Shown piece after piece: positions 1 to 64,000 of a stretch of DNA of 64,000 bases. This DNA comes from Myroides pelagicus (lineage in GTDB: Bacteria; Bacteroidota; Bacteroidia; Flavobacteriales; Flavobacteriaceae), in contig NZ_WMJY01000018.1 of assembly GCF_009711055.1 (NCBI RefSeq), forward strand, positions 1 through 64,000, read 5' to 3'. Position 1 is the stretch's first letter, and every line of letters begins with the position of its first letter. A program made the position numbers and the translations under genes. The notes under the pieces are model-generated. The model searched no databases. It was not told where the DNA came from and saw nothing but the letters and a program-made list of their open reading frames with translations.

Positions 1-53
1 AATGACTAATGTTGCATTTATAACTTGAATTCACGAACTAATTCTTATAAAAT

Positions 54-458
54 ATGAAAAAATTAATAGTATTATTTTTACTAGGAGGATTAACTTTAAC
101 AAGTTGCTCATCCGATGACAACAATGGGCCAACAGAACAATCTAAGATTGAATTTAATGCATTAAACATCAATGACAAAGCACCTGGAGCTACAGTCATT
201 GCTACAGGAAAAAACTTGGAACCAGAAAAGATAGACCAATACCAAATACTCTTTAGTAAGGCTATAGAAACAGGTGAGAAAACGACGCGATCTATTCCCC
301 TACCCGATCCATCTTATGAAACGGTAAAAGCTACTATCTACCATGTAGATAAAACATTCGTAGAATTCAGTATTCCACAATCAGCTGCATCAGGAGATGT
401 AATCTTTGTTGATGGTAAATTCAACATTCGAATGACAACTTATCAACCAAATAAATAA
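54..458 (+). CDS. small IPT/TIG-like lipoprotein
   Basis: A 134-residue protein with a type II signal peptide: Lys-Lys start, hydrophobic core, and lipobox LTSC with the lipidated cysteine at residue 18, followed by an SSDDNN spacer typical of Bacteroidota surface lipoproteins. The rest looks like a single IPT/TIG-type immunoglobulin fold: a PGATVIATGKNL-like strand near residues 44-56 and a VEFSIPQSAASGDVIF-like end near 103-118. Such domains occur in Sus-associated surface proteins, but no SusC/SusD partner is present here. Its specific role is unknown. It is monocistronic, with a strong hairpin terminator just after the stop. It could be the end of a longer locus that lies outside the window. 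Confidence 0.75.
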   Translation: MKKLIVLFLLGGLTLTSCSSDDNNGPTEQSKIEFNALNINDKAPGATVIATGKNLEPEKIDQYQILFSKAIETGEKTTRSIPLPDPSYETVKATIYHVDKTFVEFSIPQSAASGDVIFVDGKFNIRMTTYQPNK

Positions 459-460
459 AC

Positions 461-492
461 AAAATGCCGAATAGTAATCTATTCGGCATTTT
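461..492. terminator. bidirectional terminator
   Basis: Perfect 14-bp stem (461-474 with 479-492) and a TAAT loop, A-rich on the left and T-rich on the right. It lies between two convergent genes and probably serves both. Confidence 0.85.
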
Positions 493-495
493 GGT

Positions 496-729
496 TTAAT
501 TTAATATTTTCACATTCTTCAAGAATATCCAACGCATACATATCTTATCCCCTTCATCTGTCTTAAACACCTTGAATTGCGGAGCCAATACAGTTGCTAC
601 GACAGCACTCACAATTGGCAACCATATTCCATCTAAGCTTGTAAAATAAGCTAATCCTACTCTTGCTAATAGAAATAATATAGCAAAACTAACGAATTGC
701 AATAGCATTGTTTTTGTACCTACCCCCAT
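496..729 (-). CDS. small two-helix membrane protein
   Basis: A 77-residue protein with two hydrophobic segments (about residues 8-28 and 33-50) and a short polar tail containing KVFKTDEGDK. I do not recognise a named family; short proteins of this shape are common in Flavobacteriaceae. It starts 7 bp after the stop of the rlmL-like gene on the same strand, so the two are probably co-transcribed, and it ends at the bidirectional terminator 461-492. Whether the link with rRNA methylation is functional or only positional cannot be told. Confidence 0.6.
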   Translation of the reverse strand: MGVGTKTMLLQFVSFAILFLLARVGLAYFTSLDGIWLPIVSAVVATVLAPQFKVFKTDEGDKICMRWIFLKNVKILN

Positions 730-736
730 ATCAGAT

Positions 737-1894
737 TTATTTAGTTATATACTTCCCTTTTTTACTACCTTCATATAACTCGTATTTTACAAAGCGAGAT
801 TCCAGCTTACCATTGAATAGTTTTATCTTTCTAGACGGTCTTAACCCAACATATTTTAGAGCCTCAACATTACCAGTAATAAACCAAGCCTCAGTACCTG
901 GATACCCTTGCTTTAAAGTATCACCAATTTCTCTATAAAAACGCTCTAGATTAATATCTAAACGTTCACCATAAGGCGGATTAAATACCATGTGCAAAGG
1001 TCCTTCTGTCTCTTTCTTAGTATCAAAGAAATTAGCCTCTTGAATATCGATATAATCCTCTAAGTTAGCATTTCTAACATTATCCCTAGCTTTCATTACA
1101 GCCGAAGGAGCCTTGTCAAAACCTTTAATGGTATAGTGAAATTCCTTTACTTTTTTTAACAATGACTCTTCAATCTTATCATATAAATCAGCATCCCAAT
1201 CATTCCAACGTTCAAAAGCAAATTCTTTTCTATTAATATTAGCTGGAATATTACAAGCAATCATAGCAGCTTCTGTCAATAAAGTACCTGAACCACACAT
1301 CGGATCAATAAAATCAGTGCGTCCTTCCCAACCTGACATTAATAACATACCTGCCGCTAAAACTTCATTAATTGGTGCAATATTTGTTGCCGTTCTGTAT
1401 CCTCTATGATGTAATGATGCCCCTGAAGAATCTAACGAAACACTACACATATCTTTTTGAATATGAATATTAATACGTAAATCTGGAAAATCCTTATCAA
1501 TATTAGGACGCTTTCCATGCTTATTTCTAAACTGGTCAACGATAGCATCTTTAGACTTTAAAGAGACAAATAAAGAATTATTAAAGTGATCAGAAAATAC
1601 CGTTGCATCTATGACAAATGATTGATTTACGCCCAAATACTCACTCCAATCAATACTTTGAATACCTTTATATAAATTCGCCTCATTGTATACTGCAAAT
1701 TGTTTTATTGGTTTTAAGACCTTTAAAGCTGTACGCAAAGCTAAATTCGCTTTATACATAAATCCTTTATCACCTACAAAGCTTACCATTCTGACACCTT
1801 GCTGTACATTCATTGCTCCCAATAACTGCAGTTCTTTTGCTAAAGTTTCTTCAAAACCGAAGAAAGTTTTCGCGATCATTTTAAAATTTCCCAT
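737..1894 (-). CDS. rlmL: THUMP-domain 23S rRNA guanine-N2 methyltransferase, RlmL-like
   Basis: 385-residue class I SAM-dependent RNA methyltransferase of the RlmL/YpsC family, which methylates N2 of a guanosine in 23S rRNA (G2445 in E. coli). An N-terminal THUMP region (about 45-155) ends in the family hallmark LHHRGYR (161-167). The Rossmann domain carries DPMCGSG (197-203, SAM binding) and the catalytic NPPYGE (305-310). At 385 residues it matches only the RlmL half of the E. coli RlmKL fusion. Its promoter region is shared with the divergent methyltransferase gene at 1989, and the small membrane-protein gene follows 7 bp downstream. Family assignment is firm; the exact modified base is inferred. 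Confidence 0.9.
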   Translation of the reverse strand: MGNFKMIAKTFFGFEETLAKELQLLGAMNVQQGVRMVSFVGDKGFMYKANLALRTALKVLKPIKQFAVYNEANLYKGIQSIDWSEYLGVNQSFVIDATVFSDHFNNSLFVSLKSKDAIVDQFRNKHGKRPNIDKDFPDLRINIHIQKDMCSVSLDSSGASLHHRGYRTATNIAPINEVLAAGMLLMSGWEGRTDFIDPMCGSGTLLTEAAMIACNIPANINRKEFAFERWNDWDADLYDKIEESLLKKVKEFHYTIKGFDKAPSAVMKARDNVRNANLEDYIDIQEANFFDTKKETEGPLHMVFNPPYGERLDINLERFYREIGDTLKQGYPGTEAWFITGNVEALKYVGLRPSRKIKLFNGKLESRFVKYELYEGSKKGKYITK

Positions 1895-1939
1895 CTCGAA
1901 TTTATATTTAGGAATAAATTGTTTACTCTAATTAATCCA

Positions 1940-1947
1940 CAAAAATA
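1940..1947 (-). promoter_or_regulatory. -7 box of the rlmL operon
   Basis: On the minus strand this reads TATTTTTG, matching the Bacteroidota TAnnTTTG element, 46 bp upstream of the rlmL start. Only 3 bp separate it from the plus-strand -7 box at 1951. No clear -33 element is visible. Confidence 0.45.
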
Positions 1948-1950
1948 AAG

Positions 1951-1958
1951 TAAATTTG
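1951..1958 (+). promoter_or_regulatory. -7 box for the methyltransferase/ZIP pair
   Basis: TAAATTTG matches TAnnTTTG, 30 bp upstream of the start at 1989. It lies back to back with the minus-strand box at 1940-1947, so polymerase binding in one direction probably hinders the other. Confidence 0.45.
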
Positions 1959-1988
1959 TAGGCTAATAAAAATTATTAAACTAAAACT

Positions 1989-2720
1989 ATGTCTAAAGAG
2001 AGTAAGGCTTGGTACGCTTCATGGTTCGACACTGAATATTACCACACTTTATATAAAGATAGAGATTATGAAGAAGCTCAATTGTTAATTGATAATCTTT
2101 CACATTATTTAAACTTATCAGAAAATGCTAAAGTATTAGACTTAGCTTGTGGCAAAGGCCGTCACTCTATCTATTTGAATCAATTAGGCTATAATGTAAC
2201 AGGAGTTGACCTATCTGAAAACAGCATTAATACTGCTAAGAAATACGAAAATGACACGCTTCATTTTGAAGTACACGATATGCGTGAAGAGCTAACAGAG
2301 AAATATGATGCCATATTAAACCTGTTTACAAGTTTTGGTTACTTTGCAGATGAAGCAGATAATGCAAAAGCCTTAAAAGCTATCCACAACAGTCTTAATG
2401 AATATGGGCTAGCAGTTGTTGACTTTATGAATGTAGACAAGGTAATTGATAACCTTGTTGCTGAAGAAACAAAAAATGTAGACGGAATTACATTCAATAT
2501 AAAACGAAAATATGAGAATGGTTTTATAGTTAAGAATATACAGTTCCAAGCAGATGGGCAACAACACGATTACACTGAAAAAGTAAAAGCTCTTCGTCTA
2601 GAAGACTTTGAAAAAATGATGAATGATAATGATATTTATCTCCTAGATGTTTTTGGAGATTACAAATTAAGAAAGTTTTATAAGAAAGAATCAGATCGAC
2701 TAATCATGATATTTAAGTAG
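1989..2720 (+). CDS. class I SAM-dependent methyltransferase
   Basis: 243 residues with a Rossmann methyltransferase core. Motif I is VLDLACGKGRH (49-59), followed by an acidic motif II in VTGVDLS and a motif IV-like segment YDAILNLFTSFGYF. The family (Methyltransf_25-like) acts on varied small molecules or macromolecules, and the substrate cannot be inferred from sequence. The soluble protein starts about 30 bp downstream of a TAAATTTG -7 box. The ZIP transporter gene starts 3 bp after its stop, so they form a two-gene operon; no functional connection is obvious. Confidence 0.85.
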   Translation: MSKESKAWYASWFDTEYYHTLYKDRDYEEAQLLIDNLSHYLNLSENAKVLDLACGKGRHSIYLNQLGYNVTGVDLSENSINTAKKYENDTLHFEVHDMREELTEKYDAILNLFTSFGYFADEADNAKALKAIHNSLNEYGLAVVDFMNVDKVIDNLVAEETKNVDGITFNIKRKYENGFIVKNIQFQADGQQHDYTEKVKALRLEDFEKMMNDNDIYLLDVFGDYKLRKFYKKESDRLIMIFK

Positions 2721-2723
2721 CCT

Positions 2724-3449
2724 ATGGTTTATATTGTTCCTTTTTTCGCTGTCGTTATTGGGTATTTAATTGCAGTATTAGTACAACCTAAAAACAAAAA
2801 GCAACTAAAATTGCTAATGGCGTTTAGTGGTTCGTTTTTACTAACTCTTACCGTTACACATTTACTTCCAGATGTATATGCTTTAACAATGGATGCTCAT
2901 ACACATGACCATGGGGAGCACGCTCATGGACATACACATGGAGGTGAGTTAGCAATTGGCTTTTTCATTATGATCGGGATTATATTCCAGATTATTTTGG
3001 AGTACTTTTCTAAAGGAGCAGAGCATGGCCATGTACACGGCCATGAAAAACTAGATAAAATACCTTGGCTATTATTTATAAGTCTTTGTATTCATGCGTT
3101 GTTTGAAGGAATGCCTGTTAGTCAACATACAGAATTAGCTTGGGGAATTGCCATACACCACTTACCTATTGCTATTATCCTTACTGCTTTTTTCATCAAC
3201 GGAAAGATGAGCAAGAAACTTATTGTATTCTTTATGTTCATATTTGCAGCCATGACTCCGTTAGGGACATTACTATCTGGTAAGATAGACTTCTTGACAG
3301 AATACTATGCAGAAATTTCTGCAGTTGTTGTTGGGATATTATTCCATATTTCCTCTACAATTATTTTTGAAAGCAATGAAGATCACAAATTCAATATCAA
3401 TAAACTTATAGCCATTATACTTGGGGTAGTTGCTACTTATTTTATGTAG
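2724..3449 (+). CDS. ZIP-family divalent metal transporter
   Basis: 241-residue inner-membrane protein of the ZIP family, which moves Zn2+ (or Fe2+/Mn2+) into the cytoplasm. About seven to eight hydrophobic helices are visible. A histidine-rich loop (about 57-73, HTHDHGEHAHGHTHGG) and a second HGHVHGHE cluster separate the early helices. The conserved metal-binding helices are IHALFEGMPV and AIHHLPIAIIL, the latter with the paired His typical of TM5. It is the second gene of an operon with the methyltransferase and ends at a very strong palindromic terminator. Metal specificity is not determinable; zinc is most likely from the His-rich loop. Confidence 0.9.
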   Translation: MVYIVPFFAVVIGYLIAVLVQPKNKKQLKLLMAFSGSFLLTLTVTHLLPDVYALTMDAHTHDHGEHAHGHTHGGELAIGFFIMIGIIFQIILEYFSKGAEHGHVHGHEKLDKIPWLLFISLCIHALFEGMPVSQHTELAWGIAIHHLPIAIILTAFFINGKMSKKLIVFFMFIFAAMTPLGTLLSGKIDFLTEYYAEISAVVVGILFHISSTIIFESNEDHKFNINKLIAIILGVVATYFM

Positions 3450-3458
3450 TAAAAATAA

Positions 3459-3506
3459 CATACAAAAAGCGCTCTATTACAGCTGTAATAGAGCGCTTTT
3501 TGTATG
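3459..3506. terminator. long perfect palindromic terminator
   Basis: A perfect 48-bp palindrome: 22-bp arms 3459-3480 and 3485-3506 around a self-complementary AGCT centre. A-rich and T-rich flanks allow termination in either direction. It ends the methyltransferase/ZIP operon. Confidence 0.8.
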
Positions 3507-3691
3507 ACTATAACTCAGCTATCGTTACAAAATACATTCTTCACTTTAAATATTGCTTTTCTACAAGATAAGACCACTGATATATTATTACTATCTAAAG
3601 TACTAGTTTATCTCTTCCTTCTAATACCTTCTCTATGAATGTTACCACATAGGTAGTAATTGACAACAAAGAGTATTCAGTATAAAAAGCA
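3507..3691. other. non-coding spacer between convergent operons
   Basis: AT-rich DNA between two terminators; no ORF, repeat or RNA signature was recognised. Confidence 0.4.
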
Positions 3692-3722
3692 AAAAGCTCC
3701 AAGAGAAACTCTTGAAGCTTTT
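3692..3722 (-). terminator. terminator of ccsBA
   Basis: 14-bp stem with one mismatch (3692-3705 with 3709-3722) and an AAA loop, lying 36 bp beyond the ccsBA stop, with A/T flanks. Confidence 0.7.
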
Positions 3723-3757
3723 ATATTATAAGTAAATCGTTTGTTTATAACGAACGA

Positions 3758-6700
3758 TTATTTCTTTAAATGTCGTTTGTACTGAATGTAAGACAATGTA
3801 CTCAAAACAAATACAAAACCTACAGACCACCAAACAATTGTCGGAGTGATTACCTTATCACCTGATGCATATGAATGTAATCCACTTAAATAAAAGTTTA
3901 CACCAAAATAAGTCATCATAATTGAATAGTATGCCAATACACTAAATACGTTATAAATCCATGTACCACGCATAGACGGTACTAATCGAGCATGGATAAC
4001 GAATGCATAAACCATAATACTGATTAAGGCCCATGTCTCTTTCGGATCCCATCCCCAATAACGTCCCCAGCTCTCATTAGCCCATTGACCTCCTAAGAAG
4101 TTACCAATAGTAAGTAAAACTAGACCTACAGTAAGCGCCATCTCATTAATATAAGTAAGCTCTTTAATATTCAAGTCCATTTTCTTCTTATTCTTGCTAT
4201 TTGTTAGAATCATCAATATCAAAGTCACAATACCCAACATCATACCTAAGGTAAACGGTCCATAACTAGCTACAATAACTGCTACGTGGATAATTAACCA
4301 ATATGAATTTAATACTGGTTGTAAATTAGCAATCGCCGGATCCATATAGTTCAAGTGAGCACCCCATAAGACCATACCTGTAACGAAAGCCGTAGATGCA
4401 ACTGTTAACTCCGATTTTCTACCGAAATACAATCCAAATAAAGCTGTTGCCCATGCTACGTAAATTACTGACTCATAAGCATCACTCCAAGGAGCGTGTC
4501 CTGATACATACCAACGTACGCCTAAACCAATCGTGTGAATTGAGAATAACAATAATGTAAACCAACCACCTGCTTTAGCTACCCATCTACTTATTTTAGA
4601 TGGACGAATAATATTAGCTATAATAAACATAAACATCACAATAGCCCCTAACATATAGTAACTATACAATGTTTTGAAGATATCATATTTATTATACATG
4701 ATCTCAAACTCAATCTTCTTCTCTGATGGTATTACTTGTTTACCATACTGAGATTGATAAGTTTTTAAGTGATCTAAATACTCATTAGCTTTTGTATAAT
4801 CTCCTGTTTCTTTTGCACCAAACAAAGCAGGTACATACATACGTGGTAAAATACTTTTAGTAAATAACGAATCCATTCCTTTAATATCAGATTCGTTTAG
4901 CTCCAATGGAGAAATCCATTTATCATTTTCATGTCCAGGAACAGGAAATACAGTTAAAATACCAGTGGTAAAAGCAGCATTTAATAAAGCTAATTTACCA
5001 TCTAAATCCAAATAATCAGTTTGAAACTTATTCTTAATTGTAGCGTGGTTAGCATCGTCAACTTGTTTTGCTAATTTATAATTTCCTGCATCATCAAAGA
5101 AATCTAACAAACAAGCATGCTTTGTCCCTTTTTCTAAACCTAATACATTTGTTAATTCATCATTCCCTCTAGGAAGCGTAATGATATCTGCATAGTACCA
5201 AAAATTAGGAGCGCCTTGCATTTGTTGAGCCACCGTAAACTGAGTCATTGATAAGAATACCTGATCAGGAGTCAGCCCTTTATATTTTTCTTTTTTATAC
5301 ACTTTACGCACCAATTCAGAAGCGAAAGTATTAATCGGTTTCATACGTCCTCCGTAATCCTGAATCACCAATGTACCAAACTTAGCAGCGTGTTCAGGGT
5401 TTACAGCAGTCGCTTGAATTAATGAATCTATCATAGCCTGTGGTGGCTTGTTTGATGGATTCGCACTGTGGTTATGTCCGTCTTGAGCAAAACTAATTGA
5501 TGATAATAACAACATCAAGATCGTTAACATAGATGCCTTCTTCGCTCTAACTTTATCTAATTTCATTCGTAAATCGTAAAAACGTGTATTCTTATCAAAC
5601 AAAATAGCTAACATCGCTACATACAATAAGAAGTACCCGATATATGTAATCCATGTACCCCAAAAGTCGTGGTTCACAGATAAAATAGTTCCTTTTTCAT
5701 CTCTATCAAATTCTGCTTGGAAAAAGCGATACCCTCTATAATCTAGAATATTATTCATATAAATTCTAGCGTCAAATGACTCTGCTCCATCAATTACAGT
5801 AACTTGACTTTCAAAAGACGAATAACTGCGCTCTGTTCCTGGATATTTCTCAGCGATAAAGTCGTTTAACTTCACTTGGAATGGTGTCGTATAACCTTTA
5901 CTACCATACATTAAAGTAAACTCTAAGTCTCCAATCTTAATTGATTGTGGTTCACCAATACGTCCTGCTTTCCCCATCAATGTAAGCACCTCCTCTTTTC
6001 CTTGCGTACGTACAGTTACCGTCAAAGCATCTGTATTCACTCTACTTTTGAAATCCCCGTCAGATGCTAAAATAATTTTACCTTTGATTGGCATATCTGG
6101 CAATACAAACTGAGTACCTGCCATTACATAAAGGGATCTAAAGTTAAGTGGCTGACGTTCGTAAGCATTCACATCTCCTTTTGTCTGCGTAGCCATAACA
6201 GTATAATCTCCTCCAAATGGTGACTCCATAAAGAACTCTCCATCCTCCTCGATTATATTAATAGCCCCTTCAGTTGGTTTGTTATAAGCAAATAATACGT
6301 TGTGTATACTTGCAACCTCTCCCTCTTTCAGATAATGTTCGTGACGCTCACCATCACCAGACTCAACTAATTTCAATAAGTTTATTCCGTTTGGATCTTC
6401 CTGAATAGCTTCAGTAGCCCCCATAATGAATTCTTTATACTCTATTTCAAAAGGAATATCATTAAATTCTTTTTTTAGTTTAAAGTGATTATCTGTCACT
6501 TGTGAGAACAATAATGGCTTCTCATAAGTTCTACGTCGAATTTCTCCTTCATATTCCCCATCTGCCATCACAGTTAAAAAGGTTTTATCAGATAAAATCT
6601 GATCTGCTGTCTCTCCTTCACGGATTGGCATCATACCTTCAAAACTAATATATCGCGTAACAAAAGCACCTAATAAAATCAATATAAAAGAAGCGTGAAG

Positions 6701-6943
6701 CAAAAGTGTTGCCCATTTTTCTTTTGTAAAAAGACGATACTTTTTAATATTACCAATAAAGTTAACTAAGAAGAAAAACATAATGAATTCAAACCATTTG
6801 GTGTTGTAAATCAATATGCGTGCTGTTGTGGTGTTGTAACGGTCCTCAATAAAAGTTCCCAATGCTAACGCAACCGCGTACACAATAAAAAGAACTGCCA
6901 TTAACCGTGTAGAAGAAAAAAAAGAAAGTATTTTTTTGTCCAT
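3758..6943 (-). CDS. ccsA: fused cytochrome c biogenesis protein CcsBA (system II)
   Basis: 1061-residue membrane protein joining ResB/CcsB (about 1-460) and CcsA/ResC (about 770-1061). This synthase exports haem and attaches it to CxxCH motifs of periplasmic c-type apocytochromes. The C-terminal part holds the tryptophan-rich WWD signature (ANESWGRYWGWDPKETWAL) flanked by transmembrane helices. Between the halves is a hydrophobic stretch ending SISFAQ that looks like an embedded signal peptide, followed by a roughly 280-residue soluble, presumably periplasmic, domain. Natural fusions of this kind are typical of Bacteroidota and Epsilonproteobacteria. It is monocistronic, with a TATTTTTG -7 box upstream. 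No other maturation genes are nearby. Confidence 0.93.
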   Translation of the reverse strand: MDKKILSFFSSTRLMAVLFIVYAVALALGTFIEDRYNTTTARILIYNTKWFEFIMFFFLVNFIGNIKKYRLFTKEKWATLLLHASFILILLGAFVTRYISFEGMMPIREGETADQILSDKTFLTVMADGEYEGEIRRRTYEKPLLFSQVTDNHFKLKKEFNDIPFEIEYKEFIMGATEAIQEDPNGINLLKLVESGDGERHEHYLKEGEVASIHNVLFAYNKPTEGAINIIEEDGEFFMESPFGGDYTVMATQTKGDVNAYERQPLNFRSLYVMAGTQFVLPDMPIKGKIILASDGDFKSRVNTDALTVTVRTQGKEEVLTLMGKAGRIGEPQSIKIGDLEFTLMYGSKGYTTPFQVKLNDFIAEKYPGTERSYSSFESQVTVIDGAESFDARIYMNNILDYRGYRFFQAEFDRDEKGTILSVNHDFWGTWITYIGYFLLYVAMLAILFDKNTRFYDLRMKLDKVRAKKASMLTILMLLLSSISFAQDGHNHSANPSNKPPQAMIDSLIQATAVNPEHAAKFGTLVIQDYGGRMKPINTFASELVRKVYKKEKYKGLTPDQVFLSMTQFTVAQQMQGAPNFWYYADIITLPRGNDELTNVLGLEKGTKHACLLDFFDDAGNYKLAKQVDDANHATIKNKFQTDYLDLDGKLALLNAAFTTGILTVFPVPGHENDKWISPLELNESDIKGMDSLFTKSILPRMYVPALFGAKETGDYTKANEYLDHLKTYQSQYGKQVIPSEKKIEFEIMYNKYDIFKTLYSYYMLGAIVMFMFIIANIIRPSKISRWVAKAGGWFTLLLFSIHTIGLGVRWYVSGHAPWSDAYESVIYVAWATALFGLYFGRKSELTVASTAFVTGMVLWGAHLNYMDPAIANLQPVLNSYWLIIHVAVIVASYGPFTLGMMLGIVTLILMILTNSKNKKKMDLNIKELTYINEMALTVGLVLLTIGNFLGGQWANESWGRYWGWDPKETWALISIMVYAFVIHARLVPSMRGTWIYNVFSVLAYYSIMMTYFGVNFYLSGLHSYASGDKVITPTIVWWSVGFVFVLSTLSYIQYKRHLKK

Positions 6944-6973
6944 GAGTTGTTAATACGTTGTTTTACAATTCAA

Positions 6974-6981
6974 CAAAAATA
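6974..6981 (-). promoter_or_regulatory. -7 box of ccsBA
   Basis: Minus-strand TATTTTTG (TAnnTTTG), about 30 bp upstream of the ccsBA start. Confidence 0.45.
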
Positions 6982-7020
6982 ACCAAAAACCCCACTAATT
7001 CAGTATATTTAACTTATTAT

Positions 7021-7052
7021 TTAGGAATGTTTTTCAGATGGAATATTCCTAA
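7021..7052. promoter_or_regulatory. inverted repeat, candidate operator
   Basis: Perfect 8-bp arms TTAGGAAT (7021-7028) and ATTCCTAA (7045-7052) separated by 16 bp. The right arm ends 7 bp before the -7 box at 7060, a suitable position for a repressor or activator of the aminotransferase gene. The binding protein is unknown. Confidence 0.3.
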
Positions 7053-7059
7053 AAAAATA

Positions 7060-7067
7060 TACATTTG
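7060..7067 (+). promoter_or_regulatory. -7 box of the aminotransferase gene
   Basis: TACATTTG matches TAnnTTTG, 81 bp upstream of the start codon at 7149. Confidence 0.45.
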
Positions 7068-7148
7068 CAGTACACTACCCGATTGATTATTGCTGCTTTA
7101 ATACATCGCAAGATTTAATCAATTATTAAAGATTAAAATATATAAATT

Positions 7149-8348
7149 ATGCCAAAAATTTCTCAAAAAGGGATTAGTATGCCTGAGTCACCAATTCGCA
7201 AATTGGTTCCATTTGCTGAAAAAGCAAAGAGTAAAGGTCATCATGTTTATCACTTAAATATTGGTCAACCAGACATTAAAACTCCTCACGGTGCGTTGCA
7301 AGCTGTAAAAGACGCTAATATTGAGGTTTTAGAATACAGCCATTCTGCTGGTTTTGAAAGCTATAGAAACAAGTTAGCAAAATACTACCAAGGTCACAGC
7401 TTAGATGTTAACGCTGATGACATCATTATCACTACAGGTGGTTCTGAAGCCTTACTATTTGCATTAGGTAGTACATTAGACCCACATGACGAAATTATTA
7501 TTCCTGAGCCATTCTACGCTAACTACAATGGATTCAGCACTTCTAATGGTGTAAATATAGTTCCTGTAATGTCTACAATAGACAACGGATTTGCATTACC
7601 TGCAATTAGTGAGTTTGAAAAATTAATCACTCCTAAAACAAAGGCTATTCTTATCTGTAATCCAGGTAACCCAACGGGGTACCTATACTCCGAACAAGAA
7701 ATGAAACAGCTTACAGAGTTAGTTGTAAAACACGACTTGTTTTTGATTGCTGATGAAGTATACCGTGAATTTGCTTATGATGGATACAAACACATTTCTG
7801 TAATGAGTATTCCCGAACTAGCTAATAACGCTATTATGATTGACTCTGTATCTAAACGCTATAGTATGTGCGGTGCTCGTATCGGGTGTATCGTGTCTAA
7901 AAATAAAGACTTAATGAAAGCTGCTATGAAGTTCGCTCAAGCGCGTCTTTCTCCTCCTACATTTGCTCAAATCGCATCTGAAGCAGCTTTAGACACACCT
8001 CAATCTTACTTTGATGAAGTAATTACTGAATACAAAGAAAGAAGAGATGTATTCATTAATGCACTACAACAAATCGAAGGTGTACAAGTAACTGTTCCTC
8101 ACGGAGCATTTTATTGTGTAGCCAAATTCCCTGTAAAAAATGCAGATGACTTTGCTAAGTGGTTACTTGAAGAGTATAACCTAAATGGTGAAACTGTAAT
8201 GATTGCTCCTGCTGCTGGATTCTACTCTACACCTGGTGTCGGTATGAACGAAGCTCGTATGGCTTATGTTCTAAAGAAAGATGACTTAATTAAGTCAGCA
8301 GAAATCTTAAAAGAAGCATTAAAAGCATACCAGCAAGTAGAAAAATAG
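7149..8348 (+). CDS. PLP-dependent class I/II aminotransferase (aspartate aminotransferase-like)
   Basis: 399-residue fold-type I aminotransferase. Visible motifs: the ITTGGSEAL cofactor loop, NPGNPTG, DEVYREF, and the Schiff-base lysine in SKRYSMCGARIG (K236). Family enzymes move an amino group between aspartate or another amino acid and 2-oxoglutarate in the cytoplasm; the exact donor cannot be read from sequence. The N-terminus (start MPKISQKG) and length fit the bacterial AspC/AraT-like subgroup. It is transcribed alone, from a TACATTTG promoter to a perfect palindromic terminator. An inverted repeat upstream suggests regulation. Confidence 0.88.
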   Translation: MPKISQKGISMPESPIRKLVPFAEKAKSKGHHVYHLNIGQPDIKTPHGALQAVKDANIEVLEYSHSAGFESYRNKLAKYYQGHSLDVNADDIIITTGGSEALLFALGSTLDPHDEIIIPEPFYANYNGFSTSNGVNIVPVMSTIDNGFALPAISEFEKLITPKTKAILICNPGNPTGYLYSEQEMKQLTELVVKHDLFLIADEVYREFAYDGYKHISVMSIPELANNAIMIDSVSKRYSMCGARIGCIVSKNKDLMKAAMKFAQARLSPPTFAQIASEAALDTPQSYFDEVITEYKERRDVFINALQQIEGVQVTVPHGAFYCVAKFPVKNADDFAKWLLEEYNLNGETVMIAPAAGFYSTPGVGMNEARMAYVLKKDDLIKSAEILKEALKAYQQVEK

Positions 8349-8374
8349 TTGCCTATTATAGTAACACATCTATT

Positions 8375-8406
8375 AAAGGAAGTAATTGATATCAATTACT
8401 TCCTTT
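8375..8406 (+). terminator. palindromic terminator
   Basis: Perfect 32-bp palindrome (arms 8375-8390 and 8391-8406, centre GATATC) followed by a T-run, 27 bp after the aminotransferase stop. Confidence 0.8.
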
Positions 8407-8426
8407 TTTTATTCAATTGAATCTAT

Positions 8427-8434
8427 TATTTTTG
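8427..8434 (+). promoter_or_regulatory. -7 box of the GH109 gene
   Basis: TATTTTTG, a TAnnTTTG match 32 bp before the start at 8467. Confidence 0.45.
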
Positions 8435-8451
8435 AGTCTAACCTAACTTAA

Positions 8452-9843
<1,392 letters not shown>

Positions 9844-9860
9844 CCCTTAAACCTTATATA

Positions 9861-9900
9861 CAAAAGTCGGAGTTTCTATTTGAGAAAACTCCGACTTTTG
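9861..9900. terminator. bidirectional terminator
   Basis: Perfect 15-bp stem (9861-9875 with 9886-9900) and a 10-nt loop between the convergent GH109 and thioesterase genes. Confidence 0.85.
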
Positions 9901-9902
9901 TA

Positions 9903-10355
9903 TTATTCCTTCAAACGTATAGCAAGTATTTCACCTGTCGCACAAACGACACCTTTAGCTGTTAAGGTCATATCTACACTTATCTTTCGTCCCTCTATTG
10001 CTTTTAATTTCCCCCTAATTACTAATTCTTCTCCCTGTGGAGTTAATGCTTTGAAATTAATATTAAGATTAGCTGTTACACATCGGATAGGCAAGTCAAC
10101 TTGATTCAAATCGATCTTTTCTGCAATACATGCAAATGCTGCCGCTGAAGCTGTACCATGACAATCTAATAGCGAAGCTATCAGCCCTCCATACACGCTT
10201 CCAGGGATAGCAGTATACTTCATGTCAGGAGTAAACCTACTGACTGTCTCTTCTCCTTCTACATACGTCTTTAACTGATGTCCCTGAGAATTATTTTTTC
10301 CACAACCATAACAATGTGCTAGATTATCAGGATACAAATCTTGTATTGCTTTCAT
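9903..10355 (-). CDS. PaaI-like hotdog-fold thioesterase
   Basis: 150-residue hotdog protein of the PaaI/4HBT family, which hydrolyses acyl-CoA thioesters in the cytoplasm. The N-terminus has CYGCGKNN, a Cys-rich start common in this subgroup. The core contains PGSVYGGLIASLLDCHGTASA (catalytic-loop/helix region, about residues 50-70) and a terminal strand in VVCATGEILAIRL. Length is typical. It is expressed alone from a TAATTTTG -7 box and shares its terminator with the GH109 gene. The substrate is unknown; there is no phenylacetate pathway nearby. Confidence 0.8.
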   Translation of the reverse strand: MKAIQDLYPDNLAHCYGCGKNNSQGHQLKTYVEGEETVSRFTPDMKYTAIPGSVYGGLIASLLDCHGTASAAAFACIAEKIDLNQVDLPIRCVTANLNINFKALTPQGEELVIRGKLKAIEGRKISVDMTLTAKGVVCATGEILAIRLKE

Positions 10356-10395
10356 ATTTTAAACTTTATTGGCTAATATTTAAATATCGACAATT

Positions 10396-10403
10396 CAAAA
10401 TTA
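10396..10403 (-). promoter_or_regulatory. -7 box of the thioesterase gene
   Basis: Minus-strand TAATTTTG, about 40 bp upstream of the start at 10355. Confidence 0.4.
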
Positions 10404-10441
10404 ATATACAAATAATTCAATAGTAAGATAACTCCCTTTTT

Positions 10442-11284
10442 CTAATCCGTTAACAAAGAATAAGATGACATAATGGCTGCCGCATTCATTTCTGTCAACT
10501 GATTATCTTTTACATACTGAAGAATCGAAGATATAAGTTGCATTGCCTTTTGGATAGCCTCTCCAATATCTTTTCCAATAGATAACTGAGAAGATAATAT
10601 TCCTGTAAATAAATCTCCTGTGCCTACAACCTCTATCGCTACATTAGCTGCATAATAATGTGTCAATTTACCATTACATATCAACACAACCTCCACTTGG
10701 TGATTTACATTCTCACTTAGCTCCGCAGTAGTTAATACAATGGTTTTATTGCACAAAATAGGATGTTTTCCTATCGCCTCTTTCAACTGCTCTTCATTAC
10801 TGATCGTTGTATTTGTAATAAACTCTAATTCAAAATGATTAGGAGTTAATATATCACATAACGGCAGTAACATCTCTATAGAATACATGGCATCTTCTCT
10901 TGGTATATACAAACCTTCTGTTCGTGTATCACCAAAAACAGGATCGTATATAAACTGTAATAAACTCCTTTGCTTCAGTTGACCAATAAAATCTGCTGTT
11001 GCTTCTATTACTTCTTGCCCCTTAATATATCCACTAATTACATATTTGCTCTGCTCCCCTACACCAATTTCTTCAATACCTTTACACAGTTTTCGAAATA
11101 GAGATACATCTACAATTTCTCCATAATAAACAGGTTTATCCGTATGACTAGACAATAGTACTGTAGGAAGCATTACATGATTTAATCCATGAAGTTGAAT
11201 AGCGAAACCAGCAATATTATTACCAACATATCCTGTAGAAACTTGACTTTGTATAGAAATAACGTGAAGATCAGTGTTTTTCAT
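10442..11284 (-). CDS. pdxY: pyridoxal/pyridoxine kinase
   Basis: 280-residue ribokinase-superfamily enzyme that phosphorylates pyridoxal (and related vitamers) with ATP in the B6 salvage pathway. Visible features: the N-terminal SIQSQVSTGYVGNN substrate segment, the LPTVLLSSHT loop, the DPVFGD segment and the C-terminal GTGDLFTG anion hole with its catalytic Asp. Length fits PdxY. The promoter box lies in the upstream copy of a 94-bp direct repeat (see 11295-11388). No terminator is evident downstream. PdxY and PdxK are hard to separate by eye, so the symbol is the more likely of the two. Confidence 0.85.
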   Translation of the reverse strand: MKNTDLHVISIQSQVSTGYVGNNIAGFAIQLHGLNHVMLPTVLLSSHTDKPVYYGEIVDVSLFRKLCKGIEEIGVGEQSKYVISGYIKGQEVIEATADFIGQLKQRSLLQFIYDPVFGDTRTEGLYIPREDAMYSIEMLLPLCDILTPNHFELEFITNTTISNEEQLKEAIGKHPILCNKTIVLTTAELSENVNHQVEVVLICNGKLTHYYAANVAIEVVGTGDLFTGILSSQLSIGKDIGEAIQKAMQLISSILQYVKDNQLTEMNAAAIMSSYSLLTD

Positions 11285-11294
11285 TTTTTTTTAT

Positions 11295-11388
11295 AAATTT
11301 CACTTCTAAAAGTATTACACAAAGCAAAGATAAATAGTTATCTAAAAGTAATCACAGACCAGATTCAAGTAAAAAGAGTAGTCCTAGA
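11295..11388. repeat. direct repeat, copy 1 (contains pdxY promoter)
   Basis: About 88% identical to 11874-11966, including a 34-nt block identical in both. This copy holds the intact -7 box TATCTTTG on the minus strand. Confidence 0.7.
11325..11332 (-). promoter_or_regulatory. -7 box of pdxY
   Basis: Minus-strand TATCTTTG, 41 bp upstream of the pdxY start. The matching position in repeat copy 2 reads TATCTGTG, which breaks the consensus. Confidence 0.5.
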
Positions 11389-11873
11389 TTATTTCCTCAG
11401 GAAATATTAATCCCCCCCCTTCTTACATCAAACAGATATTCGTAATCCTCTTATAAATCAGGTTATCTAATACTTGAGTTAGTATTGTTGTTTTTTTACT
11501 AATCAGGTTATTGCAGCTGATAACCTGCTTTCAGACATTTTTTTTCCATGCTTTCTTGCACTATGCGTGCAGTATTGGTGCACTTTGCTTGCCAAGAACC
11601 TACTTCTGGGCTAGTATTCTGCACGTATACTGCACGCATAGCACAAGCTTGGCAACAAATACTACTATTTTGAAATCTCTATGAACTAAAACAAGGTACT
11701 TGTTTTAAAAAAAATAATATTCCCTTATTCAGTATAATACTAACTTAATAGAAAAAGTAGTAACTTTTCGAAAAGTATAAAGCGTAACATACCGTCTTTT
11801 TTAATGATATCATTTATTTCGCTAGAGAAATATCAACTAATCTTCTATTATTACATTTAACCGACATACACTT
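11389..11873. other. non-coding stretch between direct repeats
   Basis: No credible ORF. It contains a hairpin (11504-11511 with 11520-11527, perfect 8 bp), whose left-arm sequence CAGGTTAT also occurs at 11459-11466, a run of eight C's near 11412, and the dispersed repeat at 11551-11656. Confidence 0.5.
11551..11656. repeat. dispersed 69-bp repeat element, copy A
   Basis: The 69-bp core 11588-11656 aligns without gaps to 62265-62333 at about 80% identity. Core ends are inverted (TTGCCA / TGGCAA), and two tandem CTGCACG motifs lie inside. In this copy an outer 15-bp arm (11561-11575) also pairs perfectly with 11627-11641. Confidence 0.6.
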
Positions 11874-11966
11874 AAATTTCACTAATAAAAGTTTTACACA
11901 AAACACAGATAAGTAGTTATCTAAAAGTAATCACAGACCAGATTCAAACAAAAGAGTAGCCCTAAA
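11874..11966. repeat. direct repeat, copy 2
   Basis: Partner of 11295-11388, with one gap and about ten differences. It lies just beyond the stop of the small membrane protein gene, and its promoter box is degraded. Confidence 0.7.
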
Positions 11967-12006
11967 CACTTCAAGACTACTACTCCATTTATTTAAAAAA
12001 ATCAAT

Positions 12007-12297
12007 CTACTCACTAAAAAACCAGATACAAAAAATCAATACTAATAAGCCAGCATAAGTACTGAGAAAATACAGCATATCTACATCCATGAATTGTTTG
12101 ACAAATAACGATAAAATGAAAACTATTGGATATACTAAAGCTGCATATAAAAAGATTTTTGTACTCATTGCTTTTATCTTCCCTTTGCTCGTCTGATCTT
12201 TAACTTTAGGAGCTCCTAGAGACATAATTGACGGTATAAAGGTCGCTAAACTTCCCACTAATACAAAACTGATAAAGACCCATAAAGCAATACGCAT
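12007..12297 (-). CDS. small membrane protein of unknown function
   Basis: 96 residues with three hydrophobic helices (about 5-25, 46-66 and 72-92) joined by a basic loop, GAPKVKDQTSKGKIKAMSTK. I recognise no family. The first helix is compatible with an uncleaved anchor, and the loop is probably cytoplasmic under the positive-inside rule. It stands alone and is followed 40 bp later by copy 2 of a 94-bp direct repeat. It may be a conserved flavobacterial orphan. The clean start and hydrophobic pattern favour a real gene. Confidence 0.6.
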   Translation of the reverse strand: MRIALWVFISFVLVGSLATFIPSIMSLGAPKVKDQTSKGKIKAMSTKIFLYAALVYPIVFILSLFVKQFMDVDMLYFLSTYAGLLVLIFCIWFFSE

Positions 12298-12568
12298 AAA
12301 CTAATAGAATTTATTGATTATCCTCTGTTACTAATTCCTCTTATCTTATTTACAAACAATAACTGAAAAAAGTTAGATTAAAAATTAAATATACACCTTA
12401 TTATCTACAAAACGTCTATTTTAAATATATTATTAACACAAAGCCTATATATCTCCTTTTAAAAAAGAATAGCAGTCCACCCTATTCTTATCATTAACAA
12501 TCACAAAAACCAACTATTCTTTCAAACTATTTTAACTTTTAAAAATTCACATTTTGAACTATTTAAAA
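12298..12568. other. AT-rich intergenic region
   Basis: Spacer between the small membrane protein and bdhA. Apart from the bdhA -7 box at its right edge, nothing was recognised. Confidence 0.4.
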
Positions 12569-12576
12569 TATCTTTG
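12569..12576 (+). promoter_or_regulatory. -7 box of bdhA
   Basis: TATCTTTG, a TAnnTTTG match 24 bp before the start codon at 12601. Confidence 0.5.
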
Positions 12577-12600
12577 ATATAGAACCTTAAAAATTACACC

Positions 12601-13665
12601 ATGACTACAATGAAAGCAGCTCGTTGGTACGCAGCGAAAGATATAAGAGTAGAAGAAATTAATATTCCTACAACTCAGAAAGGACAAGTAAAAATAGCTG
12701 TCCAATATGCTGGAATCTGTGGATCAGATTTACACGAATATGTACACGGACCTCAATTAATTCCCTTTGACGCCCCATATCCTTTAAATGGACATCAAGG
12801 AGTTACTACTCTAGGACATGAATTTTCAGGAATAATAGAAGAAATTGGCGAAGGAGTTACTCATCTAAAAAAAGGAGATCGTGTAGTAGTAGAACCTATT
12901 TACAAAAACTTTGATAGTCCATTTGTCGCTTCTGGTGAATATAATTTAGGCGAACACTTAGGTTTCATTGGATTAACAGGTGATGGAGGATTTGCGAACT
13001 ATGTGGTTGTGGAAGACTACATGGTACACAAAATTCCAGATACGATGTCATTCGAGCAAGGAGCTCTTGTAGAGCCTGCTGCAGTAGCAGTCTATGCGGT
13101 GATGCAAAGTGGATTAAAAGTAGGTCAAACAGTATTAGTATCAGGAGCAGGACCGATAGGTTTACTTTGTGCTCAGGCAGCCCTAGCAGCAGGAGCATCA
13201 ACAGTAATTGTAACTGATGTCGCTGAAAAAAGATTAGAAAAAGCTAGAGAAATTGGAGCTACACACGTATTCAATGCTATGGAAGATAACTTACCAGAAA
13301 AAATCAAAGCATTAACAAGCGGATTAGGAGTTAATATCTTTTTAGATTGTGCTGGGGTTCAAGCTTCATATAATACAGGAATTGCTTCTATTCGAAACGG
13401 AGGTACCGCAGTATTAGTTGCTCTATTCGGCAAACCAGTACAACACGATGCCCTTGATCAAGTATTAAGAGAAATTACAGTAAAAGGAGTTATCGCTTAC
13501 CGAAATATATTCCCTGAAGTAATCAATCTAATTGACTCTGGACGTATGCAAGTCGAAAAATTAGTTACAAAGAAAATTGCCTTAAACGAAATAGTTGAGC
13601 AAGGTTTTGAAGCCCTAGTAAGCAATCCAGAACAAGTAAAAATTCTTATCGAAATCAATAGATAA
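12601..13665 (+). CDS. bdhA: (R,R)-butanediol dehydrogenase-type medium-chain dehydrogenase
   Basis: 354-residue zinc-dependent MDR enzyme that interconverts acetoin and 2,3-butanediol (or related diols) with NAD(H). Catalytic zinc residues are visible in GICGSDLHEY (C40) and GHEFSG (H73, E74), and the nucleotide loop in SGAGPIGLL. The four cysteines of the structural zinc lobe are absent: after VVVEPIY comes a Cys-free loop ending EYNLGEHLGFIGL. That is also how Bacillus BdhA looks, which supports this assignment over generic alcohol dehydrogenase. It is monocistronic, with a TATCTTTG -7 box and a strong terminator. Substrate stereochemistry is inferred. Confidence 0.85.
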   Translation: MTTMKAARWYAAKDIRVEEINIPTTQKGQVKIAVQYAGICGSDLHEYVHGPQLIPFDAPYPLNGHQGVTTLGHEFSGIIEEIGEGVTHLKKGDRVVVEPIYKNFDSPFVASGEYNLGEHLGFIGLTGDGGFANYVVVEDYMVHKIPDTMSFEQGALVEPAAVAVYAVMQSGLKVGQTVLVSGAGPIGLLCAQAALAAGASTVIVTDVAEKRLEKAREIGATHVFNAMEDNLPEKIKALTSGLGVNIFLDCAGVQASYNTGIASIRNGGTAVLVALFGKPVQHDALDQVLREITVKGVIAYRNIFPEVINLIDSGRMQVEKLVTKKIALNEIVEQGFEALVSNPEQVKILIEINR

Positions 13666-13721
13666 ATCACTAAAAGTAAAGAGTTTTATACTTTTGTGCA
13701 TGCTAAAATATCACATTACGC

Positions 13722-13758
13722 AAAAAAATGACTGTTTTAAAAAAACAGTCATTTTTTT
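13722..13758 (+). terminator. terminator of bdhA
   Basis: 17-bp stem (13722-13738 with 13742-13758) with an AAA loop and a T-run. Confidence 0.85.
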
Positions 13759-13863
13759 ATTGATTCTAAGATAGTTATAAATCATTAATAGAAACAGTGG
13801 CTCTTTCCTAAATACCTTTAACTATTTCCTGTTAAGCGCTTTATAGTCTTCTCTACTGTTAGT

Positions 13864-14637
13864 TTATGATTTCACTTTCTTGGCTAAATCATTTAGCATA
13901 TACTTTATTTCCTTAAACATTGCCTTAGCATCAGGCTCTTGGAGGTCTTCAGGCATAAACTCTTCAGTAGCAATACTACAAGCATATTCCCATATTTCAA
14001 GAATATCATACGCTTTTACTAAATAAGGGTCATAAAATGTATTGTCTGAGTGTAGTTCAAAAGTTTCTTTATCCTTTCGATACAAACGCTTATAAACGAC
14101 GCCCTCATTCGCAGTAATTACAATATAAGTTCTACCATCCTTTACATCTTCTAAACGCTCTAGATATCCCCCTATCACAAAAGAGCCTTCCTGATGTGGA
14201 GGCATAGAATCTCCTTCAATAGGAAATGCTCTATACTTCCCTTCTCTTAAAAAAGGAAGTGATATTTGCTCCAGATTTTGAATAAACTCAGGATCCGCAT
14301 ACCCTGTCAAATACCCTGCGCGAGCTTTATGTGGAATAATTTCTATAAAATTATTACCCGTCGTTGAATCAACCATTATAGGCAATAAAATACGGTTGTC
14401 TTCTAATTTAAGTAGTTCTTGCATAGGAACTTTGCGTAAATCAACTGAAATCATCAAATCAACACTGACGTGAAAAAAACGAGAAATACGCAACAAAACT
14501 TCTAAAGGCGGTTCAGAAGCACCTTCTTCATACTTAGAATAACGAGCACGTGTAATAACCAATTCGTCAGCCACTTTCTGTTGTGACATACTCTTTTGTG
14601 CTCTGAGGTATCGAATATTATCTGATAAAAATGACAT
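13864..14637 (-). CDS. XRE-family repressor with LexA-like S24 autoprotease domain
   Basis: 257-residue CI/LexA-type regulator. An N-terminal XRE helix-turn-helix (about 5-60, SMSQQKVADELVITRARYSKYE) is followed by a S24 protease domain. Its Ser is in EGDSMPP (S144) and Lys in VVYKRLY (K183), with a candidate self-cleavage Ala-Gly at A107-G108 in KARAGYL. Family knowledge: RecA filaments trigger self-cleavage and derepression. It is transcribed divergently from a Y-family polymerase and a DnaE2-type polymerase. A large imperfect palindrome covers both promoters, so it most likely represses itself and the polymerases. Many Bacteroidota lack classical LexA, so this may be the local SOS switch. 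Confidence 0.9.
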   Translation of the reverse strand: MSFLSDNIRYLRAQKSMSQQKVADELVITRARYSKYEEGASEPPLEVLLRISRFFHVSVDLMISVDLRKVPMQELLKLEDNRILLPIMVDSTTGNNFIEIIPHKARAGYLTGYADPEFIQNLEQISLPFLREGKYRAFPIEGDSMPPHQEGSFVIGGYLERLEDVKDGRTYIVITANEGVVYKRLYRKDKETFELHSDNTFYDPYLVKAYDILEIWEYACSIATEEFMPEDLQEPDAKAMFKEIKYMLNDLAKKVKS

Positions 14638-14656
14638 TTGCTACTATTTATAGCAT

Positions 14657-14664
14657 CAAATATA
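14657..14664 (-). promoter_or_regulatory. -7 box of the S24 repressor gene
   Basis: Minus-strand TATATTTG, 19 bp upstream of the start at 14637 and touching the palindrome 14664-14696. Confidence 0.5.
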
Positions 14665-14696
14665 CTAAACTTTGCTAACATACATAGTAATTTAGT
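14664..14696. promoter_or_regulatory. candidate repressor operator (nested inverted repeats)
   Basis: Outer arms ACTAAA (14664-14669) and TTTAGT (14691-14696), inner arms TTGCTA (14672-14677) and TAGTAA (14685-14690, one mismatch), centred near 14680. It overlaps the repressor -7 box and a TAATTTAG near-match (14688-14695) that could be the dinB -7 box, so one occupied site would shut both promoters. Confidence 0.5.
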
Positions 14697-14719
14697 CAAA
14701 TAAATTTATTTGTATTCTC

Positions 14720-15895
14720 ATGGAAAGAGCTATTGCACATTTGGACCTAGATACATTTTTTGTTTCTTGTGAGCGCCTAGTAAATTCTTCTCTAAACGGT
14801 CTTCCCATAATTATCGGTGGTGGAGATAGAGGTGTTGTCTCAAGTTGCTCTTATGAAGCACGATATTTCGGTGTACGATCAGCTATGCCTATACACATGG
14901 CTACGAAGCTATGCCCGCAAGCATTAGTTATTAAAGGCGATATGCAGTTATATTCTAAAATGTCTCACTTAATAACGGATATTATAACTGCAGAAGCTCC
15001 TATCGTCGAAAAAGCAAGTATCGATGAATTCTATTTAGACCTTACTGGAATGGATCGTTTTTTTGGTACTTACAAGTGGACAAGTGAACTAATTAATAAA
15101 GTTAAAAAAGAATCAGGACTCCCTTTGAGTTATGCTTTATCAATCAACAAAACTGTATCAAAAATAGGTACTGGAGAAGCCAAGCCACTTGGGACTCTAT
15201 ACATCCCTACTGCTGATGTACAGTCTTTCCTCAACCCACTATCAATACAAAAAATCCCAATGCTTGGACAAGTTACTTATACCACCTTGTCAAGGATTGG
15301 TATTCGCAACATACAAACACTATCTCAAATGCCAATCCAAATCTTACAACAGATACTGGGAAAGACTGGTGTTGATCTTTGGAAAAAAGCAAATGGAATA
15401 GACCTTACTCCTGTAGAACCCTATAGAGAGCGAAAATCCATATCTACAGAACACACCTTCGAAGAAGATACTATTGACATTTCATTTATTAAATCTCTAT
15501 TACTCGGAATGGTTGAAAAGCTTGCTTTTCAGCTGCGATCCGAACAATGGCTTACCTCTACTGTTACCGTAAAGATACGATATGCAAACTTCGACACAGA
15601 AACTAAACAACAAAGAATCCCCTATAGTGCCGCTGACCATATACTAAATCAAATCATCTATGAGCTATTTGACAAATTATACCAAAGACGGATGCGCATC
15701 CGACTCATAGGTATACAATTTAGCGGATTAGTACATGGAAATTATCAAATAAACCTATTTGAAGACACACAAGAATTAATGACTCTATATCACGTTCTTG
15801 ATCAAATTAAAAAGAAATATGGTATACATACCATAACTAGATGTGCTTCCGCAACTTTAAAACACAAAACAAAAGCATCAAATACAAATAAATAA
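14720..15895 (+). CDS. dinB: Y-family DNA polymerase (DinB/Pol IV-like)
   Basis: 391-residue translesion polymerase. The palm motifs are intact: HLDLDTFF with catalytic D9, and KASIDEFYLDL with D102 and E103. F13/F14 fill the steric-gate position. A finger region SSCSYEARYFGVRSAMP, helix-hairpin-helix motifs (about 180-225) and a little-finger domain follow. Length is close to the family norm, slightly long. Unlike ImuB, which lacks the acidic triad, this polymerase should be active. It is the first gene of a two-gene operon with the DnaE2-like gene and is divergent from the S24 repressor. Expression is therefore expected after DNA damage. Confidence 0.92.
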   Translation: MERAIAHLDLDTFFVSCERLVNSSLNGLPIIIGGGDRGVVSSCSYEARYFGVRSAMPIHMATKLCPQALVIKGDMQLYSKMSHLITDIITAEAPIVEKASIDEFYLDLTGMDRFFGTYKWTSELINKVKKESGLPLSYALSINKTVSKIGTGEAKPLGTLYIPTADVQSFLNPLSIQKIPMLGQVTYTTLSRIGIRNIQTLSQMPIQILQQILGKTGVDLWKKANGIDLTPVEPYRERKSISTEHTFEEDTIDISFIKSLLLGMVEKLAFQLRSEQWLTSTVTVKIRYANFDTETKQQRIPYSAADHILNQIIYELFDKLYQRRMRIRLIGIQFSGLVHGNYQINLFEDTQELMTLYHVLDQIKKKYGIHTITRCASATLKHKTKASNTNK

Positions 15896-15916
15896 TTGTT
15901 CTCATCTCTTATCCTA

Positions 15917-18900
15917 ATGTATCTCAACTGTCATTCCTTTTATAGCTTGCGCTATGGTACACTATCACTAAAACGCTTAGTGGCACTTGCTTCTCAGTAC
16001 AAGGTAAAATCCTTAGCTCTAACAGATATCAATACCCTATATGGTATCTATGATTTTGTCAAGCTATGCAGGCAAGCTAATATCATCCCTGTTATTGGTA
16101 TGGAACTTCGCGAACAAAATGAGCTTCGCTATATTGTATTGGCTAAAAATGAACTAGGGATAACTGAAATAAATGAATTCAGAACAAGTCACAACAAAAG
16201 CGAAGAACCCCTCCCTCTTATAGCTCCTGATTTTCTGAATTGCCTAGTCATTTATCCATTAGCCAATGCTCCTAAGCAATTAAAAGCAAAAGAATTTATT
16301 GGTATTCATCCTACACAAACCAATCTACTATATCAAAGTAAATGGTCTATGCTAACTCAGAAAATGGTAGTATTACAAACCATAAACCATAGTACCCTTC
16401 AAGAATATGAGCTACACAAAATATTACGTGCTATTGACCTAAATACAATTCTGTCAAAACTAAGTCCTAGTGATATGGCTTGTGCAAATGACACCTTTAT
16501 CGCAGAATCTACCTTGTCAGACTATTTTGCTAATTACCCCATTATATTGGAAAATACGCAGCATATACTTGCTGAGTGTAGTTATGCGTTTACCTTTACT
16601 AAGCCAAGAAATAAGCGACACTACACAACAGACAAACGAACTGATATGAAACTGTTGCGAGAATTAGCCTATCAAGGCATGCTATCAATTTATGGAACTG
16701 ACAACACCGAAGTTCTTAAACGCATAGACAAAGAACTAGCAGTCATTGAACAACTTAATTTTTCAGGGTATTTTCTCATCACATGGGATATTATACAATA
16801 CAGCAATTCTCAAGGATTTATGCATATTGGAAGAGGAAGTGGAGCCAATAGCATAGTGGGGTATTGTCTAGGAATAACCAATGTTTGTCCTTTGGAATTA
16901 GATTTATATTTTGAACGTTTCTTAAATGAGAACCGAAAATCACCACCTGACTTTGATATCGATTGGTCATGGAAAGAACGCAACTGTATACTTGACTATA
17001 TTTTCAATAAATACGGTAGTGATTATGTAGCATTTTGTGGAGCAATATCTACCTTTAAATATCGATCAATCATAAGAGAAATTGGTAAAGTATATGGACT
17101 TCCTAAACAAGAACTTGATGAACTAACACGTAAACCTATTGAACAACAAAACAAAGATAATATTACCCATCTTATTCACCAATACGGTCAAGTGTTAGAA
17201 GGTTTTCCTAATCAACGCACTATGCACCCTTGCGGAATACTGATCTCTGAGGAACCAATCACACAAATTACCACACTCGATTATCCACCAAAAGGATATG
17301 GCGTGGCACAATTCGATATGCATACAGCAGAAATGATTGGTTATGATAAATTTGATATTTTAAGCCAAAGGGGAATAGGTCATATCAATGACGCAGTCCA
17401 ACTTATTCATCAAAACAAAGGGATAACGGTTGATATACGTCACATTCCTCTATCTAAAGATGAACCCAATTGCAATCACTTTCTAAAAAATGGAAATACC
17501 ATTGGTTGCTTTTATATAGAAAGTCCTGCCATGCGTGGGTTATTGCGTAAACTGAAATGCAACACTTACAAAACACTAGTTGCTGCTTCATCTATTATAC
17601 GCCCTGGAGTAGCACAAAGTGGGATGATGCAAGAGTATATATTTCGTCATAATAATCCCGACCAATTCAACTACTTTCACCCTGTCTTTCAAGAACAATT
17701 AAGCGAGACTTATGGCATTATGGTCTATCAAGAAGATGTCATCAAGGTTGCTCTACACTATGGTGGTTTACCCGCCGCTGATGGCGATATTTTACGCAGA
17801 GCAATGAGTGGTAAAACTAGATCCAAAACAGTACTAGACAATGTGAAAAATAGTTTCTTTATTCACTGTCAACAAAGAGGACACCCTAAAGCACTTAGTG
17901 AAGAAATCTATAGACAGATCGAATCATTTGCAGGCTACTCTTTCTGTAAAGCTCACTCAGCTTCATACGCTATTGAAAGCTATCAAAGTCTTTACCTTAA
18001 AGTACACTTCCCATTAGAGTTCATTACTGCAGTAATTAATAACCAAGGTGGGTTTTACCAAACTGAAATCTATATACATGAAGCCAAAAGAGCTGGAGCA
18101 ACAGTACTCCCTCCTTGTATAAACAATAGTAATCTTGACTCTACGCTTATGGATCACACCATCTATTTAGGCTTTAAGTTTATGTTAGGCTTATCACAAG
18201 AATTAATAACAACGATTATAACCGAAAGAAATAAACAAGGACAATACACTTCTATCGCTAACTTTATCAATAGAATAACAATTGGTATAGACTCCTTACA
18301 GAAACTAATATTTATAGGAGCTTTTCAATGTCTTGGCAAGCAAAAAAACGAATTACTAATTCAAGCGCAACTACTACTTGTTCATCACAAACCATACAAA
18401 ACTCCTACCCTAATACAAGAACCTATACAAGAATATCAATTTCCTACATTGTCCCGTTCAGCCTATGAAGACGCATTTGATGAAATAGAATTGCTAGGAT
18501 ATTGTATTTCGTGTAGCCCATTTGATTTATTAAAAACAAAATTCAGAGGCGAGGTTTTTGTAAAAGACTTACTTAATCAAAATAAACAAACTGTGCGAAT
18601 GCTCGCCTATCTTATCACAACCAAGCCTGTTTCTACAAGTAGAGGAAGAATGTACTTTGGTACTTGGATTGACACTAATGGCGACTACTTTGACACCGTA
18701 CACTTCCCCGACAGCTTGGCTTCCTATCCTTTTTTAGGAAATGGTTGCTATCTCTTATTAGGCATTGTTACTATCGAATATGAAGTACCTAGCATTCAAA
18801 TATCTAAAATGGCAAAGCTCCCTTATATCAGTGACCCACGCTATTACTACAAAGAACAACATACACCAAGTCAAACTGACATAAACAGCAAAAACAAACT

Positions 18901-18940
18901 AAAAATCCCACAACATCGTCGCAAATTTAATATCCGATAA
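15917..18940 (+). CDS. dnaE2: DnaE2-type error-prone DNA polymerase III alpha subunit
   Basis: C-family replicative-type polymerase of 1007 residues from ATG 15917. An in-frame TTG at 15896 adds seven residues, but the PHP domain naturally begins at MYLNCHSFYSLRYG. The PHP domain is at the N-terminus. The palm has PDFDID (D345 and D347) and the third acidic residue in KFDIL (D480). Then follow a helix-hairpin-helix segment near 800-830 and an OB-fold near 880-960. The protein stops without the tau-binding tail of housekeeping DnaE, as in DnaE2/ImuC. It follows dinB after 21 bp. Family knowledge links such enzymes to induced mutagenesis; no imuA is present here. Confidence 0.9.
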   Translation: MYLNCHSFYSLRYGTLSLKRLVALASQYKVKSLALTDINTLYGIYDFVKLCRQANIIPVIGMELREQNELRYIVLAKNELGITEINEFRTSHNKSEEPLPLIAPDFLNCLVIYPLANAPKQLKAKEFIGIHPTQTNLLYQSKWSMLTQKMVVLQTINHSTLQEYELHKILRAIDLNTILSKLSPSDMACANDTFIAESTLSDYFANYPIILENTQHILAECSYAFTFTKPRNKRHYTTDKRTDMKLLRELAYQGMLSIYGTDNTEVLKRIDKELAVIEQLNFSGYFLITWDIIQYSNSQGFMHIGRGSGANSIVGYCLGITNVCPLELDLYFERFLNENRKSPPDFDIDWSWKERNCILDYIFNKYGSDYVAFCGAISTFKYRSIIREIGKVYGLPKQELDELTRKPIEQQNKDNITHLIHQYGQVLEGFPNQRTMHPCGILISEEPITQITTLDYPPKGYGVAQFDMHTAEMIGYDKFDILSQRGIGHINDAVQLIHQNKGITVDIRHIPLSKDEPNCNHFLKNGNTIGCFYIESPAMRGLLRKLKCNTYKTLVAASSIIRPGVAQSGMMQEYIFRHNNPDQFNYFHPVFQEQLSETYGIMVYQEDVIKVALHYGGLPAADGDILRRAMSGKTRSKTVLDNVKNSFFIHCQQRGHPKALSEEIYRQIESFAGYSFCKAHSASYAIESYQSLYLKVHFPLEFITAVINNQGGFYQTEIYIHEAKRAGATVLPPCINNSNLDSTLMDHTIYLGFKFMLGLSQELITTIITERNKQGQYTSIANFINRITIGIDSLQKLIFIGAFQCLGKQKNELLIQAQLLLVHHKPYKTPTLIQEPIQEYQFPTLSRSAYEDAFDEIELLGYCISCSPFDLLKTKFRGEVFVKDLLNQNKQTVRMLAYLITTKPVSTSRGRMYFGTWIDTNGDYFDTVHFPDSLASYPFLGNGCYLLLGIVTIEYEVPSIQISKMAKLPYISDPRYYYKEQHTPSQTDINSKNKLKIPQHRRKFNIR

Positions 18941-18956
18941 AAACTAAGCCAATAAA

Positions 18957-18978
18957 GCATTCCTAAAAAAAGGAATGC
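18957..18978. terminator. hairpin between convergent genes
   Basis: 8-bp stem (18957-18964 with 18971-18978) with an A6 loop. The T-run is weak on the plus strand, so efficiency is uncertain. Confidence 0.45.
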
Positions 18979-18988
18979 CTCTATAATA

Positions 18989-19189
18989 TTATATTTCAAT
19001 CAGTATTAAAGATCCTTGTAACTCCGGCTTTTCTTTAACGTAACAAGATACCCAACTAACCAATTGATCTACATCATAAGGGAGTAATTGTTTAATAGCT
19101 TTTTGTAGTTCTTTGTAAAACAATGCTGGATCAAAACTTACGTTTTCTAAAATTGTTCTAGCAAATTCAAACATATTAAGCGATTTCAT
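18989..19189 (-). CDS. 66-aa conserved small protein, paralogue 1
   Basis: Chosen start at 19189 (MKSLNMFEF), because it gives exactly the same length and alignment as the neighbouring paralogue; an upstream in-frame ATG at 19231 would add 14 residues. About 60% of residues match the gene at 19436, with shared blocks ENVSFDP, LFYKEL and LLPYDV and a KPEL segment. No signal peptide, membrane helix or cysteine cluster is present; it looks like a small all-helical cytoplasmic protein. Related short proteins occur in Flavobacteriaceae from memory, without known function. It lies convergent to dnaE2, so any link to the mutagenesis cassette is only positional. Confidence 0.6.
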   Translation of the reverse strand: MKSLNMFEFARTILENVSFDPALFYKELQKAIKQLLPYDVDQLVSWVSCYVKEKPELQGSLILIEI

Positions 19190-19405
19190 TTCTATAGTTT
19201 TTCTGTTTTTTTCTATGATAAAAGTAATCATTAGACAAATAATACTAAAACCCCTTTAGATGAATTAATAATTATTTAATAAGATACCTATTATTTATAA
19301 TTTTAACACCAATAGTACATACTAAACTAACTAAAAGTAACGTTAGCTTAATCTATAGTTAATTTTAATTACCAATAAATGCTTACACGATCATTCTAAA
19401 AAAAT

Positions 19406-19431
19406 AAAAGCACTTCTCTCGAAGTGCTTTT
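19406..19431 (-). terminator. terminator of small-protein gene 2
   Basis: Perfect 11-bp stem (19406-19416 with 19421-19431), TCTC loop, A-run on the left that becomes the U-run on the minus strand. Confidence 0.75.
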
Positions 19432-19435
19432 TTAT

Positions 19436-19636
19436 TTATGCATTTAACAAATTTAATGAATCATGTAATTCTGGCTTATTCTTTACATAGCCATTTACCC
19501 ATTTAGAAAGCTGTTCAACATCGTATGGTAATAAATAATTGATCGCTTTACTTAATTCTTTATAAAATAATTTAGGATCGAAACTTACGTTTTCTAAAAC
19601 TAAGCGAGTGTAATCGAACATTGCTCTTGTTTTCAT
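19436..19636 (-). CDS. 66-aa conserved small protein, paralogue 2
   Basis: Tandem paralogue of the gene ending at 18989 (start MKTRAMFDYTR). The blocks ENVSFDPKLFYKEL, LLPYDVEQLSKWV and KNKPEL are shared. It is predicted soluble and helical. It has its own terminator directly after the stop, so the two copies are probably separate transcription units, 246 bp apart, and not a simple operon. The copies have diverged mostly at the ends and in surface-type residues, which suggests both are maintained as proteins. Function unknown. Confidence 0.6.
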   Translation of the reverse strand: MKTRAMFDYTRLVLENVSFDPKLFYKELSKAINYLLPYDVEQLSKWVNGYVKNKPELHDSLNLLNA

Positions 19637-20030
19637 AATAACACTTTTTTCTTTACTACTTGAGTAAATATACTCCTTTTTACAACTAATAATAAATTAT
19701 CATTCAAACTTTAATACAATTTTAGCAACCTCAATAAAAGTAGCTATAAATTATCTTCAATAAATAAAATCCTCGAATAACAAAACCTTGAATAAATCAA
19801 GCAACTTTACATAAAACGATAGAGTTCTTAAATTCTTATTCAAATAAATTAAAAAAACACCTTTTAACTCTAAAGCTCATAACTACTTTAACAAAACACA
19901 TTTTTATCGTCAATAGAATACACTTTTCAAAAAAACAAGTCACAACAACAAGAAGTCCTATCAAGAAAACAAACATAAATACACAGCAGAATATGCTTTT
20001 CAGACCGCAAGTCCCCTAAGAAAATATCAC
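19637..20030. other. AT-rich intergenic region upstream of dapD
   Basis: About 390 bp without a recognisable gene, repeat or RNA. The dapD -7 box follows at 20031. Confidence 0.4.
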
Positions 20031-20038
20031 TATATTTG
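20031..20038 (+). promoter_or_regulatory. -7 box of the dapD operon
   Basis: TATATTTG, a TAnnTTTG match leaving a roughly 110-nt 5' leader before dapD at 20160. Confidence 0.45.
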
Positions 20039-20159
20039 CTTCACATATTCTCTAAACACAATCCTATTTCTCTCTTTCTACTAAAGTTCTAAGTTAGAAA
20101 TCTTGTGCAAGAGATGCTTTAGAATCAAATCAATAATAAAAAATTAGATAAACTCCGTT

Positions 20160-20975
20160 ATGAACAATTTACAACAAGTAATCGAGCAGGCATGGAATGA
20201 TCGATCATTACTACAAAATCAAGATACACAAAATACTATTCGTGAAGTAATTGAACTAATTGACACAGGAAAACTACGCGTAGCAGAACCTTTAAATGAT
20301 GGATGGCAAGTTAACGAGTGGGTAAAGAAAGCAGTGGTGCTATACTTCCCTATCCAAAAAATGGAAACCTTAGAAGCAGGTATATTTGAATACCACGATA
20401 AGATGCCGCTAAAAAAGAACTATGCAGAAAAAGGTATCAGAGTAGTACCTAATGCTGTGGCTCGTCATGGTGCATATATTTCATCAGGTGTTATCCTTAT
20501 GCCTTCTTATGTGAATATCGGTGCTTATGTAGATGAAGGAACAATGGTAGATACATGGGCTACTGTAGGATCATGTGCACAAATCGGTAAAAATGTTCAC
20601 TTATCTGGTGGGGTAGGTATTGGAGGTGTATTAGAACCACTACAAGCTGCTCCTGTAATTATCGAAGACAATGCATTCATCGGATCGCGTTGTATCGTAG
20701 TAGAAGGTGTACGCGTTGGTAAAGAAGCTGTATTGGGTGCTAATGTAGTACTTACTGCTTCTACAAAAATTATTGATGTAACAGGAGATACTCCTAAAGA
20801 AATAAAAGGATATGTTCCTGAGCGCTCTGTTGTTATCCCTGGTTCATACACTAAGAAATTCCCTGCTGGTGAATTTCAAGTGCCATGTGCCTTAATCATC
20901 GGTCAAAGAAAACCATCTACAGATCTTAAAACATCTCTAAACGATGCTCTTAGAGAATATAATGTAGCTGTATAA
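20160..20975 (+). CDS. dapD: 2,3,4,5-tetrahydropyridine-2,6-dicarboxylate N-succinyltransferase
   Basis: 271-residue left-handed beta-helix acyltransferase of the succinylase branch of lysine/meso-diaminopimelate synthesis. It transfers succinyl from succinyl-CoA to tetrahydrodipicolinate. The N-terminal helical domain is followed by hexapeptide repeats (about 100-215) with the family signatures VNIGAYVDEGTMVDTWATVGSCAQIG and GGVGIGGVLEP. Length fits DapD exactly. It heads a cluster with three glycosyltransferase genes (13 bp to the next start). This couples a peptidoglycan-precursor enzyme to surface-glycan genes, though the link may be only positional. Confidence 0.96.
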   Translation: MNNLQQVIEQAWNDRSLLQNQDTQNTIREVIELIDTGKLRVAEPLNDGWQVNEWVKKAVVLYFPIQKMETLEAGIFEYHDKMPLKKNYAEKGIRVVPNAVARHGAYISSGVILMPSYVNIGAYVDEGTMVDTWATVGSCAQIGKNVHLSGGVGIGGVLEPLQAAPVIIEDNAFIGSRCIVVEGVRVGKEAVLGANVVLTASTKIIDVTGDTPKEIKGYVPERSVVIPGSYTKKFPAGEFQVPCALIIGQRKPSTDLKTSLNDALREYNVAV

Positions 20976-20988
20976 GGATCTATCTATT

Positions 20989-21759
20989 ATGAATAAAATC
21001 TCAGGAGTTATAATTGCTTTTAATGAAGAACAGTATATTGAGCAATGCTTACAATCCTTACAAGGAGTAGTCGATGAAATCGTTGTTATTGATTCTTTTT
21101 CCACAGACAAAACAGTAGAAATAGCCCAAAAATACAATGCCCGTGTTATCGAACATGCTTTCATAGGATATACCGATCAAAAGAACTTTGCTAATGATCA
21201 AGCACTATTTGATTACATCCTTTCATTAGATGCAGACGAAGCTCTTAGTGATGAATTAAAACAACAAATCCTTCATATTAAACCAACTATTGATAAATAT
21301 GAAGGATATAGTTTTAATATTTTAAACAACTATTGTGGACAATGGATCAGACATTCAAATTGGTATCCTGGGACAAAAACACGTTTGTTCAATAAAAATA
21401 GAGGTAGATGGTATAGTCCTACAAATTTACATGAGACGATCAAGTTTCAAGATGTTAGTCAGACCAAACATTTAAAAGGAGACTTACTACATTGGGCTTA
21501 TGATAGCTATAGTGAACATCATTCTAAAAATGATCGGTATACAACATTAGCCGCTACTAATTTTGTCAAGTACAAAGACAAAAAAATTCCTGTAATCAAA
21601 ATAGTTATCAACCCATTTTGGAAGTTTTTTAAAAACTATTTTATTAAAAAAGGCTTCTTAGATGGTTTAAATGGTTTTGTAATCTGTTCTATGGCTGCAT
21701 ATTCTACTTTTTTAAAGTATATAAAAATCATAGAACTACAACGAAAAAATAAAATATGA
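20989..21759 (+). CDS. family 2 glycosyltransferase (WaaE/KdtX-like)
   Basis: 256-residue inverting GT-A glycosyltransferase. The N-terminus ISGVIIAFNEEQYIEQCLQSL starts the nucleotide-sugar fold. DSFSTD and the DXD-type metal motif SLDADEA (near residue 84) follow. The acceptor region LLHWAYDSYSEHHSK resembles LPS inner-core WaaE/KdtX-type transferases, which add glucose to heptose or Kdo. There is no clear transmembrane anchor; a hydrophobic C-terminal stretch could associate with the membrane. It overlaps the next glycosyltransferase by 4 bp (ATGA), indicating translational coupling. Donor and acceptor are unknown. Confidence 0.87.
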   Translation: MNKISGVIIAFNEEQYIEQCLQSLQGVVDEIVVIDSFSTDKTVEIAQKYNARVIEHAFIGYTDQKNFANDQALFDYILSLDADEALSDELKQQILHIKPTIDKYEGYSFNILNNYCGQWIRHSNWYPGTKTRLFNKNRGRWYSPTNLHETIKFQDVSQTKHLKGDLLHWAYDSYSEHHSKNDRYTTLAATNFVKYKDKKIPVIKIVINPFWKFFKNYFIKKGFLDGLNGFVICSMAAYSTFLKYIKIIELQRKNKI

Positions 21760-22862
21760 AGATTGGTTTTGACGCTAAGCGATTATTTCACAACAATACT
21801 GGCCTAGGTAATTACAGCCGTGATCTAGTTCGTATTATAAAAAAGTATTATCCAAACAACGATTATATCTTATATAACCCTAAGCCAAAAGCTATACCTT
21901 TTTTCTCAGATAATCACAATTTTAAAGTTATCACGCCTAAAGGGTTAATGAAAAAACTTCACTTTATTTGGAGAACCTATGGTATAGCAAAAAACCCGAC
22001 AACTAAGCAATTGGATATCTATCACGGTCTATCCGGAGAAATACCTATAGGCCTACCGACTAAAATTAAAAAAGTAGTCACTATTCACGATCTCATCTTC
22101 GAACGCTATCCACACTTATATTCCAAGTGGGATAGAAAAGCACACTTTAAAAAATTTAAATACGCAGTCGAGCATGCAGATGCTATCGTAGCTATCAGTG
22201 AACAAACAAAAGCAGATATTGTTCAATACCTAAACGTACAACCCGAAAAGATACAAGTTATCTATCAAGGTTGTGCTCAAGCGTTTAAAGAACAATATAC
22301 AATTGAGAAATTAGAGCAGACCCGTCTGAAGTTTAAACTTCCAAAAGAGTTTGTGTTAAATGTTGGTACTATCGAAGAAAGAAAAAACGCTTTTAACCTT
22401 GTCAAAGCAGTTAAAGATATTGACACAACACTAGTTCTTATCGGTCGTAAAACTGATTATACAATATCAATAGAACAATACATCAAAGCCAATCATATCG
22501 AAGATAAAGTTATATTCCTTCAAGGGGTGTCATTAGAAGAATTAGCTCATATCTACCAGTTAGCTACAATATTTGCTTATCCTTCTATCTTTGAGGGTTT
22601 TGGTATCCCTATTATAGAAGCCTTATATTCGGGTACTCCTGTCATTACGACAAACTCTGGTGTGTTTCCTGAAGCTGGTGGCCCTGATAGCATATATATT
22701 GATGAACAAGATACTGAACAAATTAACCTAGCTATTAGTAAACTATTAAATGACAAATTAATGAGATTACAAATGGCAGAACGAGGTAAAGCATTTGCCC
22801 AAAAATTTAATGATAGAGAAATAGCAGAACATTGGAATAACTTATACAAAAAACTACTTTAA
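21756..22862 (+). CDS. family 4 glycosyltransferase
   Basis: 368-residue GT-B retaining glycosyltransferase. The N-terminal Rossmann half starts MKIGFDAKRLFHNNTGLGNYSR, a mannosyl/rhamnosyltransferase-like opening. The C-terminal donor-binding half includes FVLNVGTIEERKN and the EX7E motif EGFGIPIIE followed by EALYSGTPVI. Translation is coupled to the upstream GT2 by a 4-bp overlap, and the next GT4 starts 1 bp after its stop. It likely builds a lipopolysaccharide core or exopolysaccharide with its neighbours; the sugar is not inferable. Confidence 0.88.
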   Translation: MKIGFDAKRLFHNNTGLGNYSRDLVRIIKKYYPNNDYILYNPKPKAIPFFSDNHNFKVITPKGLMKKLHFIWRTYGIAKNPTTKQLDIYHGLSGEIPIGLPTKIKKVVTIHDLIFERYPHLYSKWDRKAHFKKFKYAVEHADAIVAISEQTKADIVQYLNVQPEKIQVIYQGCAQAFKEQYTIEKLEQTRLKFKLPKEFVLNVGTIEERKNAFNLVKAVKDIDTTLVLIGRKTDYTISIEQYIKANHIEDKVIFLQGVSLEELAHIYQLATIFAYPSIFEGFGIPIIEALYSGTPVITTNSGVFPEAGGPDSIYIDEQDTEQINLAISKLLNDKLMRLQMAERGKAFAQKFNDREIAEHWNNLYKKLL

Positions 22863-22863
22863 C

Positions 22864-23949
22864 ATGACTATTCTTCATCTAAATTTACAAGACGGCTGGA
22901 GGGGTGGTGAGCAACAACTAGCATATTTACTCGTAAATCACCAACAAAGGGGTATAAACTCTATATTAGTATGTAAACCCGATAGTGACTTACATCATTT
23001 TGCTCTTGCAAACAACATCCCTTGTTTCCCCGTGAAAAATAATGGAATTAATAAATTTTCTGCTATCCTTAATGTAAAAAAACTAATTAAACGAAAAAAC
23101 ATAGAACTAATTCATTGTCATGAGTCTAAAGGTCTAAATATAGCCATTGCCATTAAAGCATTATTTCGCGTAAAAAAACCTTTAATTTTACATAGAAGAG
23201 TTGTTTTCCCCATAAAAGGATGGTTTAGTCGAAATATCAAATATAGCGATAAATATATTGATCAAACTATTTGCATTAGTACAGCGGTTCAAAGGGTTTT
23301 TAATCAAACAACAAAAAACAACAAAACTTTAGTAATACCAAGCATGACAGACACCTCTTTTGATTACACAAACACGTTTATATTAAAAGATGAATATCAA
23401 ATTAATACTTCTAAAGTCATAATCGGATACATAGCTGCACTAACTTATGAAAAGGATCATGAAACATTTTTAAAAACAGCTAAAAAAATTCTAACTCAAC
23501 GAGAAGATATTCTTTTTCTAATTATAGGTAAAGGTCCTCTAGAAGCCTCATTAAAACAACTTAGTAAAAAACTAAATATCGAAAACAATGTTAAATTCTT
23601 AGGCTTTGTCCCTAACGCTAAGAAACTTATCCCCGAAATAGACATCTTACTTTTTACTTCTAGGTTTGAAGGCTTTGGTTCCACTATTTTAGATTTTTTT
23701 ATAGCTAAGAAGCCTGTCGTAGCTGTGAAGAACGGTGGGTCAGAAGATGCAATCACAAACGAAAGTACTGGATATTTATGCGAAGCTGGGGATGTCGAAA
23801 AACTAACAGAATACACTCTAGAGGTATTGAATAATCCCCAAAAAACAAACATACTAGTTAATAACGCATACAATTATACCGTAAAAAATTGTTCGATTAA
23901 TGCTGTAAGCCAATTGATTTTAGACACCTATAAACAATGTTTAAAATAA
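22864..23949 (+). CDS. family 4 glycosyltransferase, EX7D variant
   Basis: 361-residue GT-B glycosyltransferase beginning MTILHLNLQDGWRGGEQQL (glycine-rich N-terminal loop). The C-terminal half has IGKGPLEASLKQL and KFLGFVPNAKKLIPEIDI, and a donor motif EGFGSTILD. The second Glu of the canonical EX7E is Asp here, a conservative change that may tune rather than abolish activity. It is the last gene of the dapD/glycosyltransferase cluster, and its 3' end overlaps the convergent deacetylase gene by 9 bp. No terminator was seen between them. Substrates unknown. Confidence 0.87.
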   Translation: MTILHLNLQDGWRGGEQQLAYLLVNHQQRGINSILVCKPDSDLHHFALANNIPCFPVKNNGINKFSAILNVKKLIKRKNIELIHCHESKGLNIAIAIKALFRVKKPLILHRRVVFPIKGWFSRNIKYSDKYIDQTICISTAVQRVFNQTTKNNKTLVIPSMTDTSFDYTNTFILKDEYQINTSKVIIGYIAALTYEKDHETFLKTAKKILTQREDILFLIIGKGPLEASLKQLSKKLNIENNVKFLGFVPNAKKLIPEIDILLFTSRFEGFGSTILDFFIAKKPVVAVKNGGSEDAITNESTGYLCEAGDVEKLTEYTLEVLNNPQKTNILVNNAYNYTVKNCSINAVSQLILDTYKQCLK

Positions 23950-24645
23950 TTTACCAAATCGTAACTTCAATTTAAACTTAAACATAGACTCGTTTCCACG
24001 TACATCTACACGTTGTATTTCATAAGGGTTCTTAAATGGAAATGTATTTACCTTATTACCTATGCGAAGACCATAGGTAATCTTATTCTTCTTGAGTTCG
24101 TCGAAAAAAGAAGATTTTCCTGGCTCCTTTTTCGGAAAATTGCCATAAGGATAGGCTACTGCTGGAAAAACCTTCAGATCATTAGACTCTGCAATCGAAT
24201 AACAAGTGTCAAAGTCCTCCTTCAGCTCCTCATTGGACAGATTAGCATAAGCTCTATGTCTATAAGAATGATGACCTAACTCTATTAAATCAGGTAAATC
24301 CTTCAGTTGTTGTATTGACATAATTGCTTCTTTACCTTCATTCCAATCATCAGTCCCACCAATATAAAAAAATGGAATAAAAAATGTTGCTTTCAATTGA
24401 TACTTCACTAATAGTGGAATAGCATAAAGCATTTGATTGACTGTCACATCGTCAAACGTAATCACGACATTCTTACCCGATAAAGATTCTTTCCCTTCTA
24501 ATTCACTTAAGTGATGAGTTTGATACTTCCTTTCTGTCAAATACTTAAATTGTTCTTCAAGAAAATCTTGATGGATTGTCAATCTCTCAACTTTATCATT
24601 CTCACGTGTTACATTGTGGTACATCAATATTGGAAGTCTTGCCAT
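23941..24645 (-). CDS. NodB-type polysaccharide deacetylase family protein
   Basis: 234-residue carbohydrate esterase family 4 protein. The N-terminus LPILMYHNVTR is typical. NodB motif 1 is VVITFDDVTVN (the usual TFDDG has Val for Gly), and the metal-binding motif 2 is HHSYRH. ATFFIPFFYIG lies between. Such enzymes remove N- or O-acetyl groups from glycans; those without signal peptide, as here, often act on lipid-linked or intracellular glycan intermediates. It is convergent with the glycosyltransferase cluster and overlaps it by 9 bp, so a shared surface-glycan role is plausible but unproven. Confidence 0.85.
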   Translation of the reverse strand: MARLPILMYHNVTRENDKVERLTIHQDFLEEQFKYLTERKYQTHHLSELEGKESLSGKNVVITFDDVTVNQMLYAIPLLVKYQLKATFFIPFFYIGGTDDWNEGKEAIMSIQQLKDLPDLIELGHHSYRHRAYANLSNEELKEDFDTCYSIAESNDLKVFPAVAYPYGNFPKKEPGKSSFFDELKKNKITYGLRIGNKVNTFPFKNPYEIQRVDVRGNESMFKFKLKLRFGKLF

Positions 24646-25086
24646 TTTATTTTTTTAACAAAAATAAGCATAGCACAGCATAAAACAATGTTTAAACTTT
24701 TAAATTCACTTCTACAGTACAATATTCTCTCATCTCATAGAAAATAGTGCAGCGGCAAGCGCGATTTTTTGATTTTTTTTCACGACATTCGCCATGGTCG
24801 GGAAGTGGTCGGGATATGATCGGGATATGGTCGGGACTTTTTATCCTAAAATATCCCGACCATATCCCAAGCACAACTCAATCACTTTTGGATCAAGTCA
24901 AATACATTCAAAATACTTTTTCCCTTTTGGAAAAAAAGTTGATTATTTTAAATTAACTATAGTATCTACTCTTTTCATTCTTTACTCTTTTCAAAAAACA
25001 AACCTGCCTAATCCAGTCGATTTCCAAAGATTTTAGAAAGTCAAATCATAGGTGAATAATAATTTTTAAAATCTTATTTTTTAGAC
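24646..25086. other. repeat-bearing intergenic region upstream of purL
   Basis: About 440 bp with no credible gene. It contains the GGGATATGGTCGGGA inverted/tandem repeats at 24797-24868. The remainder is AT-rich, ending at the purL -7 box. Confidence 0.5.
24797..24868. repeat. GGTCGGGA repeat cluster with hairpin
   Basis: Four direct GTCGGGA/ATCGGGA units in the left part, then a perfect 15-bp inverted pair (24822-24836 with 24854-24868) around a 17-nt loop. GC-rich against an AT-rich background. It could act as a terminator or be a mobile intergenic repeat. Confidence 0.6.
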
Positions 25087-25094
25087 TATTTTTG
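25087..25094 (+). promoter_or_regulatory. -7 box of purL
   Basis: TATTTTTG, a TAnnTTTG match 34 bp before purL. No purine-riboswitch-like structure was recognised. Confidence 0.45.
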
Positions 25095-25128
25095 TGCATT
25101 ACAACAACAACTAAATATTCTTAACGTA

Positions 25129-28100
25129 ATGATTCATTTCTTCGAAAACCCTTCGAGAAAGTTCTACACTGTACAAGTAGAGAACAACTTATCTAATGAA
25201 GATATCCAAAAGTTAAATTGGTTATTTGGCAATGCCAAGCACATCAACGAGAAAACAATCAACGCTAAATTTGTCGGTCCACGTGCTACGATGGTTACTC
25301 CGTGGAGTACGAATGCTGTAGAAATTACTCAAAACATGGGTATCAACGGTATTATTCGCATTGAGGAATTTGTAAAAGCAGAAGACTGTGATACATTCGA
25401 CCCAATGTTATCACAAGAGTTTGAAGCACTACACCAAGACATCTTTACTATCAATATTGCTCCAGAAGCAATTAACTACATTGAAGATATTGCTAAATAC
25501 AACCAACAAGAAGGTTTAGCCTTAAATGACGAAGAGATTACTTACCTAAATGAATTATCTACTAAACTTGGGCGTAAATTAACTGACTCTGAAGTATTCG
25601 GATTCTCTCAGGTTAATTCTGAACACTGTCGTCACAAGATATTCAATGGTACATTCATCATCGATGGAGAAGAACAACCTACTTCTCTATTCAAATTAAT
25701 TAGAAAAACATCTGAAACAAATCCTAATGATATTGTTTCAGCTTATAAAGATAACGTTGCTTTTGTCAAAGGACCTAAAGTAACACAGTTTGCTCCAAAA
25801 TCAGCAGACAAACCAGACTTCTACGCAGAGACTGAATTTGACTCTGTGATTTCATTAAAAGCAGAAACACACAACTTCCCTACTACTGTAGAGCCTTTTA
25901 ATGGTGCAGCTACCGGATCAGGAGGAGAAATACGTGACCGTTTGGCTGGTGGACAAGGTTCACTACCATTAGCAGGTACTGCTATCTATATGACGTCTTA
26001 CTCTCGTTTAGAAGAAAACCGTCCTTGGGAACAAGCGATGGACGAAAGAGCATGGTTATACCAAACGCCTATTGATATCTTAATCAAAGCTTCTAATGGT
26101 GCGTCTGACTTTGGTAACAAATTCGGACAACCGTTGATTACAGGTTCTATCCTTACTTTCGAGCACGAAGAAGACGCTCGTAAACTTGGGTTTGACAAAG
26201 TAATCATGCAAGCTGGTGGTATCGGTTATGGTAAACTTGACCAAGCATTAAAACACAAACCAACAGAAGGTGACCAAGTAGTAATCTTAGGTGGTGAGAA
26301 CTACAGAATCGGTATGGGTGGAGCTGCAGTATCTTCTGCTAACACTGGTGCTTTTGGTTCTGGTATCGAGCTAAACGCTATTCAGCGTTCTAACCCAGAG
26401 ATGCAAAAACGTGCTGCTAATGCTATACGTGCGATGGTAGAAGCTGAACACAACCCAATCGTATCTATTCACGATCACGGGGCGGGTGGACACTTAAACT
26501 GTCTCTCTGAATTAGTAGAAGAAACAGGTGGACACATCAACTTAGACAACTTACCAGTAGGTGACCCTACCTTATCTGCTAAAGAAATCATCGGCAACGA
26601 ATCTCAAGAAAGAATGGGATTAGTAATCGGACAAAAAGACATTGATACTTTAGCGAAAATTGCAGAGAGAGAGCGTGCTCCAATGTATACTGTAGGTGAG
26701 ATTACAAATGATCACCGCTTCACTATTGAGTCTAAGTCAAACGGTGCTAAACCAATGGACTTCGCTATTGAAGATATGTTTGGAAGTTCTCCAAAAACGA
26801 TCATGGATGATAAAACAATCAACCGTGTATATGCTGACTTAGATTACTCTGTAACAAAAGTAGAAGAATACTTAAACCAATTATTACAATTAGAAGCTGT
26901 TGCTTCAAAAGATTGGTTAACAAATAAAGTCGACCGTTGTGTTGGTGGTCGTGTGGCTAAGCAACAATGTACTGGTCCATTACAATTACCATTAAACAAC
27001 TTAGGTGCCATGGCACTTGATTACAAAGGTAAAGAAGGTATAGCTACTACTGTAGGACATGCTCCTATCGTAGCTATCGTAGATCCAGCTGCAGGAAGTA
27101 GAAATGCTATCGCAGAGGCTTTATCAAATATCGTTTGGGCTCCATTGAAAGATGGAATCAAAAACGTTTCTTTATCTGCTAACTGGATGTGGGCATGTAA
27201 CAATGCTGGAGAAGATGCTCGTTTATACAAAGCTGTAAAAGCTTGTTCTGACTTTGCTATCGAATTAGGAATCAATATCCCTACAGGAAAAGATTCATTA
27301 TCAATGAAGCAAAAGTATCCTAACGATGAAGTAATCGCTCCTGGTACTGTTATTATTTCTGCTGCAGCTAACTGTACAGATATTACTAAAATAGTAGAAC
27401 CTACTTTAAAGAAAAACGCTGGTTCTATTTACTATATCAATTTGTCTAAAGACAACTTCAAATTAGGAGGTTCTTCTTTTGCACAGATATTAAACAAAAT
27501 TGGTCAAGAAGTACCAACAATCACTGATGCTACTTATTTTAAAAACGCATTCAATGCAGTACAAGAATTAGTAGCTAACGAACAAATCGCTGCTGGACAC
27601 GATATCGGAAGTGGTGGTTTAGTTACTTCTCTTTTAGAAATGACGTTTGCAGATGTGAACTTAGGTGCTAAATACGACTTAACTCCTCTTAACGAAAAAG
27701 ATACAGTAAAAGCATTGTTCAACGAGAACATTGCACTTATCGTTCAAGCTAAAGACGACGCAACTTTAGAACAAGCATTGGCTGCTAAAGGAGTGGAAGC
27801 TGTGAAGATTGGTACTGCAACAACAGATGAAAAAGTGTCATTCATTAACGGAGCAGATCACTTCGAATTTAGCGTTCCTGCTATCAGAGATACTTGGGCT
27901 AAGACGTCTTACTTATTAGACCAAAAACAAACAAAGAATAACAAAGCAACAGATCGTTATAACAACTATAAAGTGCAACCTTTAAACTTCAGTTTTCCAG
28001 CTCAGTTTGACGGTAAAAAACCTGTGGTTGACGCTTCTAAACCAAGACCTAAAGCTGCTATTATCCGAGAGAAAGGTAGTAACTCAGAGAGAGAGGTTGC

Positions 28101-28800
28101 TAACGCAATGTTCTTAGCTGGTTTTGATGTAAAAGACGTTCACATGACCGACCTTATCTCAGGAAGAGAAACGCTAGAAGACATCCAATTTATTGGAGCT
28201 GTAGGAGGATTCTCTAACTCAGATGTATTAGGATCTGCTAAAGGATGGGCTGGTGCATTTATGTACAATGAAAAAGCAAATACTGCGCTGAAAAACTTCT
28301 TTGCTCGTAAAGACACTCTATCTGTAGGTATCTGTAACGGATGTCAGTTATTTATGGAATTAGAGTTAATCAACCCAGAACACGAAGTACACGGTAAGAT
28401 GTTGCACAACGATTCTCAAAAACACGAGAGCAACTTTACTTCAGTTACAATCCAAGAAAACAACTCTATTATGCTTTCTACATTAGCAGGAAGCACTTTA
28501 GGTGTATGGATTTCTCATGGAGAAGGTAAATTCAACTTACCTGAAACAGAAGATAAATACAATATCGTAGCTAAATATGCTTATGAAGCTTACCCAGCTA
28601 ACCCTAATGGTTCTGACTTTAACACAGCAATGATGTGTGATACTACAGGACGACACTTAGTGATGATGCCTCACATTGAGCGTTCATTGTTTCAATGGCA
28701 CTGGGCTAACTATCCAGAAGGAAGAAAAGACGAAGTTTCTCCTTGGATGGAAGCATTCGTTAATGCACGTCAATGGATTGAAGAAAACAACGCTAAATAA
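25129..28800 (+). CDS. purL: phosphoribosylformylglycinamidine synthase (single-chain PurL)
   Basis: 1223-residue large-type PurL (FGAM synthase), which converts FGAR, glutamine and ATP to FGAM in purine synthesis. An N-terminal PurS-like region and linker are followed by two AIR synthase-like halves ([40 protein letters not shown]). The C-terminal class I glutaminase domain has the nucleophile Cys in [10 protein letters not shown] and the terminal His/Glu relay. The length matches the Gram-negative single-chain form, so separate PurQ and PurS are not needed. It is monocistronic with a TATTTTTG promoter and shares a bidirectional terminator with the his operon. Confidence 0.97.
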   Translation: [1223 protein letters not shown]

Positions 28801-28814
28801 TCAAATAGCTATAT

Positions 28815-28847
28815 ACAACAAAGCCTCCTAATGGGAGGCTTTGTTGT
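28815..28847. terminator. bidirectional terminator between purL and the his operon
   Basis: Perfect 14-bp GC-rich stem (28815-28828 with 28834-28847), 5-nt loop and a T-run on the right. Confidence 0.85.
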
Positions 28848-28879
28848 TTTTATACTATACCTAAAACAAACTATATATT

Positions 28880-29476
28880 TTATTCTTCATGACGCTCTTT
28901 TAAGACAGACTCTATATCGCTCAATACAAAGCCTTTCGCCTTTAGAAGAATTAAGTAGTGATATAACAAATCCGCAGCTTCATTTTTAAACAATTCATCA
29001 TTATCATCTTTTGCTTCAATCACCACTTCAACAGCCTCTTCTCCAACTTTTTGAGCCACCTTATTAATACCTCGTTTATAAAGTTGGTTTGTATATGAGG
29101 ACTCAACATTGTTATCTATGCGTTCACTGATAATTTGTTCTAAGGTATATACAAAGCCTTTATCGTTTATTTTACCAAAACAAGAAGTACTTCCAGTATG
29201 ACAGGTAGCTCCTATCGCCTGTACTGTGATTAAAAGACAATCCTTATCACAATCCGTCTTAATCTCCTTTACTAATAAATAATTGCCCGAAGTCTCCCCT
29301 TTAGTCCACAATCTATTCTTAGTACGACTAAAGAAAGTAACCTTTCTTTCTGCTACCGTTTGTTCATAAGCCTCTTCATTCATATACCCCTGCATCAACA
29401 CCTGCAAAGAGTCTTTATCTTGCACAATAACAGGTACTAATCCATTTCCTTTTTGAAAGTCTATTTCTAATTTCAT
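28880..29476 (-). CDS. hisIE: bifunctional phosphoribosyl-AMP cyclohydrolase / phosphoribosyl-ATP pyrophosphatase
   Basis: 198 residues from the chosen ATG at 29476, which overlaps the hisF stop as ATGA; an in-frame ATG at 29485 would add MRK. The N-terminal HisI domain has the zinc/active-site segments FFSRTKNRLWTKGETSG and the Cys-rich DCDKDCLL and GATCHTGSTSCF. The C-terminal HisE domain (about 105-198) has KVGEEAVEVVIEAK. These catalyse histidine steps 2 and 3. It is the last gene of the operon and ends before the bidirectional terminator at 28815-28847. Fusion of I and E is usual in Bacteroidota. Confidence 0.95.
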   Translation of the reverse strand: MKLEIDFQKGNGLVPVIVQDKDSLQVLMQGYMNEEAYEQTVAERKVTFFSRTKNRLWTKGETSGNYLLVKEIKTDCDKDCLLITVQAIGATCHTGSTSCFGKINDKGFVYTLEQIISERIDNNVESSYTNQLYKRGINKVAQKVGEEAVEVVIEAKDDNDELFKNEAADLLYHYLILLKAKGFVLSDIESVLKERHEE

Positions 29477-30225
29477 CTTACGCATATATTATTATTAATC
29501 AAATCCTGTTTCAGCTGTGAAACATTTACTTCTCCATAGTGAAAAATACTAGCAGCTAATGCACCTGTCGCTTTAGTTTGAGAAAATACTTCCACAAAAT
29601 GATTAATATTTCCAGCACCCCCAGAAGCTATAACAGGAATATTCACAATATCAGTCACTTCTGCTGTGATATCAAGTGCAAAACCATCTTTAGTACCATC
29701 ATTATTCATAGAGGTCAGCAGTATCTCTCCAGCACCCAATTGCTCAACTTGTTTTACCCAGTCAATCGTCTTTAACGAGGTCTTGATTCTCCCTCCAGCA
29801 CTATACACCCACCACTCATCATCTTCATACTTTGTATCGATAGCTACTACAGCACATTGACTACCTAACAGCTCAGCTATTTCACGAATAAGTTCAGGTC
29901 GTTTAATCGCGGCAGAATTAACACTTACTTTATCCGCTCCTGCTCGTACCAGATCTACAGCTTGCTCTTGAGTACTAATTCCTCCGCCAACTGTAAATGG
30001 TATATTAATTTGACTTGCTATTTCTGTAACCAAACTAATCAAAGTCTTTCGATTTTCAACTGTCGCAGTAATATCTAAAAAGACTAACTCATCTATTCCT
30101 TCATTAGCATAACGCTGCGCTAAGGATATTGGATCACCTGCTCGCTGAATATCAACGAAGTTGACTCCCTTAACGACTTCTCCATCTTGTATATCCATAC
30201 AAGCTATGATTCTATTCTTTAACAT
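29473..30225 (-). CDS. hisF: imidazole glycerol phosphate synthase, cyclase subunit
   Basis: 250-residue TIM barrel that uses ammonia from HisH to turn PRFAR into imidazole glycerol phosphate and AICAR. The signature N-terminus [19 protein letters not shown] holds the catalytic Asp, and [18 protein letters not shown] plus IASGGAGN follow as phosphate-binding and catalytic strands. It overlaps hisA by 7 bp and hisIE by 4 bp. AICAR released here feeds the purine pathway, whose purL gene lies just beyond the operon. Confidence 0.96.
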
Positions 30226-30932
30226 AATTCGCTTAATTCTTTGAGTGTTATTTTTTCTTCGTATATAGCCTTGCCGATAATCACTCCCTCACAGCCAATC
30301 TTTTTTAATGCATATAACTCCTCTACAGTAGTAAGCCCTCCACTTGCAATAAGTTTCACTTTACTATTAGATATTATCTCTTCATACAGTCCTATAGCAG
30401 GACCGTTAAGCATTCCATCTTTCTCTATATCTGTTACTATCGAATATTCCACTCCTTTTTGCTCATAAGATTGGATAAATGCTAATACCTCAGTATCAGT
30501 AGAGTCTAACCAGCCTTGAGTCATAATCTTGCGTTGTTTACAATCTGCTCCTAAGATCACTTTATCATTACCATATAAACTTAACCACTCAAGAAAAAGA
30601 TCAGGCTCTGTCGCTGCAATACTTCCCACTGTTACTTGTCTAGCTCCACTATTAAATGCAGTAGCAATATCAACTGTATTCTTTATTCCTCCTCCAAAAT
30701 CTATTTGCAAAGTAGTCTGAGTAGCTATTTGCTCTAAGGTCTTGGCATTCACTATTTTCTTAGACTTAGCCCCATCTAGGTCTACTACATGTAAATATTT
30801 TATTCCTGCATCTTCAAACTGTTTAGCTACTTCTACAGGATTAGTATTATATACCTTTGAAGTACTATAATCCCCTTTAGACAAGCGTACACACTTCCCA
30901 TTTATTATATCAATTGCTGGTATAATCCTCAT
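30219..30932 (-). CDS. hisA: ProFAR isomerase (phosphoribosylformimino-AICAR-P isomerase)
   Basis: 237-residue TIM-barrel isomerase for histidine step 4. The N-terminus [22 protein letters not shown] holds the first catalytic Asp (IDI), and the second half has [13 protein letters not shown] and LIASGGLTT (phosphate binding). It is homologous to HisF but distinguished by VRLSKGDYS. It overlaps hisH by 4 bp (ATGA) upstream and hisF by 7 bp downstream, consistent with tight translational coupling. Confidence 0.96.
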
Positions 30933-31510
30933 AATTCTAAAAAATTTTTTAATAATAACTCACCTATTTTACCTGATTTCTCTGGGTGAAACTGTACAGC
31001 GTAAAAGTTGTCTTTTTGTAAGGCTGCAGAAAAAGGCAGGATATAATCATTCACAGCAATAGTACAAGTATTCAAAGTCGCGTAATAACTATGCACATAA
31101 TAGAAATTATCTGCTTCTGCTATCCCCTCAAAAATGCTATCCCCTTCTAACAACTTAAAGTCATTCCACCCCATATGTGGAACGATCTCTAAGGGAGGAA
31201 ACTTCCTCACTACATTTGAGAAAACACCAATACCTTTGGTATTTCCTTCTTCACTAAAGGCACACATCAATTGCATTCCTAAGCAAATTCCTAATACTGG
31301 TTTTTTTAACTCTTTTATCACTTGATCTAAGCCCCGCTCAACCAAGTATTCCATAGCTGATGATGCTTCTCCCACTCCAGGAAAGATCACTTTATCTGCT
31401 GATTTTAGAATAGCTACATCATCTGTAACAATAGTCTTATAGCCCAATCGTTGAATAGCATTCTCAACAGATTGTACATTGCCTGCATTGTATTTTAGTA
31501 TTGCTATCAT
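30929..31510 (-). CDS. hisH: imidazole glycerol phosphate synthase, glutamine amidotransferase subunit
   Basis: 193-residue class I glutaminase that supplies ammonia to HisF. The N-terminus [21 protein letters not shown], oxyanion strand [10 protein letters not shown], nucleophile Cys in GICLGMQLM and the His/Glu pair in [12 protein letters not shown] are all present. It overlaps hisB by 4 bp and hisA by 4 bp. The HisH/HisF pair is encoded in one operon, with hisA between the two genes. Confidence 0.96.
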
Positions 31511-32598
31511 AGGATTCCTTTTGTACTAGGTATGTTATAATTCGTTGTTTGATTCACTGCCATTTTAATAGCCTTGGCAAATGCCTTGAAAATAGACTCT
31601 ATTTTGTGGTGTTCATTATCCCCCTCTACTTTAATGTTTAAGTTACAACTCGCTGCATCGCAAAAAGATTTAAAGAAATGATAAAACATTTCGGTAGGCA
31701 TATCTCCAACCCTTTCTCTTTTGAACTCCGCATCCCAAACTAACCAAGACCTACCTCCGAAGTCAATTGCTACCTGAGCGATACATTCATCCATTGGCAA
31801 CAAGAATCCATAACGTTCAATGCCTTTCTTTGTTCCTAATGCTTTTTTAAAAGCGGTTCCCAATGCAATAGCTGTATCCTCTATCGTGTGGTGTTCATCT
31901 ACTTGTAAATCACCTTTCACTTCTATCTTTAACCCAATATTACCGTGTCTGTTGATTTGTTCTAGCATGTGATCAAAAAAGCCCAAACCAGTATTAATCT
32001 TACAAACTTTAGCATTATCTAAATTGACTTCTATATCAATAGTTGTTTCATTTGTCTTTCTATACTCCTTACCAATTCGAGGTTGTTGTTTTAAAAACTG
32101 ATAAATCTCTTCCCAGTCCATTGTAGATAACGCAGCTCGATCATCATTGTCCTCATTGATATAAATAGCTTGACTACCTAAATTATCTGCTAGTTGTATA
32201 TCTGTCTGACGGTCACCCAATACAAATGAATTAACCAAATCGTATTCTCCGTAGACATACTTTCCTAACATTCCTAAGCCCGGTTTACGTGTTGGTTTAT
32301 TCTCATATTCAAAAGAATCATCTACATAAATATCTGTAAATACAACCCCTTCATCTGCTAACGTACTCAAGATGAAGTTCTGTACAGGCCAAAATGTCTC
32401 TTCAGGAAAGGAGTTGGTACCTAAACCATCTTGGTTACTAACTAAGACTAGTGTATAATCTAATTCACGTGCAATCTTAGACAAGCTAGAAATCACCTTT
32501 GGAAGGAACACTAATTTTTCAAAACTATCGATCTGAAAATCTTCAGGCTCTTTTATGATAGTTCCATCTCTATCAATAAATAATACTTTCTTTTTCAC
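31507..32598 (-). CDS. hisB: bifunctional histidinol-phosphatase / imidazoleglycerol-phosphate dehydratase
   Basis: 363 residues. The N-terminal HAD phosphatase domain (about 1-165) has the nucleophile motif FIDRDGTI and the KPGLGML lysine motif. The C-terminal IGP dehydratase domain (about 175-363) has the paired metal-binding motifs [12 protein letters not shown] and [15 protein letters not shown]. It covers two steps, IGP dehydration and histidinol-P dephosphorylation. The fused form is known in Enterobacteriaceae and Bacteroidota. Its start overlaps the hisC end by 26 bp, the largest overlap in the operon. Confidence 0.96.
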
Positions 32599-33637
32599 TG
32601 GTTATCGCTTTTAGTGCTGTTAATAATTGGTTATTTTCTTCTGGTAAACCTATAGATATACGCAGTGTATTATCAACTACTTTACTTCGGTTTCGGACTA
32701 TAATTTGTCGATTAATCAATTCCTCATACAACTGATTAGCATTGTTAAACTTAACTAAGAGATAGTTAGCATCTGAAGGATAAACCACTTGTGTAATTGA
32801 CAAATTCATCAGTGCATTTCTCACTCTTTCTTTTTCACTTAGAAGCAATGCAATTCTTTGATCAAATCCATCACTATCCCTTAATATTTCAATTGCTTGC
32901 TCTTGATTAATACTACTCAGATTATAAGGTGACTTAACTTTATTAAAAAAGTAAAGTAATTCTTCACTCATCCACGCTAAACCAATACGTAGACCTGCCA
33001 TTCCCCAGCCTTTAGACAAAGTTTGCAAAATGATTAAATTAGGATATTGAGCTAATGCTGCAAGCCAAGATGCTTCTTTGCTAAAATCAATATAAGCTTC
33101 ATCTAATATAACTATCCCTTTAAATTGCTCAAGTATTCGTGTAATGGTTTCTCTATTAATTAAGTTTCCTGTAGGATTATTTGGCGAACAAATAAACATA
33201 AGCTTTACAGCTTCATCTTTTAAATAAGGTTCTACAATTTTCGTATCAATCTGAAATTCACTATTCAAAGGAATCGTTATTAATTCTACAGCATTTACAT
33301 TAGCATAAACTTCATACATACCGTATGTTGGAGTAAACACAATAGCTTTATTCATATTGGGTTCACAAAAAATTCGAAAGGCTAAATCAATTGCTTCATC
33401 ACTCCCATTTCCTAAGAACAATTCCTTTACACTACCTCCTTTTATCTCACTGATTACTTCTTTCAATCGATTTTGATAAGGATCTGGATAACGATTAACC
33501 GTACCAAAAGGGTTCTCATTTGCATCTAAAAACACCCCCTTATCTCCTTTATATTCATCTCTAGCACTCGTATAAGGCGACAACTTAGCGATATTAGCTC
33601 TTACTAATTTACTAACATTTAAATTAACTCTACTCAT
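32573..33637 (-). CDS. hisC: histidinol-phosphate aminotransferase
   Basis: 354-residue fold-type I PLP enzyme that converts imidazole acetol phosphate to histidinol phosphate with glutamate. Motifs: DANENPFG (substrate loop), [17 protein letters not shown] and the PLP lysine in [13 protein letters not shown]. Length is normal. It overlaps hisD by 8 bp at its start and hisB by 26 bp at its end. Confidence 0.96.
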
Positions 33638-34919
33638 TACTTAGCTTTTTTAGTCGAATACTTACTGCATTTTTATGCGCAATTAATTGTTCTGCTTCAG
33701 CCATTACTTCAATTGCTTTTCCGATATTCTGCAATCCTTGCTTAGTCAATTGTTGGAAAGTAATTTTCTTAACAAAACTATCCACCGATACCCCACTATA
33801 GTTCTTCGCATATCCATTAGTAGGCAATGTGTGGTTAGTACCACTAGCATAATCACCTGCACTCTCACAAGAATATGCTCCTAAAAACACTGAGCCAGCG
33901 TTCACCACTAAATCAACATATTGTTCTGCATGATCAATATTCAAGATTAAGTGTTCTGGAGCATAAGCATTACTAAAAGCAATACACTCTTTCAAAGTAG
34001 CAAATTCAACCATCAGGCTATTATTTAAAGTTTGCTTTGCAAGTTCTTTTCTAGGCAATTCTTCCAGTTGCTTATTTATAGCCTCATTAACTTCTTCAAT
34101 TTTTTTTGTACTTGTAGTCACAAATACTACTTGACTATCAATACCGTGCTCAGCTTGTGACAATAAATCCGCAGCAATAAATTCAGCATCAGACTGTTCA
34201 TCTGCTATAATTAATACTTCGCTTGGTCCTGCAGGCATATCAATGGCTACTCCTTGTGTTTGCACAAGCTCCTTCGCTTTCGTTACATATTGATTTCCTG
34301 GTCCAAATATTTTATATACCTGAGGTACACTCTCTGTACCATAAGCCATTGCTGCAATAGCTTGAGCTCCTCCTATTTTAAAAATAGTATCTATTCCTAA
34401 ATATTGTGCTGCATACAGTACTACTTCATTTACTTTTCCTTGTTTATTACACGGAGTACACAACACAATTTGCTTACATCCGGCTATTTGGGCCGGAATG
34501 GCTAACATCAATAAAGTTGAAAATAATGGTGCTGTCCCTCCTGGAATATACAAGCCTACCCTTTCAATACCTACGCTTTTTCGCCAACAGTTTACACCAT
34601 CAGTGGTTTCAATTACTTCCTCCGTATGAACTTGAGACTGGTGAAATTTCTTTATATTACTCGCGGCAACTTCAATAGCTTGTTTTATCTCTTGACTAAC
34701 TAATTTAGATGATGCTTTCAACTCTTCTTGATTGACCTGTAGGTCAGTTAATTGCACTTCATCAAAAAGAGAAGTAAAACTTCGAATGGCCTCATCTCCT
34801 CTTAGCTTAACTTGATTAAGTATCATAGAGATACTTTCATTCAAACTTTCTGTTTTAATAGTTGGACGTTTAATTAACTGCTCCCATTCTTGAAAAGGTG
34901 GTTGATATATTGTTTTCAT
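33630..34919 (-). CDS. hisD: histidinol dehydrogenase
   Basis: 429-residue zinc and NAD enzyme that carries out the last two oxidations, histidinol to histidine. Visible motifs: YIPGGTAPLFSTLLM, GPGNQYVTKAK, DMPAGPSEVLIIAD, the zinc-site DLLSQAEHG, and SCESAGDYASGTNHTLPT near the C-terminus. Length fits the family. It starts 13 bp after hisG and overlaps hisC by 8 bp. Confidence 0.97.
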   Translation of the reverse strand: MKTIYQPPFQEWEQLIKRPTIKTESLNESISMILNQVKLRGDEAIRSFTSLFDEVQLTDLQVNQEELKASSKLVSQEIKQAIEVAASNIKKFHQSQVHTEEVIETTDGVNCWRKSVGIERVGLYIPGGTAPLFSTLLMLAIPAQIAGCKQIVLCTPCNKQGKVNEVVLYAAQYLGIDTIFKIGGAQAIAAMAYGTESVPQVYKIFGPGNQYVTKAKELVQTQGVAIDMPAGPSEVLIIADEQSDAEFIAADLLSQAEHGIDSQVVFVTTSTKKIEEVNEAINKQLEELPRKELAKQTLNNSLMVEFATLKECIAFSNAYAPEHLILNIDHAEQYVDLVVNAGSVFLGAYSCESAGDYASGTNHTLPTNGYAKNYSGVSVDSFVKKITFQQLTKQGLQNIGKAIEVMAEAEQLIAHKNAVSIRLKKLSNE

Positions 34920-34932
34920 AAGTCCTTTGTTT

Positions 34933-35790
34933 TTAATAAATCATTTTTTCAATTGGAGCAACTAAAATACCTTCTGCTCCTAGTCCTTTTAATTCATCTA
35001 TAATATCCCAAAACTGATCCTCTTGAATTACAGAGTGCAAACTACTCCACCCTTGATCTGCTAGTGGCAATATGGTCGGACTTTTCATTCCAGGAAGAAT
35101 AGCTATGATTTGTTCTAGTTTATCGTTAGGAGCATTTAAGAGAATATATTTGCGTTCTTTTGCATTTAGCACAGATTTAATACGAAACAATAGCTTATCT
35201 AGTAGAGCTTGCTTCTCTTGGTTTAAGCTTTGACTACTAATCAATATAGCTTGGCTATCTAAGACTTTTTCTACCTCTTTTAATCCATTAGACATCAGTG
35301 TAGAGCCACTGCTTACAATATCACAAACACCGTTTGCTAGGCCAATACTAGGAGCAATTTCAACACTTCCAGAAATAAATTCTATAGAGGCATTTACGTT
35401 CTTCTCTTTTAAGTATTGTTCTAAAATAAAAGGATAGGAAGTAGCTATTTTTTTTCCTTCAAAATATTCAATTCCTCGGTAATCTTCACCTTTAGAAACA
35501 GCCAAGCTCAAACGGCAACTACCGAAGCCCAAATACTCTAAAACGTTAACTGGTAAGTTTGCTTCTAAATACACGTTCTCACCAATAATACCGATATCCG
35601 CAACTTGTTGTTCTACATACTTTGTAACATCGTCATCGCGTAAAAACAATACCTCGATTGGAAAATTCTTACTTTCAGCTATTAATTTACCTCCACCATT
35701 AGGAAATTTAATGCCACATTCTTTTAATAATTCTAGGGATTTTTCACTTAAACGCCCACTTTTCTGAATTGCAATTTTTAATTTACTCAT
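34933..35790 (-). CDS. hisG: ATP phosphoribosyltransferase, long form
   Basis: 285-residue long-form HisG: the committed step joining PRPP and ATP, with a C-terminal regulatory domain (about 215-285) for histidine feedback, so no HisZ is needed. The N-terminus KLKIAIQKSGRLSEKSLELL is typical, and phosphoribosyl-binding SGSTLMSNGLK is present. It is the first structural gene of hisGDCBHAFI. Upstream is a leader with five His codons and a terminator hairpin, so transcription into hisG is probably controlled by attenuation in addition to enzyme feedback. Confidence 0.96.
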   Translation of the reverse strand: MSKLKIAIQKSGRLSEKSLELLKECGIKFPNGGGKLIAESKNFPIEVLFLRDDDVTKYVEQQVADIGIIGENVYLEANLPVNVLEYLGFGSCRLSLAVSKGEDYRGIEYFEGKKIATSYPFILEQYLKEKNVNASIEFISGSVEIAPSIGLANGVCDIVSSGSTLMSNGLKEVEKVLDSQAILISSQSLNQEKQALLDKLLFRIKSVLNAKERKYILLNAPNDKLEQIIAILPGMKSPTILPLADQGWSSLHSVIQEDQFWDIIDELKGLGAEGILVAPIEKMIY

Positions 35791-35806
35791 ATTATTTTAG
35801 ATTAAA

Positions 35807-35819
35807 GTCTGAGTAAATC
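35807..35819 (-). promoter_or_regulatory. segment complementary to the attenuator loop
   Basis: On the transcript this 13-nt segment can pair with 35868-35880, which forms the loop and part of the stem of the attenuator hairpin; one G-U pair. It lies just upstream of hisG, beyond the terminator, and could form an alternative structure once transcription has read through. Confidence 0.4.
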
Positions 35820-35853
35820 GATAGGAAGTATCAAATAGCAATAGGCTTAAAAC

Positions 35854-35885
35854 AAAAAATCCCGTCTGATTTACTCAAACGGGAT
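35854..35885 (-). terminator. his attenuator hairpin
   Basis: Intrinsic terminator within the leader. The transcript has ATCCCGT pairing with ACGGGAT (35879-35885 with 35859-35865), a 13-nt loop and a run of six Us. It sits between the leader peptide stop and hisG, 64 bp upstream of the hisG start, as expected for ribosome-mediated attenuation. Confidence 0.8.
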
Positions 35886-35919
35886 AATTAGATATTTTTG
35901 ATTCAAATACACCATATCA

Positions 35920-35979
35920 TTACCAGCTCGTAAGAGTACAAGTAGAATGATGATGATGATGTAATTGACTTGAATACAT
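35920..35979 (-). CDS. hisL: his operon leader peptide
   Basis: A 19-codon ORF (MYSSQLHHHHHSTCTLTSW) with five consecutive CAT histidine codons at positions 7-11, ending TAA and immediately backed by an overlapping TGA. It lies between a good -7 box (36002-36009) and the attenuator hairpin at 35859-35885, upstream of hisG. By analogy with enterobacterial hisL, ribosome stalling on the His codons when charged tRNA-His is scarce should change leader folding and let transcription continue. The peptide sequence itself is unlike E. coli HisL apart from the His run. The initiation signal is not obvious, which is normal in Bacteroidota. Confidence 0.8.
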   Translation of the reverse strand: MYSSQLHHHHHSTCTLTSW

Positions 35980-36001
35980 GTTTTCCTATTTTTTGACATT
36001 T

Positions 36002-36009
36002 CAAATGTA
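36002..36009 (-). promoter_or_regulatory. -7 box of the his operon
   Basis: Minus-strand TACATTTG, 22 bp upstream of the leader start codon, with TTTTTTG-type elements 15 and 22 bp further upstream that could serve as -33. Confidence 0.55.
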
Positions 36010-36107
36010 GGTATTTTTTCATTACAAAAAACAAAAAACAACCATTTATTTCAATTTTTTTTTAATGTAATTAACAAAAACCTAATAAACACAAGGGCTA
36101 AGAACCT

Positions 36108-37340
36108 TTACTTTTTTTGATAAAATTGAGCCATTTTATCCATTATTAAGTTAAATTGCACATCTACTTCCTCTGCGTTTTTACTAGTCAATGGAAAAGG
36201 AACCATATGAGAATACTTAAAAGGAAAGTCAAAAATGTTTACATCTATCGCAATATCTCTATAAGGTCCTTTCAGCATATTTAATGCTTCTACTGGTGGT
36301 GCAACCTCATCTGTTTTTAGATTTATAGACAATATTTGCTTCTCTAATTCTCTTAAACGACTCTCTCGCTCACCTTGAAAGTGGTTGTAGCGAAGCATTG
36401 TTTTAAACCAACTTTCACCAGGATGCAATACACGATCTTGATAGTGGTTAAGACGAGATTCTGCAGCAAAATTCGTAGTCAATAACTGAGCAAATATCTT
36501 TTGCATCATTATAGTTGCCCTACCATCCATAATATATTTAGACACTGGAAACATACGATCTATAGTCATTCCTCCACAAAAACAAACTAACTTGGCTTGT
36601 GATAATATTCCAAGAGGGTTTGCCATCATTAATATAATAGAAAGAAATGATCCTATGGAATAACCAAACAAATCAATGGTCGCTCTAGGCGAAAGCACAT
36701 CAAATGCTCCAGCGCGCAAAGCTCTTTCCCAATCTATAAAATCGTAATAAGTCTGTAAACCCGACCAAAACATTCGTTGTGGATGTGCTTCCATACGTGT
36801 ACTAATAGCTGCATTAACATAGCTACTATCCGAATTTTGTTTCCAATCTGCTGCACGCTTTTGTGCTATTTCAAACATCAATTTACGATCAGACCACTGC
36901 CATGGTGTACGATCCATATGAAAGCTAATAGGAAACAAAACAACAGCCTTTCCTGTCCGCTTAGTCAAAGCATAAGCCCACGGCAAATACTTGTCCCATT
37001 TCTTCTCATTCAACCCGTGATACATTACTATAACCTCATCACATACAGGCTTATCCATTGGTTTTACAACCGCTATCGTATAATTTAAATTTTCTTTTAC
37101 ACTATAGTCTGGAACATCTAATAGCGTATCAGTATCTTCCGTGTACTTCACAAAGGACTCCTCTAACTCTTCTTGATGAGCTGAACAAAACAGCCGCTCT
37201 GATCCAATTAAAATACCATCTGCTTGTTTCGAAAAAAAAGGATACTTGTGAATCTCTACTCCTAATACGTCGTCTTTTACAACATCAGAGTCTTGTTGAA
37301 AGAGTTGTTTTAACCTTTCGTGAATTTGGTAGTAATGCAT
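36108..37340 (-). CDS. alpha/beta-hydrolase-like protein (possibly DUF6051)
   Basis: 410-residue soluble protein with an alpha/beta hydrolase core. It shows VIVMYHGLNEKKWDKYLPW (oxyanion-type HG), AVVLFPISFHMDRTPW, and a nucleophile elbow FGYSIGSFLS (GxSxG, Ser near residue 225). A C-terminal His in KYSHMVPFP could complete a triad. I associate this layout with the uncharacterised DUF6051 family, with moderate certainty. There is no signal peptide. It is on the same strand as the his operon but 128 bp upstream of the leader peptide and with its own stop, so it is separate. The substrate is unknown. Confidence 0.65.
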   Translation of the reverse strand: MHYYQIHERLKQLFQQDSDVVKDDVLGVEIHKYPFFSKQADGILIGSERLFCSAHQEELEESFVKYTEDTDTLLDVPDYSVKENLNYTIAVVKPMDKPVCDEVIVMYHGLNEKKWDKYLPWAYALTKRTGKAVVLFPISFHMDRTPWQWSDRKLMFEIAQKRAADWKQNSDSSYVNAAISTRMEAHPQRMFWSGLQTYYDFIDWERALRAGAFDVLSPRATIDLFGYSIGSFLSIILMMANPLGILSQAKLVCFCGGMTIDRMFPVSKYIMDGRATIMMQKIFAQLLTTNFAAESRLNHYQDRVLHPGESWFKTMLRYNHFQGERESRLRELEKQILSINLKTDEVAPPVEALNMLKGPYRDIAIDVNIFDFPFKYSHMVPFPLTSKNAEEVDVQFNLIMDKMAQFYQKK

Positions 37341-37498
37341 TACATTTTATATAAGGTGAATCTCAGTGATTTTAATACAAACGTTTTTTCTCCCCTGCTT
37401 ATTACTATCATGAGCTAAAAATATACACAATAGACCCTAAATTCTATAACTTAGTTCACTACTTATTCTAGTTACTTATATCTTTACAAAAAAAAAGT

Positions 37499-37837
37499 AT
37501 GATTTCTTCTTACCGCATAATCAGTTGTCGATATTTCTTCTTTAATGATTTTGACGGAATTACTATATACCCATTTATAATTCTAAAAAATAAAGAGAGT
37601 AGAAACAATACTACACTAATACAACACGAATGTATTCACCTTAGACAACAATTGGAGCTCTTAATCCTTCCTTTCTATTTTTGGTATATAGGTGAGTTTC
37701 TTTGGCATTGGGTGATGACAAGAAATACTCGATTAGCTTATAAAAGCATCAGCTTTGAAAGAGAAGCCTACACACATGAAAACACAATTGATTATTTAGA
37801 TAAACGCAAAGCTTATTCTTTCTTAAAACACTTATAG
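37499..37837 (+). CDS. mini zinc-metallopeptidase-like protein
   Basis: 112 residues with a zinc-binding HECIH (43-47) in a helix, a hydrophobic segment (about 53-71, LLILPFYFWYIGEFLW) and a downstream glutamate in SFEREAY (E89) that could be the third zinc ligand of a gluzincin. Short membrane-linked proteins with this HExxH...FEREAY layout occur in Bacteroidota, from memory, and none has a characterised substrate. Upstream is only a near-match -7 box (TATCTTTA, 37479). If it is an enzyme it is very small; it might instead only bind metal. Confidence 0.6.
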   Translation: MISSYRIISCRYFFFNDFDGITIYPFIILKNKESRNNTTLIQHECIHLRQQLELLILPFYFWYIGEFLWHWVMTRNTRLAYKSISFEREAYTHENTIDYLDKRKAYSFLKHL

Positions 37838-37860
37838 CAGTAACTTGGCAACAAATATTG

Positions 37861-38265
37861 TTATCCATTCATTGCTACATGTCTATCAAACTTTCCTTCA
37901 ATCAGTTCAATAGAGAGAATATGACTACCGAAATACGCTCCTCCTTCATAACTAAATTCAACATTTTGATGACCAGTAAAACAAAGTGACAACAAATTTA
38001 AATCACTCAAAAACTGCTGTTCGGACAATCTCTCAATTCCTCGACTATACACAAGATATAACTCTTCTGCAATATGCTTTTTAGCTTGACTGTCGTACTG
38101 TTCTAACTGAACCAACAATTGATTCACTTCTCTTAGTACTTCCTCTGTTTCTTCAACAGAACAATACATACAAATATTAATCTCTTGTTGACCAAAACAA
38201 TAATCCATTTCTAAAATATCCTCATCATAGTCAGAACCTCTAAAATCTTTCAAACCTACTTTCAT
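37861..38265 (-). CDS. immunity-like protein, paralogue 1
   Basis: 134-residue acidic soluble protein, same length and architecture as the protein at 41702-42106. Shared traits: an N-terminal SDYDEDILE / SEYDEQTLE block, a central L-x-D-x-N-L-x-S-L-x-F-T-G strand, and an EFSYEGG / EFTYEGN segment before the C-terminal strand. The fold may be DUF2262-like, a group found among polymorphic-toxin immunity proteins, but this is a weak inference. It begins directly at the end of the 210-aa gene (no spacer), so the two form an operon. No toxin gene is near. Confidence 0.6.
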   Translation of the reverse strand: MKVGLKDFRGSDYDEDILEMDYCFGQQEINICMYCSVEETEEVLREVNQLLVQLEQYDSQAKKHIAEELYLVYSRGIERLSEQQFLSDLNLLSLCFTGHQNVEFSYEGGAYFGSHILSIELIEGKFDRHVAMNG

Positions 38266-38898
38266 CTAACTATTATTCAATACTTTATCCAAAACACTAA
38301 TTAATTCCTCTGGAGAAATAAACTGCTGCATAAACTCCTCTAAACTTCCCTCATTGCTAATTTCCATAAAAAACTCTTCGTGATCAGTTCCGAATACGGT
38401 TGGGTTGTCTGGACTAGGGTCTTCTAAACAAATATAATAATGGTCTGGAAAACCATAACTATAAAATACTTGTACCATTGTGGGCTGTTTTACACCTACT
38501 ACCTCTTCTATCACACTGAGATCAACCGATGTACCATCACTAAAATCTACATTCCACTCTTGGTAATCTGCCGATCCTTCCAAGTAAGGTGTAAAAAGCT
38601 GTCCTGACCAAAACATTTGTCCTCTTCCTTCTTCGGTTAATTCATAATAGTGAGCAATCAGTTTTTGATAAAAAATTGCCCTATCTGTGTTTAACAAAGT
38701 TTGATTAGCTTCAATATATTCTTCGATACCATAGATTGGCTCTTCTTCCCCTGCTGCTCCCCAAGGAGTATCTTCTGATCTAGGATAAAGAACAGTATTA
38801 AAGGATATCGACTGAATATCGTCTAATAAACTATTGCCATTTACACGACTTACATCTCCACCTAAAGTGCGTATTGTATTTAATATTTCTTTTTTCAT
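38266..38898 (-). CDS. SUKH-like (SMI1/KNR4) protein of unknown function
   Basis: 210-residue soluble acidic protein. The C-terminal half (YSYGFPDHYYICLEDPSP..VFGTDHEEFF..LEEFMQQF) resembles the SMI1/KNR4 (SUKH) fold often used by immunity proteins against polymorphic nuclease toxins; the assignment is by pattern only. It is immediately followed by the 134-aa gene. A -7 box (TATATTTG on the minus strand, 38914-38921) lies 15 bp upstream of the start. It may be an orphan immunity gene or a domestic regulator. Confidence 0.55.
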   Translation of the reverse strand: MKKEILNTIRTLGGDVSRVNGNSLLDDIQSISFNTVLYPRSEDTPWGAAGEEEPIYGIEEYIEANQTLLNTDRAIFYQKLIAHYYELTEEGRGQMFWSGQLFTPYLEGSADYQEWNVDFSDGTSVDLSVIEEVVGVKQPTMVQVFYSYGFPDHYYICLEDPSPDNPTVFGTDHEEFFMEISNEGSLEEFMQQFISPEELISVLDKVLNNS

Positions 38899-38913
38899 TA
38901 TCTTCTATTTACG

Positions 38914-38921
38914 CAAATATA
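38914..38921 (-). promoter_or_regulatory. -7 box of the SUKH-like/immunity-like pair
   Basis: Minus-strand TATATTTG, 15 bp before the start at 38898. Confidence 0.4.
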
Positions 38922-39043
38922 TCTTTATTTACATGAAGCTATGACTAATATTCCCCATATAAACGAAAAACTACTAATGACCAGTCCTAAAAAAATAAGG
39001 GACATGAATAAGAATTCATACCCCTTTATACTATATGTCCAAA

Positions 39044-40435
39044 CTAAAATTGCTTTTTATAATCTTCAATTTCTTCTACTGTCTTAATTAGGTCAGGCCC
39101 TAATACTTTATAACCTGATGAAGTAATTTGAATATCGTCCTCAATGCGAATCCCTCCAAAATGAGCAAACTGTCTCACCTTTTCATAATTAATAAACTCT
39201 TCGTATTTTTTCTCTGCTCCCCACATTTCTATTAACTCAGGGATAAAGTAAATACCTGGTTCTACCGTGATTACATGCCCTGCTTTCAATTCTTTACCTA
39301 AGCGAAGTGACTTCATGCCAAACTGTGTCTTATTCTTTGGATCTGCTACAGTATACCCCACATATTGTTCTCCTAGATCTTCCATATCATGCACATCTAA
39401 TCCCATCATATGCCCTAGACCACATTGAAAGAACATCGTATGTGCATGATTAGCCACTGCATCTTGAGCATTTCCCTTCATAAATCCTAAATCTATAAGT
39501 CCTTGTGCTAATAGTTCACAGGCTATTAAGTGTACGTCTTTATATCTTACTCCTTCTTTTAAAGCTGATTTTGCTCCTTCAAAGGAGTTCAAAACCACGT
39601 TGTACAAATCGCGTTGTTCTGGAGTAAATGTTTTATCTACTGGAAAAGTACGTGTCAAATCAGAGGCATACCCCATTGGAGTTTCACAACCCGAATCATT
39701 TAACAACAAACGCCCTGAAGTCAAGGTATTCATCTTGTAGTGATTGTGTAATATACCCCCATTAATAGTTACAATGGAAGGGTACGCTAACTCACAGTTA
39801 TTACTTCCTGCGATATGCTGAATAGCACTAACGACCTCATACTCTTTGACGCCAGGCTTTGCCATTCGCATAGCCATCAAATGCATCTGATTCGTTACCT
39901 CTAATGCCTTTTCTATCTCTACTATTTCCTGTGCTTCTTTTATCTCTCGTTGTTTGACAATAGCCTCAATCATAGCCACAGAAGGCTTTAATTGGTCAAT
40001 AGGTAATTGTACTAGCTTACTTAGCTGTATTTTATTACTTGACTGATAAGGAGGCAAATAGTGTATCTGTCTTTTTGCATTGAGCACGCCTTTTACATAG
40101 TTGCCTAATTCGTCTTTTGATCGAACTTCTACTACACCTGCTTTATCACATTTCTCTTTTAGCGTTTCTTGTCGCCCCATCCATACAATAGCATCAATAG
40201 ACATTTCATCGCCAAAAATGATTGTTTTATTCTCATCTAAATCAATTACTGCTGCTAAATAAGGCTGTTGGATACCAAAATAATACAGAAAAGTACTATC
40301 CTGTCTAAAGCGGTAAGTATTATCCTCAAAATTTACAGGGTTTTCAATATTTCCTAAAAATAACAATAGCCCCTTAGTCTCTATATTTTTAACTAAAGTC
40401 GCTCTTCGTTGAATGTATGTATCTCTACTAAACAT
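39044..40435 (-). CDS. pepP: Xaa-Pro aminopeptidase, M24 family
   Basis: 463-residue aminopeptidase P-like dimetal peptidase that removes an N-terminal residue preceding proline. An N-terminal creatinase-like domain (about 1-165) precedes a pita-bread domain. Its metal ligands appear in LLNDSGCETPMGYASDLTRTFP (two Asp), GLGHMMGLDVHDM (His), TVEPGIYFIPE (Glu) and GGIRIEDDI (Glu). There is no signal peptide, so it is cytoplasmic. It is monocistronic, 88 bp downstream of the SWIM protein gene on the same strand. Confidence 0.9.
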   Translation of the reverse strand: MFSRDTYIQRRATLVKNIETKGLLLFLGNIENPVNFEDNTYRFRQDSTFLYYFGIQQPYLAAVIDLDENKTIIFGDEMSIDAIVWMGRQETLKEKCDKAGVVEVRSKDELGNYVKGVLNAKRQIHYLPPYQSSNKIQLSKLVQLPIDQLKPSVAMIEAIVKQREIKEAQEIVEIEKALEVTNQMHLMAMRMAKPGVKEYEVVSAIQHIAGSNNCELAYPSIVTINGGILHNHYKMNTLTSGRLLLNDSGCETPMGYASDLTRTFPVDKTFTPEQRDLYNVVLNSFEGAKSALKEGVRYKDVHLIACELLAQGLIDLGFMKGNAQDAVANHAHTMFFQCGLGHMMGLDVHDMEDLGEQYVGYTVADPKNKTQFGMKSLRLGKELKAGHVITVEPGIYFIPELIEMWGAEKKYEEFINYEKVRQFAHFGGIRIEDDIQITSSGYKVLGPDLIKTVEEIEDYKKQF

Positions 40436-40523
40436 AGTTTTGGTTTTTTAAAGTTTTCTAAGTTAACAACTTTAACGAATACGATAAGGTCTAAAGCCTA
40501 AAAATTGTAAAAACAACTCTTTT

Positions 40524-41534
40524 TTACTTTTCAAAAAACACACGCACATCTTGATAGATATTATGCTTTGCTGAAATACTCAACAAAAATTGAGTAAAGT
40601 CATTTCTAAACAGATACCGCTTGGTTGATTTCTCTAATAAAATATTCTTCAACAAATCAACAAATTGATTCATACGATCTGTGTTTGCCGTCAAATAGAT
40701 ATATTGAACCAACATATACTCATACTCCTTATTCGTTAAATAAGGTAGCTCAAATAAACGATGTAAATGAATCTCAACATTATGTCTCCATTCCTTGTCA
40801 TCTTTAATATTATTAATTGACAAAGCAAAACGTTCAATATAGGCATCTACATATACTCCTAGTTTCTTACTATAATGTGACACGCGCTGATCAAAGGCAT
40901 ACAATGTATCTAAAAAAGCAGCAAAAATCTTATAAGCAATCGGCTTATTGATGTTAGCTATCATAAACTTCTCTACAGGCTCCAGAGCAATCGTGAGTAA
41001 ATCTAGTATTTGCTTAATCTTGACTGCCTCTAATGTCTTTCTCTTGCCCGCTACAGAGGCTATCACTTCCTCTGTAGTCTCCTTTACTTGCTCAGCTGTA
41101 TAGGTAATCTCTTGCTTGCCGTAAGTCAATAAGAACTGTTTTTCTAATGATTTATTCTTCTTGAAAACTCCCTTCATCCAGTTAATCAAAACTTCTGGTT
41201 CTAACTGTAGCAATAAAGCCTCACTCTCACTTAGTTTGCGTTTCTTATTCTTCGTCGATTTTGCCTTTATTTTACTTCCGTCAATCTCGTTATTTATGGC
41301 TAAAACGACCGCTATTTTATGTAGACAAACTTCTTCAGAAGAAGTACAATCACATGTCATCGCTTCTATTTTATCTCCATGCAATACTACACTTACGTCA
41401 AAACTATAAGTCTCATCATCAACAAAAGCGATATAACGCCCTGCTGATTCCTTCTCCAATTCGCGAACAGGAAACTTATTAGCCTTTGTAATATCTTGTT
41501 TACGCTGTTTCTTTATTAAATCTTGAATTTGCAT
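40524..41534 (-). CDS. SWIM zinc-finger domain protein
   Basis: 336 residues. The N-terminal part carries a SWIM finger, CxCx6CxH (C61, C63, C70, H72, in MTCDCTSSEEVCLHK), which usually binds DNA or proteins. It is followed by a basic linker (KIKAKSTKNKKRK) and a long helical C-terminal region without a recognised domain. Many bacterial SWIM proteins sit beside SNF2 helicases, but none is adjacent here. Two -7-like boxes (minus-strand TATCTTTG at 41581-41588 and TAGATTTG at 41563-41570) precede it. Function is not inferable beyond nucleic-acid or protein binding. Confidence 0.75.
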   Translation of the reverse strand: MQIQDLIKKQRKQDITKANKFPVRELEKESAGRYIAFVDDETYSFDVSVVLHGDKIEAMTCDCTSSEEVCLHKIAVVLAINNEIDGSKIKAKSTKNKKRKLSESEALLLQLEPEVLINWMKGVFKKNKSLEKQFLLTYGKQEITYTAEQVKETTEEVIASVAGKRKTLEAVKIKQILDLLTIALEPVEKFMIANINKPIAYKIFAAFLDTLYAFDQRVSHYSKKLGVYVDAYIERFALSINNIKDDKEWRHNVEIHLHRLFELPYLTNKEYEYMLVQYIYLTANTDRMNQFVDLLKNILLEKSTKRYLFRNDFTQFLLSISAKHNIYQDVRVFFEK

Positions 41535-41580
41535 ATATTCTAGTACTAAAAGAGATTATCCACAAATCTACTCTTCCTTT

Positions 41581-41588
41581 CAAAGATA
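41581..41588 (-). promoter_or_regulatory. -7 box of the SWIM protein gene
   Basis: Minus-strand TATCTTTG; a second TAnnTTTG match, TAGATTTG, lies at 41563-41570. Confidence 0.4.
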
Positions 41589-41655
41589 AAAAAATACGCC
41601 ATGTATTAATTAACCCTCAAAGCAAGTAGTCCATAGCCACCATCAAAACAAAAAA

Positions 41656-41677
41656 GGTTAGTAGTCGCCTACTAACC
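41656..41677 (-). terminator. terminator of immunity-like gene 2
   Basis: Perfect 9-bp stem (41656-41664 with 41669-41677), TCGC loop, followed on the minus strand by a T-run. Confidence 0.75.
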
Positions 41678-41701
41678 CTTCAATTATAAAAACATAAACA
41701 A

Positions 41702-42106
41702 TTATCCTTCTACTGCTATATCTTTTTCGAATCTTCCATTTACTAAAGAAATACACACGATCTGCTCTCCAAAAATCTCCTCATTTCCTTCATAAGTAAA
41801 CTCCGCTTCTCCATCTCCTGTAAAATATAGCGACACTAAATTAAAGTCTGCAGCAAACTCCTCTTGGGAAATACTGTGTTTTTTCGAATAAGTCTTAAAC
41901 AATTTATCAGTTATCAACTGAATTCCTTTCTTGTTTAACTCCGTTAAGTGTTCCATCGTTTGATTGACATCAACCAATATTTCTTCTAAATTGTCATCTG
42001 CATTGAATATACTTAAGATTACCGGAAATTCATTAATCTCAATAATTCTCTCTAGTGTCTGTTCGTCATATTCAGAAGGAACAAAGTGTTCAGCTGTTAA
42101 CTTCAT
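41702..42106 (-). CDS. immunity-like protein, paralogue 2
   Basis: 134 residues, matching the length of the gene at 37861 and alignable over its whole length though strongly diverged. Shared elements: EYDEQTLE, VDVNQTMEHL (VNQLLVQLE in the other), DFNLVSLYFTGDGEAEFTYEGN, and a C-terminal NGRFEKDIAVEG (EGKFDRHVAMNG). Soluble and acidic. It is a single gene with its own -7 box (TACTTTTG, 42130-42137 minus) and terminator. Paralogous copies 3.4 kb apart without a toxin suggest an immunity-type reservoir, but a housekeeping role is not excluded. Confidence 0.6.
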   Translation of the reverse strand: MKLTAEHFVPSEYDEQTLERIIEINEFPVILSIFNADDNLEEILVDVNQTMEHLTELNKKGIQLITDKLFKTYSKKHSISQEEFAADFNLVSLYFTGDGEAEFTYEGNEEIFGEQIVCISLVNGRFEKDIAVEG

Positions 42107-42129
42107 AATAGTCTATTTATTTATTCGCT

Positions 42130-42137
42130 CAAAAGTA
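42130..42137 (-). promoter_or_regulatory. -7 box of immunity-like gene 2
   Basis: Minus-strand TACTTTTG, 23 bp upstream of the start at 42106. Confidence 0.4.
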
Positions 42138-42291
42138 CATATTCTATTTTTTCACACAAAACAATAACTGAATCAACATTCAACTATCCTACACTTTTTT
42201 ACCATATCGCTCTACTACAAACAAATTAGTAGATTATCCACTATTCGTAAAATCTACTACTATTTAATGTACCTTTATTAAAATTCTAAAA

Positions 42292-43266
42292 ATGAAAAAA
42301 TTAATTATCTTCAGTTTACTATTTGTCAGTACACTTTTTGCTTCGTGTAACACTAGTTCGAATCACTATTGGATAGACAACCCTACCGACGCACCCATCA
42401 CAATCTATATCGATGATACCGTGTATGATATACCCGCTATGACCAAAATAGACATTGACTTAGAGTATGGTAAACACCAACTAAAGTACAATGGACAAGA
42501 ACTCACTTTTCACAATGGTGGACGAACCAATAAAGGACAAGCTATCATTAATCCTACACAAAGTACTTATGTATTTATGGCTCATCAGTTTATCAATCAA
42601 AATGACGAAAGAGCTACTGATAAATTCGTAGAATGGGCACTCAAAACACAAAGCGACTCCCTTCGTCTAAAAATAAACGATACGATCACTACTTTATTTG
42701 TGCCATTCAAAGCTACAAATCAATTGTTCCTTTCTAAAAGTGATTACAATTGGGATTACAACATAGAAGAGCCCATGCCAGAAGGAATTACTTTATCTAA
42801 TCCAATCGTAACTAGACAAAATCGCTCTTTGCTAAATGACCCAAATTACCAAGCTGGTAAATTCCAAGAGACGCTATTTAAACTTTATAGAGAACAAGAA
42901 TTCAAAGATTTCATAAAACAATACAGTGATGAGAAAATAGAGTTCTTACTTGAGAAAACACCTTATGCAGAACTGCCAAAACGAAAAATAACATTAACCA
43001 AATTAAAGGATATTACTGATGCAGAATACCAACAAAAACTAGAGGGACAAGTCAAGCTGTTTGACCAATGGCTAGATCTAAACGGTAGCCAATCGGCTGA
43101 GGGGTTCAAAGAAGTGCTCCTTTCGCAAGAATTAAACACTATAAAAGCCGACTTTTTAAAAAAATACCCGAAGAATTACTCCTTTAATCAAGCTACTAAT
43201 GAGTTTAACACACAAAAACAACCTTTTATGCAATATCAACTTAATATCATTGACGATAAACAGTAG
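42292..43266 (+). CDS. hypothetical lipoprotein
   Basis: 324 residues with a clear type II signal peptide (lipobox LFASC, C19) followed by NTSSNH. The mature part begins with a small beta-rich domain (about 25-75, DNPTDAPITIYIDDTVYDIPAMTKIDIDLEYGKH). This resembles a domain that places a charged or structured molecule at the surface, but no family name is certain. The remainder is mixed and helical with no catalytic motif visible. It is transcribed alone; the terminator at 43357-43395 is shared with the convergent lipoprotein gene. Function unknown. Confidence 0.65.
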   Translation: MKKLIIFSLLFVSTLFASCNTSSNHYWIDNPTDAPITIYIDDTVYDIPAMTKIDIDLEYGKHQLKYNGQELTFHNGGRTNKGQAIINPTQSTYVFMAHQFINQNDERATDKFVEWALKTQSDSLRLKINDTITTLFVPFKATNQLFLSKSDYNWDYNIEEPMPEGITLSNPIVTRQNRSLLNDPNYQAGKFQETLFKLYREQEFKDFIKQYSDEKIEFLLEKTPYAELPKRKITLTKLKDITDAEYQQKLEGQVKLFDQWLDLNGSQSAEGFKEVLLSQELNTIKADFLKKYPKNYSFNQATNEFNTQKQPFMQYQLNIIDDKQ

Positions 43267-43356
43267 CATAGCGAAAGTCATAATCATCTACCTGACTTGT
43301 ACAGGATTGCATATAGTCAACCTTAGCTAACAATGACTAGATAAAAGATACAGCAA

Positions 43357-43395
43357 AAAAGTCCGCAAAGAGCATCGGGCTCCTTGCGGACTTTT
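43357..43395. terminator. bidirectional terminator
   Basis: 12-bp stem (43357-43368 with 43384-43395) extended by an inner GAGC/GCTC pair, with A/T flanks, between two convergent lipoprotein genes. Confidence 0.8.
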
Positions 43396-43437
43396 AGTAT
43401 TTGCTAAGACTTATATCAAGTCTTCTCTATATTTAGA

Positions 43438-43998
43438 TTAAAATTTATGCGATTCTAGATTCTCATCCTCATCAAAGATAACTACTGCATGTCCACTAGG
43501 CGCATCATAAGGCGCTTTTTCGAGTACCGATGGATTCGTTGGATATGTACCATTAGCATAGACTAGAGACTTCCATTCTCCCTCAGACTTTACAGTTAAT
43601 ACTCTCCAAGTATTCTCTAAAGTTGGTTCTGCAAAAATAGCTCCTTGCATTACAGTAAACTTCGTGATCAGCTGATACTCTGCATTGAGTAATAAAACAG
43701 TACATCCGCCTGTCCCACAAAAGTAAGGGCCAGATAAACGAACAAAAAATTCCTTTGCCCCGTCATTATTTAAATCAATAGCATAAAACTGAAATTGACG
43801 GTCTGCCTCCGTCAAAAGAGGTAACTCTTCTGCAGAAAGCAAACTTGAAGTAATATACTCTCCAATAGCTTTTTCTGTTGCATCCTCTTTTATCTCTTGT
43901 ACCTCAACAGATGGAGTAGTCTCTTCTTTCTTTTCTTGTTTGCATCCTACCAAGGCTAAAGCCCCAAATAAGATAACTAAATACGGTAACTTTTTCAT
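43438..43998 (-). CDS. hypothetical lipoprotein with calcium-loop-like segment
   Basis: 186 residues; signal peptide with lipobox ALVGC (C19) followed by KQEKKEE. The mature domain contains FYAIDLNNDGAKEFFVRL, an EF-hand/FG-GAP-like Asp-rich loop common in Bacteroidota surface lipoproteins, and a Cys pair in YFCGTGGCTVLLL that could form a disulfide. No enzymatic motif seen. It probably ends at the bidirectional terminator 43357-43395. Function unknown. Confidence 0.65.
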   Translation of the reverse strand: MKKLPYLVILFGALALVGCKQEKKEETTPSVEVQEIKEDATEKAIGEYITSSLLSAEELPLLTEADRQFQFYAIDLNNDGAKEFFVRLSGPYFCGTGGCTVLLLNAEYQLITKFTVMQGAIFAEPTLENTWRVLTVKSEGEWKSLVYANGTYPTNPSVLEKAPYDAPSGHAVVIFDEDENLESHKF

Positions 43999-44091
43999 AC
44001 GTGTCTATTATTATACCTACAAAGATGAAGAAAGTCTACGAAAAAACAAGAAATAACCACTTATTTACAAAAGAGTACAGCAACCCAACAT

Positions 44092-44715
44092 TCACTCACC
44101 TTTCTTAATACCGTGAAGGCGGATGACACGAGCTACTCCTCTATGGTATTGCCCCTCTGCTAAATTAACTTCTTGTACATCTAATTGTATAAAATCAAAG
44201 TCTAAAAAATCTACTTTTAGCTGTTCTACAGTATATAGTAAATCAATATTAGTAGGTCCTCCGACCTCTGGATTATCTTTTTGCTTGTGAATGTGCTCCT
44301 GCTCAAAAGCCTCCAAAATAACTCGTCCCCCATTTTTGATTAATGCACTCAATTGTCGATGATACGCTTGTCTTTTTTCCTTTGGAAAATGAGCATAAAT
44401 CAAAGCAATCGCATCAAATATTTCCTTTTCCAATTGCAAACCATCCATTGTACTAACAGCATAGTTAAGCGTTACTTGGTTTGCTTTTGCTAATTGCATC
44501 GCCTTCCTTTTAGCTTCTTCACTTTGATCAAATGCTTCTACCTTCCACCCACACTGAGCCGCATATACAGCATTGCGTCCTTCACCTTCTGCTACCATTA
44601 ATATTCTCCCTGGAGATTCTGCAACCCGATCGAGTACCTCCTTAAAAAACGCATTAGGCACTTTGCCGTATGCATAGTCTTCTTCAGCATATCGCTCTTC
44701 CCAAAATGCTTTCAT
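44092..44715 (-). CDS. class I SAM-dependent methyltransferase (TehB-like)
   Basis: 207-residue methyltransferase resembling the TehB/tellurite-resistance group: it starts FWEERYAEEDYAYGKVPNAFF, with motif I ILMVAEGEGRNAVYAAQCGWKV. The GxGxG loop reads GEGRN, and the acidic residue at the end of strand 2 is VEAFDQS. The family transfers methyl groups to soft nucleophiles or small molecules; the substrate here is unknown. It starts 5 bp after the rhodanese gene stop, so it is the second gene of a rhodanese/methyltransferase operon. The pairing hints at sulfur or chalcogen chemistry, by inference. Confidence 0.82.
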   Translation of the reverse strand: MKAFWEERYAEEDYAYGKVPNAFFKEVLDRVAESPGRILMVAEGEGRNAVYAAQCGWKVEAFDQSEEAKRKAMQLAKANQVTLNYAVSTMDGLQLEKEIFDAIALIYAHFPKEKRQAYHRQLSALIKNGGRVILEAFEQEHIHKQKDNPEVGGPTNIDLLYTVEQLKVDFLDFDFIQLDVQEVNLAEGQYHRGVARVIRLHGIKKGE

Positions 44716-44720
44716 ACTAC

Positions 44721-45035
44721 TTACTTCTGATGCTTAATTACATTGCCTACACTACCTCCATTTACTACCTGCTGATAGCCATTTTGATTCAATACGCGCT
44801 TTGCCTGTCCACTGCGCATTCCACTTCGACAAAACACAATTATCTTACTCTCTTTATTCAACTTACTCAGCTTATTACTCAACTGATCTACTGGAATATT
44901 AATAGCCCCTTTTGCTGTACCTGACTTATACTCGCCGATTGTACGCACATCAACTAATACAGCTCCTGACTTTAAATAAGTAGCTAAATCGTTCCCTTCT
45001 TTGGATCCAAATATCTTTTTTAAAAATGTAAACAT
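44721..45035 (-). CDS. single-domain rhodanese-like sulfurtransferase
   Basis: 104-residue rhodanese domain. It contains VLVDVRTIGEYKSGTAKGAINIP and the active-site loop CRSGMRS with nucleophile C69, fitting thiosulfate or persulfide sulfur transfer. A hydrophobic N-terminus (FTFLKKIFG) is short and not a signal peptide. It is the first gene of the operon with the TehB-like methyltransferase (5-bp gap). A minus-strand TACTTTTG -7 box lies at 45058-45065, 22 bp upstream of the start. Confidence 0.88.
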   Translation of the reverse strand: MFTFLKKIFGSKEGNDLATYLKSGAVLVDVRTIGEYKSGTAKGAINIPVDQLSNKLSKLNKESKIIVFCRSGMRSGQAKRVLNQNGYQQVVNGGSVGNVIKHQK

Positions 45036-45057
45036 AGTTCTTGTTGTTTGATAACCT

Positions 45058-45065
45058 CAAAAGTA
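45058..45065 (-). promoter_or_regulatory. -7 box of the rhodanese operon
   Basis: Minus-strand TACTTTTG, 22 bp upstream of the start at 45035. Confidence 0.4.
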
Positions 45066-46048
45066 AAACATCCCACTAATCTACACTGTAACCTATGTTA
45101 CCTTAACCCAAAACAACGGAATATACGTAGCCACATCTTCACAACACATTAGCTATTCAATAGCAAAAATAGAACAGCAACTAAATAGTACATACACCCT
45201 ATTGCTTGCTAAAATAAATCACTGTAAGTTTAAAGCTGAGTACCAGTCTATCGCATATTAATCAATCCATTGTAACTTTACAAACCTAAAAAGGCATTTG
45301 TAATTATTTGATTTGTATAGCTATCTTTCTTTAATTCAGGCTTAAATGGGTATTTTTTACAAATCGCAAAACGCACCTATAAATCAGTCCAAAAAGTCAG
45401 TTCGACAACTACCGAACTAGAGATAATCCCTATAAAAACAATACTTCAACAGTGATTAGACAAGCTTTGTTCAAATCTTCTTCGGAAGAAGTGCCAAAAA
45501 TAGAGAGTTTTACCGAACACGACTCGAAGAAGTATCGAACAAGGTCTAGTAAACACTGGGGTAAACGATAATTTTAACAGCTTTCGAAATAAAATATTAG
45601 GATAAAATGCGAAATTTAAACCCTGATAAGAATGATATTTTTTAACTTCAATACAGAACTGTATTTTTGCTTTGATTTGTATAATTTATAAGTTTTTTAA
45701 AATAAATTAAAACACTGATATACAGCAAATATACAAATATTTTTCAAACCTTTCTGATTCTACTCAATGCGTTACTTCTCACAAGATTTTATCTATTAAT
45801 CGGCATCAAGTTATTTTAGTATTTCACTGACTATTATTTTCTATGCTCTTTTAATTTACTGGACTTTACCCTTCCGCATCAATACATGGTACCACCATTG
45901 CTAATGCACCTCAATTCAATCGCCTCTATAGAAACCTTAACAACTACAGGAACACACGTAGTATAAACAAAAAAAAACTACTTCCCCCTATAAACAACTA
46001 AATAAAGTATGTACTAATCAATTTTATACAATTTTCAAACATTTTTAC
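45066..46048. other. 1-kb non-coding region
   Basis: No credible ORF on either strand. It contains a foldback element (45449-45558) and a small perfect 7-bp hairpin CTTCTTC/GAAGAAG within it. The rest is AT-rich. The length is unusual for this gene-dense window, so an unrecognised RNA or a decayed mobile element is possible. Confidence 0.5.
45449..45558. repeat. foldback (imperfect inverted) element
   Basis: About 110 bp whose left part (45449-45490: CAGTG..TAGAC..TTGTTC..CTTCTTCG) is mirrored in reverse complement by the right part (45523-45558: CGAAGAAG..GAAC..CTAG..CACTG), with a GC-richer composition than the surroundings. MITE-like or regulatory repeat; no transposase nearby. Confidence 0.5.
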
Positions 46049-46110
46049 ATACCTAAGTGTTCTATATATCATTTTTTTTTACATTTGTAATACCTAAGAA
46101 TCTTAAGTAT
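46049..46110 (+). promoter_or_regulatory. PadR operator candidates and promoter
   Basis: Two direct copies of ATACCTAAG (46049-46057 and 46090-46098). The second opens an imperfect 21-bp palindrome (46090-46110) that runs into the PadR start codon. The -7 box TACATTTG (46080-46087) lies between the copies, so a repressor bound here would block initiation. ATAC...GTAT ends resemble known PadR-family operators. Confidence 0.55.
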
Positions 46111-46444
46111 GAAAAAGCAACAACAATTGTATAAAGGAAGTCTCAATGCCATCATCATGAAACTTCTAGATCAAAACGGTAGAATGTACGGATATGAAAT
46201 CACTCAGAAAGTAAAAGAAGTTACCGAGGGTGAGATGAGTCTAACAGAAGGAGCCCTATATCCCGCCCTCCACAAGCTAGAAGCTGACGGTTTTTTGGAC
46301 GTAGAGCTAGAACGCGTAGATGGACGCGTGCGCAAGTACTACAAACTAACTGAATCAGGTATAAAGGAGACTACCACCAAAATGGAAGAATTAGAAAGCT
46401 TCATTAGAAACATGCAAAATATTGTCAATCTAAAATTGACATAA
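46109..46444 (+). CDS. PadR-family transcriptional regulator
   Basis: 111-residue winged-helix repressor of the PadR type. The signature helix and wing are YGYEITQKV, LTEGALYPALHKLEADGFL and RKYYKLTESG, followed by a C-terminal dimerisation helix. It is the first gene of an operon with two membrane proteins; the next start is 27 bp downstream. A palindrome over its start codon and a duplicate half-site suggest autoregulation. In many bacteria such PadR genes control the membrane-protein gene next to them. Confidence 0.9.
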   Translation: MKKQQQLYKGSLNAIIMKLLDQNGRMYGYEITQKVKEVTEGEMSLTEGALYPALHKLEADGFLDVELERVDGRVRKYYKLTESGIKETTTKMEELESFIRNMQNIVNLKLT

Positions 46445-46471
46445 GAACAAAACCAACCTACACGATAAGCT

Positions 46472-47077
46472 ATGAAAACACTATCAACCAATCAAGTAAA
46501 ACAAATAGAAGATTTTTTAATTACTCAGTACAACATCAAATATCAAGACACACGTGATGAGGTAATAGATCACATAGCTTGTGAGATAGAGGAATTGATG
46601 ACTAGTGGATATGAATACCGAACTGCCTTTCAAGTTACTTTTGATAAATGGAATAAACACTTACGTCCACATTCATGGATTAGATATAATGATATACCAA
46701 CGTACTTAGCAAGACAATGGTTTAAGCGAGATATAATGAGTGTGCTTTTAGCTATGACAATTGGTTTAGGTTTTCCTTATTTATTTAAAGACCTTATAGA
46801 GAAGTATAGTTTAGCTAACATAATTGGAGGTTCTATTTGCTTAGCTAATATTTTATTAGGAGCCTTTCTTTTGACTAGTTACTTTGGAAGTAAAGGATAT
46901 AGAGTTAATCAATTAAAAAAAGACACTATCGGCTGTGCTGCTATCAGTTTATTTTTTTATACAATGTTCATAGGAAATTTCACCTATAAACTGTTGCCTC
47001 TACCTGTTATAATGATGCTTTATCAAATTTACTACATCGCTGAAATTAGAAAAACAAAGTCTTATAAGCCCCTCTAA
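46472..47077 (+). CDS. PadR-linked membrane protein with HAAS-like N-terminal domain (1)
   Basis: 201 residues. The soluble N-terminal helical domain (about 1-62, MKTLSTNQVKQIEDFL..DEVIDHIACEIEELM) is followed by about four transmembrane helices (about 88-108, 117-138, 150-167, 172-190). The N-terminal domain matches the next protein in MKTLST and the E-V/L-(I/V)-DH-(I/L)-A-x-(E/D)-IE block. It resembles the HAAS domain that partners with PadR in Firmicutes, though the family label is an analogy. It probably senses a membrane or envelope signal, or binds PadR. No transporter motif. Confidence 0.7.
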   Translation: MKTLSTNQVKQIEDFLITQYNIKYQDTRDEVIDHIACEIEELMTSGYEYRTAFQVTFDKWNKHLRPHSWIRYNDIPTYLARQWFKRDIMSVLLAMTIGLGFPYLFKDLIEKYSLANIIGGSICLANILLGAFLLTSYFGSKGYRVNQLKKDTIGCAAISLFFYTMFIGNFTYKLLPLPVIMMLYQIYYIAEIRKTKSYKPL

Positions 47078-47087
47078 AACTATTGCT

Positions 47088-47777
47088 ATGAAAACACTAT
47101 CTACTGATCAAATACAAGCCCTTCATGCTTTTGTAAAGAAGCACTATGTCGAATATTACGATGTAGAAATAGAATTAGTAGATCACTTAGCTAATGATAT
47201 TGAAAATCAATGGATCGAAGACGAAACTCTAAGCTTTGATACTGCACTTGAACGCGCTTTTAAAAAGTTTGGTATTTTTGGCTTTTCAGATTTAGTAAGT
47301 ATCAAAGAGCAAAACCTACAAAACCACTATTTTAAATTAGTTGGAAAAGAAATATACCATTTCTTTCATTGGCCAAAGATAATGCTAACTGCTGCTATAT
47401 TCTACATTCTACTATTAGTCATACGATACGCATCTATTTATATCGATCTTGAAAGCCTTTATGTGATTACACTATGGACAGTTATCATAGGATCATTTGC
47501 TTTTATGATATCACTAGCTTTGCGCATTAAAAAAGAGAATAAAGCTACGCACAAAAAGTGGCTCATCAACCGTGTTCAGCTCTCGATTATTTCTACTCCA
47601 ATCATTTTATTTCAGGCTTTTCTTGGCTTTATGAGTCGAGTAGCCAAACAATCTGATTGGCTTTGTGCTGGATTATTACTCATCTTAGGACTATGGGTAT
47701 ATACTACTTACTTTGTAGTGTTACCGATTATTAAAAGAGAGAAACAACAAACATTAAATAAATTAATTAATTTGTAA
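47088..47777 (+). CDS. PadR-linked membrane protein with HAAS-like N-terminal domain (2)
   Basis: 229 residues, paralogous to the preceding protein in the N-terminal domain (MKTLSTDQIQALHAFVKKHYVEYYDVEIELVDHLANDIE) but with a different membrane part of four to five helices (about 98-116, 124-146, 160-180, 190-212). The DVEIELVDHLA motif is a hallmark of PadR-linked membrane proteins in Bacteroidota, from memory. It starts 10 bp after its neighbour and is followed by a 20-codon micro-ORF and a terminator. It is likely a co-regulated partner of PadR; its biochemical role is unknown. Confidence 0.7.
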   Translation: MKTLSTDQIQALHAFVKKHYVEYYDVEIELVDHLANDIENQWIEDETLSFDTALERAFKKFGIFGFSDLVSIKEQNLQNHYFKLVGKEIYHFFHWPKIMLTAAIFYILLLVIRYASIYIDLESLYVITLWTVIIGSFAFMISLALRIKKENKATHKKWLINRVQLSIISTPIILFQAFLGFMSRVAKQSDWLCAGLLLILGLWVYTTYFVVLPIIKREKQQTLNKLINL

Positions 47778-47799
47778 TCAACCTCTAACACCAAACACT

Positions 47800-47862
47800 A
47801 TGATTACCATCATCACTAAACTAATTACACAACTTATCCAATGGATAATTGCATTTTTTTAA
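47800..47862 (+). CDS. 20-aa amphipathic micropeptide (candidate)
   Basis: A 20-codon ORF, MITIITKLITQLIQWIIAFF, starts 22 bp after the last membrane-protein stop and ends just before the operon terminator (47868-47895). The residues fall on a helix with a polar face (T3, T6, K7, T10, Q11, Q14) and a broad Ile/Leu/Trp/Phe face, like small membrane-active peptides or short anchors. Its position at the end of the PadR operon suggests co-expression. There is no Shine-Dalgarno sequence, as in the rest of the window. It could be noise, but the amphipathic spacing is regular throughout and has no frameshift. Confidence 0.45.
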   Translation: MITIITKLITQLIQWIIAFF

Positions 47863-47867
47863 TATTA

Positions 47868-47895
47868 AATTGCCCATTTTCACCAATGGGCAATT
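47868..47895 (+). terminator. terminator of the PadR operon
   Basis: Perfect 11-bp stem (47868-47878 with 47885-47895) with a 6-nt loop and a T-run, 6 bp after the micro-ORF. Confidence 0.85.
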
Positions 47896-47999
47896 CTTTT
47901 TTTAACAGTGAACAACTTTAAGATACAAGGTTTTCAAATCAACTAAAAATAACTTACATTAGCACTCATTATAAATTATATTAATTAGATAACAACACA

Positions 48000-49082
48000 A
48001 TGAAACAAGTAACTTTAAATCACATACATGAAGGTTTAGGGGCTAAGATGGTTCCTTTTGCAGGTTTTTCAATGCCTGTGCAATATGAAGGTGTAAATGC
48101 TGAACACGAAACAGTAAGAAATGGTGTAGGTGTATTTGATGTATCTCACATGGGGATCTTCAAAATATCAGGACCTAATGCTTTAAGTTTAATTCAAAAA
48201 GTTACTTCTAACGATGCTTCTACTTTAGTAGATGGAAAAGCACAATACTGCTATTTTCCGAACGCAACAGGCGGAGTTATCGATGATATCATCACTTATA
48301 AAGTAAATGAAAACGAATACTTGATGGTCGTTAATGCTTCTAATATAGAAAAAGACTGGAACTGGATTAGTTCTCATAACGATATGAATGCTACTTTAGA
48401 AAACCTTTCTGATGGGTACTCTATCTTAGCTATTCAAGGACCTAAAGCTATTGAAGCTATGCAAAGCTTGACAGCTGTAAACTTAGCAGATATTAAATTC
48501 TACAACTTTGTTATCGATACGTTTGCTGGTGTTGAGGATGTAGTTATCTCTGCTACTGGATATACAGGTTCAGGAGGATTTGAGGTTTACGTAAAAAATG
48601 AAGATGTAGAAACAGTATGGAATAAAGTGTTTGAAGCAGGAGCTAACTGGGGTATCAAACCAATCGGATTAGCTGCTCGTGATACTTTACGTCTTGAGAT
48701 GGGATACTGCCTATATGGAAACGAGCTAAACGATGAAACTTCTCCATTAGAAGCTGGTTTAGGATGGGTAACTAAATTCACTAAAGACTTCATCAACTCA
48801 GATAACTTAAAAGCAGAGAAAGAAGCAGGTATCAAAAATAGATTAGTAGGTTTTGAACTTATCGGTAAAGGTATTCCAAGACACGACTATGAAATCGTTG
48901 ATGCAGAAGGAAATGTAATTGGTAAAGTAACTTCAGGTACACAATCACCTTCATTAGGAAAAGGAATAGGTATGGGATTTGTTCCTGTAGCTCTTGCAGC
49001 AGAAGGAAGCCAAATATATATCAGAATTAGAAAGAACGATGTTGAGGCAAAAGTGATAAAAACACCTTTTTACAAAAAATAA
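48000..49082 (+). CDS. gcvT: glycine cleavage system T protein (aminomethyltransferase)
   Basis: 360-residue tetrahydrofolate-dependent aminomethyltransferase. It takes the aminomethyl group from lipoylated GcvH to form methylene-THF and ammonia. The sequence has [13 protein letters not shown], the folate-site segment near YLMVVNASN, the active-site Asp region [12 protein letters not shown], and the C-terminal [21 protein letters not shown]. Length is exact. It stands alone between the PadR operon and a terminator; gcvH and gcvP are elsewhere, as often in Bacteroidota. Confidence 0.95.
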
Positions 49083-49090
49083 GACAATAC

Positions 49091-49120
49091 AAATGGGAGT
49101 TTAAAAATAAGCTCCCATTT
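49091..49120 (+). terminator. terminator of gcvT
   Basis: 9-bp stem (49091-49099 with 49112-49120), 12-nt loop, long T-run. Confidence 0.8.
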
Positions 49121-49147
49121 TTTTTATGATATATTTGAATAATACTA

Positions 49148-49155
49148 TATTTTTG
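49148..49155 (+). promoter_or_regulatory. -7 box of the yebC gene
   Basis: TATTTTTG (TAnnTTTG), 27 bp before the start at 49183. A second match, TATATTTG, lies at 49130-49137. Confidence 0.45.
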
Positions 49156-49182
49156 CAAATATAAAATTAAGTAACAATTATT

Positions 49183-49899
49183 ATGGGAAGAGCGTTTGAA
49201 TTTAGAAAAGGACGTAAGCTAAAACGTTGGTCTGCTATGGCAAAAACGTTTACAAGAATCGGTAAGGACATTGTAATGGCTGTAAAAGAAGGTGGACCTA
49301 ATCCCGAGTCGAATTCACGTCTACGCGCTGTAATACAAAATGCTAAGGCGGCAAATATGCCTAAAGACAATGTAGAACGTGCGATTAAACGTGCTACGGA
49401 TAAAGATACTGAAAATTATAAAGAGGTAATCTTCGAAGGGTATGGCCCACACGGTATTGCTTTCCTTATAGAAACAGCAACAGACAACAACAATAGAACA
49501 GTGGCTAATATCAGAAGCTACTTCAACAAATGCAATGGTACTTTAGGTACACAAGGATCTGTTGAGTTTATGTTCGATCATACTTGTAACTTTAGAATTC
49601 CAGCAGACAAGAGCAGAGACTTAGAAGAGTTTGAATTGGAACTAATCGACTTCGGTATTGATGAAATATTTGAAGATGAAGATGGAGAAGGTGTAATGAT
49701 TTATGCTCCTTTCGAAAGCTTTGGAGCTATTCAAAAAGAACTTGAGGGTAGAGGAATTGAAATCTTGTCTTCTGGTTTTGATAGAATTCCACAAGTAACG
49801 AAAGAACTTTCAGAAGCAGAACAAGCAGACGTTGATAAACTTTTAGAAAAAATCGAGGAAGACGACGACGTACAAAACGTCTTTACAACAATGGCGTAA
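49183..49899 (+). CDS. yebC: YebC/PmpR (TACO1) family protein
   Basis: 238-residue member of the conserved YebC/TACO1 family. It starts MGRAFEFRKGRKLKRWSAMAKTFTRIGKDIVMAVKEGGPNPESNSRLR, with the family block NMPKDNVERAIKRA. The family has been described as a DNA-binding regulator and more recently as a translation factor that helps ribosomes through proline stretches. The first methionine gives the canonical start, and length is normal (about 240). It is monocistronic; the downstream terminator is shared with the convergent AraC regulator. Confidence 0.92.
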   Translation: MGRAFEFRKGRKLKRWSAMAKTFTRIGKDIVMAVKEGGPNPESNSRLRAVIQNAKAANMPKDNVERAIKRATDKDTENYKEVIFEGYGPHGIAFLIETATDNNNRTVANIRSYFNKCNGTLGTQGSVEFMFDHTCNFRIPADKSRDLEEFELELIDFGIDEIFEDEDGEGVMIYAPFESFGAIQKELEGRGIEILSSGFDRIPQVTKELSEAEQADVDKLLEKIEEDDDVQNVFTTMA

Positions 49900-49920
49900 C
49901 AACTTTCTTTTAATCATACA

Positions 49921-49948
49921 AAAGGCATTACTGTATAGTGATGCCTTT
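49921..49948. terminator. terminator between yebC and the AraC regulator
   Basis: 8-bp GC-containing stem (49921-49928 with 49941-49948), extended by four more base pairs inward, loop GTAT and T-run on the right. Confidence 0.75.
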
Positions 49949-49958
49949 TTGCTTTTTT

Positions 49959-50936
49959 TTAGTTCACTTGAAACTTCTTTGGTGGGTAACCAAAGTGCTT
50001 TTTAAATGCCTTTGAAAAAGCTACAGCTGTAGAGTATCCTAAATCATATGCAATCTCAGTGATAGAGTGACTCCCCTCTTCAAGCATCTCTATCGCTACT
50101 GCCATTCGCTTTTGTTGCCCATACTCAAACAAACCGTAATTATATAGATATTTAAATCCTCTCTTGAGTTTATGTTCATTGATAAAGAACTGCTTAGCTA
50201 GCTCCTCTGTAGTTGGAAACTCTTTATAATGAGTATCGATATACTCCTTCACTTGTTGCAACACCTGCTTATCTTCTTCTATCAACTTGACAGAGTACAT
50301 AACCTTTGCACAAGCCTCTTTTCCTTTGGTGTGTTGATCAAATAAAATAGATAAAATCTCTAAGACTTTACTTTTGACATAAATCTCCTTAATGATTCCC
50401 TGATAACAACAAGTCTTAATTGCATTGAGCAACACTAACACCTCTTGTGAGATTTTTACGTTCTTAAACATAGTATAGGTCTCATTGCGTTGTATCGCTT
50501 TAGTAAATTCAGATATACGTTCATCTTGCTGACTCCATTCATCAAAGAAAGTTAACGGAAGATAAATATCTAGATGTTCATAGACACACTCCTTTTCAAA
50601 GCTTACTGTAGCTTTAGACCCCGATTCGATATATCGCAGATAACTGTGAAAAGGTAAGTACTTATTCGGTTTACCGTTCAAAACATCTTTGACTATATGT
50701 TTTCCAAAGAAAAAACTCAACTCTATATAATCTGTTTCTTCAAAATTATAATGCAATGTATAATCACTTGAATACTTCAAACAATACTGTCGTATTAGCA
50801 TATCCACACTATCATATATATAGTGTGTCGTAAAGTCTCCTTCATCAGTTGTCATTTCTTTCTTATTTATCTTCTGTGATGAATCAGTCTTACTTTCAAT
50901 TTCAAAAAAGTCACTAATGTGATTACTTACTTCCAT
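49959..50936 (-). CDS. AraC-family transcriptional regulator
   Basis: 325 residues. The C-terminal AraC double helix-turn-helix (about 225-325) is recognisable in FPTTEELAKQFFINEHKLKRGFKYLYNYGLFEYGQQKRM and SITEIAYDLGYSTAVAFSKAFKKHFGYPPKKF. The N-terminal half (about 1-215) has no named domain and probably binds a ligand. It is divergent from the TonB-dependent siderophore-type receptor gene (120 bp between starts), a layout seen in AraC-type regulators that induce uptake of their own siderophore (PchR-like), which is the most likely role. Confidence 0.88.
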   Translation of the reverse strand: MEVSNHISDFFEIESKTDSSQKINKKEMTTDEGDFTTHYIYDSVDMLIRQYCLKYSSDYTLHYNFEETDYIELSFFFGKHIVKDVLNGKPNKYLPFHSYLRYIESGSKATVSFEKECVYEHLDIYLPLTFFDEWSQQDERISEFTKAIQRNETYTMFKNVKISQEVLVLLNAIKTCCYQGIIKEIYVKSKVLEILSILFDQHTKGKEACAKVMYSVKLIEEDKQVLQQVKEYIDTHYKEFPTTEELAKQFFINEHKLKRGFKYLYNYGLFEYGQQKRMAVAIEMLEEGSHSITEIAYDLGYSTAVAFSKAFKKHFGYPPKKFQVN

Positions 50937-51007
50937 TTTTTATTCATAGAATTCTAAAGTGCTATTTTTTTATCCCATTTGGCTAAGCTTATAGGTAACG
51001 TAGCTTA

Positions 51008-51015
51008 TACTTTTG
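51008..51015 (+). promoter_or_regulatory. -7 box of the TonB receptor gene
   Basis: TACTTTTG, 40 bp before the start at 51056. Nearby sequence could bind the divergent AraC regulator; no Fur-like 19-bp site was identified by eye. Confidence 0.4.
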
Positions 51016-51055
51016 TCTGCGAATTCAAATTTATTCAATCTAAATTAATTAAATA

Positions 51056-53461
51056 ATGAAAACACGATATTTATTTAAAGTTTGGCAAAAAACACTATTT
51101 GGAGGGCTACTACTCACATCAATGATTAGTTTTGCTCAAGATAAAAGTGGAGTAAAAGGAACTATTGTTAGTCATATCAACGAAAGACTTGTTGGGGCAA
51201 GTGTACAATTGAATAATAATCAGTATCTATCAATTGCTGATGAACAAGGAAAATATCATATTGATAATGTAAAAGCAGGAAAATATCTGATTACCATTCA
51301 ATACAAAAATGCAATTGTCAAAGATAGTATCATTATTACCCCAAATGAACAGGTCCTTAAAGACTTCATGATTTATGATGATAGTAACGAGACTTTAGAT
51401 GCAGTCGTAATCAATACCAATAAGAATATACGCTCTTCTTCTTCCCTTCGTACAGCAGCCAATTTACTAAAGGTTCCACAAAGTATACAAGTTATTGATA
51501 GAGGTCTTATGGACGATCAAATTAGTATGACCATTAGTGATGCTATTGCACAAAATGTTAGTGGTGTCCGCTCTGTCCTTCATCAAGAACAAGCTAGTGC
51601 AGGTATTTATGTACGTGGATACTCCGCAAGTAACTTAAGAAATGGTATGGATATCTCTGGAGCATTTGGTCCATTAAGAGAAGACAACACATTCATCGAA
51701 AGAGTAGAGTTCGTCAAAGGTCCTGCAGGCTTCATGATGGGTAATACACAACCTGGTGGGTTCTATAATATTGTAACTAAGAAACCAAAAGGAACAAATA
51801 AAAAAACAGTAAAAGTAACATTAGGTAGTTTTAACCTCTATCGTGCAGAAGTAGATATCGACACAAAGTTATCTAAAGATGACAAACTTCTTTTCCGCTT
51901 AAATAGTATGGCTACAAAGTCAGACTCCTATCTGTTATACAACAAAAACAATTACTTATCCTTTGCTCCTTCCCTAAAATACAATATCAACGAAAATACA
52001 AATGTAACTTTTGAATACATCTTTAATTCAAATGAGTTCGAAGGAGGTTTTGCAAAATACGCTTATTCAAAAAAAGGATTCAAAGACCTACCTAGAAAGT
52101 TTACCTTTAGTGATCCAATTATTGACCCGACAACAATAAAAGAACACAATGTATTCATTAACTTAGATCACCGCATAAACGAAAACTGGAACCTGACTAC
52201 TAAATTAGGTTATGTAACTGCAACGATGGAAGGCGAAAGTTTATACCCAATATATAACTCTATTGACGATGCTGGTAATGTAAAAAGAAACCTTTCAATC
52301 AACGACGCCTTAAATACATCTAAACTAGGCCAAGTATATATGAATGGTACATTTGACCTAGCAAAAGGAGTTAAAAGCAATATCCTTTTTGGACTAGATA
52401 TGGGGCAAAAAGAACATATCGCAGACTGGTCTGTAGTGAGAGATGAGACAGGAGCCGTAGCACAAGTCGGAGATTTATTCAATATATATAATCCAGTATA
52501 TGGGAACCTAAAAAAATCAGATATTCCAGTATACGATCGCTCTCGCTCTTTACGCGAACGCTCAGCTGGAAATATCAACGAATACAGTTATACTTCTTTA
52601 TATGTTCAGGATGAAATTATCTTGTTAGAAGATAAACTTCGCTTAGGATTAGGTGTTCGTTATACCTCAACAGAAAAAACTTCCCGTGCGATCAATGGGG
52701 ATGCTGAGAAAAACCAAGCATATACACCGCGTTTTAGTGTGAATTATAACTTTTCACCTTCATTGACAGCCTATGCTTTATATGATCAAAGTTTCCAAGA
52801 GCAATTAGGCCGCCTTGAAAACAACGAATCAGCTGATCCGTCTAAAGGAACAAATATAGAGTTCGGAATCAAAAAAACATGGTTTAACAAAAAACTTTAT
52901 ACTTCATTAGCTCTTTATCAAATTGATAAAACAAATATCTTGACTCCACTTAATCCTGATATGAATAGCGATATTATGGTACAAAGTGGAAAAGCACGTT
53001 CAAAAGGAGTAGAATTTGATCTAAATGGGCAATTAACCGAAGGGTTAAACCTTACCATGAACTACGCTTATACAGATGCGAAAATTACAGAAGATAATAA
53101 TCCTGCTAAGAAAGGAATGCTGTTGCCTGGTACTGCAAAACACAGTACGAATGCTTGGTTAACCTATAGAATACCAACAGGTAAAATGGAAGGACTAGGA
53201 TTCTCATTGGGGTATCAATACCAAAAAGATCGTTCACAAGCACCTGTACAAGCAAAAAAATACCTACCAGATGACTATTTTACTTTAGATGGAGGTATCT
53301 CGTATAAGAAAAATGGCTATGCCTTTAACCTTATTGTAAACAATATAACAGATCGCTACAACTATGTAGGGTATTTCCCAGGTGCGTGGGGCTATACACA
53401 CTATGGATGGAGAGCTACTGTGCCACTATCGTTCAAGCTTAGTCTAGCCTATACATTCTAA
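51056..53461 (+). CDS. TonB-dependent siderophore receptor
   Basis: 801-residue outer-membrane receptor. It has a signal peptide ending ISFAQ (about residue 28), an N-terminal carboxypeptidase-regulatory-like domain (about 32-115, GVKGTIVSHINERLVGASVQLNN), and a TonB-box-like stretch LDAVVI. A plug domain follows (RTAANLLKVPQSIQVIDRGLMDDQ, then GVYVRG-like GIYVRGY), then a 22-strand barrel ending in a terminal Phe (SLAYTF). It most resembles ferric-siderophore receptors (FhuA/FecA-like, with PQSIQV). It has its own promoter, is divergent from the AraC gene and ends at a strong terminator. The ligand is unknown. Confidence 0.93.
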   Translation: MKTRYLFKVWQKTLFGGLLLTSMISFAQDKSGVKGTIVSHINERLVGASVQLNNNQYLSIADEQGKYHIDNVKAGKYLITIQYKNAIVKDSIIITPNEQVLKDFMIYDDSNETLDAVVINTNKNIRSSSSLRTAANLLKVPQSIQVIDRGLMDDQISMTISDAIAQNVSGVRSVLHQEQASAGIYVRGYSASNLRNGMDISGAFGPLREDNTFIERVEFVKGPAGFMMGNTQPGGFYNIVTKKPKGTNKKTVKVTLGSFNLYRAEVDIDTKLSKDDKLLFRLNSMATKSDSYLLYNKNNYLSFAPSLKYNINENTNVTFEYIFNSNEFEGGFAKYAYSKKGFKDLPRKFTFSDPIIDPTTIKEHNVFINLDHRINENWNLTTKLGYVTATMEGESLYPIYNSIDDAGNVKRNLSINDALNTSKLGQVYMNGTFDLAKGVKSNILFGLDMGQKEHIADWSVVRDETGAVAQVGDLFNIYNPVYGNLKKSDIPVYDRSRSLRERSAGNINEYSYTSLYVQDEIILLEDKLRLGLGVRYTSTEKTSRAINGDAEKNQAYTPRFSVNYNFSPSLTAYALYDQSFQEQLGRLENNESADPSKGTNIEFGIKKTWFNKKLYTSLALYQIDKTNILTPLNPDMNSDIMVQSGKARSKGVEFDLNGQLTEGLNLTMNYAYTDAKITEDNNPAKKGMLLPGTAKHSTNAWLTYRIPTGKMEGLGFSLGYQYQKDRSQAPVQAKKYLPDDYFTLDGGISYKKNGYAFNLIVNNITDRYNYVGYFPGAWGYTHYGWRATVPLSFKLSLAYTF

Positions 53462-53487
53462 TGAATAACTATTTTAATATTTAACTC

Positions 53488-53527
53488 AATCTCCTTAACT
53501 CTAGACAAAAACTAAGTTAAGGAGATT
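53488..53527 (+). terminator. terminator of the TonB receptor gene
   Basis: Perfect 13-bp stem (53488-53500 with 53515-53527), 14-nt loop and T-run. Confidence 0.8.
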
Positions 53528-53578
53528 TTTCATTCTATTACTTAACTTTATTTATTCTAGTAAGACTAGTATTTTTAC

Positions 53579-53586
53579 TATTTTTG
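53579..53586 (+). promoter_or_regulatory. -7 box of the YpfJ-like gene
   Basis: TATTTTTG, 22 bp before the start at 53609. Confidence 0.45.
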
Positions 53587-53608
53587 CTCAAAAATAAACG
53601 ATAAAGGT

Positions 53609-54463
53609 ATGAAATGGCAAGGCCGCAGAGAAAGTAAAAACGTTACAGACAGCCGAGGCAAATCGGCAGCAGGAAAAACAGCACTAGGAGGAGGACTAGT
53701 TGGTATCATTGCGATGTTATTATACATCTTTGGAGGTGATACAGGAAAGCAGATTGCTCCAGTGATAGAGCAGTTAAATACAGGACAACAAACAGAACAA
53801 GTAGAAACCAGACAACTCTCGCAAGAAGAAATTGCTATGGGTAAAATGGTAGCCGTAATGTTTGCTGACACAGAAGATGTTTGGCATAAAGTATTTAGTG
53901 AAAATGGCTTACAATATCGCGAACCAAAAATGGAGTTATTTGACGACAACGTAAACACTAAATGTGGATCTGCAACAGCTGACGTAGGTCCTTTCTACTG
54001 TCCTGCTGATGAAACAGTTTATATGGACTTGCGATTTTTCGAAGAATTACACAACCGGTTTGGTGCCGAAAGAGGAAACTTCGCTATTGCCTATGTCATA
54101 GCACATGAAGTTGGACATCACGTACAAACCCTGTTAGGTACAAATGCCAAAGTACATCAAGCTCAACAAGGAATAAGTAAAAAAGAAGCTAATAAGCTTT
54201 CTGTTGGATTAGAGCTACAAGCTGACTTCTATGCAGGTCTCTGGACAAGATACAACCAAAAACACTTAGAACCAAAAGATATAGAAATCGCCATGAGTGC
54301 TGCTCAAGCTGTTGGAGATGATGCAATCCAAAAGAGAGTAAGTGGTCAAGTAAACCCTGATTCTTTTACCCATGGAACTTCTCAGCAACGCAAAGAGTGG
54401 TTTATGAAAGGTTATAATACCGGAGACATCAAACAAGGAAATACTTTCGACTATATTAGATAG
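53609..54463 (+). CDS. YpfJ-family neutral zinc metallopeptidase
   Basis: 284 residues of the YpfJ/KPN_02809 family. A basic N-terminus (WQGRRESKNVTDSRG) precedes one transmembrane helix (about 27-46), and the catalytic domain lies outside the cytoplasm. The zinc site HEVGH is at 166-170, with the family's ADFYAGLW as the probable third-ligand helix. The conserved CGSATADVGPFYCPAD cysteine pair is present. It is followed 49 bp later by the next membrane-protein gene on the same strand. Peptidase activity is inferred from the family. Confidence 0.9.
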   Translation: MKWQGRRESKNVTDSRGKSAAGKTALGGGLVGIIAMLLYIFGGDTGKQIAPVIEQLNTGQQTEQVETRQLSQEEIAMGKMVAVMFADTEDVWHKVFSENGLQYREPKMELFDDNVNTKCGSATADVGPFYCPADETVYMDLRFFEELHNRFGAERGNFAIAYVIAHEVGHHVQTLLGTNAKVHQAQQGISKKEANKLSVGLELQADFYAGLWTRYNQKHLEPKDIEIAMSAAQAVGDDAIQKRVSGQVNPDSFTHGTSQQRKEWFMKGYNTGDIKQGNTFDYIR

Positions 54464-54512
54464 TCTGAACGACATTAATCATACATAAAATTGGCAGTAG
54501 CCTAAACTTTCA

Positions 54513-55301
54513 ATGAATAACTTAAACGACAAATTAAAACACATAAAAGAAAACGGTTATCTAATAGCTCCTTTCAATGTTATGGGTGAAGCTTTTAGCT
54601 ATTACAAACGTACTGTATTACCCGTAATATCGTCTAGTTTATTTATCTTCTTTGCTGTGATGCTGATTGCTTCTACTGTAATTACCAACAACTTTGAACT
54701 AGATAAAGAAGATCCTGTTGTCATGCAAGAGCAACTAACAGCATTGATGAACGAATGGGTCGGTCTATTGGCTACACCGCCATACTTATACTACTACTTA
54801 CTTGCTTCAGTAATAGCGACCGCATTGAGTAGTATAGTAATTGCAGGTTTTTTTAAGATGAATGCAGATGCGGCCATGGGTAGATACCCTCGTTTTTTAA
54901 GTGCTTTTAAATATTTTGTCAGTATTAAAGGTCTTTATGTATTTATAGCAGTAATTATTATTTCAAGCCTATTTACAATTATTTCAGTTCCGTTGCAGTT
55001 AATGGAATTAGGTATGGTTGCACTTGCCTTAAACTGGTTGATTCACACACTGACAATATTTACTATCCCCCTAATCATTTTTGGTGATAGTAAGCCACTA
55101 GCTGCTATAAAGAATAGTATTATGGTAGTAAATAAACAACCTATTCCAATCATACTTACTATAGTTTTAAATTACTTCCTATTAATGAGTAGTTTATTCT
55201 TATTTATAATTGGAATACTATTGTTCTTACCTTACTTGTTTTCAATCTATTTCACTTTGTACAGACAAGTTATAGGATACTTCCCAACAGAAGAGAAATA
55301 G
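54513..55301 (+). CDS. multi-pass membrane protein of unknown function
   Basis: 262 residues with about six transmembrane helices (about 35-58, 88-110, 130-150, 152-185, 205-230, 230-252). An N-terminal cytoplasmic stretch reads LKHIKENGYLIAPFNVMGEAFSYYKR. The pattern of glycerophosphoryl-type or BPSS1780-like inner-membrane proteins is suggestive but not certain, and I give no name. It follows the metallopeptidase gene after 49 bp, likely as a two-gene operon, and is closed by the terminator at 55320-55352. Confidence 0.7.
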   Translation: MNNLNDKLKHIKENGYLIAPFNVMGEAFSYYKRTVLPVISSSLFIFFAVMLIASTVITNNFELDKEDPVVMQEQLTALMNEWVGLLATPPYLYYYLLASVIATALSSIVIAGFFKMNADAAMGRYPRFLSAFKYFVSIKGLYVFIAVIIISSLFTIISVPLQLMELGMVALALNWLIHTLTIFTIPLIIFGDSKPLAAIKNSIMVVNKQPIPIILTIVLNYFLLMSSLFLFIIGILLFLPYLFSIYFTLYRQVIGYFPTEEK

Positions 55302-55319
55302 TCGTTATAAACTATAACA

Positions 55320-55352
55320 AAAGGCTGAGACATTCATTGTCTCAGCCTTTTG
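55320..55352. terminator. bidirectional terminator
   Basis: 14-bp stem (55320-55333 with 55339-55352), 5-nt loop, A/T flanks, between the membrane protein gene and the yifB remnant. Confidence 0.8.
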
Positions 55353-55360
55353 TTATTTCA

Positions 55361-55967
55361 TTATCCCAACCAGCCTTCGCGATCTAGACTTCTATATTGA
55401 ATAGCTTCTCCGATATGATGCGCTAATATTGCTTCTTGACTATCTAAATCAGCAATTGTACGTGCAACTTTTAAGATTCGATCATAAGCCCGTGCAGATA
55501 GATTTAATCGTTGCATAGCTTGTTTTAAAAGTCCTAAGGACTGTTCATCTAATGAACAAAATTTTCTAATTAAAGGAGAAGTCATTTGAGCGTTGTAATG
55601 CCCCCAATAATACTTTACATTGTTCTATCTAGCGATACCATCCTCATAATCATACACTTATCAACTTCTATTGTAGATACTATCTGTTCAGATACAATCA
55701 ATTTTCCAAGTGCTAAGGTCAAATCATAAAGCAGATTCTTCCTTTCTTTCTCATATTAGCAGGCGCTAGATTGACAGTAATTCGCTTGACGGGCAATTTA
55801 TAACCTATATTTGTCAAAGCAGCTACTATTCGATAGCTACTTTCCTCAATAGCACTATCTGGCAAACCTACTAAGTGATAGCTAATACCTTTATCAATAT
55901 GGACTTCTACAGTTACTGTCGTAGCCTCAATGCCAAATACGGCACTACCAAAAACTTTTGTTAACAT
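55361..55967 (-). pseudogene. yifB: yifB/comM (Mg-chelatase-like ATPase) remnant with large internal deletion
   Basis: Two separated parts of a YifB/ComM-like AAA protein. The N-terminal part (from 55967) starts MLTKVFGSAVFGIEATTVTVEVHIDKG and runs through RITVNLAPANMRKKG; a frameshift there leads to a premature stop, but a shifted frame continues as LALGKLIVSEQI. The C-terminal part (from about 55610) reads [15 protein letters not shown] and [22 protein letters not shown] to the natural end. Roughly 300 residues, the whole ATPase core with Walker motifs, are missing. By family length (about 510 residues) this is a non-functional relic. The loss would remove a factor linked to DNA uptake and branch migration. 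Confidence 0.85.
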
Positions 55968-56262
55968 ACTCTGGCTATTTATAATAATATTTTCTTAAAC
56001 CTGGAATATTCTTCAAAAAAACACCACACTTCCTAACTACATCAGACTTCCATAGTGTGGAACGTATCCACAAGAAGCTACACTTAGCCCTTTAAAGAGT
56101 ATTAATACTTCAGGAGATCAAAAAAAGTGAACAACCCAAAACAACAAACTATAAATCAATAACTTACTAAAACCAAACCAAGTATTTTTTTGCGTCCATT
56201 AGAGTTTGGCACTAGTATTGAATAGTATAACACAGATTAAACCTCACCTTTTTAACAATTAA
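55968..56262. other. intergenic region upstream of the efflux operon
   Basis: AT-rich spacer of 295 bp. A TTTG at 56205 and TAGTATT near 56214 are weak promoter-like elements; no clean TAnnTTTG box or operator was recognised. Confidence 0.4.
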
Positions 56263-57432
56263 ATGAATTTAACAAAGATGATAACAAGTAAAAAAACAGT
56301 TTTAATAGCCATTTCAGCTTTAATAATGATCGGAACATTAATTGGAATTAACAGCTGCAATATGGGTTCTACTAAGAAATTAGACCCTAAGGAAAATGCC
56401 TTAGCACTTCCTATTATTACTGTTGATACAGCTACTGCTATCACAGTAAAAGATTATATCGGTAATATCGAAGGAAAAATAAATGTAGAAATACGACCAC
56501 AAGTTGAAGGTATTCTTGAAAAGATATTCGTAGATGAAGGTTCTTTTGTTCATGAAGGACAACCTCTATTTCAAGTTGATGCATTGCCTTACCAAGAAAT
56601 ACTAAACAATATGATCGCTACAGAGAATGTAGAAAAAGCTAAATTGAAAAACGCCAAATTAGAAATTGACCGTCTAAAACCACTAATTGACAATGAGGTA
56701 ATCGCGGAAGTACAATTAGAAACAGCTAAGGCGAACTACGAAATAGCCCGTGCATCACTAGCTAAAGCAAGTGCTGCAGTGGCAAGTGCTCAAATCAACC
56801 TAAACTACACTATTATTAAAGCACCTGTGAGTGGATATATTGGTAGAATGCCAAAACGCATTGGTAACTTGGTTTCTAAAAGTGATAAAGAGCCTCTTAC
56901 AGTCCTTTCAGATGTTAGTGAAGTATATGTCTACTTCGGAATGAGTGAATCCGACTTCTTATATTTCAGTAAAGACAACAAAACAATCACGGACTCTACT
57001 ACTGCCAAAAGCAATGGAACAATGCTACCTGAAGTAACCTTAATCCTTGCTGATGGTCATGAATACGCTGAAAAAGGAAAAGTAGATATGATTAATGGTC
57101 AAGTTAACCGTACTACTGGTTCTATATCTGTTCGTGCTTCTTTTCCCAATTCTAAAGACGTAATGCGATCAGGTAATACGGGTACCGTAAAAGTAAAAGA
57201 AACGAAACCTAGTGTCATTATGATACCACAAGAAGTTACAACTTCTATTCAAGACAAAACATTCGTTTACATCTTAGATAGTGAAGACAAGGTAAAACTA
57301 CAATCAATCACTGTTGACGGAGTTTCCGGAGGTAACTTTATTGTACCTAACGGACTTGCGATTGGGGATCGCGTAATAAAGACTGGTTTTGACAAGCTTA
57401 CAGAAGGAATGTATGTAAAGCCTATTAATTAA
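56263..57432 (+). CDS. RND efflux periplasmic adaptor (membrane fusion protein)
   Basis: 389-residue HlyD-family adaptor. The signal peptide ends in lipobox GINSC (C32). A barrel-sandwich segment has NVEIRPQVEGILEKIFVDEGSFVHEGQPLFQVD, then a helical hairpin (about 105-175), the mirrored NLNYTIIKAPVSGYIGRM, and beta-barrel domains. It links the inner-membrane pump to the outer-membrane factor, with both encoded next in the operon (50 bp to the pump gene). AcrA/MexA-like; substrate range is not inferable. Confidence 0.93.
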   Translation: MNLTKMITSKKTVLIAISALIMIGTLIGINSCNMGSTKKLDPKENALALPIITVDTATAITVKDYIGNIEGKINVEIRPQVEGILEKIFVDEGSFVHEGQPLFQVDALPYQEILNNMIATENVEKAKLKNAKLEIDRLKPLIDNEVIAEVQLETAKANYEIARASLAKASAAVASAQINLNYTIIKAPVSGYIGRMPKRIGNLVSKSDKEPLTVLSDVSEVYVYFGMSESDFLYFSKDNKTITDSTTAKSNGTMLPEVTLILADGHEYAEKGKVDMINGQVNRTTGSISVRASFPNSKDVMRSGNTGTVKVKETKPSVIMIPQEVTTSIQDKTFVYILDSEDKVKLQSITVDGVSGGNFIVPNGLAIGDRVIKTGFDKLTEGMYVKPIN

Positions 57433-57482
57433 CCCTCCCTATAATATTTGAGATTAAAAATCACCTTACAAATTAAGATACT

Positions 57483-60400
57483 ATGTTAAAAGCTATTATA
57501 CAGCGTCCTATACTAGCTACTGTAATATCGATTATGTTCGTATTACTTGGTTTAGTAGGACTTACACTATTACCTATCACTCGTTTTCCTGAAATTGCCC
57601 CACCTAGTGTGACAGTATCTACTTCCTACCCTGGAGCAAATGCAGAAACAGTAGCGCAAAGTGTATTACTTCCTATAGAAGAATCAATCAATGGAGTTGA
57701 TAATATGACTTACATTAGCTCAAAAGCGAGTAATAGTGGGTCTGGTACGATCAACGTTTTCTTTAAAGCAGGAACAGACCCTGACCAAGCAGCAGTTAAT
57801 GTACAAAATCGCGTAAGTAAAGCATCGAGTAATTTGCCTTCTGAGGTCAATGAAAATGGTATCTCAGTTACACCTCGTCAGAGTGGTAACATCATGACAA
57901 TCAACTTCTATAGTGATCATCCTGAAGAAGTTTATGACGAAACATTTCTTCAAGCCTATACACAGATCAACATCAATCGCGAATTACTACGTGTACCTGG
58001 TGTAGCTTCTGTGGGCCGTATTGGAGCACGTGACTACTCAATGAGAACATGGCTTAATCCAGAAAAATTAGCCCTATATAACTTAACTCCACAAGATATT
58101 ATTGCTTCTATCAAAGACCAAAACTTTGAAATTGCACCAGGTAACTTTGGAGAAACTTCTGAGGAAGCTTTTGAAACAGCCTTAAAACACAAAGGTAGAT
58201 TTAGCTTACCTGAGGAATACGAAAATATTATTATCAAAACAAATGTAGATGGTTCTGTATTAAAGCTGAAAGATGTAGCAAGAGTTGAGTTTGGAGCTTC
58301 GAACGTTGGTAGTGACAATAGTGTAAATGGGTTTCCTGGACTAACAATGAACATCACACAGACGGCTGGCTCAAATGCTAGAGATATCGATATTGCTGTT
58401 CGAAAAGTTCTTGAACGCTTATCTACGTCATTCCCTAAAGGAATACATTATGATATCAGCTATTCAGTAAAAGATCAGATCGACGAATCAATCAGTCAAG
58501 TACAACATACTTTATTTGAGGCCTTTTTCTTGGTATTTGTTATTGTATATCTATTCTTACAAGATTTTAGATCAACAATAATCCCCGTAATTGCAATTCC
58601 TATTTCATTAATTGGAACATTGTTTTTCATCTACTTGATGGGATTCTCCATCAATATTTTGACAATGTTTGCTTTGGTACTAGCGATTGGTATTGTAGTA
58701 GATGATGCCATTGTCGTTGTAGAAGCGATACATGAGAAGATGCATCACACTGGAATGAAAGCAAAAGAGGCTACTATCTCAACAATGAGTGAAATTACTA
58801 GAGCGATTATTTCGATTACATTAGTAATGTCCGCTGTTTTTTTACCAGTAGGATTTATGCAAGGACCAGCAGGTATATTTTACAAACAATTTGCTTATAC
58901 CCTAGCCTTTGCCATTCTAATCTCAGCAGTTAATGCATTGACTTTAAGTCCTGCCCTTTGTGCATTGTTTCTAAAACAACCAAGTGGTGAAGAATATGCT
59001 ACTAACAAAGAAACCAATAAATTCAAAAGAATAAGTGGTCGCTTTTTCTTCTCGTTTAATACCGCATTTGACACGTTCACAGAGAAGTATGTTGCTACAA
59101 TTAAGAAATTAATCAATAACAAAAAAATTGCTATCAGTGGATTAACATTAATCATAGGAGTTGGAGTATTCTTTTTATATAAGACACCCTCATCATTTAT
59201 CCCGAGAGAAGATGACAGTTTTCTAACTTACTCATTAGCTATGCCACCTGGTGCCTCATTAGCACGTACTAAAGTAGCATTAGCAAAAGCCGACAGTATT
59301 CTAAAGAAAAGAACAGATATCGAAGGTATGACGGCAATCTCTGGATATAATGCTATTGATGGTAATGCAAGTCCATCTTTTGCCGTAGGTTTTATTAATT
59401 TGAAACCATACAAAGATAGAGGTGATGAAAAGAATATAGACAAAATTATGAGTCAAATCAAAGAGGACTTATCTGTGATTAATGAAGCTACATTCAATGT
59501 ATTCCCAAGACCAACTATCCAAGGGTTTGGTGACTTTGGAGGTATTGAGTTTGTTCTCCAAGACCGTATGGGTGGAGGGTTTGATGAATTTAGCAAAACA
59601 GCAGAAGACGTTATAGCTCAATTGAATGAAAGACCTGAGATTGACAACGCATTTACTTCTTTCAAGGCGAACTTCCCTCAATACTTATTAGAGATTGACT
59701 ATGCTAAAGCAAAATCTCTTGGAGTGAGTGTAAAAGAATTAATGACCACTATCAAAAACTACTACGGTAGAATCAAAGCAGGAGACTTTAATCGATTTGG
59801 ACGTACTTATCGCGTTTATATGCAAGCAGATATAGAATATAGAGAAAGTCCTCAATCATTTAATTCTATCTATGTCCGCAATAAAGATGGTGAAATGTTA
59901 CCTGCAAGTACTTTGATTAAGTTGAAAAAAGTATTAGGTCCACAAACTGTAACAAGATATAATTTATACAATGCTATATCTATTAAAACAAATCCAGCTC
60001 CTGGCTATAGTACAGGTGATGCGATGAAAGCAATCGATGAAGTAACTTCAAAAATGCCTGGTAACTACTCGTATGAATATACTGGTATGTCATTAGAAGA
60101 AAAAGATTCAGGTAATCAAGCTATCTTAATTTTTGCATTAAGTATAATCTTTGTTTACTTCTTATTATGTGCTCAGTACGAAAGCTATTTGTTACCTATT
60201 GCCATCTTACTGACTGTACCTACAGGATTACTAGGTGTAGCACTATTTGTCAATTTGGCTGGCTTACAAAACAACATATACGTACAAGTAGGGTTAATTA
60301 TGTTGATTGGTCTATTGGCAAAGAATGCTATCCTTATTGTAGAGTTTGCTTTACAACAAAGAAGAAGGGGGTTATCAATCTTTGACGCCGCGGTAGAAGG

Positions 60401-60632
60401 TGCAAAAATGAGGTTACGACCTATCTTGATGACTTCATTTGCCTTCGTAGCAGGTCTAGTACCTTTGATGTTTACAGTCGGACCTTCTGCACAAGGTAAT
60501 CATTCAATTAGTTTTTCTGCCGCAGGTGGAATGATTTTTGGAGTAATTGCTGGTATATTTATTATACCTGTATTGTTCTACATTTTCCAAAACTGGGATG
60601 AAAAACTAAAAGCAAAATTTACTAACGAATAA
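57483..60632 (+). CDS. RND efflux transporter, HAE1 family (AcrB-like)
   Basis: 1049-residue proton-driven multidrug pump. Typical N-terminus [24 protein letters not shown], twelve expected transmembrane helices and two large periplasmic loops. The proton-relay aspartates D407 and D408 are present in [12 protein letters not shown], and the relay lysine in [12 protein letters not shown] (K947). These are the same positions or close to those in AcrB, so the pump should be active. It is the middle gene of a three-gene operon; the outer-membrane factor starts 12 bp after its stop. No local regulator is seen, so control is elsewhere or global. Confidence 0.95.
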
Positions 60633-60644
60633 ATTGATACAACA

Positions 60645-62120
60645 ATGATGAATAGCTCAAAAAGAATAGCAACCTATACAATATTTACGATATTTATCGC
60701 AAGTGCTTTGGTGCTCAACTCTTGTGCTCCTCAATCAAAATATAAAGCACCTAATTTAGATGTTCCTGATCATTTTAGAGGTCAGGATACACTAAACATT
60801 GCACAAGATTCAACAACTATAGCAGATATCCCGTGGCGTGAATTCTTTGAAGACGAACAGTTAATTGACTTAATTGACAAAGGATTAGCGCATAACTTTG
60901 ATATGTTGACAGCTATCAAAAACCTAGATATTGCTAATCAACGTGCTAAACAAGCAAAAGTAGAATGGCTACCTTCTTTAGACCTAGCCTTGGGAAGTGT
61001 TAATTACCAGTTTAGATCTAAAAACTATTATGGCTCTCCTTCTAGTAGCTACTACAATCACAAAGGAGAAGAAGCGCCAGAAAACATGTTTGTCAATTCA
61101 GTACAATATGGTTCAGGTCTATCTTTTAGTTGGGAGCTGGACATTTGGGGAAAGATAAAAAGCAAGAACAAAGTAGCCTTAGCAGATTATTTAAAAACTG
61201 CAGAGGCTACAAAAGCAGTACAAACAAGATTAATTGCTAGTATAGCTGAAGGATATTACAACTTATTATTACTTGATGCTCAAATGGAGGTTGCGCAAAC
61301 CAACTATGACTTGACTAAAAACACATTAAAAATAGTTGAACTTCAAAGAGATGCAGGTCAAATCACTTCCTTAGCAATTCAACAAACCAAAAACCAAATG
61401 TTAGTTGCTAAAGCTTTAATTCCTTCTCTCAAACAACAAATTGCTAATCAAGAAAACGCATTGTCTTTATTAACTGGACAACTGCCAACAGATATCCAAC
61501 GTGAAACTAAGTTAGCTGAAGCAAATACAAATGAAATTCTTGCAACTAGTGTTCCTTTACACATGTTAAGCATGCGACCAGATGTCAAATCAGCAGAACT
61601 AAATCTTCAGGCAAAGAATGCACTAGTTGGCGTAGCTCAAGCGAGTAGATACCCTTCCTTATCAATAGATCTAACAGGAGGACTTAACAGTGTACTGACT
61701 AGAAACTGGTTTGATATCCCAGGTTCATTGTTTGGTGGTATCATAGCCAAAGCAACAAACCCAATTTTCAATAAACGAAAACTAAAAACAAACTTCGAAG
61801 TAGCAAAAATAGATAGGGAGAAAGCAGAAATAGATTTACAACGAACTGTTTATACAGCTATCACAGAAGTAACTGACGCATTAATGAATCTAAAAACAGT
61901 AGATGAACAAATCGAAATAGCTGCTGAACAAGTAACAACCTCTAGGCTAGGTGTTAAACAATCAAACTTGCTATTTAACAGTGGATATGCTACCTATATC
62001 GAGGTTATTAATGCTCAAAAGAACTTATTAGATAGTGAACTAAATCTAAACAAATTTAGACAAGCTAAACTAATATCACGCATTAATTTGTACAAAACAC
62101 TTGGTGGAGGTTGGAAATAA
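60645..62120 (+). CDS. RND outer-membrane factor, NodT/TolC family lipoprotein
   Basis: 491 residues. Signal peptide with lipobox VLNSC (C27), then an OMF barrel and helical tunnel repeated twice. It starts SLDLALGSVNYQ-like, contains SWELDIWGKIKSKNKVALADYLKTAEATKA, and has the second-half repeat GVAQASRYPSLSIDLTGGL. NodT-type length. It completes the tripartite pump with the adaptor and the RND protein (12-bp gap). Confidence 0.93.
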   Translation: MMNSSKRIATYTIFTIFIASALVLNSCAPQSKYKAPNLDVPDHFRGQDTLNIAQDSTTIADIPWREFFEDEQLIDLIDKGLAHNFDMLTAIKNLDIANQRAKQAKVEWLPSLDLALGSVNYQFRSKNYYGSPSSSYYNHKGEEAPENMFVNSVQYGSGLSFSWELDIWGKIKSKNKVALADYLKTAEATKAVQTRLIASIAEGYYNLLLLDAQMEVAQTNYDLTKNTLKIVELQRDAGQITSLAIQQTKNQMLVAKALIPSLKQQIANQENALSLLTGQLPTDIQRETKLAEANTNEILATSVPLHMLSMRPDVKSAELNLQAKNALVGVAQASRYPSLSIDLTGGLNSVLTRNWFDIPGSLFGGIIAKATNPIFNKRKLKTNFEVAKIDREKAEIDLQRTVYTAITEVTDALMNLKTVDEQIEIAAEQVTTSRLGVKQSNLLFNSGYATYIEVINAQKNLLDSELNLNKFRQAKLISRINLYKTLGGGWK

Positions 62121-62139
62121 TCTTCAATAAACAGCACTT

Positions 62140-62175
62140 AAAAAGGGGGAATCTTTACAGGTTTCCCTTTTTTTT
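62140..62175 (+). terminator. weak terminator after the efflux operon
   Basis: AAAAAGGG..GAAA / TTTCCCTTTTTTTT imperfect stem followed by a T-run, 20 bp after the operon's last stop. Confidence 0.5.
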
Positions 62176-62240
62176 GGATCTGTTCCTTTATACACTAGAG
62201 GAATCAGTCTCAGACCTCTCTTTTTACGTTATTTGAAGAA

Positions 62241-62333
62241 TACGTGCACCTTTCTTGAGGTTTTCTTGCCAAGAAAATACTTCTGGGCAGGCAAACTGCA
62301 CGTAATCTGCACGCATTGGGCAAGAATGGCAAC
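62241..62333. repeat. dispersed 69-bp repeat element, copy B
   Basis: The 69-bp core 62265-62333 matches 11588-11656 (about 80%), with conserved CTTGCCAAGA, TACTTCTGGGC, CTGCACGTA and CTGCACGCAT blocks and inverted TTGCCA/TGGCAA ends. The upstream TACGTGCA (62241-62248) can pair with TGCACGTA inside the core. Confidence 0.6.
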
Positions 62334-62348
62334 ACTTCCCCAAAAAAA

Positions 62349-62370
62349 AGGAAAAGATTGCTCTTTTCCT
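62349..62370 (-). terminator. terminator of the mltG operon
   Basis: 8-bp stem (62349-62356 with 62363-62370), 6-nt loop, followed on the minus strand by T8, 34 bp after the mltG stop. Confidence 0.7.
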
Positions 62371-62403
62371 CTTACAAATATCTATTCAAAAAAATATTTT
62401 ACG

Positions 62404-63441
62404 CTATCTAATACCTGCTCTATTTAAGTAAGCGTGGTATTTCGCACTATTTGCATTGTGCTGTGCTAATGTTTTAGCAAATTCATGATATCCCATACGA
62501 TCTACACTTGCACAAAAATAAATATAATCATGTTGCTCTGGGTTTAAAACCGCTTCAATTGAATTTTTATCAGGCATAGTAATTGGTCCTGGTGGTAATC
62601 CAGCATTTTTATAGGTATTATATGGCGAATCAATTTCCTTGTGCTTGTTATACACACGATATATCTTTTCATCAAAATCACCTGTATATTTTTTATAAGC
62701 ATAAACTAAAGTAGGATCAGCTTGCAAAGGCATACCGATTTTCAAACGATTCAAATAGGCACCTGCTACCTTTGGTCGTTCATCAGCTTTCACGGTTTCT
62801 TTCTGAACGATAGATGCCAAAATAGACACTTCTACAGGAGTCAATCCAATAGCTTCTGCTTTTTTCAAACGCTCCTCATTCCAAAAACGAACATACTCTC
62901 CTTGTAATTTATTGCGTAATTTTATAGGATTGACATTCCAATAAAATTCATAAGTGTCTGGTAAGAATACAACTAATACATTCTCAGGTGTTAGATTATT
63001 ATCAGCTAAGAATGTTTTGTTTAAAAACGTCTCAAGTAAAATAATACTATCCGATTCGACTTGTGTTGCAATACGACCTGCCAAATTCTCGATGCGTTCT
63101 TGATTATTAAATGTTACTCGTGTAGGTTTGTTATCGCGTAACGCTTGAATAATATCGTAGTTGTTCATTCCATTTCTCAACTTAAAACGACCATTAATCA
63201 CCAAGGCATCATAATTTCGTTGTTCTGCAATAGATTTAAAACTCTCTACATCATTAAGGTAAGGTGTTAGTGTCTTTACTACCGTATCAAAGTTATCCGT
63301 TTCTCTGACATAAATATACTCTTTCTCGTCCCATCCTTGTAGATTGCTATTAAAAGCACTTCCATACCAAATATATAGATAGCCTAATATTCCAAATGCA
63401 CCAAGCACAGTAGCTAGAATAAAAATATTCTTTAATTTCAT
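62404..63441 (-). CDS. mltG: endolytic murein transglycosylase
   Basis: 345-residue YceG-family enzyme that cuts nascent glycan strands and sets their length. One N-terminal transmembrane helix (about 5-27) anchors it, with the catalytic domain in the periplasm. The YceG core has VFLPDTYEFYWN, the catalytic Glu in SILASIVQKETVKADERP, and YLNRLKIGMPLQADPTLVYA. The C-terminal SPYNTYKNAGLPPGPI is diagnostic. It follows the GNAT gene (10-bp gap) and ends at a terminator. Confidence 0.94.
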   Translation of the reverse strand: MKLKNIFILATVLGAFGILGYLYIWYGSAFNSNLQGWDEKEYIYVRETDNFDTVVKTLTPYLNDVESFKSIAEQRNYDALVINGRFKLRNGMNNYDIIQALRDNKPTRVTFNNQERIENLAGRIATQVESDSIILLETFLNKTFLADNNLTPENVLVVFLPDTYEFYWNVNPIKLRNKLQGEYVRFWNEERLKKAEAIGLTPVEVSILASIVQKETVKADERPKVAGAYLNRLKIGMPLQADPTLVYAYKKYTGDFDEKIYRVYNKHKEIDSPYNTYKNAGLPPGPITMPDKNSIEAVLNPEQHDYIYFCASVDRMGYHEFAKTLAQHNANSAKYHAYLNRAGIR

Positions 63442-63451
63442 CGTGTTTTTA

Positions 63452-63973
63452 TTAATATATTAGTTGATATAATCCTTCATCTTTATAGGTATTCCCTACC
63501 CTTGTCCAAGCTTTTTTAATGCCTACTAACTCAAAACCAGCTTGTTCGAACAAAGCAATACTTGCCTTATTATCTACTGCAACATTAGCATATAATTGAT
63601 TGAGATGCAAATAGTTGACACCATAATCTACGATCATTGCAAGTGCAGCTGTCCCAATACCTTTATTTCTATCTTCTGCATATTGAACTACGATACCAAC
63701 ACCTGCTCGATTATTCTTGGGGTCGTAATCAAATAAATCAATTAAACCTAAAACTTTGTCTGTCACCGAATCGCAAATCACCAAGCGCAGTTGCTTTGCC
63801 TCATAAATATCTTGATGCGCATTTTCTAAATACTGACGAATAAGAAAGCGACTATAAGGTGTCTGTGTATTACTCACTTCCCAAAGTTTCATGTCGTTCT
63901 CTATCTCATAGATAAACGATAAATCCTCTGGTTCTAGTGCTCTTAAATAAATATTATCCCCTTGAATAAACAT
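63452..63973 (-). CDS. GNAT-family N-acetyltransferase
   Basis: 173-residue GNAT protein of the RimJ/RimL or SpeG-like group. It starts with IYLRALEPEDLSFIYEIEND, has the acetyl-CoA loop in EDRNKGIGTAALAMIVDY (R-x-x-G-x-G/A-like) and the C-terminal VAVDNKASIALFEQAGFELVG. The substrate could be a protein N-terminus, a polyamine or an antibiotic; it cannot be decided from sequence. It begins 27 bp from the window edge and is upstream of mltG by 10 bp, probably in one operon. Confidence 0.85.
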   Translation of the reverse strand: MFIQGDNIYLRALEPEDLSFIYEIENDMKLWEVSNTQTPYSRFLIRQYLENAHQDIYEAKQLRLVICDSVTDKVLGLIDLFDYDPKNNRAGVGIVVQYAEDRNKGIGTAALAMIVDYGVNYLHLNQLYANVAVDNKASIALFEQAGFELVGIKKAWTRVGNTYKDEGLYQLIY

Positions 63974-64000
63974 ACTTGTTTACTTAAATATTAAACCCTC

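Follow-up and report, generated by a model that had tools for sequence, protein, structure and literature searches.

A probable histidine attenuator before hisG of Myroides pelagicus, with a co-varying segment complementary to both the terminator 5′ arm and the hisG start

Attenuation of the histidine operon in Escherichia coli and Salmonella is textbook knowledge. In the excerpted accounts of their hisL leader (PMC3896937, PMC9413887), a leader peptide with a histidine run and mutually exclusive antiterminator and terminator structures precede the his operon, and for the complete his mRNA of both organisms no translational regulation has been reported, according to the excerpt of PMC3896937. 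Histidine attenuators of Firmicutes, as extracted from PMC9413887, likewise comprise His-leader peptides and alternative hairpins, at loci where the Rfam model RF00514 finds nothing. In Bacillus subtilis, two leaders of antibiotic resistance genes are known to attenuate transcription as well as translation. At vmlR, the excerpt of PMC9226507 describes a ribosome stalled on an upstream ORF that brings about antitermination, and a pairing in the readthrough RNA that is proposed to disrupt a hairpin sequestering the Shine-Dalgarno sequence; at tlrB (yxjB), the excerpt of PMC6851288 describes transcription attenuation together with translation attenuation of the non-terminated RNAs. Within the Bacteroidota, a Flavobacterium transcriptome paper names, in its extracted text, a conserved structured element 5′ of hisG in Flavobacterium psychrophilum and other Flavobacteriaceae, and reports the group to lack Shine-Dalgarno sequences (PMC9723704).

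Here, we analyzed the leader of the his operon in a 64,000-nucleotide stretch of Myroides pelagicus DNA (NZ_WMJY01000018.1; this whole stretch is "the window"). Like hisL (RF00514) as excerpted, it has a His-run leader peptide and alternative antiterminator and terminator structures upstream of the his operon; unlike hisL, it has an extra segment—segment 5—by which terminator strand and hisG start codon appear to be joined. With the Firmicutes attenuators it shares a His leader and alternative hairpins outside RF00514, although those belong to another phylum, the excerpt describes no start-codon element for them and the string "bacteroid" is absent from the extracted text of PMC9413887. The likeness to vmlR, in the portion extracted, lies in stalled-ribosome antitermination and in a readthrough pairing proposed to open a sequestering hairpin; vmlR, however, is antibiotic-induced and Shine-Dalgarno-based, whereas the window has an amino-acid leader and involves the terminator's own 5′ arm. 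As at tlrB, a single leader is tentatively proposed here to attenuate both transcription and translation, yet tlrB is tylosin-dependent and its stalled ribosome, per the excerpt, itself blocks both hairpins. Unlike our account of the window, the extracted text of PMC9723704 describes the hisG element without anatomy, antiterminator or start-codon link. A link between terminator strand and start codon in a his operon was absent from the titles and abstract beginnings of the open-licence PMC articles that our searches listed. Against Rfam His_leader (RF00514), the window scores 34.3 bits (E 4e-4), below the gathering threshold of 49 bits; at gathering, Rfam gave no match in the window nor in any of 20 related loci. 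Membership in RF00514 was therefore rejected and the sub-threshold match taken as likeness of form only. No T-box was among the 14 Rfam matches up to E 10 in 35780-36060.

The features of the locus are collected in Table 1. The earlier note on this DNA had placed the promoter-type box, a 19-codon ORF with five CAT codons, a terminator and hisG in this order, and its coordinates hold to the base. On the minus strand, the leader ORF begins with ATG at 35979 and ends with TAA at 35920, and a TGA adjoins directly (through 35917)—the double stop that had been read as closing the peptide. An intrinsic terminator stem-loop follows on the same strand (35885-35859, plus a T-run), and then the genes hisG-D-C-B-H-A-F-IE, with the hisG ATG at 35790. 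HisG is 91.6–93.7% identical to that of the Myroides loci L002–L005. The 410-residue protein encoded upstream of the leader (36108-37340, minus strand) matched no NCBIfam model at E 1e-10.

Table 1. Features of the his leader and operon in the window.
Feature	Coordinates	Strand	Basis or remark
Promoter-type box, TACATTTG	36002-36009	-	Read from sequence
his leader peptide gene, MYSSQLHHHHHSTCTLTSW, 19 codons, His codons 7-11	35920-35979	-	Translation
Segments 1:2, predicted long hairpin over the His codons without a ribosome	35903-35968	-	MFE fold
Segment 2, predicted antiterminator 5′ strand, UACUCUUACGAGCUGGUAAU	35919-35938	-	Fold with a ribosome stalled on the His run
Segment 3, terminator 5′ arm, AUCCCGUUUGA	35875-35885	-	Fold, alignment
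GUUUGAGUAAAUC, segment 3 arm and loop part able to pair with segment 5	35880-35868	-	
Segment 4, terminator 3′ arm, U-run next	35859-35869	-	Fold, alignment
Segment 5, GAUUUACUCAGAC	35807-35819	-	17-29 nt before hisG
Segment 6, hisG start, AUGAGUAAAUU	35780-35790	-	Would pair with segment 5 at 35789-35780
hisG, ATP phosphoribosyltransferase	34933-35790	-	TIGR00070 and TIGR03455 above cut-off
hisD, hisC, bifunctional hisB, hisH, hisA, hisF, hisIE, contiguous	28880-34919	-	NCBIfam models above cut-off

For comparison, we assembled the 236 loci whose HisG is most like that of the window, with the upstream DNA oriented by tblastn: the best 80 of 149 HisG-similar loci, 67 loci from the genus (HisG in 68 of 101 genomes) and 89 further, better-scoring loci from the phylum (HisG in 252 of 296 genomes). 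Leaders were counted in 230 of the 236, as two had no HisG match, three were identical and one had a short upstream region. A terminator was detected in 174 of 231 loci, 153 of which were used for the 3:5 helix search; by type, the 231 comprised 102 with a terminator resembling the window's (arm-type loci), 72 with other terminator types and 57 with none detected. From the arm-type loci, 53 were chosen for diversity and aligned, all of them with a 3:5 helix.

Of 230 distinct Bacteroidota loci, 207 have a short ORF with a histidine run (at least three His in five codons) before hisG, and 168 have one with a stricter run of at least four His. The controls gave 5/130 at −900 to −450, 1/230 on the reverse strand and 100/4600 in dinucleotide shuffles; in 23 of the 230 loci, no short ORF with at least three His in five codons was found before hisG. 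The earlier note had suggested a comparison of leader peptides across Flavobacteriaceae, and the His run proves to be kept far beyond that family. Region 35840-35996 folds at −44.5 kcal/mol, compared with −23.35 ± 3.32 for shuffles (z −6.37), and this value and the leader counts bear out the claim that the arrangement lies beyond chance. Among the arm-type loci, 101 of 102 have an ATG-started His leader of 14–21 codons, and in 89 of these 101 TANNTTTG occurs at most 60 nt upstream of the leader ATG (mononucleotide shuffles: 74/2020). This motif is the consensus for TACATTTG, which we take to be a −7 promoter box of the Bacteroidota type, and its conservation before the leader ATG argues against a transcription start downstream of 35920.

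Several loci show variations on this layout. In same-genus loci such as L121, L127 and L136, a second mini-ORF (MHVNHHILKPV) directly follows the leader stop; it may be a mere by-product of RNA constraint. Three Bacteroidales loci (L019, L024, L030) and one Bacteroidetes locus (L063) carry two His attenuators in series within at most 500 nt before hisG, in the order leader 1, terminator 1, leader 2, terminator 2, hisG. A leader and terminator of the window's type were also seen in loci labelled as belonging to other families, namely L012 (Taibaiella), L015 (Saprospiraceae) and L060 (a Cytophagaceae MAG), whose HisG proteins stand among Flavobacteriaceae rows of the tree at weakly supported forks; either the operon was transferred together with its leader, or these are mislabelled bins.

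The terminator helix is paired in 99.8% of the cells of the 53-locus alignment. Covariance folding of the leader had been proposed as a check, and the terminator does co-vary: double-sided changes fill 29 cells compared with 7.1 in shuffled alignments (covariation score 0.224), and the counts by pairs with double changes and by pair types are within the shuffles (267 and 238 of 500). To fold the RNA with a stalled ribosome, we assumed that the ribosome's front lies 12 nt downstream of where the A-site codon begins. In the RNA up to the terminator loop, a stretch overlapping the end of the leader ORF (segment 2) is then predicted to pair with the terminator 5′ arm (segment 3) for a stall on any His codon; the resulting antiterminator is worth −14.4 kcal/mol when one of His codons 1–4 occupies the A site and −11.2 kcal/mol when His5 does. 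At the leader stop codon the fold is worth −1.5 kcal/mol and, in this prediction, the antiterminator 2:3 is not formed. In ribosome-free RNA, segments 1 and 2 pair with each other in the MFE fold. These three predicted states are those that an attenuator of the hisL type should adopt.

In many relatives the antiterminator pairs CUCAAGCG with CGUUUGAG. A 2:3 helix score of at least 16 is reached by 91 of the 102 arm-type loci, compared with 12% of shuffled upstream regions and 81% of mismatched loci, the last value being that high because the motif itself is conserved. The listed Myroides rows score just 12–13.5 as ungapped helices because of a UU/UU gap: a UU/UU loop interrupts their 2:3 helix, and GGUAAU:AUUAUC extends it. 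Since the terminator is the more stable fold once segment 4 is present, antitermination must be a kinetic decision.

From these predictions a course of events may be proposed in which transcription would begin just past TACATTTG and a ribosome would translate the leader. Were charged tRNA-His short, the ribosome would stall on the CAT run and leave segment 2 free for segment 3; with 2:3 formed, the terminator 3:4 would come too late and RNA polymerase would continue into hisG. Were histidine ample, a ribosome at the stop would cover segment 2 and 3:4 would terminate transcription, and likewise without a ribosome, when 1:2 would form. Leader, terminator, predicted antiterminator and the conservation of the His run all agree with the ribosome-mediated his attenuation put forward in the earlier note, and we consider it very probable that the his operon is under such transcription attenuation. 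That earlier account was incomplete, as the antiterminator and segment 5 were absent from it. The attenuator itself is not new, because the extracted text of the Flavobacterium transcriptome paper already names a conserved element 5′ of hisG (PMC9723704).

Segment 5 is complementary to segment 3 plus the loop over 13 pairs and to the hisG start over 10 pairs, the latter pairing having come up in folds of longer RNAs. Given that it complements both the terminator loop and the start codon, these two share one sequence and are competitors for a single complement. A 3:5 helix score of at least 20 was reached by 64% of the 153 loci with a terminator (mismatched 21%, shuffled 0.7%) and by 92 of the 102 arm-type loci (mismatched 46%, shuffled 1%), leaving ten arm-type loci without a 3:5 helix at this score. 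As the high mismatched values show what conservation alone yields, co-variation was tested directly (see below). Codon 2 of hisG is AGT in 82 of the 102 arm-type loci; the background count included hisG itself, so that this figure is uninformative for 5:6. A pseudoknot of the terminator loop with an intact stem was rejected as the main reading, since 3:5 also uses stem bases and the loop of L060 has only 3 nt.

As a control, 30 trpE and ilvD loci from the window's genome and its relatives were taken; five trpE loci were dropped for want of an ATG and 16 terminators were found, none of which reaches a 3:5 score of 20 (maximum 16). Among the loci with other terminator types, five reach this score: in L024 and L030 the partner is the arm of a second terminator, in L035 and L167 it is over 90 nt away from hisG, and L028 stands as an exception. 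Segment 5 thus goes with the window's terminator type. Individual loci differ in what segment 5 matches: L057 (Winogradskyella), L060 and L170 keep 3:5 with a segment 5 that is a poor match to the hisG start, and in L011 and L164 segment 5 tracks the start codon and not segment 3. As for the other leaders of the window's genome, trpE (L248) is preceded by a Trp leader, MNISILNTNWWWLSKSNLGFSWLWCVLR, with WWW and ilvD (L260) by a branched-chain leader, MRNLVSILVVLIIVIVINTFAREPLC, rich in I, L and V, each with a terminator after it.

For the direct comparison, segment 5 was anchored by the terminator arm and the start by its AUG. Anchoring failed in 14 of the 102 arm-type loci and the remaining 88—some of which (e.g. 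L105, L118, L211) were anchored at a site differing from that of the 3:5 helix search—yielded 65 distinct triples. By fraction of cells, the loop columns of segments 3 and 5 are paired at 0.785, compared with 0.643 when permuted; the start and segment 5 at 0.827 compared with 0.776 (columns 0-8) and at 0.749 compared with 0.672 (columns 3-8); and the likeness of terminator loop and start codon is 0.792 within loci and 0.701 between them, with none of 1000 permutations reaching the observed value in any of these cases. The window itself has AGTAAA in loop, element and start. Several members of its GTDB genus (L094, L100, L103) have AGTACA in all three segments, L131 and L206 have AGTATA in loop and element and AGTATT in the start, and L027 has AACAAA in element and start and AGCAAA in the loop.

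In the 53 aligned loci, 3:5 is paired in 90.7% of cells, a value biased upward in that all rows were chosen with a 3:5 helix, and 5:6 in 84.5%. With kinship not removed, double-sided changes fill 43 cells for 3:5, compared with 13.8 ± 2.5 in shuffled and 2–15 in slid alignments, and 33 cells for 5:6, compared with 15.8 ± 2.8 and 8–23. The covariation scores are 0.284 for 3:5 (shuffles 0.166, slid at most 0.066) and 0.233 for 5:6 (shuffles 0.149, slid at most 0.107); by pairs with double changes (145/500 shuffles) and by pair types (51/500), 5:6 does not stand out. On the HisG tree, counted over 45 of its 50 rows, pair-keeping double changes number 8 for 3:5 against 0–2 in slid registers, 5 against 0–2 for its loop columns alone and 3 against 0–1 for 5:6; one event each of 3:5 and 5:6 falls in L084, a locus without a 3:5 helix. 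We conclude that the terminator:element pairing 3:5 is well supported as real and the start-codon pairing 5:6 supported more weakly, and that the three-way pairing of segments 3, 5 and 6 is probably genuine.

It is this co-variation that bears on the first alternative, a plain his attenuator in which segments 5 and 6 would take no part in regulation and their complementarity would stem from conservation and shared ancestry. The classical logic is complete without segment 5, the full RNA at equilibrium leaves 3:5 empty, and conserved motifs alone bring nearly half of the mismatched locus pairs to the 3:5 threshold, as given above. However, the loop bases change along with the site before hisG beyond permuted, shuffled and slid controls, and the trpE and ilvD terminators hold no comparable element in any of the 16 cases; we know of no other reason for terminator loop bases to change together with that site. 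We regard the plain attenuator as a serious possibility, if one clearly short of even.

The computed energies bear on how segment 5 might be used. Of 88 loci, 83 have a best 5:6 helix that reaches the AUG, and over these 83 the mean energies are −17.5 kcal/mol for 3:4, −12.5 for 3:5 and −6.4 for 5:6; the terminator stem of the window is worth −16.6 kcal/mol. The computed stability of 3:5 exceeds that of 5:6 in 86 of 88 loci (exceptions: L011 and L164), and 3:4 is weaker than 3:5 in five (L027, L165, L197, L201, L202). By this order the terminator would come first, a segment 3 spared from segment 4 would take segment 5, and otherwise segment 5 would take the start codon. When segment 4 was blocked, the MFE structure was 3:5 in 11/11 examples that included 9 nt of hisG and in 9/11 that included 28 nt; the AUG is then often drawn into another weak hairpin, and its mean chance of being unpaired goes from 0.37 to 0.44 (83 loci). 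Full-length RNA at equilibrium is predicted to hold 3:4 and 5:6 in all three ribosome states tried. Two conditions must coincide for the probability of 3:5 to climb to 0.60, a start codon not yet fully transcribed and a ribosome at the stop; in the stalled state it is 0.09. The predicted start-sequestering hairpin 5:6 stands at 0.91–0.98 once the RNA reaches 35780 or beyond. Because of this equilibrium return to 3:4 and 5:6, the proposed ON state could only be a kinetic one.

Such folds could also fit a second alternative, in which segment 5 is an anti-start hairpin only, 5:6 lowering hisG translation or coupling it to ribosomes and 3:5 just delaying its folding. The frequent contact of the best 5:6 with the AUG speaks for it, as do the transient population of 3:5 in the interval between synthesis of segment 5 and that of segment 6 and the two loci that favour 5:6 over 3:5 (L011, L164). 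Yet co-variation is stronger for 3:5 than for 5:6, loci with weak 5:6 (L057, L060, L170) keep 3:5, and 5:6 is without net stability in four of the 83 loci (L061, L084, L163, L173). We judge this alternative unlikely.

Small RNAs derived from attenuators act in trans in some bacteria, and the released, terminated leader RNA might similarly act on segment 5 of the hisG mRNA. The complementarity does join the terminated RNA to the translation start region of the longer one, but in the released RNA the terminator stem ties up the complementary bases, at the energy given above for the window, and we hold action in trans to be very improbable. That the terminator merely ends the upstream gene, with the short ORF incidental, is scarcely credible: although it is the first terminator-like site downstream of that gene on the same strand, a conserved promoter box lies between the two, and the His run and the co-varying terminator are tied to hisG across loci.

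We therefore return to attenuation combined with the three-way pairing, a joint reading that we consider likely. The transcription start, stalling, termination and the functions of 3:5 and 5:6 are what we infer from sequences and folds. Wherever a transcript escaped termination despite a formed terminator, segment 5 would cover the hisG AUG. Antitermination would instead leave segment 3, held off segment 4 by segment 2, to capture segment 5, with the AUG open; loop bases of segment 3 that the 2:3 helix leaves unpaired would offer segment 5 a place to dock. Segment 5 would then be a second, translational lock linked to antitermination, a function that we propose tentatively and at slightly less than even confidence, because full-length RNA settles into 3:4 and 5:6 at equilibrium, the AUG gains little on blocking segment 4 and 5:6 is poor in L057, L060 and L170. 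The most economical reading of such a lock is a leak-proof attenuator, with a closed start in leaked RNAs and an open one in antiterminated RNAs.

Overall, the attenuator is of an ordinary, known kind and the added co-varying start-codon element is the new part. Histidine attenuation of the textbook type stands before hisG in most of the sampled Bacteroidota loci, where it is missed by Rfam thresholds. The co-varying link between terminator loop and start codon makes it possible to test directly whether a single leader gates transcription as well as translation. The his attenuator of many Flavobacteriales may even be a relay—a reading to which we give a little under an even chance—in which a stall on the His codons spares the 5′ strand of the terminator, a copy of the hisG start, and this strand frees the AUG by capturing segment 5, while leaked transcripts stay closed. 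If so, a single strand of RNA would pass the outcome of transcriptional control on to translation in an operon for amino-acid biosynthesis.
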